A model generated the notes under the pieces. The model was not told the origin of the DNA. It worked only from the letters and a program-made list of their open reading frames with translations, and ran no database searches. The position numbers and the translations under genes were made by a program. 32,170 nt of DNA. Source: Bacillota bacterium (GTDB taxonomy: Bacteria; Bacillota; Sulfobacillia; Sulfobacillales; JAIMBI01). Where the stretch lies: assembly GCA_021846505.1 (NCBI GenBank), contig JAJZWV010000044.1, positions 1 to 32,170 of the forward strand, written 5' to 3'. Shown in pieces: positions 1 through 32,170 of the stretch. Each line of letters begins with the position of its first letter. Within the stretch, counting starts at the first letter, position 1.

Positions 1-210
1 AGCCAACGTGGGATGCGCTGGCCCCGCGGCGGGGCACCAGTCATGGCCCCCTGCGGGCTCTGGCCCGATCCGCGCGGTGGACTGCCTTCTGGGCGCCCAC
101 CCTCAGCGGTGCGGCGCATGAGTCCCACCGCCACTTTCTGTCCACAAAAGCATGCCACACCCCCCTCTGGCCCGCGCTGGGTGTGAATTTGGCCGCGCAG
201 CCAGCACCCA
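1..210. other. Left-edge stretch with no recognisable gene
   Basis: I see no convincing coding region, RNA gene or repeat here. A minus-strand reading frame starting at an ATG near 120 runs off the left edge, but its product is Gly/Pro/Arg-rich with no recognisable motif, and I do not call it. The stretch probably holds the end of the neighbouring intergenic region. Confidence 0.5.
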
Positions 211-214
211 CTCA

Positions 215-247
215 TTGACACCCCGTTCCTAAGCGACGTAATGTAAT
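215..247 (+). promoter_or_regulatory. Candidate sigma-A promoter for the peptide ABC operon
   Basis: A perfect -35 hexamer TTGACA lies at 215-220. Downstream is an AT-rich stretch offering TAATGT at 239-244 (18 bp spacer, weak match) or TGTAAT at 242-247 (5 of 6, but a 21 bp spacer). No other AT-rich promoter-like stretch stands out ahead of the first gene at 568. If used, it would give a leader of about 310 nt. Confidence 0.35.
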
Positions 248-250
248 CGT

Positions 251-270
251 GATTCTTACTATTGAGAATC
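251..270. repeat. Inverted repeat at the predicted transcription start (operator-like)
   Basis: GATTCT at 251-256 and AGAATC at 265-270 form a perfect 6 bp dyad with an 8 bp centre. It lies immediately downstream of the candidate -10 at 239-247, where a repressor would block initiation. It could equally be a small hairpin at the 5' end of the leader. No regulator gene lies next to it, so the binding protein is unknown. Confidence 0.3.
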
Positions 271-547
271 CTGGTGGGCGCGGCAGAGGCCGGTCCAGGT
301 ACCTTGAGATTTCCTGCAGGAACTTCGGCGTCGATGGCGAATGTTTACGCTTGGTGTCGCGAAGCGGGACGATGCGGAGCCTGCAGCCCGACAGCCGGAA
401 TCGCGGTTCTCGAGGTCCGTTGGTTCCCATTTGGTCGCTTCCCGATCGTCCGATGATCTTGTGGCGATTCCCTCCAACTGGGCGCCTCGAGCCAAGTTGC
501 AACAGTCGCCGGGGTCCCGGCCAACGGTTGGCGGCCCATCACCGTTC
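271..547 (+). other. Long untranslated leader ahead of the ABC operon
   Basis: No gene is supported between the putative promoter and the ribosome binding site at 548-554. The stretch contains a perfect 12 bp palindrome, TTCCTGCAGGAA, at 311-322. I recognised no riboswitch or T-box core. It may be a regulated leader or simply intergenic sequence. Confidence 0.35.
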
Positions 548-567
548 AAGGAGGAGTCAGGGTTATT

Positions 568-2289
568 ATGAAATTTCGCTCAGTCGGATGGATGGGAGCG
601 GCGCTGGCGTCCCTCTCGCTGCTGGCGGCCGGATGCGGCTCCAGTCCATCGACTCCCACGGCGAGCAGCGTCACTTCCATCACGCTGCCGGGTGCCGTGC
701 AGGGCGAGCCAAACTGGTGGTTTCCCATCAGCCCAGCGTCCGTGTGCAGCACCATTAACGGAGACACCAACGGGATGATGTATCGGCCGCTCTTGTTCAT
801 CTCGAAGACGGACGGCATTGACTACGCCCGGTCGATCGCGAGCGGCGTGACGGTCAGCAACAACGGCCAGACGTACACCATTCACATGAACCCCAAGTGG
901 AAGTGGTCGAACGGCCAGCCCATCACCGCGCAGAATGTGGCACTCGGGTTCAACATCCTCATGGCCGCGAGCCAGAGCAACGCGGTGTGGACGCAGTGCG
1001 GCGCCGGCATCGGCGGCGTGCCCTCGGACATCAAGAGCGGCAAGGTGGTTGGCAACACCTTTGTGGTGAAAACCACGAAGCCGGTCAACCCGACCTGGTT
1101 CATCCACAACGGCTTGGGCCAGCTGATTCCGATTCCCCAAGTCTGGAACCACTCCAGCAACATGGCGAGCGAGCTGAAGTTCATTCAGAAGTATGGCAAC
1201 TCGCCCTACAACCCCCTGTTCAAGGTTGTGGACGGGCCGTACAAGTTTGGCGGCTTCAAGAACAACTCGTACTGGAAGCTGGTGGCCAACAAGAGCTACA
1301 CCGGCCCCACCAAGGCGACCATCACCAGCATCACGTTTGAGTACTTCACGTCGCCGGCGGCCCAGTTTGCGGCTATGCGCCGCCACCAGTTCCCCGAGGC
1401 GGGGCTGCCCAACTCGTTCTACAAAGACAGGAGCCAGCTCGCGCCGTACTACACGGTGCAGCCGGGGGTGCCGTCGTGGTGCTTCAACTACATGCAGCCC
1501 AACTTCAGCACGCAGGCTGCGGGCATCGGCGGGCTGTTTAACAAGCTGTACTTCCGCCAGGCCCTGCAGATGGGCGTCGACCAGGCGGCCATGATCAAGG
1601 ACCTGCAAAATGGCTCCGGCTCGGTGATGCACGGGGTGATTCCCGCGACGCCGAAAAACGTGTACTACGACTCGGCGACCAAGAACTACGGGTACAACCC
1701 GGCCGCCGGCAAGAAGCTCCTGGAGCAGCACGGCTGGGCGCCCAACAGCTCTGGCGTCATGACGCGCACCAAGAACGGCAAGACGCAGACGCTGGCGTTC
1801 CCGTTCCAAATTATCAGTGGGTCCACCACCGTCACCAATGAGGCTCAGCTCATGAAGCAGGACTGGGCGAGGGAAGGCATCGACGTCACCATCCAGACCG
1901 TGCCGTTCAACCAGGCCATCGCGGACGCCACGCAGGCGAGCCCGGGCGTCTCCAAGTGGGCGCTCATCTGGTGGGGCGGCGGCTGGTGCTACGAGCCGGA
2001 CTACTACCCCACCGGGGGCGGCTTGTTCAAGCCCGGCTCGGCAGCCAACTACGGCGGCCTGAACGACCCCACGCTGACGGCGGCCATCAACAAGACGTAT
2101 GCGGTGTCCAGCCCGTCCGCGACGCTTAGGAATCTGGACAACTACCAGATGATTGCGGCGCAGCAGCTTCCGGTCATCTTCGTCCCCGAGGACTATGGGT
2201 TCGTGGTGCGCAACAAGACCCTGAAGGGCTTGAAGTCCGCCTACAACCCGGTGACCACGGCTGAGTGGTACAACCACTGGACGGACTAG
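568..2289 (+). CDS. Peptide/solute ABC transporter substrate-binding lipoprotein
   Basis: This is a 573-residue extracytoplasmic binding protein of the SBP_bac_5 (OppA/DppA) family, which captures peptides or other small solutes for import. The N terminus is a lipoprotein signal: a short basic start, a hydrophobic core and the lipobox LAAGC with the lipidated Cys at residue 23, followed by a Ser/Thr/Pro-rich tether. The mature part carries the family's usual region around residues 100-120 (Trp-rich, followed by an NGQPITA stretch). An AAGGAGG ribosome site at 548-554 supports the ATG at 568. Two permease genes follow on the same strand, so it is the first gene of an importer operon. The substrate cannot be told from sequence; opines, nickel and other ligands are also bound by this family. 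Confidence 0.93.
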   Translation: MKFRSVGWMGAALASLSLLAAGCGSSPSTPTASSVTSITLPGAVQGEPNWWFPISPASVCSTINGDTNGMMYRPLLFISKTDGIDYARSIASGVTVSNNGQTYTIHMNPKWKWSNGQPITAQNVALGFNILMAASQSNAVWTQCGAGIGGVPSDIKSGKVVGNTFVVKTTKPVNPTWFIHNGLGQLIPIPQVWNHSSNMASELKFIQKYGNSPYNPLFKVVDGPYKFGGFKNNSYWKLVANKSYTGPTKATITSITFEYFTSPAAQFAAMRRHQFPEAGLPNSFYKDRSQLAPYYTVQPGVPSWCFNYMQPNFSTQAAGIGGLFNKLYFRQALQMGVDQAAMIKDLQNGSGSVMHGVIPATPKNVYYDSATKNYGYNPAAGKKLLEQHGWAPNSSGVMTRTKNGKTQTLAFPFQIISGSTTVTNEAQLMKQDWAREGIDVTIQTVPFNQAIADATQASPGVSKWALIWWGGGWCYEPDYYPTGGGLFKPGSAANYGGLNDPTLTAAINKTYAVSSPSATLRNLDNYQMIAAQQLPVIFVPEDYGFVVRNKTLKGLKSAYNPVTTAEWYNHWTD

Positions 2290-2426
2290 CATCCTCGCGG
2301 ACTTGCATGTGACTTGGGTGAGAGGATCCCGGTGGGGTGCGCCCTGCCGGGATCTCTCCCAAGGATAGAGCGGCCTGGTTGGCTCCGAATGCACCAAATG
2401 TACCGAACGAAAGGAGGCGACGGCTT

Positions 2427-3335
2427 ATGGCTATGCCACCCACCGAAGTCAGCGCGACGCTCGCTGAGCCCCAGCTGGGCCCCGATACTGGGCCTCGAGG
2501 CAATCGCCAATGGCAAATCTTTTGGTCCAGCCCGTTGGCTTGGGTCGGTCTAGGCCTGACCGTCTTTATGGTCCTGTTTTCTTTCGTGGGTCCCCTCGTC
2601 TATACCGTGAACCCTAACGCCACGCACCTCACGCACATTTTAGTCGGCCCCTCCTCTCGGTTTCCGCTGGGCACCAACGCCCTGGGCCGCGATGAGCTGG
2701 CCCGCCTCATGAAGGGCGGCCAGCTCACGCTGATTATCGGCTTTATCGCCGCCGCGCTGTCGATGGTGTTTGGCACCATTTACGGATTGGCCAGCGCGCT
2801 TGCCGGCGGGTTCACGGATGTCCTCATGATGCGCATCATCGATGTGCTGCTGGCCATCCCTGGCTTGTTCCTGCTGCTGCTGCTGGATTCCATGTTCACG
2901 CCCAATGCCGTGCTGCTGACGGCAATTTTTGCCGGCACCGCCTGGTTTGGCGTCACCCGCCTGGTGCGCTCCGAAGCGCTCAGCGTCCGCACCCGCGACT
3001 ATGTCGAAGCGGCGCGCAGCATGGGCGCCGGCACGTGGCGCATCATGCTGCGGCACCTGCTCCCCAACGTGATGGGCGTCGTGCTGGTCACCACCACCTT
3101 CCAGGTGGCGGGCGCCATCTTGGGCATTGCCACCCTGAGCTTTTTGGGCTTGGGCTTGCCGCCGCCGACTCCAAACTGGGGCGCGGAGCTGTCGAACGCC
3201 ATGACGTCCATGTTCCAAGGTGCGTGGTGGGTCATTTACCCCCCGGGCCTTTGCATCGTGTTCATTGAGCTCGGCGTCAATTTCCTGGGCGACGCCGTCC
3301 GGCAAGCGTTCGATCCCCGACTCTTGGGCAACTAA
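2427..3335 (+). CDS. ABC transporter permease, OppC/DppC type
   Basis: This is a 302-residue inner-membrane permease with an N-terminal OppC-like segment (first membrane helix about residues 35-60), the LGTNALGRDELARL entry motif and five further hydrophobic helices. The cytoplasmic EAA loop (EAARSMGAGTWRIMLRH) contacts the ATPase subunits. The frame is open upstream to an ATG at 2337, but the strong AAGGAGG at 2411-2417 sits 9 nt before the ATG at 2427, which I take as the start. It follows the binding protein by 137 bp and precedes an OppB-type permease by 23 bp. OppC preceding OppB reverses the usual B-then-C order. No ATP-binding subunit is encoded nearby, so the importer must borrow ATPases encoded elsewhere. 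Confidence 0.92.
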   Translation: MAMPPTEVSATLAEPQLGPDTGPRGNRQWQIFWSSPLAWVGLGLTVFMVLFSFVGPLVYTVNPNATHLTHILVGPSSRFPLGTNALGRDELARLMKGGQLTLIIGFIAAALSMVFGTIYGLASALAGGFTDVLMMRIIDVLLAIPGLFLLLLLDSMFTPNAVLLTAIFAGTAWFGVTRLVRSEALSVRTRDYVEAARSMGAGTWRIMLRHLLPNVMGVVLVTTTFQVAGAILGIATLSFLGLGLPPPTPNWGAELSNAMTSMFQGAWWVIYPPGLCIVFIELGVNFLGDAVRQAFDPRLLGN

Positions 3336-3358
3336 CCCGATCGAAAGGAGTGAGGCCG

Positions 3359-4309
3359 ATGGGCCGCTACGTTCTTCAGCGATTCGTGCAGGCCATTCCC
3401 ACCGTGATTGGGCTCACGATTGTGAGCTTCATGCTGGTGCACATTACCCCCGGCGGCCCCGCCTACGCCATGCTGGGCCCCAAGGCCACTCCCGCCCGGG
3501 TCGCGGCGGTCAACCGTGCGCTGGGTTTGAACCTGCCGCTCTGGGACCAGTACGGCATTTGGGCCTGGCAATTGCTGCACCTGAACCTTGGAACCTCGTA
3601 CTTCTATCTCCAGCCGGTCACCAAGTTGATTGAGCAGGCCCTGCCCGTGACGCTCGCCATTGTAGGGATCAGCTATGTGCTGGCCCACGGCATTGCGGTG
3701 GTGCTGGGCAGCATCCAAGCCTACTTCAAGAACGGCTGGTTTGACCACTCCGTCACCAGCGTCAACTACTTCCTGTACTCCATGCCTGGCTTCTGGCTGG
3801 CGATTCTGCTGCTGGTGTGGTTTGCGGTGGACATTCCGCTGTTCCCCACCGGCAATCTGTGCGATCCCAACGAGGTGTGCAACTTGGGCACTTGGGCCTA
3901 CCACATGGTCCTGCCCGTCGCGTCCCTGACCATCGGCACCGTGGCCGGCTGGGCGCGGTACATGCGCACGTCCATGACCGACACGCTGGTGCAGGACTAC
4001 ATCCGCACCGCGCGTGCCAAGGGCCTCTCGGAGACGCGCGTGCTGTTCAAGCACGCCTGGCGCAACTCCGTGCTGCCGCTCATCACGCTGCTGGGCTACT
4101 TCTTCCCCACCATCTTTGGCGGCGCCTTGGTGGTGGAGGAGATTTTCAACATCCCCGGGATGGGCCTCTTGACGTTCAACGCCGCCATCAAGCGAGACTA
4201 CCCGATCGTCATGGCCGCGGTGCTCATCGGCGGCATCCTGGTGGTGATTGGCAACTTGGTGGCTGACCTGCTGTACGGACTGGTGGATCCGCGAATCTCG
4301 TACGGCTAG
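3359..4309 (+). CDS. ABC transporter permease, OppB/DppB type
   Basis: This is a 316-residue inner-membrane permease, the heterodimer partner of the preceding OppC-like subunit. It begins with the typical OppB start (short basic stretch, then a long first helix) and the periplasmic TPGGPAYAMLG segment. It has a central EAA-type loop (TARAKGLSETRVLFKHAWRN) and ends with VDPRISYG, the usual C-terminal motif. An AAAGGAG at 3344-3350 fits the ATG at 3359; an in-frame GTG at 3350 overlaps that site and is rejected. It is the last gene of the operon and is followed by a strong hairpin. A Cys-containing loop (NLCDPNEVCNLG) near residue 170 between two helices is less usual. Confidence 0.92.
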   Translation: MGRYVLQRFVQAIPTVIGLTIVSFMLVHITPGGPAYAMLGPKATPARVAAVNRALGLNLPLWDQYGIWAWQLLHLNLGTSYFYLQPVTKLIEQALPVTLAIVGISYVLAHGIAVVLGSIQAYFKNGWFDHSVTSVNYFLYSMPGFWLAILLLVWFAVDIPLFPTGNLCDPNEVCNLGTWAYHMVLPVASLTIGTVAGWARYMRTSMTDTLVQDYIRTARAKGLSETRVLFKHAWRNSVLPLITLLGYFFPTIFGGALVVEEIFNIPGMGLLTFNAAIKRDYPIVMAAVLIGGILVVIGNLVADLLYGLVDPRISYG

Positions 4310-4324
4310 GCGCTCGCGATCCAT

Positions 4325-4361
4325 GCGAAAGCACTCCGGAGTGGATCCGGGGTGCTTTCGC
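4325..4361. terminator. Strong hairpin terminator between the ABC operon and spoIVA
   Basis: The arms GCGAAAGCACTCCGGA (4325-4340) and TCCGGGGTGCTTTCGC (4346-4361) pair over 16 bp with one mismatch and a 5 nt loop. The hairpin starts 15 bp after the oppB-like stop and lies 65 bp past the spoIVA stop on the other strand, so it can serve both convergent genes. The U tract is short (TTT on the plus side). Confidence 0.75.
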
Positions 4362-4426
4362 TTTGCGTGGTGCATCGGCACGGCACGTGGTGGGTTGCCG
4401 CCGGCCCGCGCCCCAGCCGCTCATGT

Positions 4427-5905
4427 TCAGATGATGATGCAAATGAGGCCCCCCGAGCCTTCGTTGATAATCCGCTGGAGGGTTTCCTGCAACTTCTCCT
4501 GCGCGTTTTCCGGCATCCGAAACAGCTTCGCCTGAATGCCCTCGCGCACCAGGTCGTGAAGCGGCTTGCCAAACAAATTCGTGTCCCACAGCCGGCCGGG
4601 GTCGTCCTCGAACTGCTCCATCAGGTAGCGCACCAACTCATCCGCCTGGCGCTCTGTCCCAATAATCGGCGTGATCTCGGTCTCGATGTCCGCACGAATC
4701 ATGTGGATGGACGGAGCCGTCGCCTTCAGGCGCACTCCGAATTGATTGCCGCGGCGGATGAGCTCCGGCTCGGCCAGGTCCAACTCCTCGATTCGAGGCG
4801 CCACCATCCCATACCCACCCGAACGCACCTCCCGGACGGCATCTTCCACCTTGTCCCACTCCGCCTTGGCGACCACGAATTGCCCCCACAGCTTCATGAC
4901 ATCCGCGCGGTCCGCAACGCGGCGATCCGCCATTTCCCCCAGCACTCGGTAAAACAAATCATCTTCGGCAGCGACCTGAATGACAGCCCGCCCGGTCCCC
5001 AGCTCCAGGGCATCCAGCCGAACCGCGCCCACAGAATCCTGTGCCCGCAGATCCGTGACAGCCCCCTCAATGTCGCGCACACGGCTGACCGCCACCCGTG
5101 CCTCCTCCATGACGCGGCTAAACTGCTCCGCGAGCCAGTGGCTGTCGGGGAGGGAGGCGGGCCAGCCCGTCAGCACGACAGACAAATCGCTCACCGGAAA
5201 CTCGTACAGCACCTGCTCTAAGAGGTGAACCAAGTCTCCCTGCCGAAGCTCCTGGCAGTTCAGCGGCACCACGGGGACGTCGTAATCCACGGCCAGCGCT
5301 TCGGCCAGCTCCAGCGTCACCTCGTCGGTCGGCACCTGCGAATTCAGCACCACGCAGAAGGGCTTGCCCAGCTCCTTCAGCTCAGTTACCACGCGCTCTT
5401 CCGCTGCGACAAATTGCTCCCGCGTGATTTCCCCAAACGAGCCGTCCGTTGTCACCACCAATCCGATGGTGGAGTGCTCGGCAATCACCTTCCGGGTGCC
5501 GATTTCCGCCGCCTCCTCAAATGGCATGGGCTCCTCGGACCACGGCGTCAGGACCATCCGAGGGTCCTCATTTTCGCTGTACCCCAGGGCCGCTCCCACC
5601 GAGTAGCCAACGCAGTCCACCAGCCGCGCGCGCAGGCTCACCTGCTCGTTGAGCTGGATCTCCACGCCGTCGTCCGGGATGAATTTCGGCTCCGTGGTCA
5701 TAATGGTGCGCCCGGCCCCGCTTTGGGGCAGCGCGTCAATCGCACGCTCCCGCTCATTGGGATCGTCGATGGCGGGCAACACCATCCGCTCCATAAACCG
5801 CTTGATAAACGTGGACTTGCCAGTGCGGACCGGACCCACGACCCCAATGTAGACATCTCCTCCGGTACGCTCTGCCAGATCCTTGAACAGGTCGAACTTC
5901 TCCAT
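4427..5905 (-). CDS. spoIVA: Stage IV sporulation protein A (spore coat morphogenetic ATPase)
   Basis: SpoIVA forms the basement layer of the spore coat on the forespore outer membrane and polymerises on ATP hydrolysis. The product is 492 residues, the length I recall for Bacillus subtilis SpoIVA. The start MEKFDLFKDLAERTGGDVY matches the family, followed by the Walker A-like GPVRTGKS at residues 24-31 and the Walker B-like DCVGY at 97-101. The conserved middle (TPWSEEPMPFEEAAEIGTRK) and C-terminal end (IINEGSGGLICIII) are intact. The frame is open to about 6073, but family alignment and the purine-rich site just upstream place the ATG at 5905. It is the last gene of the minus-strand series after der. 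A near-consensus sigma-E promoter lies about 165 bp upstream. Its usual neighbour gpsA is absent. Confidence 0.97.
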   Translation of the reverse strand: MEKFDLFKDLAERTGGDVYIGVVGPVRTGKSTFIKRFMERMVLPAIDDPNERERAIDALPQSGAGRTIMTTEPKFIPDDGVEIQLNEQVSLRARLVDCVGYSVGAALGYSENEDPRMVLTPWSEEPMPFEEAAEIGTRKVIAEHSTIGLVVTTDGSFGEITREQFVAAEERVVTELKELGKPFCVVLNSQVPTDEVTLELAEALAVDYDVPVVPLNCQELRQGDLVHLLEQVLYEFPVSDLSVVLTGWPASLPDSHWLAEQFSRVMEEARVAVSRVRDIEGAVTDLRAQDSVGAVRLDALELGTGRAVIQVAAEDDLFYRVLGEMADRRVADRADVMKLWGQFVVAKAEWDKVEDAVREVRSGGYGMVAPRIEELDLAEPELIRRGNQFGVRLKATAPSIHMIRADIETEITPIIGTERQADELVRYLMEQFEDDPGRLWDTNLFGKPLHDLVREGIQAKLFRMPENAQEKLQETLQRIINEGSGGLICIII

Positions 5906-6222
5906 GCCCCCGCTTCCCTCCCCCGCTGCTCGGCTGGTGTCACCGCGCCACCGTCGCCATGCGCTCGCAGCCCCTTGCGCCCTCACTCTTGGCGTCGCCG
6001 TCGGCGGGCGGCAGCGCTCACGCCTCGTCCTCGGACCATCCGGGCAGCCGCACCGGCTTTTGTCCTCCAGCACCGTATGTCCGCCCCTGCCACGATATGA
6101 AGAGGCGTCAGCGACGACACGAACAATCTGCCAGTGCGGTGAGAAGAGTGAGGCTGCCCGGGGATGCAGGGCATGCCGCGAAATCCGAAGCGGGATCCGC
6201 CGGGCTGGCCGCGCGCCGCCAC
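5906..6222 (-). other. Intergenic region between der and spoIVA
   Basis: This 317 bp gap has no convincing gene. In Bacilli gpsA and small yph genes lie here, but I see no remnant of them. It holds the sigma-E-like promoter at 6072-6100 and, beyond it, a leader of roughly 160 nt up to spoIVA in which I recognised no further structure. Confidence 0.5.
6072..6100 (-). promoter_or_regulatory. Sigma-E-type promoter for spoIVA
   Basis: On the minus strand TCATATC (6100-6094) is followed after 14 nt by CATACGGT (6079-6072). From established knowledge, the mother-cell sigma-E consensus is about KMATATT, 14-15 nt, CATACAHT. The match is 6 of 7 at -35 and close to full at -10 (only CA to CG differs in the conserved core), with correct spacing. 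It points at spoIVA, a known sigma-E target in Bacillus. Confidence 0.72.
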
Positions 6223-7545
6223 CTAAAGCGGTGTGTCAGCCTCGGCACGCGTTCGGTGCGGGCGGAAGGAGAGCCGGACCGGCGAGCCGGCAAAGTCCCA
6301 GCGCTCGCGGATGCGACGCTCGAGGTGCCGCCGGTACGAAAAGTGCACGAGCTCGGGGTCGTTGGCGAAAAACACAAAGTGCGGTGGGGCGGCGCCCACC
6401 TGGGTGCCGTAGTAGAGCCGCACCGGCCGCCCATGGCGCGTCGGCGGCGGAACAATCGCCACCGTCTCTCGCAGCATGCGGTTCACGGCTCCCGTGGACA
6501 CACGCCGGCCGAAGTTGGCATGGGCTCTGGCCATGGGCTCCCACAGGCGCTCCACGCCCCAGCCCGTCTTGACAGAGAGCGCCACAATCGGCGCATATGT
6601 CAGAAAGTCAAATTGCGACCGAATCCCCGGCAGCAGGGCGCGCGTGCTGGGAACCAAGTCGGCCTTGTTAATCACCAGCACCGCCGCGCGGTGGTGGCGC
6701 ACCACCTGGCTGGCGATGCGGAGATCCTGATGGCTCGCGGGATCCTCCGCCGACACCATCAGCAGGACCAAGTCGGCGTCCCGAATGGCCTCCAAGGTGC
6801 GCTGCACGGTTTTTGACTCCAGCTCGGCGCGGATCCGGGCTGGCCGCCGCAAGCCGGCCGTATCCAGCAGCTCCAACCGCCCCGCCGGGGTATCCAGCCG
6901 CACATTGACCACGTCCCGAGTGGTGCCGGCAATCGGGGTCACCAAAGTGCGCTCCCGGCCCACCAGCCGATTCACCAGCGACGACTTCCCGACATTGGGC
7001 CGCCCGGCAATGGCCACACGAATCAGCGGGGGGGCCTCCGCGGCCTCTTCGAGTGCCGGGCCTGGAAAGCGACCTACCACCAGGTCCAGCAAATCCCCGA
7101 TGTTTAAGCCATGCGTGGCGGACACCGGAACCGGGTCGCCCAGCCCCAGCCGATACAGGTCAGTGAGGTCCACGCGCCCCTCCGCCTTGTTGGCCACGAG
7201 CAACACCTCCTTCGAGGTTTTCCGCAGCAGATCCGCCACGGCTTCATCGGCCGCCGACAAATCCTCCTGGGCGTTCACGACCAGCGCAATCACGTCCGCC
7301 TCCCGAATGGCGCGCATGGTTTGGCGGCGCATGTAGGCGGGCATTTCATCGTCCGACTCCGCTTCCCACAGCCCCCCGGTGTCCACCACCTGGAAGTGAT
7401 GGCCGTTCCAGTCGGTTTCCGCGTACAGCCGATCCCGCGTCACGCCTGGCTCGTCGCGCACTAGCGCTTGGCGCACCTCGGCGATGCGGTTGAACAATGC
7501 GGACTTGCCCACGTTGGGGCGCCCCACCAGGGCCAGGGTGTACAT
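6223..7545 (-). CDS. der: Ribosome-assembly GTPase Der (EngA)
   Basis: Der is an essential cytoplasmic GTPase with two tandem G domains that acts in maturation of the 50S ribosomal subunit. The 440-residue product has G1 motifs GRPNVGKS at residues 8-15 and again at 181-188, DTGG at 55-58 and DTAG at 228-231, and NKAE and NKAD guanine-specificity motifs in each domain. A KH-like C-terminal domain follows. The length is normal for the family. The ATG at 7545 has an AAAGGAG about 15 nt upstream. It lies between a small membrane protein gene (76 bp upstream) and spoIVA, matching the conserved cmk-plsC-S1-der-spoIVA order of spore formers. The track record of this gene order makes the assignment firm. 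Confidence 0.97.
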   Translation of the reverse strand: MYTLALVGRPNVGKSALFNRIAEVRQALVRDEPGVTRDRLYAETDWNGHHFQVVDTGGLWEAESDDEMPAYMRRQTMRAIREADVIALVVNAQEDLSAADEAVADLLRKTSKEVLLVANKAEGRVDLTDLYRLGLGDPVPVSATHGLNIGDLLDLVVGRFPGPALEEAAEAPPLIRVAIAGRPNVGKSSLVNRLVGRERTLVTPIAGTTRDVVNVRLDTPAGRLELLDTAGLRRPARIRAELESKTVQRTLEAIRDADLVLLMVSAEDPASHQDLRIASQVVRHHRAAVLVINKADLVPSTRALLPGIRSQFDFLTYAPIVALSVKTGWGVERLWEPMARAHANFGRRVSTGAVNRMLRETVAIVPPPTRHGRPVRLYYGTQVGAAPPHFVFFANDPELVHFSYRRHLERRIRERWDFAGSPVRLSFRPHRTRAEADTPL

Positions 7546-7621
7546 TCGGCTAGTCTCGCTCCTTTTCGGATGGTGGCCGCCCGAGGGACTCCCGGCCCGC
7601 AGGATGGCAGGCGGCGCTTGG

Positions 7622-8203
7622 CTAGTCTACCAGCCTTTTCGCCCTCCAGCCACAGCGACGGCGCTGGCGGCCCACGAGTGCGCCCGTCAGAAACGCCACC
7701 GCGCCCGCTGCCGTAGCCAGATACCAGGACGCCGCCCCCCAGGCGCTGGGCGCGCCGTGGCCGAGGGCGCTGAGCGCCGCGCCGCCCACGGCCGCCGACG
7801 CCCCCAAGACCGGCTCACCCACCGCTAAGCCCGCGAGGATGCCCAGCACGGCGCCCTCCGGGCCGATGATGCCCGTCGGCCAATTCAGGGGCGCCCCGAA
7901 GGGCACCAGCACCCGCAAGGCAAGGCCAGCCGCCGCCAGCGGCAGCCAGGTGACAAACAGCCACGGGCGCTGAGCCGACGTCGCGGCGGCGGCGGCCACC
8001 AGCACCAAAAGGCCCAGGTCCACCCGCTCGCGGCCGCCGGGACCCATCCCGGCGCTCCACCAGCCCAGGATCCACAGCGCCAGCGTGCCCCCCAGCCACC
8101 ATCGGCCCCGGCCCGCCCAGGGTGCGCGGAGCCCCGACGGCCAACCGGTCGCCATCATTAGGGCAGTGACGGCGATAACGGTTTCCGCTGCGACCAGGTG
8201 CAA
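7622..8203 (-). CDS. Integral membrane protein of unknown function
   Basis: This 193-residue protein has about six hydrophobic segments separated by short Gly/Pro/Arg loops and a basic C-terminal tail (RQRRRCGWRAKR). I do not recognise the family. It lacks the GSxPxG-type motif expected of the acyltransferase PlsY, which sits near der in some clostridia. Translation probably starts at the TTG at 8203, since GGAGGG lies 5 nt before it and no in-frame ATG near the N terminus has a site. It precedes der by 76 bp on the same strand and may be co-transcribed. Divergent bioY starts about 190 bp away. Calling it real rests on the membrane-helix pattern, the ribosome site and the operon position. Confidence 0.7.
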   Translation of the reverse strand: MHLVAAETVIAVTALMMATGWPSGLRAPWAGRGRWWLGGTLALWILGWWSAGMGPGGRERVDLGLLVLVAAAAATSAQRPWLFVTWLPLAAAGLALRVLVPFGAPLNWPTGIIGPEGAVLGILAGLAVGEPVLGASAAVGGAALSALGHGAPSAWGAASWYLATAAGAVAFLTGALVGRQRRRCGWRAKRLVD

Positions 8204-8396
8204 CCCATCCCTCCAAGCCTCAGGATCCGCGCGGCGGCCCTCGTGTATACTGCTCGACAGCGGCAGCGTCGTGGTAGGCTAAAGACGCGGCGCACCCGCC
8301 GCGATGGGCGCTGATTGCCAGTCCGGCGTGCATGCCCTAAGACGACCTAATGACGAGCCCGAGGGAGGGAGCGGCGGGCGAATCTGCCGCAGCAAC

Positions 8397-9014
8397 ATGC
8401 CACACCACCACCCGGAGACAGGGACCTTGACGCCCAGCGGTCCATCGGAGCACTACCGCTGGGTTGTGCTGGCAGGCCTGATGGCGGCTCTCACGGCGGT
8501 GGGAGCCTTGACCTCCATCGCCGTGCCGCTGCTGTCGCCGGTGCCGTTCACCCTGCAAGTGTTGGCAGTCTTTCTGACGGCGGGGCTCCTGCCCCCCCGG
8601 TATGCCGTTCTGGCTCAATGCGTGTATCTGCTGGTGGGGGTGCTGGGACTGCCCGTGTTTGCCGGCGGCGCTCGTGGCCTCGGCGTGCTGATCGGCCCGT
8701 TTGGGGGATACCTCTGGGCCTACCCGGCTGCGGCGGGAATCGGTAGCGCTGTTGCCGGGCGGCATCCCACCGCGCTGCGGCGCGCCCTGGCACTGGGGGC
8801 CGCCTTGGTGGCGATTTACGCTGGCGGCATGGTGGGCTTAGCCGTGCTGGGCCACCTCACCTGGGCCAAAGCGCTCGCCTTGGGCGTTCTGCCGTTCATT
8901 CCCTGGGACGCGTTCAAAGCCGTCCTGGCCTACCCCGCGCTGGCGCAGCTGCAGGGGCTACTGCCCCATCCGCCGCGCCGCCTGGCTGCCGGAGAGCAGA
9001 TTCCGTCCGCGTGA
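8397..9014 (+). CDS. bioY: BioY biotin transporter substrate-binding membrane subunit
   Basis: BioY is the membrane S-component of biotin ECF transporters and binds biotin with nanomolar affinity; it works with a shared EcfAAT module encoded elsewhere. The 205-residue product carries the family signature: SPVPFTLQVLAVFLTAGLL after the first helix, the YLLVGVLGLPVFAGG segment, and GPFGGYLWAYP in the middle. Six hydrophobic helices are visible. The start is uncertain: the ATG at 8397 has no strong ribosome site, and a TTG at 8427 is preceded by a purine-rich stretch. It is on the opposite strand to its neighbours, inserted into the S1-der series, and looks like a separately regulated single gene. 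I found no clear BirA operator. Confidence 0.92.
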   Translation: MPHHHPETGTLTPSGPSEHYRWVVLAGLMAALTAVGALTSIAVPLLSPVPFTLQVLAVFLTAGLLPPRYAVLAQCVYLLVGVLGLPVFAGGARGLGVLIGPFGGYLWAYPAAAGIGSAVAGRHPTALRRALALGAALVAIYAGGMVGLAVLGHLTWAKALALGVLPFIPWDAFKAVLAYPALAQLQGLLPHPPRRLAAGEQIPSA

Positions 9015-9044
9015 TCCGCTTGGCTTCGCACTGCCCCACGCTCC

Positions 9045-9076
9045 CGAGGGGCGGGCGGTGCCCTCCCAGCCCCTCG
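9045..9076. terminator. Hairpin between convergent bioY and the S1-domain gene
   Basis: CGAGGGGC at 9045-9052 pairs perfectly with GCCCCTCG at 9069-9076 across a GC-rich loop. It falls in the 75 bp between two converging stops. There is no U tract, so a bidirectional terminator is probable rather than certain. Confidence 0.42.
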
Positions 9077-9089
9077 CCCCTCGCGCCCC

Positions 9090-10382
9090 TCAGGACGGCT
9101 TTTCGTCGTCCCAGTTGCCCGCGTGATAGGCGGTCATGTGCTTGCCGGAACCGCTCTGCTCCGCCTCATCGTCAGAAGGCTCCTCGGCCGCCGGGGCCTC
9201 CTCGCGCGCCCGCTCCGCATCCTCCAAGTCGGCGTCCCGCTTGGACAGCGAAATGCGCTTCTGCTGGGGGTCGACATACAAAACTTTGACCCGGATGATG
9301 TCCCCCACCTTGACGACGTCACCCGGACTCTCAACCCGATGGTCGGCCAGCTGGGAAACATGCACCAGCCCATCCACGCCGGGCTCCAGCTCCACAAACA
9401 CCCCGAATGAGGCAATGCGGACCACTTTGCCTTCCAAAATCGCACCGTCAGGGTAGCGCTCTTCAACCACCTCCCACGGATTGGGGCTCACTTGGCGCAA
9501 GCCCAGCGAGATTTTTTGGCGGTCTCGGTCCAAGCGCAGCACCTTGACCTTGACGGCATCGCCCACGGACAGGAGCTCGGACGGGTGCTGAATCCGACCC
9601 CATGACATTTCGGAAATGTGGAGCAGGCCGTCCGTCCCGCCCATATCTACAAACGCACCAAAATCGGTCAGGCTTTTCACGACACCCTCGCGCACCTGGC
9701 CCTCCTCAATGGAGTTCCACAGCTCTTCGCGCTTGGACTTGCCCTCTTCGTCCAGCACCACCTTGCGCGACAAAATTGCCCGGCGCTTCGACCGGTCCAA
9801 TTCGATGACCCGCACCCGGATCCTCTGGCCCAAAAACGGCTGCAAGTCATTCACGAATCCCTTGGCCACATGCGAGGACGGCACGAAGCCGCGCATGCCC
9901 ACGTCCACCACCAGACCACCGCGAACCACCTCGGACACGTCCGGCTCCAGCACCTCGCCCGTCTTCAGGGCATCTTCTAGCCGCGCCCACGCCCGCGCCT
10001 CATCGGCGCGACGCTTGGAAAGCCGCAGCATCCCCTCGTCACCCTCCCAGCCCAGCACCAAGACGGTGACCCGATCCCCAAGGGCCACCAATTCCTCCGG
10101 GCGATCCGCGCGGCGGTGAGACAAATCGTGCAAGTGGATGATGCCCTCGGACTTGGCGCCGACGTCGACCAGGACGGTGTCTCCAGAAATTTGCACGACC
10201 GTGCCCGTCACGGTTTGGCCCGGCCTGACATCGCCGCCGGCGTGCATGCCCATGGACTGCTCCAGGGCTTCCTGGTCCGTTGATGCCTCGTCGGCCCCTG
10301 CCGCCGGCTCGTCGTGGCGCGGCTGCTCCTCAGCCCGCCGGTCCCTGTCAATTCGCTCATCGCTTTCCGTGCCCATCGCCAT
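9090..10382 (-). CDS. S1 RNA-binding domain protein (RpsA/YpfD-like)
   Basis: This 430-residue protein has an acidic N-terminal tail (about residues 1-50), four consecutive S1 OB-fold repeats (about 52-120, 137-205, 222-290 and 308-376) and an acidic C-terminal tail. Each repeat shows the G-x-V ... D-x-G ... G-x-V/H ... LS pattern, for instance [12 protein letters not shown] and [16 protein letters not shown]. In Firmicutes such four-repeat proteins follow cmk and bind mRNA or the ribosome without always being true ribosomal S1. In many clostridia the gene is fused to or follows ispH; no ispH part exists here. The first ATG at 10382 has GGGAGG 12 nt upstream. It follows plsC by 57 bp and likely belongs to the cmk-plsC operon. 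Confidence 0.93.
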
Positions 10383-10439
10383 CGCCCGTGTAGACCTCCC
10401 TAAGCAGCCGGTATCGCAAACATCGTCTGGCTAGCCATG

Positions 10440-11030
10440 TTATACCTTTTCCGCCGTGCCGGCCACACTGGCCGGATGCCGCGCATGATTCACCGCAATT
10501 TGCCGCTGGATGGCAGTCCGAATCATGGCGCTGGCCTCATCCAGCGACAGCTCCGGTGGAATGGTAAACGCCGGGCCCACCTGAAAGGTCACCAGGTGGC
10601 GCCAGCGGTACTTCCCCACCAAACCCACCGGCACGATGGCGCAGCCGGTCTTGCGTGCCAGGTAGGCCGCGCCGCGACGCAGCTCCTGCAACTCCCCCGT
10701 CTCGCTGCGATGCCCCTCGGGAAACAGAATAAGCATGCCCCCCGCCCTCAGCACCGTCAGGGAGGTGCGCAGCGACCGGCGATCCGGCCGACCGCGCCGG
10801 ACGGGGTACGCATGCACTTGGCGAATCAGCCAGCCAAAGCCGGGCGTCGCGAACAGCTCCTCTTTGGCCATATACCAGGCCGGCCGGCGCATCAGCGCGC
10901 CCAGCGTCGGCGGGTCAAAGGCGGTCAGGTGATTGCACACCACAATGACGGGGCCCCCTGGCACAGCCTCCCCCTCCAGCCGCAGGCGAAACAGCAGGCC
11001 CAGGGCCAGCCGGACTCCCCAGTACAGCAC
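10440..11030 (-). CDS. plsC: 1-acyl-sn-glycerol-3-phosphate acyltransferase
   Basis: PlsC transfers an acyl chain to lysophosphatidic acid to make phosphatidic acid at the membrane in phospholipid synthesis. The 196-residue product has the catalytic HX4D motif (H34 and D39 in NHLTAFD), the substrate-binding FPEG at 103-106 and a hydrophobic N terminus. A GTG start at 11030 lies only 15 nt after the cmk stop, and an in-frame stop just upstream excludes a longer form except for a CTG. The tight spacing suggests translational coupling to cmk. The gene order cmk-plsC-S1 protein is typical of spore-forming Firmicutes. Confidence 0.94.
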   Translation of the reverse strand: MLYWGVRLALGLLFRLRLEGEAVPGGPVIVVCNHLTAFDPPTLGALMRRPAWYMAKEELFATPGFGWLIRQVHAYPVRRGRPDRRSLRTSLTVLRAGGMLILFPEGHRSETGELQELRRGAAYLARKTGCAIVPVGLVGKYRWRHLVTFQVGPAFTIPPELSLDEASAMIRTAIQRQIAVNHARHPASVAGTAEKV

Positions 11031-11045
11031 GCAGTACAGGTCACA

Positions 11046-11732
11046 TCACCTGCCTCGGACCACGGCCAAAATCTCCTGCACCACCTGGTCCGCTGTTAAG
11101 TTGGTCGTGTCAATCACGTGCGCATCCGGTGCCTGCTGCAGCGGCGCGACGGCACGGGTGGAGTCCATGCGGTCGCGCTCCACGATGTCCCGCTGCAAGG
11201 TCGCTGCCGGGACCAAAAAGCCCTGGGCCGCCAGCTCCCGGTGTCTCCGGGCCACCCGGGCTTCCAGCGAGGCTGTCAAGAAAAATTTAAACGGAGCGTG
11301 GGGCAGGACGTACGTGCCGATGTCTCGGCCATCCATCACCACGCCCCCCTCCTCCGCCAGCGACCGCTGCCGGTCCACCATGCCAGCGCGAATGCCCCCC
11401 AAGCTGGCCACCTGTGCCACGACGGCATGGACTGCTGGCCGCCGGATGGCGTCAGTCACGTCGCGCCCATCCAGCCACACGTGCAGCTGGCGGTCAGGGT
11501 CCTCGGCCACGTGAATATCCGAGTTGGCCAGCAGCTGGACAAGGGCGGCCTCGTCATCTGGGCCTAGGCCCGCGCTCAGCGCCTTTAAGGCCAGCGCACG
11601 ATACATGGCCCCGGTGTCCAGGTACAGTAGGCCTAGGCATGAAGCCACGCGGCGCGCCACCGTACTTTTGCCGGCGCCGGCGGGTCCATCAATCGCGACC
11701 ACGGCGGTCACTCGCTTGTCGGCATCCTGCAT
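11046..11732 (-). CDS. cmk: Cytidylate kinase
   Basis: Cmk phosphorylates CMP and dCMP to the diphosphates with ATP. The 228-residue protein has the P-loop GPAGAGKS at residues 16-23, the nucleotide-monophosphate-binding segment LYLDTGAMYRALA just after it, the GRDIGTYVLPHAPFKFFL segment typical of the family, and the lid region rich in Arg (LEARVARRHRE). The length is normal. The ATG at 11732 starts a short polar tail before the first strand. aroH ends 90 bp upstream in the direction of transcription, and plsC follows immediately. Assignment is firm on motifs and context. Confidence 0.96.
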   Translation of the reverse strand: MQDADKRVTAVVAIDGPAGAGKSTVARRVASCLGLLYLDTGAMYRALALKALSAGLGPDDEAALVQLLANSDIHVAEDPDRQLHVWLDGRDVTDAIRRPAVHAVVAQVASLGGIRAGMVDRQRSLAEEGGVVMDGRDIGTYVLPHAPFKFFLTASLEARVARRHRELAAQGFLVPAATLQRDIVERDRMDSTRAVAPLQQAPDAHVIDTTNLTADQVVQEILAVVRGR

Positions 11733-11822
11733 GAGACCGCATCATCCTAACTGGCTGCTGAGTGGCCCTCAAACCTCGAAACCCTCTCGCCTGTGCCCGG
11801 CCTCCGTCAGCGCGGGTGGCCG

Positions 11823-12182
11823 CTACTCTTCACTCAGGTCGGGCCGGAGCCGCCGCGCGCCTCCCTGGTATACGTGGCGCACCGCGGCCGGCGCTGCGGC
11901 GCTTTGCACAAGCATCAGCGCGCGCAGCACACGCGGCTCGGCACCCGGCACGGGAATTTCCTGCATGCACAGCAGGGGTACGCTTTCCCAGCCCAGCTGG
12001 CGTGCGGCCTCAGCCGGAAAGGCCTGGTTCAGGTCAGGGGTCAGAGTGAGCCAAATCGCCACCACGTCCCCGATCGCCAGGTCGTTGCGCGCCACCATCT
12101 GCTCCAGCAGCGCCCGTCCGGCTGTCAAAATAGCTTCCCGTGTGTTGGCGGCCACCGATGTCGCGCCCCGGATGGCGTGCAC
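11823..12182 (-). CDS. aroH: Monofunctional chorismate mutase, AroH type
   Basis: AroH rearranges chorismate to prephenate for phenylalanine and tyrosine synthesis; the family is a trimer with active sites between subunits. The 119-residue product aligns from its first residues (HAIRGATSV) with Bacillus subtilis AroH. Counterparts of the known active-site residues are present: R5, F55, R61, C72, E75, R87 and Y105. The frame is open much further upstream, but that part overlaps another gene. The GTG at 12182 is preceded by a GGGGGG-rich site 6 nt away, so I use it. A small zinc-ribbon gene lies 52 bp upstream and cmk follows. Confidence 0.95.
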   Translation of the reverse strand: MHAIRGATSVAANTREAILTAGRALLEQMVARNDLAIGDVVAIWLTLTPDLNQAFPAEAARQLGWESVPLLCMQEIPVPGAEPRVLRALMLVQSAAAPAAVRHVYQGGARRLRPDLSEE

Positions 12183-12234
12183 TCCATTCCCCCCTGCCTG
12201 CCGAGCATAGCACGGCCACGTCGCCCCGTCGCCC

Positions 12235-12402
12235 TCAGCGCGGAAACGACACCGCGTGCTGCGCGTCCCGCCGCACCCGATCCTGGCATGGCTCGCACAC
12301 GTAGGGCTCTTGGCCATGTTCATGCTCGCGCAAGCGCTCAAAATCTCGCTGCCACTTCGCCACCTCGATGGCCTGCCCGCACATGGAGCACTTGACTTCC
12401 AC
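12235..12402 (-). CDS. Small zinc-ribbon protein, YlaI/DUF2197-like
   Basis: This 55-residue protein starts VEVKCSMCGQAIE and has a second knuckle, VCEPCQDRV, giving two CxxC pairs (C5/C8 and C36/C39) separated by a charged helix. This layout resembles the small YlaI/DUF2197 proteins of Bacilli, whose function is unknown to me. The GTG start at 12402 has GGGAGGGG a few nt upstream and the stop is TGA at 12235-12237. It precedes aroH on the same strand. A metal-binding or nucleic-acid-associated role is only an inference from the Cys pairs. Confidence 0.78.
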   Translation of the reverse strand: MEVKCSMCGQAIEVAKWQRDFERLREHEHGQEPYVCEPCQDRVRRDAQHAVSFPR

Positions 12403-12466
12403 CGCAATCCCCTCCCACTATGCAGTAACGAAAATTAAGCCGACAGCGCCCGAAGGGCCGAGCCTC

Positions 12467-12488
12467 CCGGCAGCCGCCGGGCTGCCGG
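12467..12488. repeat. Perfect hairpin in the leader of the SWIM-domain gene
   Basis: CCGGCAGCC at 12467-12475 pairs perfectly with GGCTGCCGG at 12480-12488 around a 4 nt loop. It ends 19 nt before the start codon at 12508, close to the GAGGTG ribosome site. There is no U tract. It may affect translation initiation or mark the boundary between two divergent genes. Confidence 0.4.
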
Positions 12489-12507
12489 AAACGACACGAG
12501 GTGCACC

Positions 12508-13632
12508 ATGAACGAGGATTGGATCCCCGAGCGGACCTTCCCCGCGGGCGGGCACCACCGGCTGGCGCTGCCGCCTGGCCCGCTGACCTTCGCCAACGTC
12601 TGGACGGCACTCCCCCCTGCTCGCCGCGAGGCGGCCCGCGACTATTTTGCCCAGGGCCGGGTGGTCCACCGCTGCCGGCGGGGCCGTGCACACATTGCCG
12701 TGCTGCACGGCCACCAAGATGTCTACCACGTTTATTGTGAGGACGGCGCCGCCGGCTGGCAAGTGGGGTGCACGTGTGAGCGCCGAGCGCCGTGCGCCCA
12801 CGTCGGCGCGCTACTGCTCGCGCTGGCGGAGGAGCCGGGCACGTTCACGGCCTGGAGCTCGGCAGCCGCGGCCCTCGCGGGGGCCGAGGATTGGGCCTGG
12901 GACTGGGCGCGGGGGGCTTCGTTTCCCTGGGCCGCCTTCACCGCGCACACGCCGTTATGGCAGGCCCCAGCGGGACCCGAGGCTCCGCTCCCGAAAGCCG
13001 CCGCCGCCCTGGATGCGACCACCGGCCGCGACCTGGACGCCCTGCTGGCCGACCTGGTGCAGGCGGCCCACCCCGGCTGGTGGGAGCATCCGCGCTTTGC
13101 GCGCACCCTTGCCGGCGCATTTGCCCGACTGGCGCACCAAGCCCCGCCTCCGGCTGCGCTGGCACGGTGGATGGGCCGGCTCGCCGGCGAGCCCCGCATC
13201 CCGTGCAGCCTGTTATTTGACACAAACGCCGCCGAAAGCCCTGCTGTGGCAGCCGCTTGGCAAAGCGCGCTGTGGACCGTCGCTGCGGCGCATGCCCTAG
13301 ACCCACGCCCGTCCCAGGCGGTGTCCGCGCGCGCCCTCCTGGCCCTGCCGCGGCTCGCCGCCGCGCATCCGGAGCTGGTGCGCGAGTTCGGGTGGGCGCT
13401 CCCCGCCAATGCCAGCCAGGCCGCGCTCCTGGTTCAGCAAGGCCGCCCGGCCGAGGCCTGGTGGCACTTATCCCAGCAGCCACCGGCCCCGGCTTCAGAC
13501 GATGCCTTTGGAGGCGGCTCTCCCGATCCCTACCGGCGCGCTGTCAAGCTTCTCGCGAAGGAGATGGTGACGGGGCTCGCGAGTGAGCCGCCTGGCCCGC
13601 GTCCCAGCGCATCAGGCCCGGCGTTTCCGTAA
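12508..13632 (+). CDS. SWIM zinc-finger domain protein
   Basis: This 374-residue protein has a SWIM finger near its N terminus: C88, C90, C96 and H98 in GCTCERRAPCAHVGALLLAL, fitting CxCx(n)CxH. SWIM fingers bind DNA or protein. In bacteria such proteins are often encoded next to SNF2-family ATPases, and one lies about 4 kb away at 17561-19135. The remaining 270 residues are Ala/Pro/Trp-rich and helical, with no further domain I recognise. The start is supported by GAGGTG 5 nt before the ATG. The 3' end overlaps the convergent nicotinate phosphoribosyltransferase gene by 89 bp. The Pro/Ser-rich tail encoded in that overlap may be non-essential. Confidence 0.85.
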   Translation: MNEDWIPERTFPAGGHHRLALPPGPLTFANVWTALPPARREAARDYFAQGRVVHRCRRGRAHIAVLHGHQDVYHVYCEDGAAGWQVGCTCERRAPCAHVGALLLALAEEPGTFTAWSSAAAALAGAEDWAWDWARGASFPWAAFTAHTPLWQAPAGPEAPLPKAAAALDATTGRDLDALLADLVQAAHPGWWEHPRFARTLAGAFARLAHQAPPPAALARWMGRLAGEPRIPCSLLFDTNAAESPAVAAAWQSALWTVAAAHALDPRPSQAVSARALLALPRLAAAHPELVREFGWALPANASQAALLVQQGRPAEAWWHLSQQPPAPASDDAFGGGSPDPYRRAVKLLAKEMVTGLASEPPGPRPSASGPAFP

Positions 13633-14647
13633 TGCCGGGGATGCGGCCGCGCTTGGCAACGGGGCGGCCACCTACCTCTTTTAGGTCCATGGTAAAATCC
13701 AGCGGCGGCGCCGCCGCCACGTAGTGCCCCACGCCGAATCCAGCGGCCCCGGCCTCCCGCAGCTCCGCGACGCGCTCCGGCGACAAGCCCCCCGACACAA
13801 AAATGCCTACGCGCGGAAATCCTGCGCGGTCCAAGTGGGCGCGAAGCTCCCGCACCAGGTCGGCGGTGACCCCCCCGCGCTCGCGCGGCGTATCCAGCCG
13901 AACGCTGGCCAGCGACGGCAGCGCCCGCGCCACGCGCAGCGCTTCTTCTACCTCGTCGTGAAATGTGTCTACCAGCACGGTCCGGGGAACTCCTGGCGGC
14001 ATCAGCGCGTCAAAGGTCTGGGCGACCGCCACCGTGTCCCCCACGATCAGCATGAGGGCGTGCGGCATCGTCCCGGCCGGAACCAGTCCCGCCTGGCGCG
14101 CCCCCAGGATTGTCGACACCCCCTGAAAGCCCCCGACCAGCGCCGCGCGGTCCATAACCGACGCGACGGCCGGATGGACGTGCCGGGCCCCATAAGATAT
14201 CACCGGCACTCCGCCCGCCGCGGCCACCACCGCGCGTGCGGCCGTGGCCCACCCCGACGATGCCGCCAAAATCCCCAGGACGGCCGTTTCCAAGACGGCA
14301 AAGCGGCTGTAGGGACCCCGGATCCTCAGCACTACTTGGCGCGCGGCCAGCTCGGCTCCCTCCGGAGCGGCCCACAGCTCCAAGCCCCGGTCCGCCAACA
14401 GCGCCAGCGCCTCGTCCATGCCCGCCAACAGGCCGGATCGGTTGGCAAACACTTCGGCCGTGACGACCTGCTGGGCCAATCCCTCCCGCTCCAGCACGTC
14501 CAGGGTCCCGACGAAGTACACGTCGGCGGTGAGGCCGGCCTCCACCTGCTCCGGCGTCGCCGAGCGCACCCGCTGAGGTGCTGGCCTCCAGGACGCCACC
14601 GACTGCCACGAGAGCGTAGGCAGCGGGTCGCCGCCTACGCCCGCCAC
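13544..14647 (-). CDS. Nicotinate phosphoribosyltransferase
   Basis: The enzyme makes nicotinate mononucleotide from nicotinate and PRPP with ATP, salvaging niacin into NAD. The 367-residue product has the family's early T-ADVYFVGTLDVLE segment, the Arg-rich strand VVLRIRGPYSRFAVLETAVLG, the YGARHVHPAVA segment and the phosphate-binding end (FVSGGLSPERVAELREAG, then GFGVGHYV). It resembles the shorter archaeal/thermophile-type enzymes rather than the long PncB type. The GTG at 14647 overlaps the ridA-like stop by 13 nt, which suggests coupling, but a slightly later start is possible. The last 30 residues (HSRAPSPSPSREA end) overlap the convergent SWIM gene and look like an added tail. Confidence 0.88.
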   Translation of the reverse strand: MAGVGGDPLPTLSWQSVASWRPAPQRVRSATPEQVEAGLTADVYFVGTLDVLEREGLAQQVVTAEVFANRSGLLAGMDEALALLADRGLELWAAPEGAELAARQVVLRIRGPYSRFAVLETAVLGILAASSGWATAARAVVAAAGGVPVISYGARHVHPAVASVMDRAALVGGFQGVSTILGARQAGLVPAGTMPHALMLIVGDTVAVAQTFDALMPPGVPRTVLVDTFHDEVEEALRVARALPSLASVRLDTPRERGGVTADLVRELRAHLDRAGFPRVGIFVSGGLSPERVAELREAGAAGFGVGHYVAAAPPLDFTMDLKEVGGRPVAKRGRIPGITETPGLMRWDAGQAAHSRAPSPSPSREA

Positions 14648-15129
14648 GAGAAAATCACTTCCACCTCAACCGGCGCGTCCAGCGGCAGCGCGGAGACGCC
14701 CACCGCGGAGCGGGCATGGCGGCCTGCCTCGCCCAGCACCGCCTGCAGAAATTCCGACGCGCCGTTGACCACGGCTGGCTGGGCGTGAAAATCCGGCGCC
14801 GACTGGACGAAGCCCACCACTTTCAAGACGCCGGTCAGCCGGTCGACCCCCCCCACGGCTGCCGCCGCCGCCGCCAGAGCGTTGAGGGCACACTGGCGGG
14901 CCATCGCCGCCGCCTCCTCCACGCCCACGGCGTCACCCACGGCGCCCGTCGTCACAAGGCGCCCGTTCACGGTGGGCAGCTGCCCAGACGTCCAGCACTG
15001 GTCCCCCACCACCCGCGCCGGCACATAGGTCGCCAGCGGCGCGGGCGCCGGCGGCAGTGTCACACCCATCTCTTCCAGCTGGCGGGATACGCTTTTCGGC
15101 GTGTCGCTCTCTCTGGCCATGCCTATCAT
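14635..15129 (-). CDS. RidA/YjgF-family protein
   Basis: RidA-like proteins are small trimeric enzymes; the archetype hydrolyses reactive enamine/imine intermediates released by PLP enzymes. The 164-residue product belongs to the longer RidA subgroup (about 150-160 residues). The core GDQCWTSGQLP, the NALAAAAAAVGGVDRL segment and the C-terminal VEVIFSW are recognisable. The usual substrate-binding Arg near the C terminus of classical RidA is not evident, so activity may differ. The ATG at 15129 has GGGAAG 10 nt upstream; an ATG at 15120 and a TTG at 15147 are alternatives. It overlaps the following nicotinate phosphoribosyltransferase gene, with which it is probably co-transcribed. Confidence 0.85.
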   Translation of the reverse strand: MIGMARESDTPKSVSRQLEEMGVTLPPAPAPLATYVPARVVGDQCWTSGQLPTVNGRLVTTGAVGDAVGVEEAAAMARQCALNALAAAAAAVGGVDRLTGVLKVVGFVQSAPDFHAQPAVVNGASEFLQAVLGEAGRHARSAVGVSALPLDAPVEVEVIFSWRA

Positions 15130-15283
15130 CGCCGCCTGTCTTCCCAATTAGGCTTACGGCCGCGTGGCCGGCCCGCCCCGAGACTAGCATCCGCCCCAAA
15201 CCGGGTCAACGCCTGCCCGGCCTGACATAGCGGAGCCTTCGCCGCGCACATATTTGGCTAGGTGGGAACAGGGAGGCACATTT

Positions 15284-15817
15284 GTGCTCAATGTGGTGGA
15301 CGGCATCTCGATCTGGGCGGTGCCGATCTTGCTGGGCATCATTCCGGTTTACGGCCTCTTGAGAGGTGTGCCCGTGTACGAGGTATTCGTGGAGGGCGCC
15401 GAAGAGGGGTTCAAGATGGCCGTCATGATGATTCCCTTTATCGTGGGCATACTGGTGGCGCTGTCGGTGTTTGAAGCTTCCGGCGCGCTGGACTGGGTCA
15501 TCGCCCGCCTCGCAGGCCCTCTCTCGCTGGTGGGGGTGCCCGCGCCGGTGGTGCCACTGATGCTGGTGCGGCCCATCTCGGGCGGAGCCGCCCTCGGTAT
15601 CGCCACCGGGTTGCTCCAAAAGTACGGGCCGGACTCGTTTGTGGGCCGCGTGGCCTCTACCCTGCAGTCCAGCACCGACACCACGTTTTATGTGCTGACC
15701 CTGTACTTTGGCAGTGTCAGCATCCGCCGCACCCGCTATGCCCTTAAGGTGGCGCTGCTGGGCGACCTGGCGGGCTTTGTGGCGGCCGTGGTGATTTGCC
15801 ACGCGCTCTGGGGCTAG
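15284..15817 (+). CDS. spmB: Spore maturation protein B
   Basis: SpmB works with SpmA in the sporulating cell and is needed for full spore core dehydration and heat resistance in Bacillus; it is a membrane protein with nucleoside-recognition (Gate) features. The 177-residue product is one residue shorter than the B. subtilis length I recall. It shows the family segments VPVYEVFVEGAEEGFKMAV, the LMLVRPISGGAA loop and STDTTFYVLTLYFGSV. An AGGGAGG 7 nt before the GTG at 15284 fixes the start. The orientation is odd: it lies where expected, right after spmA, but on the opposite strand, and the two 3' ends overlap by 74 bp. It must therefore have its own promoter; I saw only weak sporulation-like boxes upstream. 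Confidence 0.95.
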   Translation: MLNVVDGISIWAVPILLGIIPVYGLLRGVPVYEVFVEGAEEGFKMAVMMIPFIVGILVALSVFEASGALDWVIARLAGPLSLVGVPAPVVPLMLVRPISGGAALGIATGLLQKYGPDSFVGRVASTLQSSTDTTFYVLTLYFGSVSIRRTRYALKVALLGDLAGFVAAVVICHALWG

Positions 15818-16394
15818 GCTGCCGCCACCGATACCAGCGATCCGCGACCACCGCCACCATCATGGCCGCCGCCGTGGCCATGATGGTGGGGCCGACGATA
15901 TCCGCGGGACTGCGAGAGCCTGCCGCCACCCGGAGCGCAATGACCGACGCCGGCACGAGATTCAGCGCGGCTGTATTGAGCGCTATGAACGTAATCATCG
16001 ACGAGGAGGCCGTGGCGTCGCTGGGATCCTGAAGGCTTCGCAAGTCCTGCATGGCCTTCAGCCCAAAGGGGGTGGCGGCGCTGCCCATGCCCAACATATT
16101 GGCAACCAAGTTCATGGACATGTTGCCCAGCGCCGGTGTGTCGTGGGGAACTTCGGGAAACAGCCGGCGCAACACGGGTGCCAGCAGGTCGGCCAGCTGC
16201 TGCATCAAGCCCGACCGCTCGGCAATGCGGGCCATGCCCAGCCACAGCGTCATGATGCCCACGAAGCCCAGGGCTACCTCCACGCCCTTGCCCGCCGCGG
16301 TCATTGCCGCCTGAGTCACCTCCGGCAGGGTGCCGCCGGCGGCCGCCACCAGCAGCCCTCCCACGAGGAGCACCACCCACACCACGTTGATCAC
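15744..16394 (-). CDS. spmA: Spore maturation protein A
   Basis: SpmA is the partner of SpmB in spore core dehydration. The 216-residue membrane protein starts INVVWVVLLVGGLLVAAAGG and contains the family stretch GLMQQLADLLAPVLRRLFPEVP, NMSMNLVANMLGMGSAATPFGLKAM and SSSMITFIALNTAALNLVP. Several helices are visible. The GTG at 16394 has AGGGGG about 10 nt upstream; a longer open frame to 16547 overlaps the preceding gene and is rejected. About 20 extra residues at the C terminus (Pro/Arg-rich) are encoded in the part overlapping spmB, so the stop appears to have shifted downstream. It follows the disulfide-oxidoreductase-like gene by 14 bp, in the long minus-strand run that also holds the end-joining genes. 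Confidence 0.95.
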   Translation of the reverse strand: MINVVWVVLLVGGLLVAAAGGTLPEVTQAAMTAAGKGVEVALGFVGIMTLWLGMARIAERSGLMQQLADLLAPVLRRLFPEVPHDTPALGNMSMNLVANMLGMGSAATPFGLKAMQDLRSLQDPSDATASSSMITFIALNTAALNLVPASVIALRVAAGSRSPADIVGPTIMATAAAMMVAVVADRWYRWRQPSPRARGKSPRPPQSPPGRPAAPP

Positions 16395-16408
16395 GGGTCG
16401 CTCGCCCC

Positions 16409-17104
16409 CTAGGGACGAGATATGCCACCGGGCTCCGGTGCCAACACCCGAAGCCACTGCGAAATCCACTCGGATTCCGGAGCCATGCCGGACCACGCGG
16501 CCGCGCGGCCAGACGCCGGGTCCCACACGCGCACGCTTGGCAGCCACTCGGCGCCGACCAGCCCGCCGTCGGTGGGGGCTCCCACCGCGGCCGCGTCGAC
16601 AATCAGCGCGCGCACTCGACCCGCGGTCGCGGCAGCGAGGCGCTCCGCTAGGCGAATGGCGTGAGGGCAGTACGGGCAGTTGGCACTGACCGCCACCTGC
16701 ACCAGCAGCGGCCGGTCTACGAGCTCCAGCACGGGGTGCCAGCGGTCCGCCAACGGGCGCCGGGGGCGACTCAAGTCCAGCAATTGACCGACCACGGTCT
16801 GATAGATGTATCCAGCGGGCACACCCAGAAGCCGGGTGCCGCTGTCCGCGCCGTCGGCGTCAAAAAACACCGCCGCTGGGCGGAGGCCCCCGGTGTCCGG
16901 CGCTTCCCGCTCCATGGGTGCGGGCTCGTGGTGCCGCCGCACCGTCAGTCGCCGGTGTGCGGCGTCCCGGGTGGCCGTCCAGATGGCATCGGCTCGCTCG
17001 GACGGCTCCTCATCGTCCAGAAACACATCCACGGCCACCGGCGCGACCAAACCCGACAGCATGAGGGCCAGCGTGCGTCGGTCCCGATGGTCAAAGCTGG
17101 ACAC
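16409..17104 (-). CDS. Glutaredoxin-like protein disulfide oxidoreductase with one CXXC
   Basis: The 231-residue protein has the two-thioredoxin-fold layout of archaeal/thermophile protein disulfide oxidoreductases. The second fold carries the active-site CPYC (C143-C146, within ANCPYCPHAIRLAE) and a later LPSVRV cis-Pro strand. The first fold is recognisable by the VFLDDEEPSERAD strand-helix and the LLGVPAGYIYQTVV hinge segment, but its CXXC is gone; in its place is a Asp/Glu-rich stretch near residues 30-37. It would act in disulfide reduction or isomerisation in the cytoplasm. The GTG at 17104 overlaps the rhodanese stop by 14 nt and is preceded by GGAG; a GTG at 17128 is less likely. Function is inferred from fold and motif only. 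Confidence 0.82.
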   Translation of the reverse strand: MSSFDHRDRRTLALMLSGLVAPVAVDVFLDDEEPSERADAIWTATRDAAHRRLTVRRHHEPAPMEREAPDTGGLRPAAVFFDADGADSGTRLLGVPAGYIYQTVVGQLLDLSRPRRPLADRWHPVLELVDRPLLVQVAVSANCPYCPHAIRLAERLAAATAGRVRALIVDAAAVGAPTDGGLVGAEWLPSVRVWDPASGRAAAWSGMAPESEWISQWLRVLAPEPGGISRP

Positions 17105-17492
17105 GCGTTGCCATGGGCTCCAAATCACTCACACAGTGCCCCGCCCACCCCAGCATGCCGCCCTTGAGCCAGTGCACGTCCCGAAAGTGGCGCGTCTGGA
17201 GGAAGCGGACGGCCTGCAGTGATCGATACCCGGTGCGGCACACCAACACCACACGGTCCTCGGGCGACCAGCACTCGTGCTGCTGGCGCAGCCGGCGCCA
17301 GGGGACCGACACCGAGCCGTCTAGATGCCCGCGATTGAATTCCTCCACGGAGCGAAGATCAGCCACCACCACCGGCCCCTGCTGCCGCCAGCGCTCCAGC
17401 TGCTCCGGCGTGACCCCCTTCACCGACAGCCATGGGCGCACCTGCGTCCACGCTCCGAGCGCCAGGAGCCCCAATACTAAAATGCCCAGCAT
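17091..17492 (-). CDS. Membrane-anchored rhodanese-like protein
   Basis: This 133-residue protein has one N-terminal membrane helix (residues 1-18) followed by a single rhodanese domain. The catalytic loop is CRTGYRS with C85, preceded by the conserved DLRS-VEEFNRGHLDGSVSVPW segment and followed by the LKGGMLGW strand-turn. Such proteins transfer sulfane sulfur or bind phosphate/arsenate-like groups; the substrate is unknown. The ATG at 17492 has a weak AAAGG upstream. It overlaps the downstream disulfide-oxidoreductase-like gene by 14 nt, so the two are probably co-translated and functionally paired in thiol/sulfur chemistry. Confidence 0.9.
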   Translation of the reverse strand: MLGILVLGLLALGAWTQVRPWLSVKGVTPEQLERWRQQGPVVVADLRSVEEFNRGHLDGSVSVPWRRLRQQHECWSPEDRVVLVCRTGYRSLQAVRFLQTRHFRDVHWLKGGMLGWAGHCVSDLEPMATRVQL

Positions 17493-17560
17493 GCTTGCCG
17501 CTGCCTTTCTGTGCTTGCCTCCCTGCTAGTGTAGCACGCGGGCTGGCTCCGGGTCGTCCT

Positions 17561-19135
17561 TTAGGGATCGCGGTGAGGGCTTGCGCCGTCCCACCGTCCC
17601 ACGCGCGCCTCGGCTGCCCGAAACTCGCGCGCCACCCTATCCAGCCGCTCTTCCAGGTCACCGGGGCCCGCGGTCATCGCAATGGACAGCAGGCGACCCT
17701 CCCAGCTGCGCCCGCGGTGCTCCAGGTGGCGCAGGATGACGTCCAGCTCGCCCACCACCTGACGGAACAAATCGATTTTTTCGTGGAGCAGACGCAGAAT
17801 CTGCTCCTCGATTGTGCGGGCCGCGAACAAGTTGTAGATGTGGCATCGAGCCTCTTGGCCCAGGCGGTGTATGCGGCCGATGCGCTGTTCAATGCGCATC
17901 GGATTCCATGGCAGATCGTAGTTGACCACGTGATGGCACCACTGGAGATTGAGTCCTTGGCTGCCCGCCTCTGTCGACACCAGCACCGCGCGCGGCGTCC
18001 TGCGGAACCACTCGAGCGCCCGCTCCCGATCACGCGGCGGCTGGCGCCCGGAAAAGGGCGCCGCGGGAATGCCCGCAACGTTCAGCTGGACCACGAGCAT
18101 GTCCTGAGTGGCGGTAAATTCCGTAAATACCACCGCGGGTGCCGACAGGGGCTTCAGCAGCTCCTGAAGGGCGTCCGCCTTTGCGGGCCGCGGAATGGAC
18201 CGCGCCAGTTTCAGAAGCGGCTCCTGGCTCTCGCCCAGCCACCCGGCGCCATCCAGAGCAGAGGCCAGTGCCTGCGGACTGGAGCACAGCTCGCGCTGGA
18301 TGGTGAGAATGGGCAGCAAATTGCCATGCCCGCGGAGCCGCTGCGCATAGGCGTCGCGGAGCTGCCGAGTGACCCGGACATACAGCGCCCGCTCCGGTGG
18401 CGTGGGCACAATCGGCAGCAGGGTGACCTCACGGGCGGGGAGGCCGAGGCCGGCCTCGTGGTGGCGGTGCCGGATCATCACCCGCGCCAGCAGCGCGCGC
18501 AGGGCCGCAAGATTTTTCGGTGTGCGCGGGGCGACGATGAACTCGCGATAAAATTCCAGGTACGACCCGAACAGCTGCGGCGCCACCAGCGTGACCAGAC
18601 TGTATAGCTCGGTCAGGCGGTTTTCCAGCGGCGTCGCGGTCAGCAGCAGCGTGTGGCGCCGGCGGATCGCCTCGACCAGTGCGTAGTTTTGGGTGCGGGG
18701 ATTTTTCAGGTGGTGGGCCTCATCCACCACCAGCAGATCCCACCGCCGCTCGAGGACTGCGCGCTTCTGCCGCTCGCGCTTGGCAGCATCCAGCGACAGC
18801 ACGGTTACGGCGGCCCTCTCGCGGGGATCGATGGCACTCGGCCAGCCGAACTTCTGCACCCATTCGTCTCGCCACTGCCGCACAAGCCCGGCCGGCGCCA
18901 GCACAAGCGTCGACGCGCCCCCACCCCGCGCCGCCAGCTCCGCGCGAACCAGACCCGCCTCCACGGTTTTGCCCAGACCCACTTCGTCCGCCAAAATCGC
19001 GCTCCCGCCCAAATCCTCCACAACCGCCCGGGCCGTCTCCACCTGGTGGGCATAGGCCGCCAGGCCCCGCGCTGCCCGCCCCTCCAGAAACGCCTCCGCG
19101 GCAAACCCGTTCCACACCAGCGTGCCTCTGTTCAC
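17561..19135 (-). CDS. SNF2-family DNA-dependent ATPase/helicase
   Basis: This is a compact 524-residue superfamily 2 SNF2-type ATPase, a double-strand DNA translocase. Visible motifs are motif I DEVGLGKT (50-57), motif Ia LVLAPAGLVRQW, motif II DEAH (138-141), motif III LLLTATP (163-169), then the C-terminal lobe with SQGLNLQWCHHVVNYD and motif VI QRIGRIHRLGQ. It lacks the large N-terminal extensions of RapA or the SWIM-linked helicases. A GTG at 19135 has AGGGAGG 11 nt upstream and is preferred over the GTG at 19147, which overlaps that site. It begins 21 bp after the LigD-type polymerase stop, so it is the fourth gene of the ku-ligase-polymerase series. A role in clearing or remodelling DNA ends during end joining is my inference. 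Confidence 0.93.
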   Translation of the reverse strand: MNRGTLVWNGFAAEAFLEGRAARGLAAYAHQVETARAVVEDLGGSAILADEVGLGKTVEAGLVRAELAARGGGASTLVLAPAGLVRQWRDEWVQKFGWPSAIDPRERAAVTVLSLDAAKRERQKRAVLERRWDLLVVDEAHHLKNPRTQNYALVEAIRRRHTLLLTATPLENRLTELYSLVTLVAPQLFGSYLEFYREFIVAPRTPKNLAALRALLARVMIRHRHHEAGLGLPAREVTLLPIVPTPPERALYVRVTRQLRDAYAQRLRGHGNLLPILTIQRELCSSPQALASALDGAGWLGESQEPLLKLARSIPRPAKADALQELLKPLSAPAVVFTEFTATQDMLVVQLNVAGIPAAPFSGRQPPRDRERALEWFRRTPRAVLVSTEAGSQGLNLQWCHHVVNYDLPWNPMRIEQRIGRIHRLGQEARCHIYNLFAARTIEEQILRLLHEKIDLFRQVVGELDVILRHLEHRGRSWEGRLLSIAMTAGPGDLEERLDRVAREFRAAEARVGRWDGASPHRDP

Positions 19136-19156
19136 TGCCGCTGCCACCTCCCTGTC

Positions 19157-20017
19157 TCATCTCGCCCAATCGGCTGCAAGCTGCCGCAGCCTGCCCACGG
19201 GTGGAATCCCGGCGCGCTCCAGTGTGGACCGCAGGTCCACCGCCGGGCCGCGGCCCCATACAGGCACGGCCTGCCCCTGGAGCACCGTGGCCACCCGGTG
19301 GTGGTCCGGCTCCAGGCTTGCCAGCGCGCCCACCCCCGTGGGCCAGCTGACTGGGGCCATCTCCCGCGCGCGCACCCCGTACACGGCCGCCATGGTGCGG
19401 TGCCCGCTGTTTTGCAAGTAGTCCAGATACACCCGCGGCCCCCGATCCCGCACGCGACGCACCACCGTCATGATGTCGGGCGAGACGGCGCAGGCCACGC
19501 GGGCCAGGCGCTCCATCGCCTCGGTCGCGTCAGCCGCCTCGGTGGGCCGGATAGGGACCAGGATGTGAACCCCCCGGCCGCCGGAGGTTTTGACGCTCAT
19601 GGGCATCCCTACGTGGTCAAACAGGCGCGCGACGGCCTGCGCGGCTTGGACCACCCGCGGCCATCCCGCAGGGGGGTGTGGATCAAGGTCCATTACGGCC
19701 CAGTCGTGAAGGGAAGGCGTGCCGGCCAGGACTCCGCTGACTCCCAGCGGCAGGTGAAACTCGACCGCGCCCTGCCGCACCCATCCCAATAACTCGGCGG
19801 GATCCTCAATGCGGATGGCACAGCGCCGGCCCCGGGTCGTCACGAATTTTTGAAAAAACCCGGGCTGGCCGACGCCGCGGGGATAGCGAATCAGCGTCAC
19901 CGCCCGGCCCACGCACGCGTCCACCAACGGCTGGCTCACCCGCTCGTAATAGGCGAGCAGGTCGGAGCGCCAAATGTTCGCCGCCGGAAACAGCAGCCGG
20001 TCGCGCCCGCTGCTCAT
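19157..20017 (-). CDS. ligD-pol: LigD-type polymerase/primase domain protein
   Basis: This 286-residue protein is a stand-alone archaeo-eukaryotic-primase-type polymerase, equivalent to the polymerase domain of bacterial LigD. It fills gaps and adds ribonucleotides at broken ends in non-homologous end joining. Motifs: YYERVSQPLV near residue 23, TLIRYPRGVGQPGFFQK (41-57), catalytic DLDP (D110 and D112), the SGGRGVHI nucleotide-binding loop (145-152) and the third acidic residue in YLDYLQN (D199). The length fits the domain alone, with no nuclease or ligase part. The start overlaps the ligase stop by 4 bp (ATGA), so the proteins are translationally coupled. Confidence 0.94.
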   Translation of the reverse strand: MSSGRDRLLFPAANIWRSDLLAYYERVSQPLVDACVGRAVTLIRYPRGVGQPGFFQKFVTTRGRRCAIRIEDPAELLGWVRQGAVEFHLPLGVSGVLAGTPSLHDWAVMDLDPHPPAGWPRVVQAAQAVARLFDHVGMPMSVKTSGGRGVHILVPIRPTEAADATEAMERLARVACAVSPDIMTVVRRVRDRGPRVYLDYLQNSGHRTMAAVYGVRAREMAPVSWPTGVGALASLEPDHHRVATVLQGQAVPVWGRGPAVDLRSTLERAGIPPVGRLRQLAADWAR

Positions 20018-20829
20018 CGCGAAGCCTCCCCGTACGCGACAAAGGCGGCGTGGCGGAGACGGCCGCTGGGGGTCCGGCCCCGATGCCGCACCCGCGCCAG
20101 CACCCCGGCCCCGAGCTCGATGCGCTGCCCCTCGACCGGGGCGCCCACGCCGGGCGGCGCCGGCACCGCCAAACAGGCCAGCGGCGGCCAGCCGCCCACG
20201 GCGGTCACGTCGCCGAGCCAGCGGCCGGCCCGGCCCGTCAGGACCTGCACTTCCACCTGTACTTCTTCAGCGTGCAAAAACTTTCTCCAGTCCGCGCTTC
20301 GCCGGCCCGGCCAATAAGAGCTAGCCTGCCGCTTGGCCACTACCCCTTCGAAGCCCAGGCGGCCGGTGGCTCGGAACAGGTCTTCGCCGCGCTCCGCCAC
20401 CCCGTCGCACAGCATCAAGGGGCCGGCCGGCCGAACTATGGCTTCAAGATGCCGCCGACGCACCGTCCAGGGCTGGTCGAGGAGCCACCCGCCCGGCGCA
20501 TAAAGGCAGTCAAACGCCACCAGGATCACCTGCCCGTGGCCCGCGGCCAGCGCATGAAAGTTGATGCGGCCCGCATCCCAGGCCACCACCTCGCCGTCCA
20601 GCACGGCCGGCCCAGCCACCCCGGTCTCGACCGCTGCCAGCCCCGGAAAGCGGTCCAGGAGGTTTTCCCCGTGGCGCGAGCGCACCGTCAGGTGGCGGCT
20701 CACGCTCACCTGCGCCCGGAAGCCGTCCCACTTGGGCTCAAACCACCAGTCCTTGCTGGTGAACGGCGCCGGGGCCGTGACCGCCAGCATGGGCGGCACG
20801 AAGTCGCCCAGCGTCCTCTCCGCCGGCAT
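20014..20829 (-). CDS. ligD-lig: ATP-dependent DNA ligase (LigD ligase-domain type)
   Basis: This 271-residue ligase seals breaks in end joining. It has the adenylated Lys K33 in EPKWDGFRA, motif III VLDGEVVA, the FDCLY strand, motif IV FEGVVAKR and an OB-fold C-terminal half. Motif V reads ADWRKFLH where ligases usually have W-x-K-x-K, so the second Lys is replaced; activity may be altered or the residue supplied differently. It lies directly after ku (ku stop TGA abuts this ATG) and overlaps the polymerase start. Ligase and polymerase are split here rather than fused as in many LigD proteins. Confidence 0.94.
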   Translation of the reverse strand: MPAERTLGDFVPPMLAVTAPAPFTSKDWWFEPKWDGFRAQVSVSRHLTVRSRHGENLLDRFPGLAAVETGVAGPAVLDGEVVAWDAGRINFHALAAGHGQVILVAFDCLYAPGGWLLDQPWTVRRRHLEAIVRPAGPLMLCDGVAERGEDLFRATGRLGFEGVVAKRQASSYWPGRRSADWRKFLHAEEVQVEVQVLTGRAGRWLGDVTAVGGWPPLACLAVPAPPGVGAPVEGQRIELGAGVLARVRHRGRTPSGRLRHAAFVAYGEASR

Positions 20830-21612
20830 TCAGCGCGCCCCAGCCGAAGGCGGTGCGGCCACGTCCTCCAGCGACCGCCGCAGCTGGTCCACCAGGCTCT
20901 TCAGTCCCGCAGGTGGGCTCGCGGGAGCGACCGCCTGACCTTGCTCCGCCCGCTCCAACAGGGCCGCCATCAGGGTGGCGCGGGCCTCGTCCGGATAGGC
21001 GGCAGGCTCAAACGGCTCCGACAGATGGTCCACCAGGGCCAAGGCCATTTCTTCCTCGCGTTCGGAGGCTTTCGGGGCCTCGGAGCCGAAGTGGGCTCCC
21101 TCCTGCCGCACTGCCTCTGGCCAGTGCATGCTGTGGAGCATGAGGGCACCGGTCCCATAAGGGCGCACCACGGCCAGCCGGGGCCGCTCGCGCGCGGCCA
21201 TGCGCGCCACCGCCACTTGATGGCGGCGGGACATCGCCTGGCTGAGCAGCCCATAGGCCTGGTGGCCGCCGCTGGCTGCCTTCAGCCAATAGGCTTGGTC
21301 AAAGTACACCGGATCAAGGTCGGCCAAGGGGTGAAAGCTGAGGATGGAAATCACTCGATCCGGTGGCCGGCGGTCGGCGGGCTCCTCATTGCAGGGCACC
21401 AGCCGGCCATCGCCCAGCACGGCGGCTCGCGCGATCTCGCCCCTGTCCAGCACGCGGTCGCACGCGGGGCACTGCTTTTGGTAACGCACCCGCTCGCCGC
21501 AGCCGCGGTGGATCCAATGGGTCTCCACGCGCTCGGCGCCGACGGCCCGATAAAGCTCCACCGGGATCGAGACCAGCCCAAAGCCCAAGACGCCTTTAAA
21601 CATGCTCCGCAT
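20830..21612 (-). CDS. ku: Ku DNA end-binding protein
   Basis: Bacterial Ku is a homodimeric ring that binds double-strand DNA ends and recruits the ligase. The 260-residue product begins MRSMFKGVLGFGLVSIPVELY, the family's usual start, and has the Cys-bearing GCGERVRYQKQCPACDRVL segment also found in Bacillus Ku. The beta-barrel core continues through VYFDQAYWL and LMLHSMHWPEAVR. The longer open frame upstream is not part of the protein; ATG 21612 and ATG 21603 are both possible starts, with only a G-rich site upstream. It follows ytfJ by 68 bp and heads the end-joining series. In Bacillus subtilis ku and ligD are expressed in the forespore; a spore link here is suggested by location. Confidence 0.95.
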   Translation of the reverse strand: MRSMFKGVLGFGLVSIPVELYRAVGAERVETHWIHRGCGERVRYQKQCPACDRVLDRGEIARAAVLGDGRLVPCNEEPADRRPPDRVISILSFHPLADLDPVYFDQAYWLKAASGGHQAYGLLSQAMSRRHQVAVARMAARERPRLAVVRPYGTGALMLHSMHWPEAVRQEGAHFGSEAPKASEREEEMALALVDHLSEPFEPAAYPDEARATLMAALLERAEQGQAVAPASPPAGLKSLVDQLRRSLEDVAAPPSAGAR

Positions 21613-21680
21613 CCCACCGCCCCCGCCTAGTAGGGTGGCGCCGACTGCGGAAATCACGCTGGCAAGTTTTTGCCCAAGCG

Positions 21681-22211
21681 TCAGCGCGCGCTGTTGTCGC
21701 TGGCCGGGTAGGTATACGTTGAGGCGTGGCTCTCCTTGCTGCTGCCGCCACCCAGCCAGCTCTGCACCTGCTCCACGATTTGGGGCCCGGCTTCCAGCAG
21801 CCGGTCCCACATGTCCCCGCCTTCCACGGACAGCATGCGCACGGCATCGCCGCGCTGCACCAAAAATCCCATGGGCCGGACCGAGACGCCCGCACCGCTG
21901 CCGCCGCCAAACGGGCGTGCCCCGGCCGGGCTCGCGCCCGTCCGGTCGGGCCGCCAAAACTCGCCGCCGCCGGCGGCAAAGCCAAATGACACCCGAGAGA
22001 TGGGAATAATGGTGGTGCCGTCCTGCGTCGAGACCGGGCTCCCGACCACGGTGTTGACGTCAATCATGCCTTTGATGGACTCCATGGCGGTTTTCATGAG
22101 CCCCTCGATGGGGTGCCGGCTTAGCGGGCCGGACGCGTCGGCCGCGGCGCCGTGGTTGCCCGGGGCCATGGGGCGCTCATCGGGGTGAAGCCCCTGCTCG
22201 CTGTTGGCCAT
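21681..22211 (-). CDS. ytfJ: Sporulation/germination protein YtfJ (GerW family)
   Basis: GerW-family proteins are made in sporulating cells and are needed for normal germination in Bacillus and Clostridium; the molecular role is unclear. The 176-residue product has the family core HPIEGLMKTAMESIKGMIDVNTVVG and a TTIIPISRVSFGFAAGGGE segment, then a Gly/Ala-rich stretch and the VSVRPMGFLVQRGD segment. AGGAGGGG 7 nt before the ATG at 22211 supports the start. It overlaps the ytfI stop by 35 bp, so translation is coupled. The C terminus (STYTYPASDNSAR) is not conserved. ku follows 68 bp downstream. Confidence 0.94.
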   Translation of the reverse strand: MANSEQGLHPDERPMAPGNHGAAADASGPLSRHPIEGLMKTAMESIKGMIDVNTVVGSPVSTQDGTTIIPISRVSFGFAAGGGEFWRPDRTGASPAGARPFGGGSGAGVSVRPMGFLVQRGDAVRMLSVEGGDMWDRLLEAGPQIVEQVQSWLGGGSSKESHASTYTYPASDNSAR

Positions 22212-22776
22212 ATGCGCTCCCCTCCTGCTTGGGCGACCACCGGAGCACCCACAGGCCCACCAGGATCGCACAGATAATGTCACCGGTTCGAAACCGAAAT
22301 ATTCCCCCGATCCGCCCGCGCCAGCTGGGGGTGACGGCCCCGGCGTCCACCTGCCACCGCACGCGCAGGTATTCCACCGCCAGCGGCGCCAAATGCCCGG
22401 CGTACCATAGCCCGGCGGCAGCCTCCGCCATGCCCACGGCGACCGCGCTGGCGGCCGCATTGCCCCCGCCGATGGCGCCCCGCGTCCACAGCCGACCGCC
22501 GGCGGTCCGTCGGGCCAGGACCGTGGTGGCCGCCCCCAGCGCGCCCAGCCCATGGCGGCGGACGGTCTTCGTTCCCGTGGGGCTGGGGCGCGGCGGCGGC
22601 GGGACCCGGAGCGGCACGGCCACGTGTGTTTGACCCCGCGGCCCCGCGACCGACAGCGTGGCCTGCCAGCGGGTGTTTTCCCCATGCCACTGAAAGCGCA
22701 CAGCCGTCACCTGCCGCCACTGCGACGCACCCCATGCCAGCCAGGTGGCCGCCGCCCCGGCGATGGTCCATTGCAT
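22177..22776 (-). CDS. ytfI: DUF2953 membrane-associated protein (YtfI-like)
   Basis: This 199-residue protein is the usual partner of YtfJ. It has an N-terminal membrane-like segment, a beta-rich middle that ends in VRWQVDAGAVTPSWRGRI, and a second hydrophobic segment (GDIICAILVGLWVL) near the C terminus. Function is unknown; the family is found in spore formers next to ytfJ. The ATG at 22776 lacks a clear ribosome site, so the start is uncertain. Upstream, on the minus strand, TATAAC at 22809-22804 is a possible -10 box without a matching -35. It overlaps ytfJ by 35 bp. Confidence 0.85.
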   Translation of the reverse strand: MQWTIAGAAATWLAWGASQWRQVTAVRFQWHGENTRWQATLSVAGPRGQTHVAVPLRVPPPPRPSPTGTKTVRRHGLGALGAATTVLARRTAGGRLWTRGAIGGGNAAASAVAVGMAEAAAGLWYAGHLAPLAVEYLRVRWQVDAGAVTPSWRGRIGGIFRFRTGDIICAILVGLWVLRWSPKQEGSAYGQQRAGASPR

Positions 22777-23009
22777 AATGGGAGCGTGCCCGCCGGCGAC
22801 GCAGTTATACGGAGCAGCCCGAGCCCCCGAACGCTGGGGCCCCCCCTGCGCCTCTGGTGGCGCGCGGCCCAGTCCCGGGGGCCGGGGCGCGCGCCCCCTG
22901 GCTTGCGGGCGGAGGCTAGGCGCGCGAAAGCTTAGCCAAGCGGGCAGACCGGTTGGCAGCGCACCGCCGCGCCGCGAGGCATCCCGATCCGGTCCGGCGT
23001 GCGCACCGC

Positions 23010-23567
23010 TCAGCGGTCCCCCCAGTCAGCCGCCAGCATCGCGTAGATGGCCCAGTCCACGAAGCGGTCGCCGTGGCGATACACCTGCCGCGAGACGCCC
23101 TCCCACTGAAAGCCCAGCCGCTCCGCGACCGCACAGCTGGCGCGATTGTCGGGCTGCACGGCAATCACCACTCGGTTGAAGCCGCGAAACCGCAGCAGCT
23201 CGTTCACCACCGCGCGGGCCGCGCGCGTCATGATCCCGCGCCCCTGTGCCGAAGCGGCCAGCCAGTAGCCGAGCGCCGTCGCCCGGTGCTCCCATTGAGT
23301 GTTGTTCATGCCAATGCCGCCCACCAGCTGGCCATGCTCCCAGATGCCCAGCGTGAGCCGCCCCTCCTCGGCGTACTGGCGCTGCGCCTGCCGGATAAAC
23401 GCCTCAGCGGCGCTCAGGCCATAATCCTTCGTGGGCCAGGACAAGTAGCGCGACAAATGCTCCTGATTGGCCCGCACCACCACCACCATGATGTCAGCCA
23501 TGTCCAATTCCCAGGGGGACAGCTCCACCGCCGCGCCCACCGGGAAGGCAAACCGCATCCCGCCCAT
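23010..23567 (-). CDS. GNAT acetyltransferase, RimJ/RimL type
   Basis: The 185-residue protein is a Gcn5-related N-acetyltransferase of the ribosomal-protein-type subgroup. It has the acetyl-CoA loop QGRGIM, preceded by the LGYWLAASA strand, and the family's C-terminal VQPDNRASCAVAERLGFQWEGV segment. Targets could be the N terminus of a ribosomal protein or a small amine; sequence does not tell. The ATG at 23567 has GAGGGG 8 nt upstream and is preferred over the GTG at 23576. It lies between scpB and ytfI on the same strand, separated by 216 and 233 bp. Confidence 0.88.
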   Translation of the reverse strand: MGGMRFAFPVGAAVELSPWELDMADIMVVVVRANQEHLSRYLSWPTKDYGLSAAEAFIRQAQRQYAEEGRLTLGIWEHGQLVGGIGMNNTQWEHRATALGYWLAASAQGRGIMTRAARAVVNELLRFRGFNRVVIAVQPDNRASCAVAERLGFQWEGVSRQVYRHGDRFVDWAIYAMLAADWGDR

Positions 23568-23783
23568 CTGAGTCACCCCTCGCGCGCCGTCCTTAGGAAT
23601 CCGAGCCCGCCCATGGCTTGCCCGCCGGCGCTGCCCTGGCGGCGCGTCAAGCCGCGGGAGAAACCGGGCTTGCGGCGCACGGGCAGGGACATCCGCATGC
23701 GCCCATCTGGGCCCGCCCCTCCGAGTGCGCGGTCGATGTCACAGTCGCCCCCTCCGCCGGCCCACTGCCCCGCCGCGCGCGGC

Positions 23784-24350
23784 CTACGGGGCGCCGGGCC
23801 TGGCCGCGTCGGATTCCCCGGTCGCCTGCGGCGCCGGCGGAAGCGCGTCCAAATCCGGGAGGCCAAAGACTTCGAGAAACCGGTCGGTCGTGGCATAGAG
23901 GATGGGGCGGCCCGGCACCTCCTTGCGGCCCACTTCCGCCACGAGGCCCCGCGACACCAGCGTGTCGACGGCATGGTCGGAGCTGACCCCGCGCATGGCG
24001 TCAATTTCCAGGCGCGTGACGGGCTGGCGGTATGCCACCACCGACAGCACTTCCCAGGCGGCCGAGGACAGCCGCTCCGCCGCCCGCTGGCCGGTGGCCG
24101 CCCGCACCCACGCGGCCGCGGGCCCCGCCAGCACCAGCTGCCACCCATGGGCCACCTCGCGGATCTCCCACGGCGTGTCCGCGAGCCGGGTGCGCGCCTC
24201 GGCCGCCAGCTCTGGCACGCGGCCCGCCTCCACATCCAGCAGCGCTTCCGCCTGGTCCGTGGGCAGGGGCTCCCCCGCCGTGAACAGCAGGGCCAGGAAG
24301 CGCTCCGCCAGCACCCCGCCGCCAAGGCGCGGGCTTGCCCCGTCACTCAT
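23784..24350 (-). CDS. scpB: Segregation and condensation protein B
   Basis: ScpB is the winged-helix kleisin-associated subunit of the bacterial SMC condensin and acts in chromosome compaction and segregation. The 188-residue product has the two winged-helix halves typical of the family, with SAAWEVLSVVAYRQPVTRLEIDAMRGVSSDHAVDTLVSRGLV and the GRPILYATTDRFLEVFGL segment, both highly characteristic. The ATG at 24350 overlaps the scpA stop by 4 bp (ATGA). A GGGGAG site lies 9-10 nt upstream. Downstream is a gap of about 216 bp before the acetyltransferase gene. Confidence 0.94.
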   Translation of the reverse strand: MSDGASPRLGGGVLAERFLALLFTAGEPLPTDQAEALLDVEAGRVPELAAEARTRLADTPWEIREVAHGWQLVLAGPAAAWVRAATGQRAAERLSSAAWEVLSVVAYRQPVTRLEIDAMRGVSSDHAVDTLVSRGLVAEVGRKEVPGRPILYATTDRFLEVFGLPDLDALPPAPQATGESDAARPGAP

Positions 24351-25132
24351 GTGCGCGGCTCTCCCCTTGTCGGTCCGGATTCGGGGGCGGCGGCCCCCGG
24401 CACACGGGGCCGCCGCCGGCGCAGCGCCAGCACGAGCGGGCCAAACGCTTCCGTCTGGCTAGCCACCAAGCGGCCCCGCGACCACAACGCCATCACGACC
24501 AGAAACTGCTCCACCCGCGCGGCCCGGGGCAAGTCGGCGACCAAGGACTGGAAGTCGGCGCCGGGGGCGGCCCGCCGAAGGCGCCGAATCAGCAGCATGG
24601 CCCGACGCCACAGCGGCGGATCGGGCGCCACGGTAGCTCCCGGCGGCTTCTCTCGCCGCGGCGCGCGCCCCGGGGGCCACGCCAGCGGCAGGCGCCAAGG
24701 GTGGGCATCGCGTATCGCGGGCCATCCCGGGCTGGGCCAGCGCGGCGGCCCCGCAGCGGTTGGATGCAGCACCTCCCGGTATTCCCGCAGTGCGGCCGTG
24801 GCTTCCTCCACCCAGAGCCGGTCGTCAAACGCCTCGTCGCCCTCAGCGTCCGCGTCCTCCTCCGTTTCCGCCAGCACCTCGCGAATTTTCTTGCCCAGCA
24901 CCCAAGCCGCCACCGGCATTTCATCCGCGATCCGGTCGACACCCTCAACGGTTCGCCAGTGGCGGCGCAGCTGGGCAATCAGCTCGGTGGCCGAAATCCC
25001 CAGCGCGGCTAGAGTGCGCCGCCGCAGTCGCGCCGCCAAGTCTGCCAGGGTACCCGCATATTGGGCCATAGCGATGGGCGGCCGCACCGCATCCGATCGG
25101 TCTATCCGCGACGGCATCGCCTGAGCTGGCAT
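24347..25132 (-). CDS. scpA: Segregation and condensation protein A (divergent)
   Basis: ScpA is the kleisin bridging SMC and ScpB. This 261-residue product is assigned mainly by position, being coupled to scpB by a 4 bp overlap, and by the C-terminal winged-helix-like segment VEQFLVVMALWSRGRLVASQTEAFGPLVLAL, which resembles the ScpA end. The middle PVAAWVLGKKIREVLAE resembles the family's FLVMAATLLEIKS region only weakly, and the typical LDLI...EITEQYL N terminus is not visible. A Pro/Arg-rich linker of about 50 residues (near 140-190) looks expanded. GAGGAGG close before the ATG at 25132 sets the start. It may be a strongly diverged ScpA. Confidence 0.75.
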   Translation of the reverse strand: MPAQAMPSRIDRSDAVRPPIAMAQYAGTLADLAARLRRRTLAALGISATELIAQLRRHWRTVEGVDRIADEMPVAAWVLGKKIREVLAETEEDADAEGDEAFDDRLWVEEATAALREYREVLHPTAAGPPRWPSPGWPAIRDAHPWRLPLAWPPGRAPRREKPPGATVAPDPPLWRRAMLLIRRLRRAAPGADFQSLVADLPRAARVEQFLVVMALWSRGRLVASQTEAFGPLVLALRRRRPRVPGAAAPESGPTRGEPRT

Positions 25133-25166
25133 TCGGCCTCCTCCTCTCACCCCGGGGCTGGCCAAG

Positions 25167-25802
25167 CTACAGCACGTGGCGGGCCGCTTGATACAAAGCG
25201 GAGGCGAGCCACGTGCGCAGCGGATCCAGCCAGGTGAGCAGCGGTGTCAGCACCAGCGCGCCCACCACAATAAAGAGCCCGTAAGGCTCGATCCGATAGA
25301 GGGCCCGCGCCGCGGCCCCAGGGAGCACCCCCGCCAGCACACGAGACCCATCCAAGGGCGGGATGGGAATGAGGTTGAACACCCCAAAAGCCACATTGAG
25401 CACCAGCGCCGCCTGCACCACCAGGTTAATGGCGCCTGCGATCCCTGCCGTCCCCCAGCCCAGGCGCGCCCAGGCCACCAGCAGCAGCGCCGCCACAAAC
25501 GCCATCACAAAGTTCGAGGCCGGACCGGCCAGTCCCACCCACATCATGTCGCGCTGAGGACGCCGAAAATACCGAGGGTCAATCGGCACTGGCTTAGCCC
25601 AGCCAAACCCCACCAGCAGCAGCGCTAAGAATCCCCACCAGTCAATGTGCGCCCATGGCTCGGGCGACAGCCGTCCGGCGCGCTGCGCCGTCGGATCCCC
25701 CAGCCATAGCGCCACCAGCCCGTGGCAGTACTCGTGAAACGTGATGGCGACCAATACGCCTGGCAAGGCCACCAAGAGGCGCTGCCAGTTGAGAAAGGCC
25801 AT
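25167..25802 (-). CDS. Site-2 protease family (M50) membrane metalloprotease
   Basis: This 211-residue protein is an integral-membrane zinc protease of the short M50 subgroup. The zinc motif HEYCH (residues 23-27, HExxH) lies in the first membrane helix, and the second metal-ligand region NLIPIPPLDGSRVL is in the third quarter. WVGLAGPASNFVMA is the family's GPxxN loop. Five to six hydrophobic segments are seen. Such genes are regularly found next to scpAB in Firmicutes; the substrate is unknown. A longer frame upstream overlaps spoVAE(a) and is rejected; the ATG at 25802 is preceded by a G-rich stretch. Confidence 0.93.
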   Translation of the reverse strand: MAFLNWQRLLVALPGVLVAITFHEYCHGLVALWLGDPTAQRAGRLSPEPWAHIDWWGFLALLLVGFGWAKPVPIDPRYFRRPQRDMMWVGLAGPASNFVMAFVAALLLVAWARLGWGTAGIAGAINLVVQAALVLNVAFGVFNLIPIPPLDGSRVLAGVLPGAAARALYRIEPYGLFIVVGALVLTPLLTWLDPLRTWLASALYQAARHVL

Positions 25803-25866
25803 GTGTCCCCCCCACGGTAGGAGCGTAGCGCCCCGCTGAGCAGTGGTCAATTCGCCGGGCGGCGCA

Positions 25867-26442
25867 TCAGTGGGAGAGACTCGTGCCTCCGTGGTGGCGC
25901 AGCACGGCGGCCAGTGCCGCCCGCGTGGCGGGGACTCCTGCCGACAAGGCGTCCTGCCCTTCCATCTTTCCCGGATCGCCGAGGCCAACCACGACGATAT
26001 CTTCAGTCGCGCCGCGCAGCACATCTACGGTGTCGCCCAACAGCGGCCCCTCCACCACCTCGCCGTCTTTGTCCACCGCCGCCCCGCCCCCCCGGGCGTG
26101 CTGATCTACGGATAGGTCCGGCATGACGCCGCGCACACCGGAGGTATGGGCGGCCACCGCCACGATGCCCAGCACCCGCACGCGGCGGTCTTTCAGCAAA
26201 TGTGTCAGAATCCGCTCGCCCGGCCCGGTGCCGGCATCGCCCTGGTCATCTACCATGACCACCACCGGGCCGCCGGTTTGGGCCTGGGCCTCCGCGATAA
26301 TCCGATCGGCATCCACGCGCGTCGGATTGCCGCGCGACACGGCCAGCGGCACCAGGCCCAGCTCGCTGCTGGCCGCCTCGACGGCGCGCCAGGCCGTGGC
26401 ATCTCCGTCGGTCACGACAATCACGTCCGTTGGGTTGGCCAT
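25867..26442 (-). CDS. spoVAEA: Stage V sporulation protein AE (SpoVAEa type, soluble)
   Basis: The 191-residue protein matches the soluble SpoVAEa subunit of the spoVA operon, made in the forespore; SpoVA proteins move dipicolinate into spores and out during germination. It starts ANPTDVIVVTDGDATAWRAVE and has the family stretches LAVSRGNPTRVDADRII, VVVMVDDQGDAGTGPGE and VRGVMPDLSVD. AAAGGGG lies 6 nt before the ATG at 26442. It follows spoVAE(b) by 32 bp. It lacks membrane helices, consistent with the known subunit. The operon seems to end here. Confidence 0.92.
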   Translation of the reverse strand: MANPTDVIVVTDGDATAWRAVEAASSELGLVPLAVSRGNPTRVDADRIIAEAQAQTGGPVVVMVDDQGDAGTGPGERILTHLLKDRRVRVLGIVAVAAHTSGVRGVMPDLSVDQHARGGGAAVDKDGEVVEGPLLGDTVDVLRGATEDIVVVGLGDPGKMEGQDALSAGVPATRAALAAVLRHHGGTSLSH

Positions 26443-26474
26443 GGAAATCCCCTTTCACCGGCAATGCTTGCGTC

Positions 26475-26831
26475 TTAGGAGCGCGGGGTGAAAACCAGGG
26501 CTGCCGCGAGGGAAAAAAGGACGGCGGCCTTGATGCCGCCGGCTGCGGCGGTGAGCCCCCCGGTCAGAAGCCCCAACACCCCCTCGGTTTTGGTGGCGCG
26601 GTCAATCCCCTCCACCATGGTGTAGCCGAACCCGGGTAGGGGCACCGTGGCGCCCGCGCCTGCCCACTTGACCAGTGGGCCATACCAGCCAAGTCCGCCG
26701 GCAAGGGCCCCGAGGACGACAAACAGCACCATCACGTGCGCAGCCGTGATGTGGCCCACATCCACCACCAGCTGCGCCAGCACGCACAGGAGACCCCCGA
26801 CCACAAACGCGATCAGCAGTCCGGTCCACAT
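26475..26831 (-). CDS. spoVAEB: Stage V sporulation protein AE (SpoVAEb type, membrane)
   Basis: This 118-residue inner-membrane protein of the dipicolinate channel complex has four hydrophobic segments and the family pattern FVVGGLLCVLAQL at the start, LVKWAGAGATVPLPGFGYTMVEG in the middle and GVLGLLTGGLTAAAGGIKAAV near the end. The ATG at 26831 overlaps the spoVAD stop by 1 bp (TGATG), so translation is coupled. It is homologous to SpoVAC, with which it shares the central Gly-Ala-Pro-rich loop. Confidence 0.95.
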   Translation of the reverse strand: MWTGLLIAFVVGGLLCVLAQLVVDVGHITAAHVMVLFVVLGALAGGLGWYGPLVKWAGAGATVPLPGFGYTMVEGIDRATKTEGVLGLLTGGLTAAAGGIKAAVLFSLAAALVFTPRS

Positions 26832-27832
26832 CAGCGGCCGGCCTCCAGCTCAATCACATGCGCCACGGCGGGAATCGACTCGCCCTGCTGATAGCTGGTG
26901 GGTGAAAACAGCGCACCGGTGGCAGCCACCAGCACCCGGTGCCACCGCCCATCCTCCAGATGCGGGAGCACATGGCTCGCCACCACGGCCGCGACGCATC
27001 CCGTGCCCGACCCCCCGTTGTGAACATCTTGGTCGGGACGATACAGCGAGCGCCCGCAGTCGTCGTGCACGCGCCCGAAGTGGCCATCGTGGGCGAGGTC
27101 GCACAAAATGGCGCTGCCCACCATCCCGAGGTCTCCCGTGAACACCCGATCGTAGGCGCTCCAGGTTTCGCCCACGGCCTCCAGATGCCGCTGCAGCGAA
27201 TCCCACGCAGCCGGAGCCATTGCCGTGCCCATGTCCATCGGGTCCGTGCTGCCGGGATCCACGACGCGCCCCACCGTGAACGCGCGCAGCCGCACCGGCC
27301 CGGCCCCCTGGGTGATGGCCAAAGCCCCGGCCGCCGTGGCCGTCCAACTGGCGGTGGGAGATCGCTGATATCCAAATTCGATCGGGAACCGAAACTGGCG
27401 CTCTACCGCCAAGTGGTGGCTCCAAGCCCCGGCCAGCACGCGCGCTGAGCCAAGTTCGCACCACACTCCCGCCAGGCCCACGGCTTCCGCGAAGGTGGCG
27501 CACGCGGAAAACACGCCCAGCGTCGGCCGACGGTGCTGGCGCCCCGCAAAGTTAGTCGACACCAGCTGATCCAGCAAGTCGCCGCCTAGCACCACATCCA
27601 CATCCGCCAGCTGCCATCCCCCGCCTTCGGCCGCGCCCCCTAAGACATGGACGGCCATCTTGGCTTCGGCGGCCTCCCACGTGGCCTCCCCCGCCAAATC
27701 GTCTTCCCACACCTGGTCCAGGTTCCCGCCCAGTGGGCCGGCAGCCTCCCGCCGCCCGCCGGCGGCGTGGTGGCCGACCACCGCCACGTTTTGAAACTGC
27801 CGTGTGCTGGTGGGTGCATGGCCGCTGCTCAC
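26831..27832 (-). CDS. spoVAD: Stage V sporulation protein AD
   Basis: SpoVAD is a thiolase-fold, dipicolinate-binding subunit of the SpoVA complex on the spore inner membrane. The 333-residue product is close to the B. subtilis length I recall (338). It has VVLGGDLLDQ, the FSACATFAEA segment with the thiolase-position Cys, ERQFRFPIEFGYQ, VGRVVDPGSTDPMDMGTAMAPAA and GGSGTGC, all family features. The GTG at 27832 overlaps the spoVAC stop (GTGA). The frame is open for another 650 bp upstream but that part overlaps spoVAC and the dodecin gene and is not coding. Confidence 0.96.
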   Translation of the reverse strand: MSSGHAPTSTRQFQNVAVVGHHAAGGRREAAGPLGGNLDQVWEDDLAGEATWEAAEAKMAVHVLGGAAEGGGWQLADVDVVLGGDLLDQLVSTNFAGRQHRRPTLGVFSACATFAEAVGLAGVWCELGSARVLAGAWSHHLAVERQFRFPIEFGYQRSPTASWTATAAGALAITQGAGPVRLRAFTVGRVVDPGSTDPMDMGTAMAPAAWDSLQRHLEAVGETWSAYDRVFTGDLGMVGSAILCDLAHDGHFGRVHDDCGRSLYRPDQDVHNGGSGTGCVAAVVASHVLPHLEDGRWHRVLVAATGALFSPTSYQQGESIPAVAHVIELEAGR

Positions 27833-28272
27833 GATCCGACCAGCAGCCGAGCCAGCCCCACCACAAACGCCGCTCCCAGCCCATAAGCCAGCACGGGCCC
27901 CGCCACCGCAAACAGCTTGGCACCCACGCCCAGCACCCATCCCTCGCGGCGATACTCCATCGCCGGGGCCACCATGGCATTGGAAAACCCGCTGATGGGC
28001 AAAGATCCCCCCATGCCCCCGCATTTGACCACGCGATCGTAGAGGCCCAAGCCCGTGAACAGCGCTCCCAGCCCGACCATCACCACCGCAGTCGGGGACG
28101 CGGCCTGCCCGGGGCTGTTCCCGTGTGCGATGAAGAAGTCGGTGACCAGCTGGCCCACCATACAGATCGCCCCGCCTATGGCAAAGGCGCGCACCGCATT
28201 GCTCCAGGTGGGCGCAGGCGGCCGATGCCGGGCCGCCAGCGCCAGGTAGTCCGCGTCCTTTTCCGAAGGCAT
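27829..28272 (-). CDS. spoVAC: Stage V sporulation protein AC
   Basis: SpoVAC is the membrane channel subunit for dipicolinate; in Bacillus it acts as a mechanosensitive channel. The 147-residue protein has the core NAVRAFAIGGAICMVGQLVTDFF, GLGALFTGLGLYDRVVK, LPISGFSNAMVAPAMEYRREG and the last helix pattern typical of the family. Starts at GTG 28281, ATG 28278 and ATG 28272 are in frame; GCGGAG sits 8 nt before 28272, which I prefer. It is the first gene of spoVACDE here; spoVAA and spoVAB are absent, as in clostridia. No clear sigma-G promoter is visible directly upstream. Confidence 0.95.
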   Translation of the reverse strand: MPSEKDADYLALAARHRPPAPTWSNAVRAFAIGGAICMVGQLVTDFFIAHGNSPGQAASPTAVVMVGLGALFTGLGLYDRVVKCGGMGGSLPISGFSNAMVAPAMEYRREGWVLGVGAKLFAVAGPVLAYGLGAAFVVGLARLLVGS

Positions 28273-28311
28273 AGCCATCACTCCGCTGGATGTATTGCGG
28301 AACCGCGCGTG

Positions 28312-28533
28312 CTAGCCCCGGTCTGGGCTGTCGACGGCAAAGGCCAGCTTGACGTCCACTTTGTACTCGGCGATTTGCCCGTTTTTCACTTCCGCGGTCC
28401 AGTTGGTGACCTCCACGCCGGTAATGCCGTGCACGGTTTTGCCGGCCTCGCTCACCGCTGACTGCAGCGCTTCTTGCCACCCCTGGGATGATTCCCCTAC
28501 CAACTCAATCACCTTGGCCACTTTTGACGGCAC
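28312..28533 (-). CDS. Dodecin family flavin-binding protein
   Basis: Dodecins are small dodecameric proteins that store or buffer riboflavin, FMN or lumichrome; the family also binds other ligands. The 73-residue product has the family layout: KVIELVGESSQGWQEALQSAVSEAGKTVHGITGVEV followed by the two-strand segment NGQIAEYKVDVKLAFAVD. The GTG at 28533 is preceded by GGGGGAGG a few nt upstream. It lies between sigF and spoVAC on the same strand, with 143 bp before it and 39 bp after it. This position suggests co-expression with spore genes, which I infer only from layout. Confidence 0.93.
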   Translation of the reverse strand: MPSKVAKVIELVGESSQGWQEALQSAVSEAGKTVHGITGVEVTNWTAEVKNGQIAEYKVDVKLAFAVDSPDRG

Positions 28534-28566
28534 CGCGCCTCCCCCTTTCGCCGAATCCGCACCCTT

Positions 28567-28616
28567 GCCGGGCGGCCGACAGGCGTAGTCTGCCCGGCCC
28601 GAGGCGCATTCGCCTC
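28567..28616. repeat. Two adjacent hairpins between sigF and the dodecin gene
   Basis: GCCGGGC (28567-28573) pairs with GCCCGGC (28592-28598), and immediately beside it GAGGCG (28601-28606) pairs with CGCCTC (28611-28616) around a 4 nt loop. No U tract follows. They may partly terminate or protect the spoIIA transcript so that the dodecin-spoVA genes are expressed separately. Confidence 0.35.
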
Positions 28617-28676
28617 TGGCGTGGCCTGGCGATATTAGGAATCCAGGCTCTTTTGTGCCATCAGGGCGTGCCGGTC

Positions 28677-29378
28677 TTACGGGGCCCGCAAGAGAGCCGC
28701 GAGGCGCAACGCAATCCGTGCTTGGCGCCGGGACACTTCGGCCTGCGATACAGACCACCGCCGCGCCAATGCCGCCTGCGTCTCGCCGCAGGCAAAGCGC
28801 GCGCGCAGCAGCGCCCGGTCTTGGGGCGTCAGCTGAGCGAGCGCGGCCTCCAAGTCCATATGCTGCGCCCAGCCTTGCTCGTGATCGACCTCGCCGGCGG
28901 CTGCGTCACTGACGGTGTCCAGCGGCTGCAGGGGCTCCCGCCGATCCAAGGCCTCGACCACCTCGGTCCGGTCCCAGCCCAGCTCGCGGGCCAGCTCGTC
29001 GACCGTCGGGCCGGGCGCCCCGGCGGCCGCGCGCGCCTGAAGGCGCGCCGCCAACTGGCGGCGGCGCTCGGACCCCAGCCGGCCCCATCCATCCGCCGGA
29101 TGATCCCGAAGCCAGTGGCGCAGCTCGCCCACCATCACCGGCACCGCGTAGGTCGAAAAGGCCGCGCCGCGGCTCGGCTCAAATCGCGACAGCGCTTTCA
29201 CCAAGCCCAGCGCGGCCACCTGCGCGATGTCCTCCGGCTCGCCCCCGCTGCGAAACCGCCCGGCCACCATCCGCACCAAACCCTGGTGGCGGCGGAACGC
29301 CTCCTCCATCGCCAGCACGTCGCCGGCCTGCAAGCGCGCGACCAGGGCGGCAAAGGGCGGCTCTGCCTCAGGGCCCAT
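28677..29378 (-). CDS. sigF: RNA polymerase sigma factor, forespore sigma F
   Basis: Sigma F is the first forespore-specific sigma factor; SpoIIAB holds it inactive until SpoIIAA releases it. The 233-residue product has region 2 with DIAQVAALGLVKALSRFEPSRGAAFSTYAVPVMVGELRHWLRD, region 3 with TVDELARELGWDRTEVVEALDRR, and region 4 with LTPQDRALLRARFACGETQAALARRWSVSQAEVSRRQARIA (helix-turn-helix). The ATG at 29378 overlaps the spoIIAB stop by 11 bp and has no strong ribosome site, which fits translational coupling. Gene order spoIIAA-spoIIAB-sigF is the standard one, which separates it from sigma G and sigma B. Confidence 0.95.
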   Translation of the reverse strand: MGPEAEPPFAALVARLQAGDVLAMEEAFRRHQGLVRMVAGRFRSGGEPEDIAQVAALGLVKALSRFEPSRGAAFSTYAVPVMVGELRHWLRDHPADGWGRLGSERRRQLAARLQARAAAGAPGPTVDELARELGWDRTEVVEALDRREPLQPLDTVSDAAAGEVDHEQGWAQHMDLEAALAQLTPQDRALLRARFACGETQAALARRWSVSQAEVSRRQARIALRLAALLRAP

Positions 29379-29829
29379 CGCTGGCGGCTTCCCGCCCCAG
29401 TGCCGCCGCCGAGGGCGCCGGCACCCGCTTTTGCAGCACCACCCGCGTTCCCGCGCCCGGCTGGCTCTCGATCGCCACCTCATCCATAAACGTCTCCATA
29501 AACAGCACGCCGAGCCCCAGGCGCTCGCCATCCGCAGCCGCCTGCCGCGCCAGGCCCACGTCCTCCATCCCGCATCCCCGGTCCGCCACGACCACCCGAA
29601 GCCACTCGGCCGACAGGCTGGCCTCGACCAGCACCCATCCCTCGTCTCTGCCCCCGTACCCATGCACCAGCGCGTTGGTGACGGCCTCAGACACGGCCAC
29701 TTTAATTTCTTCCAGATCCGCGACGGCAAAGGGCGCCGCGGCCGCCAGCGCGGCCACCGCCAGCCGCACCAGCCCCACATTGTCCGGGCGGCTCCGCACT
29801 TCCAGCTTAAACGAGTTGGCCTCCGCCAT
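29368..29829 (-). CDS. spoIIAB: Anti-sigma F factor and serine kinase SpoIIAB
   Basis: SpoIIAB binds sigma F and phosphorylates SpoIIAA using ATP. The 153-residue GHKL-fold protein has the N box EAVTNALVHGY (48-58), the G1 box DRGCGM (83-88) and the G2 region GLGVLFMETFMDEVAIESQPGAGT. R22 lies where Bacillus SpoIIAB has the Arg that contacts its partners. The ATG at 29829 has GAAGGGAG upstream and overlaps the spoIIAA end by 23 bp. The C-terminal tail (PAPSAAALGREAASDGP) is slightly longer than usual. Confidence 0.96.
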   Translation of the reverse strand: MAEANSFKLEVRSRPDNVGLVRLAVAALAAAAPFAVADLEEIKVAVSEAVTNALVHGYGGRDEGWVLVEASLSAEWLRVVVADRGCGMEDVGLARQAAADGERLGLGVLFMETFMDEVAIESQPGAGTRVVLQKRVPAPSAAALGREAASDGP

Positions 29830-30175
29830 CGGCGACCACTCCCTTCTCCCGAGTCCTGTCGGACACCCCAGCATCCCAGCTCATAATTTGCCGGACGCCT
29901 GCCACCGTCAAAACCGCCGAGACCGCTGGCTGCACCCCGTCTAAGTGCATCGCCCGCCCCGCAGCGGATAGGCGGCGGTACCGCCCGAGCAGCACCCCCA
30001 GCCCGGTGCTGTCGATAAAGCTGACGGCCGACAAGTCGACCCGCAGGTCGCGGTCCGGATAGCGGTCCAGCAACGCATCCAGTGCAGCCCGCGCATCGGC
30101 CGCGCTGGCCAGGTCCAAGTCTCGCTCCAGCGCCACGGTCAGCCGACCCGGCTCGACCCGGTACGAGATGGCCAT
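29807..30175 (-). CDS. spoIIAA: Anti-anti-sigma factor SpoIIAA
   Basis: SpoIIAA is the STAS-domain protein that, when unphosphorylated, displaces sigma F from SpoIIAB. The 122-residue product has the conserved phosphorylation-site segment FIDSTGLGVLLGRYR with S56, equivalent to Ser58 in Bacillus. GGGGGAGG lies 6 nt before the ATG at 30175. It is the first gene of the spoIIA operon and overlaps spoIIAB by 23 bp. I could not find a sigma-H-type promoter (AGGAATT / GAAT) in the 140 bp upstream, which instead holds GC-rich palindromes. Confidence 0.95.
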   Translation of the reverse strand: MAISYRVEPGRLTVALERDLDLASAADARAALDALLDRYPDRDLRVDLSAVSFIDSTGLGVLLGRYRRLSAAGRAMHLDGVQPAVSAVLTVAGVRQIMSWDAGVSDRTREKGVVADGGGQLV

Positions 30176-30211
30176 AAGACACCTCCCCCGTTCCTTTTGC
30201 CATAAGTTGGA

Positions 30212-30242
30212 CCCGTTGGCAACGGGCCCTGAATGGGCCCTG
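30212..30242. repeat. Palindromes in the divergent spoIIA/MFS intergenic region
   Basis: A perfect hairpin CCCGTTGGCAACGGG (30212-30226) abuts two copies of GGGCCCTG (30224-30231 and 30235-30242) spaced by 11 bp, each containing the self-complementary GGGCCC. They lie 37-67 bp before spoIIAA and 75-105 bp before the broken MFS gene. An operator or a hairpin is possible. Confidence 0.35.
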
Positions 30243-30316
30243 GGGCCAATGGGCAGAGGCGGCGCGGGCCGGTCGGGTCAGCGCAGGCTCCCACATGGCG
30301 ATGGAGGGCGATGTCC

Positions 30317-31556
30317 ATGCACTTGCTTCCGCGCAATCCGGGGTTCCGCTGGCTGTGGGCCGGCCAACTGCTGTCTCAGCTGGGGAACGCCGTGTTTCTC
30401 ATTATGGGCCTTGTGGGAGATTCAGCTCTCCTCGCCCGTTCTGCTGGCGGTGGCCAGCTTGGTGATGGTCATTCCGTCCCTGCTGGCGATGGTGGGCGGC
30501 GTGGTGGTGGACCGGTCCGATCCGCGCCGGCTCATGCTGTGGACAGACGTGCTGCGCGGCAGCGCGGTCCTGCTGGGGTTGCTGGTGCTCGCGATCCCGG
30601 GAAGTTTGCTGGCCGTCATTATGGCGCTCTTAGGCATCAACAGCCTGGGCAACGCACTGTTTGGACCCGCCGACGGCGTACTGCTGCCGTGGCTGATGCC
30701 CGCAGACGACTTAGCCAGCGGCAATGGCCTGTACTCGCTCACCAGCCAGCTGTCCAGCACCATCGGCTCCGCGCTGGGCGGCGCCGCGATTGCGGCCGTG
30801 GGCGTGACGCTGGTGTTCGGGGCGGACTTGGCGTCGTTCTGGCTGTCCGCCGTGTGCATTTGGCTGATGATGCGCATCGTCGCCGCCCGCCCGCGCAGTG
30901 CCCCGGCCGCCAGCTCTGCCGGCGGATCTGGGCTCTTCGGCGAGATGAAGGCCGGATGGGCCGCCGCCCAGAGGATTCCCGGGCTGGTCAAGCTGCTGCC
31001 GTGGGTGGTGGTGGTCAACTTTGCCTTCGTCGCCGCGTTCACCATATTTCCCTTTTGGGTGCGCCACGTGCTGCATGCCAGCGTCGTGTCCTACGGGCTC
31101 ATTGACGCCAGCTGGGCGGGGGGCTTGGCCATCGGCAGCCTCATCGTGGGTCGCTTTCGCCGTCTGCCACTGCGCGTCTCCACGGCCTACATGTTTGGCG
31201 CGTAGGGCACCCTCATCGGGGTGTTTGCGCTGCTGCATGCGCCCGTGCTGGCCGCCGCGCCCCTGCTCGTGGCCGGCGTGGCCAACGGCTGCGGCAACGC
31301 GCTGACCTTTGCGATGATGCAGCGGATCATCCCCGAGCACGCGCGCGGGCGGGTGTTTGGCCTCGCGATGGCGCTTTTTGGCTTGGCCAATCCGCTGGGG
31401 GCGCTTGCGGCCGGCGCCTTCCTGCCCGTGCTGCCGCTGTGGTGGGCCTGGGCGCTGGGCGCCCTCGCTAGCTTGCTGGTGGCCGCCGGCCTGCGCCGGT
31501 GGATCCCGCTCACCATAGACGGCACCACGCCCGCCGCCGCCACCCTGCAAGCGTGA
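30317..31556 (+). pseudogene. Broken MFS-type transporter
   Basis: The gene would encode a roughly 410-residue major facilitator permease of the enterobactin/macrolide-exporter-like type. The start (MHLLPRNPGFRWLWAGQLLSQLGNAVF) is in one frame from the ATG at 30317, with GGAGGG 8 nt upstream. A one-base shift near 30411-30420 moves the protein into the next frame, where EIQLSSPVLLAVASLVMVIPSLLAMVGGVVVDRSDPRR and later helices continue. An in-frame TAG at 31203-31205 then breaks it again after AYMFGA, and the frame resumes with GTLIGVFALLHAPVLAAAPLL through to 31556. Two independent lesions argue for decay, although two sequencing errors cannot be excluded. It lies near the IS630-type fragment at the right edge. 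Confidence 0.82.
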
Positions 31557-32045
31557 GCCTGGAGGGCTATCCCAAGATCCGCCGCGAAGGCCACCAAAGG
31601 AGCGCCTTGGCCCGGCGTGTCAAGCCCGTCGCGGGCTACCTCCTCGCTCCGTGCACGTTAGCCCACGGGGGGCGACGGGTGTCCGAGCTGCACCGCACTC
31701 GGCGCCGATCTCGGGGCCCAGCCCGCCGCCGAGTCAACCCGCCAGGTTCGGTGGCCAATCTATCGCTCCAGTGGGGCCTGCGGATGAGCGCGTGAACTCG
31801 GTATCCCCCCGCACGATCCATCGCCGTCTGCGGAGATGCGCCGGTCTCAGCCAGGCGTCGTGACGAGCCCTCGGCGCGGACACCCTGAAGAGTGTCCTCA
31901 CATCTCTGTCAGATACTTGTCAGGCAGACGATATGGCCGCGTCAGGCGCACCGCCCACAATGCAGGCAAGGGAGGCGGGAAGATGGCGGGATCGGTCCGT
32001 GTCTGGCCCCGGGCGGGCGAAGGCGTTGGCCCACGGAGGACGGTT
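31557..32045. other. Intergenic stretch between the broken MFS gene and the IS630-type transposase
   Basis: I see no gene in these 489 bp; short open frames are Arg/Pro-rich with no family features. There are small hairpins, for example AGCCCG/CGGGCT at 31623-31637 (possible terminator for the MFS gene, no U tract) and GGACAC/GTGTCC at 31878-31897. A repeated TGTCAG is seen near 31910. The terminal inverted repeat of the transposon could lie just before 32046 but cannot be identified from one end. Confidence 0.45.
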
Positions 32046-32170
32046 CTAGTGTCCTGAATTGCTAATTCGCTTGCAATAGTTTGCGAGGGCCGCGAGGATT
32101 TGGTCGGCCGTCTTCACCCAGACATAGGGCCGGGGATGGTCATTCCACGCCGCGATCCACGCCCGGATGT
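32046..32170 (-). mobile_element. IS630-family transposase, C-terminal end (partial, runs off the right edge)
   Basis: The minus-strand frame entering at 32170 encodes 40 residues to a TAG at 32048-32046. It reads IRAWIAAWNDHPRPYVW, then KTADQILAALANYCKRI, then SNSGH. This is the characteristic C-terminal end of IS630-family transposases (W-N-x-x-P-x-P-x-x-W-x-K-T-A-D-x-I followed by a Y-C-x-R-I-x-x-S-G-H end). The rest of the gene, including the DDE catalytic residues, lies outside the window, so whether the element is intact cannot be judged. Confidence 0.8.

Follow-up and report, generated by a model that had tools for sequence, protein, structure and literature searches.

Convergent spmA and spmB genes throughout one order of Bacillota point to an in-place inversion of spmB with a probable gain of its own mother-cell promoter

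The genes spmA and spmB face each other in every genome of the order containing Sulfobacillus in which both lie on one contig (33/33 pairs). We encountered the arrangement in a 32,170-nucleotide contig of this order, referred to in full as the window. SpmA and SpmB are known for their role in spore core dehydration, a function that the window's proteins presumably share. We give a probability of roughly 0.8 to a single-gene inversion in the order's ancestor, after which spmB gained a sigma-E-type promoter and co-expression was kept. In that common ancestor, spmB would have turned within its own slot in a codirectional spmA-spmB-ridA series, converting the two-gene operon into two facing units. 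spmA would keep its old direction and its mother-cell-type promoter, and spmB would be read from the new divergent region between spmB and ridA, where the sigma-E-type promoter would have arisen. The downstream ridA series would run on a vegetative-type promoter of its own in the same region, and sporulating mother cells would still likely produce both SpmA and SpmB.

The gene pair in the window has these features.

15284..15817, plus strand: spmB, GTG start, TAG stop, 177 aa; reversed compared with the counted relatives from outside the order
15744..16394, minus strand: spmA, GTG at 16394, TAA at 15744, 216 aa; ancestral direction
15744..15817, no strand assigned: antiparallel overlap of the spmA and spmB reading frames, 74 bp, length not conserved
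15270..15276, plus strand: ribosome-binding site AGGGAGG of spmB, read from the sequence

The original prediction had described spmA and spmB as convergent with a 74-bp overlap, and its coordinates and strands proved right when the reading frames were rechecked. The codirectional adjacency of an spmAB operon is thereby absent from the window. Each of the two small neighbouring proteins carries the Gate domain (Pfam PF07670; 41.3 bits for spmB and 43.9 bits for spmA, cut-off 29.6). Residues invariant in relatives from other Bacillota are mostly kept: in small alignments with 8 relatives for SpmB and 7 for SpmA, no annotated SpmA or SpmB record being among them, SpmB retains 31 of the 33 columns that do not vary in the remaining rows, and SpmA 38 of 46. 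Among the NCBIfam models searched, the spmB product matched only PRK10519.1 (34.6 bits, cut-off 111) and the spmA product matched nothing. The names used here are based on domain, size, adjacency and alignments, and no curated NCBIfam model confirms them. spmB has a single match in the window's own genome.

The two genes normally share a direction, as the original prediction assumed. In the rest of the class, all 87 pairs (84 genomes) are codirectional with spmA first, and all 98 pairs (91 genomes) of a phylum sample are codirectional, the window's own genome being set aside. The class survey searched 154 genomes with each protein; 120 have both genes and 117 have them on one contig, the count omitting G054, G114 and G131, where spmA and spmB lie on different contigs. 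spmA occurs without spmB in G049, G072, G073 and G151. A second spmB match in G080 (C24:106506, same strand) and a weak spmA row in G145 (C59:8607) were left out of this count. The phylum sample comprises 109 genomes, 92 of them with both genes by the rows kept, and shares G136-G138 with the class set; 13 spmB-model rows with E of 1.6e-10 or weaker and five spmA-model rows (G228:C9, G183:C2, G213:C3 15979 and two of G242) were left out. The weak rows among these that pair on one contig (G183:C2; G242 near 228 kb) are codirectional too. In a species-genome collection, from which the best 80 loci of 102 confirmed relatives were taken, seven loci near the order are convergent and 71 of the other 73 are codirectional; the remaining two (L063, L078) contain no spmA match. 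Because all 33 pairs within the order are convergent, the state appears ancestral to the order. The suggestion that the inversion is a peculiarity of the window's genome must be given up, in favour of the ancient state that the original prediction had itself named as its refutation.

To ask where the inversion lay, we turn to the neighbouring genes, two of which are listed for the window.

14635..15147, minus strand: RidA/YjgF-family gene, ancestral downstream neighbour of spmB, now divergent; the true start may be downstream of 15147
13544..14647, minus strand: nicotinate phosphoribosyltransferase (NAPRT) gene, NF006415 at 426.4 bits (cut-off 243), part of the ancestral downstream series

All 21 order loci compared read spmA forward, spmB reversed and ridA forward. 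The 20 outgroup loci all have spmA and spmB in one direction, with ridA next on the same strand in 14. Two further neighbour clusters, which from reading the sequences we take to be rluB-like and NAPRT genes, occur in 10/20 outgroup and 16/21 order loci, and in 9/20 outgroup and 21/21 order loci, respectively. Since ridA is still on the strand of spmA and the neighbours are kept, it appears that only spmB flipped, in its own slot. The identification of spmB as the inverted gene, in its expected position, is thus upheld by the ancestral slot and neighbours retained across the order. The rluB-like gene that follows ridA is missing from the window, three sister species and locus L118, and in the window ridA and the NAPRT gene overlap (14635-14647) where it is absent. 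In two loci from sister species (L112 and L113, from G004 and G002) spmB and ridA are separated by approximately 3 kb that holds several genes and that the window lacks.

Phylogenetic trees of 54 SpmA and 54 SpmB proteins recovered the order as monophyletic (support 99/97 for spmA and 100/99 for spmB), with no outside row nested within it. Both trees fit most simply a single inversion event at the order's stem followed by vertical descent. The original prediction had suggested looking for inverted repeats at the breakpoints; among 22 repeat pairs in 14900-16450, none joins 15150-15280 with 15740-15830, and over an order-level time span none would be expected to persist. GC skew, computed from twenty 20-kb samples in each of three single-chromosome genomes, indicates that spmA is a leading-strand gene and spmB a lagging-strand gene in G110 (whose profile is lopsided) and G090; the locus of G111 lies near the terminus, where the leading/lagging call is unreadable from GC skew. 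With these two genomes as evidence, the event may have been of the co-directional to head-on kind.

Two readings would remove the inversion altogether. An assembly inversion, the other refutation envisaged for the prediction, or a chance reading-frame artefact might be suspected because the assembly is split into 119 contigs and the window, at 32 kb, is one of them. The same orientation in 32 other genomes, including assemblies of one to three contigs (G090, G108, G109, G110 and G111), some of a single contig, argues that this is not an assembly error, and conservation of the layout across the order excludes chance; we regard an artefact as vanishingly improbable. Alternatively, the native spmB could have been lost and a horizontally acquired spmB could have landed reversed in the same slot. 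The order's stem branches are long (0.28 for spmA and 0.47 for spmB) and neither tree resolves an exact sister lineage, which leaves room for such a replacement. Yet spmB occupies exactly the ancestral slot, and none of the outside lineages sampled falls within the order's spmB, so that we consider replacement quite unlikely compared with inversion of the resident gene.

An inverted spmB would need a promoter of its own. Outside the order, the gap between spmA and spmB matches in the class has a median of 22 bp and is 60 bp or less in 68/87 pairs, leaving spmB there little space for a promoter in most cases. Upstream of spmB in the window we found a candidate site consisting of ACATAGC, a 15-nt spacer and CACATATTT.

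15225..15231, plus strand: candidate sigma-E-type -35 ACATAGC of spmB; p=0.004 with random windows of this contig as background, 0.012 with shuffles
15247..15255, plus strand: candidate spmB -10 CACATATTT, located 37 nt ahead of the start codon

Sites were scored with a weight matrix whose training set, 48 sites in 17 genus-by-gene units, came exclusively from spoIVA and spoIIIAA-like promoters of the order. The training sites were picked by pattern after the conserved spmB element was known; spmB sites themselves stayed outside the model, as did any site from the window's family, f1. Similar sites precede these training genes, for example GCATTAT-14-CATATCTTG and GAATAAC-14-CATAGATAT. spoIVA exceeds its family cut-off in 38/42 genomes of the order; the spoIIIAA-like genes exceed their curated cut-off in 0/42 (E mostly 1e-58 to 1e-78), and that family also matches in 8/14 control genomes. 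For the window's own spoIVA, a site emerges only when the range is widened from 160 nt (p=0.76) to 300 nt (p=0.014), and spoIVA of G001, an f1 relative outside the training set, has a strong site (p=0.004).

On the spmB strand, 25 of the 33 order loci carry a site at p<0.05 when random windows from the locus itself serve as background, and 24 when shuffles do. Nine of 12 genus medians fall at p<0.05, giving a Fisher value of 1.4e-7 that overstates significance, as the genera are related and not independent (locus TL1-4.bin73 stands outside the genus medians). Loci with no site at p<0.05 against random windows are those of G006, G091, G092, G111, G113, G118, G121 and TL1-4.bin73; the medians of genera g3, g5 and g13 lack a good site, and in five loci (G002, G091, G113, G118 and TL1-4.bin73) the opposite strand outscores the spmB strand. 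The best site reads TCATNNN-13/14-CATAT[CG]NT, 92-129 nt before the start, in 18 of 26 loci of family f3, and its position in f1 differs from that in most f3 loci. A B. subtilis sigma-E consensus gave no significant spmB site in any of the 33 loci (p 0.075-1.0).

The outgroup orders served as a control: the same model found a site at p<0.05 upstream of spmB in 0/20 loci and upstream of spmA in 11/20. The promoter that the original prediction required for spmB is therefore apparent as a promoter-like site in most loci of the order, against none in the outgroup, and the expression of the two genes, which it took to be separated, is probably split. We favour a gain of a sigma-E-type mother-cell promoter by spmB after the inversion, although the sites do not separate sigma-E from sigma-K use. 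From the contrast between order and outgroup we infer that the gained promoter probably restored mother-cell co-expression.

Two further candidate elements lie on the minus strand.

16416..16424, minus strand: candidate -10 CATATCTCG of spmA, 30 nt before the start; weak in the window's genome (p=0.34)
15181..15189, minus strand: weak candidate extended -10 TGCTAGTCT of the ridA transcription unit, a possible, loosely matching counterpart of TGGTATACT in the other families

Across the order, 19/33 loci have a site upstream of spmA at p<0.05, and the best site has a CATA -10 in 33/33. What represents the mother-cell promoter of an spmAB operon in this order is thus a promoter-like site only, at spmB in 25/33 loci and at spmA in these 19. 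The divergent ridA-spmB region contains two conserved elements, one of them the spmB site described above. The other, TGGTATACT, read towards ridA, resembles an extended -10, and 26/33 loci contain it, as AGTATA[CG]C when read on the strand of spmB; it is absent from the six loci of the window's family, which have only a loose AG..TA.CA, and from TL1-4.bin73, a locus whose coordinates are identical to those of G117. The ridA series is probably served by its own vegetative-type promoter in this region. The 11-mer AGTATACCAGG is strikingly conserved across family f3, beyond the needs of a plain -10, and has 2-5 sites per genome in 5 genomes. We considered CCTGGTATACT as a regulon-wide operator and rejected it, since 14 sites in 5 genomes, although more than the 3 of a reversed control, are too few for a large regulon; we retain it solely as a candidate promoter for the ridA series. 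A search for structured RNA in the ridA-spmB region of 20 loci gave no Rfam family at or above its gathering score.

The 3' ends of the two genes are less constant than their orientation. Among the 33 order loci, six overlap by more than 4 bp, nine share exactly 4 bp, and the remaining 18 have gaps of 1-540 bp. The window's overlap is the longest of the 15 coding overlaps, the other 14 spanning 4-41 bp, and within its family the values are 74, 4, 4, 26, 41 and 27 bp. We found no intrinsic-terminator-like site between the window's spmA and spmB, which makes some 3' overlap of the mRNAs likely there. At 15854-15889, inside spmA and 37 nt past the spmB stop, a perfect stem of 14 bp encloses a loop of 8 nt, with no T-run. 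As a conserved terminator it was rejected: its z is -2.7 in the window, and the folds of the three sister species at this place have different and shorter stems, two of them with z of -2.6 and -2.7. Complementary 3' ends, as originally predicted, hold for the window's overlapping frames and not as a conserved trait, since overlap length varies. Similarly, the predicted extension of SpmA by about 20 residues is seen against two of three sister species (216 residues versus 196, 196 and 203), and the tail is not conserved. The 74-bp overlap and the 20-residue tail look like incidental drift of stop codons and not like a conserved antisense device.

A regulatory role for the facing arrangement can nonetheless be framed in two ways. 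The transcripts could base-pair and set the SpmA:SpmB ratio, as an excludon or as a noncontiguous operon whose spmA-ridA transcript runs across the reversed spmB. The order of spmA forward, spmB reversed and ridA forward fits the noncontiguous-operon layout in the accessible part of PMC7154746, mother-cell-type promoter-like sites stand at both genes in much of the order, and no intrinsic-terminator-like site was found between the window's pair. However, with the overlap so seldom longer than 4 bp, with roughly 3 kb of other genes separating spmB from ridA in the two sister species mentioned above, and with an extended -10-like element that could start ridA independently, we judge a conserved antisense device to be unlikely. 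It is still more doubtful that two facing sigma-E promoters interfere and so meter SpmA against SpmB, which would make the locus a conserved noncontiguous sporulation operon. We retain the in-place inversion with a regained mother-cell promoter.

Two observations concern the surroundings and distribution of the pair. Upstream of spmA, the window contains an SNF2-type helicase gene and neighbours (17561-21957) that, from reading the sequences, we take to resemble Ku and the polymerase and ligase parts of LigD; related clusters are found next to spmA in a large part of the order, and also in several further orders of the class. The helicase (17561-19147) was tried as a DISARM component and rejected, scoring 224.7 bits with the DrmD model against a cut-off of 610. 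Eight of the order's 42 genomes match neither spmA nor spmB (G093, G094, G096, G099, G100, G005, G112 and G124). The first five, from genera g6, g8 and g10 and 95-97% complete, have spoIVA over its cut-off and the spoIIIAA-like gene below; spoIVA being kept in them, spmA and spmB seem to have been lost together while other sporulation genes stay. G005 also lacks a spoIVA match.

The event itself is of a known kind, a gene inversion that splits an operon, in a clean order-wide example, and not a new mechanism. It can be described as operon fission with regulatory rescue, in which the turn of one gene split the pair and co-regulation was apparently rebuilt with the same sigma type. This suggests that SpmA and SpmB need not come from one mRNA, a point of moderate interest for operon evolution and sporulation. 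In the literature searched, mostly outside subscription papers, we found no description of convergent spmA/spmB and no paper combining Sulfobacillus with "spore maturation protein". The accessible part of PMC7924749 does not treat spmAB orientation, and a term search of the accessible text of the S. thermotolerans (PMC6803676) and S. acidophilus (PMC3558970) genome papers gave no mention of spmA.

Judging from the accessible parts of the sources, spmA and spmB belong to a dacB-spmA-spmB operon in B. subtilis (PMC8745062) and form a sigma-E operon in C. difficile (PMC3789822). The window's order shares with the Bacillota operon its two adjacent Gate-domain genes and, probably, the mother-cell sigma-E-type control reported for C. 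difficile; it differs in that the window's spmB is reversed, with its own promoter-like site and no operon. The noncontiguous operon menE-menC-MW1733-ytkD-MW1731 of S. aureus, as given in the accessible text of PMC7154746, likewise has an interspersed gene reading opposite to its flanking genes, a layout found in the order; unlike it, the flanking ridA series has its own candidate promoter, and the likeness is one of gene layout. Excludon or 3'-overlap regulation asks for long mRNA overlap, and the order shows coding overlap in 15/33 loci. Convergent pairs with overlapping stop codons, among which the accessible portion of PMC2174442 singles out the 4-bp overlap, are matched exactly in 9/33 order loci; nothing here is unusual in kind, though the window's 74 bp is the longest of the 33. 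A further parallel may be the gene inversions of co-directional to head-on type that the available text of PMC6220195 describes. As in those cases, a whole gene was turned in place, with spmA leading and spmB lagging in two of the three genomes sampled. In contrast to them, the order's inversion seems to have become fixed a single time, at the order's stem, and it lies within an operon that is otherwise codirectional.

Follow-up and report, generated by a model that had tools for sequence, protein, structure and literature searches.

End-joining genes and a YqhH-type SNF2 ATPase gene within a conserved sporulation gene run

Why do genes for non-homologous end joining (NHEJ) stand in the middle of a run of sporulation genes, and does the SNF2 ATPase gene that follows them belong to the end-joining machinery or to the spore? 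The question is raised by a contig of 32,170 nucleotides from a Bacillota bacterium of the class Sulfobacillia, referred to below at its full length as the window. We analyzed the four genes and their neighbours in the window, and then the same genes across the class and in the Bacilli.

The four genes and their sporulation neighbours

The preliminary description of the window had placed genes for Ku, a ligase, a polymerase and a SNF2 protein side by side. The coordinates and the Pfam and NCBIfam matches agree with this placement. All four genes lie on the minus strand. The ku gene (20830..21603) encodes 257 aa, or 260 aa if the ATG at 21612 is used; the protein matches PF02735, exceeds the curated equivalog cut-off of TIGR02772 (202 bits vs 150) and is the sole Ku of its genome. 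The LigD-type ATP-dependent ligase is a separate protein of 271 aa (20014..20829). It matches PF01068 (81 bits vs 26) with an intact KWDG motif, while its partial match to the equivalog model TIGR02779 reaches 131 bits against a cut-off of 228, which marks it as a divergent ligase. The LigD-type primase-polymerase, also a separate protein (286 aa, 19157..20017), is clearly recognized by PF21686 (180 bits vs 27.4) and falls below the TIGR02778 cut-off (172 bits vs 215); the DLD and SGGRGVH motifs can be read in its sequence. Judged from these matches and motifs, Ku together with a separate LigD ligase and a separate LigD polymerase makes up a predicted standard bacterial NHEJ set. The fourth gene (17561..19147) encodes a compact SNF2 ATPase of 528 aa, or 524 aa from the GTG at 19135, with the domains PF00176 and PF00271.

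The junctions between these genes are short, as had been described. The end of ytfJ is followed by ku after 77 bp, the ku stop codon directly abuts the ATG of the ligase gene (0 bp), and the ligase and polymerase genes overlap by 4 bp. The gap between the polymerase and SNF2 genes is 9 to 39 bp: it amounts to 9 bp if translation starts at GTG 19147, and to the 21 bp given earlier if it starts at GTG 19135, just upstream of which stands AGGGAGGT. Scans of the sequence for promoters and terminators gave counts no higher than the shuffled level.

Pfam and NCBIfam matches on both sides also back the flanking sporulation genes that had been named. Upstream of ku, ytfJ/gerW (21681..22211, minus strand) scores 158 bits with TIGR02874 against a cut-off of 116, and it is the constant upstream neighbour. 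Downstream, the cassette had been thought to reach spmA directly. It does adjoin ytfJ, but two minus-strand genes (17492..16409) separate SNF2 from spmA: a rhodanese-like gene, next after SNF2 (17091..17492, PF00581), and a thioredoxin/protein-disulfide-oxidoreductase-like gene (16409..17128; TIGR02187, 71 bits, below the cut-off). The spmA-like gene (15744..16418, minus strand) carries a nucleoside-recognition Gate domain (PF07670) and is assigned by its position and the conserved order; spmB follows downstream of it on the same strand (about 15209-15859).

The upstream part of the run, likewise on the minus strand, comprises scpB (23784-24350, PF04079), scpA (24347-25165, named from its position and from hits in related genomes), a site-2-protease-like gene, and spoVAE (26475-26831), spoVAD (26831-27829) and spoVAC (27829-28281), the spoVA genes being recognized by PF03862 and PF07451. 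At the head of the run stands a spoIIAA-spoIIAB-sigF-like trio (28677..30175) with STAS, HATPase_c_2 and Sigma70 r2/r4 domains; the sigF-like gene gives 107 bits with the spore sigma-F model, below its cut-off. Genes for small acid-soluble spore proteins (SASPs) are present in the genome. A SpoIVA-like gene, recognized by eye only, lies at 4427-6073 on the minus strand, so that sporulation genes would reach past the run described here. On the plus strand (12508-13632), a conserved protein of 374 aa with a SWIM-like CxC...CxH motif and no Pfam match closes the conserved run in several relatives.

Linkage of ytfJ, ku and SNF2 across the class

The class sample comprised 154 genomes, with Ku in 125 and YtfJ in 132; YtfJ was present in 120 of the 125 Ku genomes. 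Wherever both genes were on one contig (103 of 103 cases, 38 families), ku was found 3′ of ytfJ on the same strand and within 6 kb, and in 95 of these 103 genomes the distance was at most 1 kb. In the genomes sampled from elsewhere in the phylum, none of the 28 same-contig Ku/YtfJ pairs lay closer than 22 kb. The annotated loci of the class show the order M50-scpA-scpB-ytfJ-ku-lig-pol-...-spmA-Rid-nadC. Because the adjacency of ku and ytfJ is class-wide and was found in none of the same-contig pairs outside the class, NHEJ genes placed within this run characterize the class as a whole and are no local insertion. The cassette had been described as inserted; the same gene order being the norm across the whole class, this part of the description has to be given up, and a strain-specific insertion is ruled out.

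The NHEJ set varies in its ligase. Five loci of families f34 and f35 (L062, L066, L067, L068 and L101) read ytfJ-ku-pol-SNF2, with no ligase gene detected between ku and the polymerase gene. An ATP-dependent ligase was present on another contig in three genomes of f35, and none was found in two genomes of f34 that are 85-87% complete.

Of the class genomes, 66 have an orthologue of the compact SNF2, which in one of them is a fragment. Counting SNF2 neighbours of Ku had been proposed as a check. In the class, the SNF2 gene was located 3′ of ku on the same strand, at 1.3-3.1 kb, in 47 of 47 same-contig cases from nine families, a count that takes no account of common ancestry. The median polymerase-SNF2 gap over 27 loci was 39 bp. 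The linkage is thus real and recurrent, and the SNF2 gene is not a peculiarity of this strain.

Three further observations show to which gene the SNF2 gene is tied. Of 64 genomes, 59 had SNF2 no more than 6 kb away from ytfJ, and in the other five the two genes are merely split between contigs. Family f24, to be read as one event, has SNF2 directly after ytfJ, with ku, ligase and polymerase genes located elsewhere; in the relocated loci (L071, L073, L075) the ligase gene is convergent, between ku and the polymerase gene (ku> <lig pol>). Furthermore, SNF2 still lies beside ytfJ in five genomes (G042, G068, G070, G099 and G100; 88 to 99% complete), representing three or four losses, in which no Ku and no LigD polymerase were found. 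One of them, G070, retains a decayed N-terminal fragment of ku (locus L080, about 9190-9050, minus strand; E 2.5e-8, 45% identity over 51 residues), flanked by ytfJ and by a SNF2 gene that is intact; this points to decay of NHEJ in place with SNF2 spared. Since SNF2 was kept at this site after NHEJ had moved or vanished, SNF2 tracks ytfJ and not ku. Conversely, 55 genomes of the class have ytfJ-ku without a compact SNF2; these counts, too, are uncorrected for common ancestry. Outside the class, three members of family f102 (G213, G251, G313) have a SNF2 relative at about 25 kb from ytfJ.

Relationship of the SNF2 protein to YqhH

The SNF2 protein keeps the motifs DEVGLGKT, DEAH and QRIGRIHRLGQ intact. 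Pfam recognizes only the motor domains (SNF2 and Helicase_C) and no accessory domain, and the AlphaFold model accordingly shows a bare SNF2 core (pLDDT 85), with the Sulfolobus SNF2 core 1z63 and RapA as the nearest solved structures. Sequence identity is uninformative on orthology, the median for the class SNF2 being 42% to YqhH of the Bacilli and 41% to longer paralogues, and a tree of 72 proteins was used instead. In this unrooted tree the class proteins form one clade (100/100) and the Bacilli YqhH proteins another (100/99). A 100/100 branch separates these two clades, which are joined by three compact SNF2s from other parts of the phylum, from the longer paralogues found in the same genomes and the SNF2s of other phyla. 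From the domains and the tree, the window protein is best described as a predicted YqhH-type minimal double-stranded-DNA translocase. The C-terminal motif KIDLFRQVIGELDVILRHLE was considered as a clade-specific partner-binding site and rejected, since related versions occur in other compact clades and in those of the 700-aa proteins. Many of the genomes with the compact protein also encode a longer SNF2 of about 700 aa (L202-L210, L216, L217), which falls into clades of its own.

YqhH itself has been linked to sporulation and to DNA protection. Transcription of yqhH by sigma-F is known only for B. subtilis, and the gene was a hit in Tn-seq among insertions that retard the formation of heat-resistant spores (PMC4703394). 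For the B. thuringiensis protein, ATPase and helicase activities as well as UV protection were reported (PMC10054049). Up to 10 kb on either side of yqhH in the Bacilli loci, no Ku, LigD or YtfJ gene was found.

A probable role in spore DNA maintenance, and comparison with known systems

The reading that we favour, and hold to be probable, makes the locus a forespore DNA-maintenance run: NHEJ and a YqhH-type SNF2 would be placed together there to protect and revive spore DNA. In the whole spore-forming class, the NHEJ set would have become part of the sporulation run from ytfJ to spmA. The run is presumably co-transcribed, and, by analogy with B. subtilis, its timing in the class may be that of the forespore. 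End-joining proteins would then be made along with the forespore and be at hand when the only chromosome of the dormant or germinating spore suffers a break. The SNF2 protein most likely acts independently on the DNA of the forespore or of the reviving spore, and its activity could be protein displacement: it might push SASPs, stalled RNA polymerase or other roadblocks along or off the DNA. DNA cleared in this way would become accessible to NHEJ and to other repair, with SNF2 no obligate partner of Ku. On this simpler view of their linkage, NHEJ and SNF2 may both be spore genes within one sporulation run.

The two halves of this reading differ in strength. The repair of breaks in spores, proposed from the window alone, has been strengthened: ku adjoins ytfJ in 103 of 103 same-contig cases in the class and in none of the 28 outside it, and in B. 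subtilis ku and ligD are expressed in the forespore under sigma-G and SpoVT, with spores becoming sensitive when they are lost (PMC3656841). A spore-repair role of the ytfJ-linked NHEJ is thus well supported. The companion proposal, SNF2 as a new partner of Ku, is borne out only in part: it gained the recurrent linkage (47/47), but the two genes are unlinked in f24 and at all examined YqhH loci of the Bacilli, and SNF2 outlives NHEJ, once beside a ku fossil.

That proposal, in its full form, makes SNF2 a dedicated NHEJ factor, which binds Ku or the break and makes room for the polymerase and ligase, either by remodelling protein on the DNA or by moving Ku inward. SNF2 remodellers take part in eukaryotic end joining, the same-strand position 3′ of ku recurs in nine families, and the gaps behind the polymerase gene are small. 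The exceptions to the linkage weigh more: the 55 ytfJ-ku genomes that do without SNF2, the move of ku without SNF2 in f24, the five NHEJ-less genomes that keep SNF2 beside ytfJ, and the Bacilli loci where yqhH is not near Ku. We judge the dedicated factor unlikely; an obligate partner role is disfavoured, as SNF2 survives the loss of NHEJ, and a dedicated Ku-SNF2 partnership, though conceivable, gains no specific support from these data. Less likely still is a frozen gene order, a conserved run of housekeeping and sporulation genes whose adjacencies have no functional meaning. The whole M50-scpA-scpB-ytfJ...spmA run is conserved, and any of its genes would for that reason appear linked to its neighbours. 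Against this, the arrangement has been held over 38 families while the surrounding contents changed, the NHEJ genes overlap or abut as is typical of co-translated operons, and Ku and YtfJ occur together (120 of 125 Ku genomes). Hardly to be credited is the view that SNF2 came to lie beside the NHEJ genes as part of a phage-defence system, whether DISARM DrmD-like, BREX or Dpd-like. The DrmD, BrxH and DpdE models are indeed its top library matches, but the scores are far under the curated cut-offs (224.7 vs 610 for the DrmD equivalog). Furthermore, the protein is only some half as long and consists of the motor core alone. Within the run, neither a methylase nor a nuclease gene was seen, nor any other partner gene for defence, and SNF2 has been retained vertically with ytfJ across families. 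A DISARM assignment was rejected on these grounds.

NHEJ in spores is already known. In the open-access literature we found nothing relevant on a SNF2 gene in bacterial NHEJ, and neither the class-wide location of NHEJ in the ytfJ-spmA run nor an NHEJ-adjacent YqhH-type SNF2. Across a whole class, gene order links end joining with sporulation. Beside the forespore data of B. subtilis, this is an independent line of evidence that spore formers use NHEJ for the benefit of the spore. The little-studied motor YqhH enters the same setting, and the question arises whether a SNF2 ATPase remodels spore DNA for repair at germination. A bolder version, doubtful at present, would make YqhH-type SNF2s chromatin-type remodellers that open SASP-coated or blocked spore DNA to repair, and would have one of them wired into the NHEJ operon of the class, as the first SNF2 end-joining factor in bacteria.

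Seen as a forespore DNA-maintenance run, the locus is best compared with Ku (YkoV) and LigD (YkoU) of B. subtilis, which likewise combine Ku with LigD polymerase and ligase functions in adjacent genes of a spore former. The ligase and the polymerase are separate proteins in the window genome, and the genes lie within the ytfJ-spmA run, whereas B. subtilis has its own ykoVU operon. The SNF2 protein shares with YqhH of the Bacilli, its neighbouring clade, a compact motor core of about 530-560 aa, and B. haynesii YqhH (559 aa) has the same domains; in that species yqhG comes next after yqhH, and gcvT lies divergent to it, whereas the window gene has the polymerase gene 5′ and the rhodanese gene 3′, and yqhG was not found as a neighbour of the class SNF2. 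RapA and YwqA have the same motor fold, but RapA, with 968 aa, carries further domains that the 528-aa protein lacks, and its model is matched with 159.7 bits against a cut-off of 576; an identity with RapA was rejected. The paralogues of about 700 aa in the same genomes share some 41% identity with the compact protein over the motor core, and are set apart by an extra N-terminal part, by a separate clade and by loci unlinked to ytfJ or ku.
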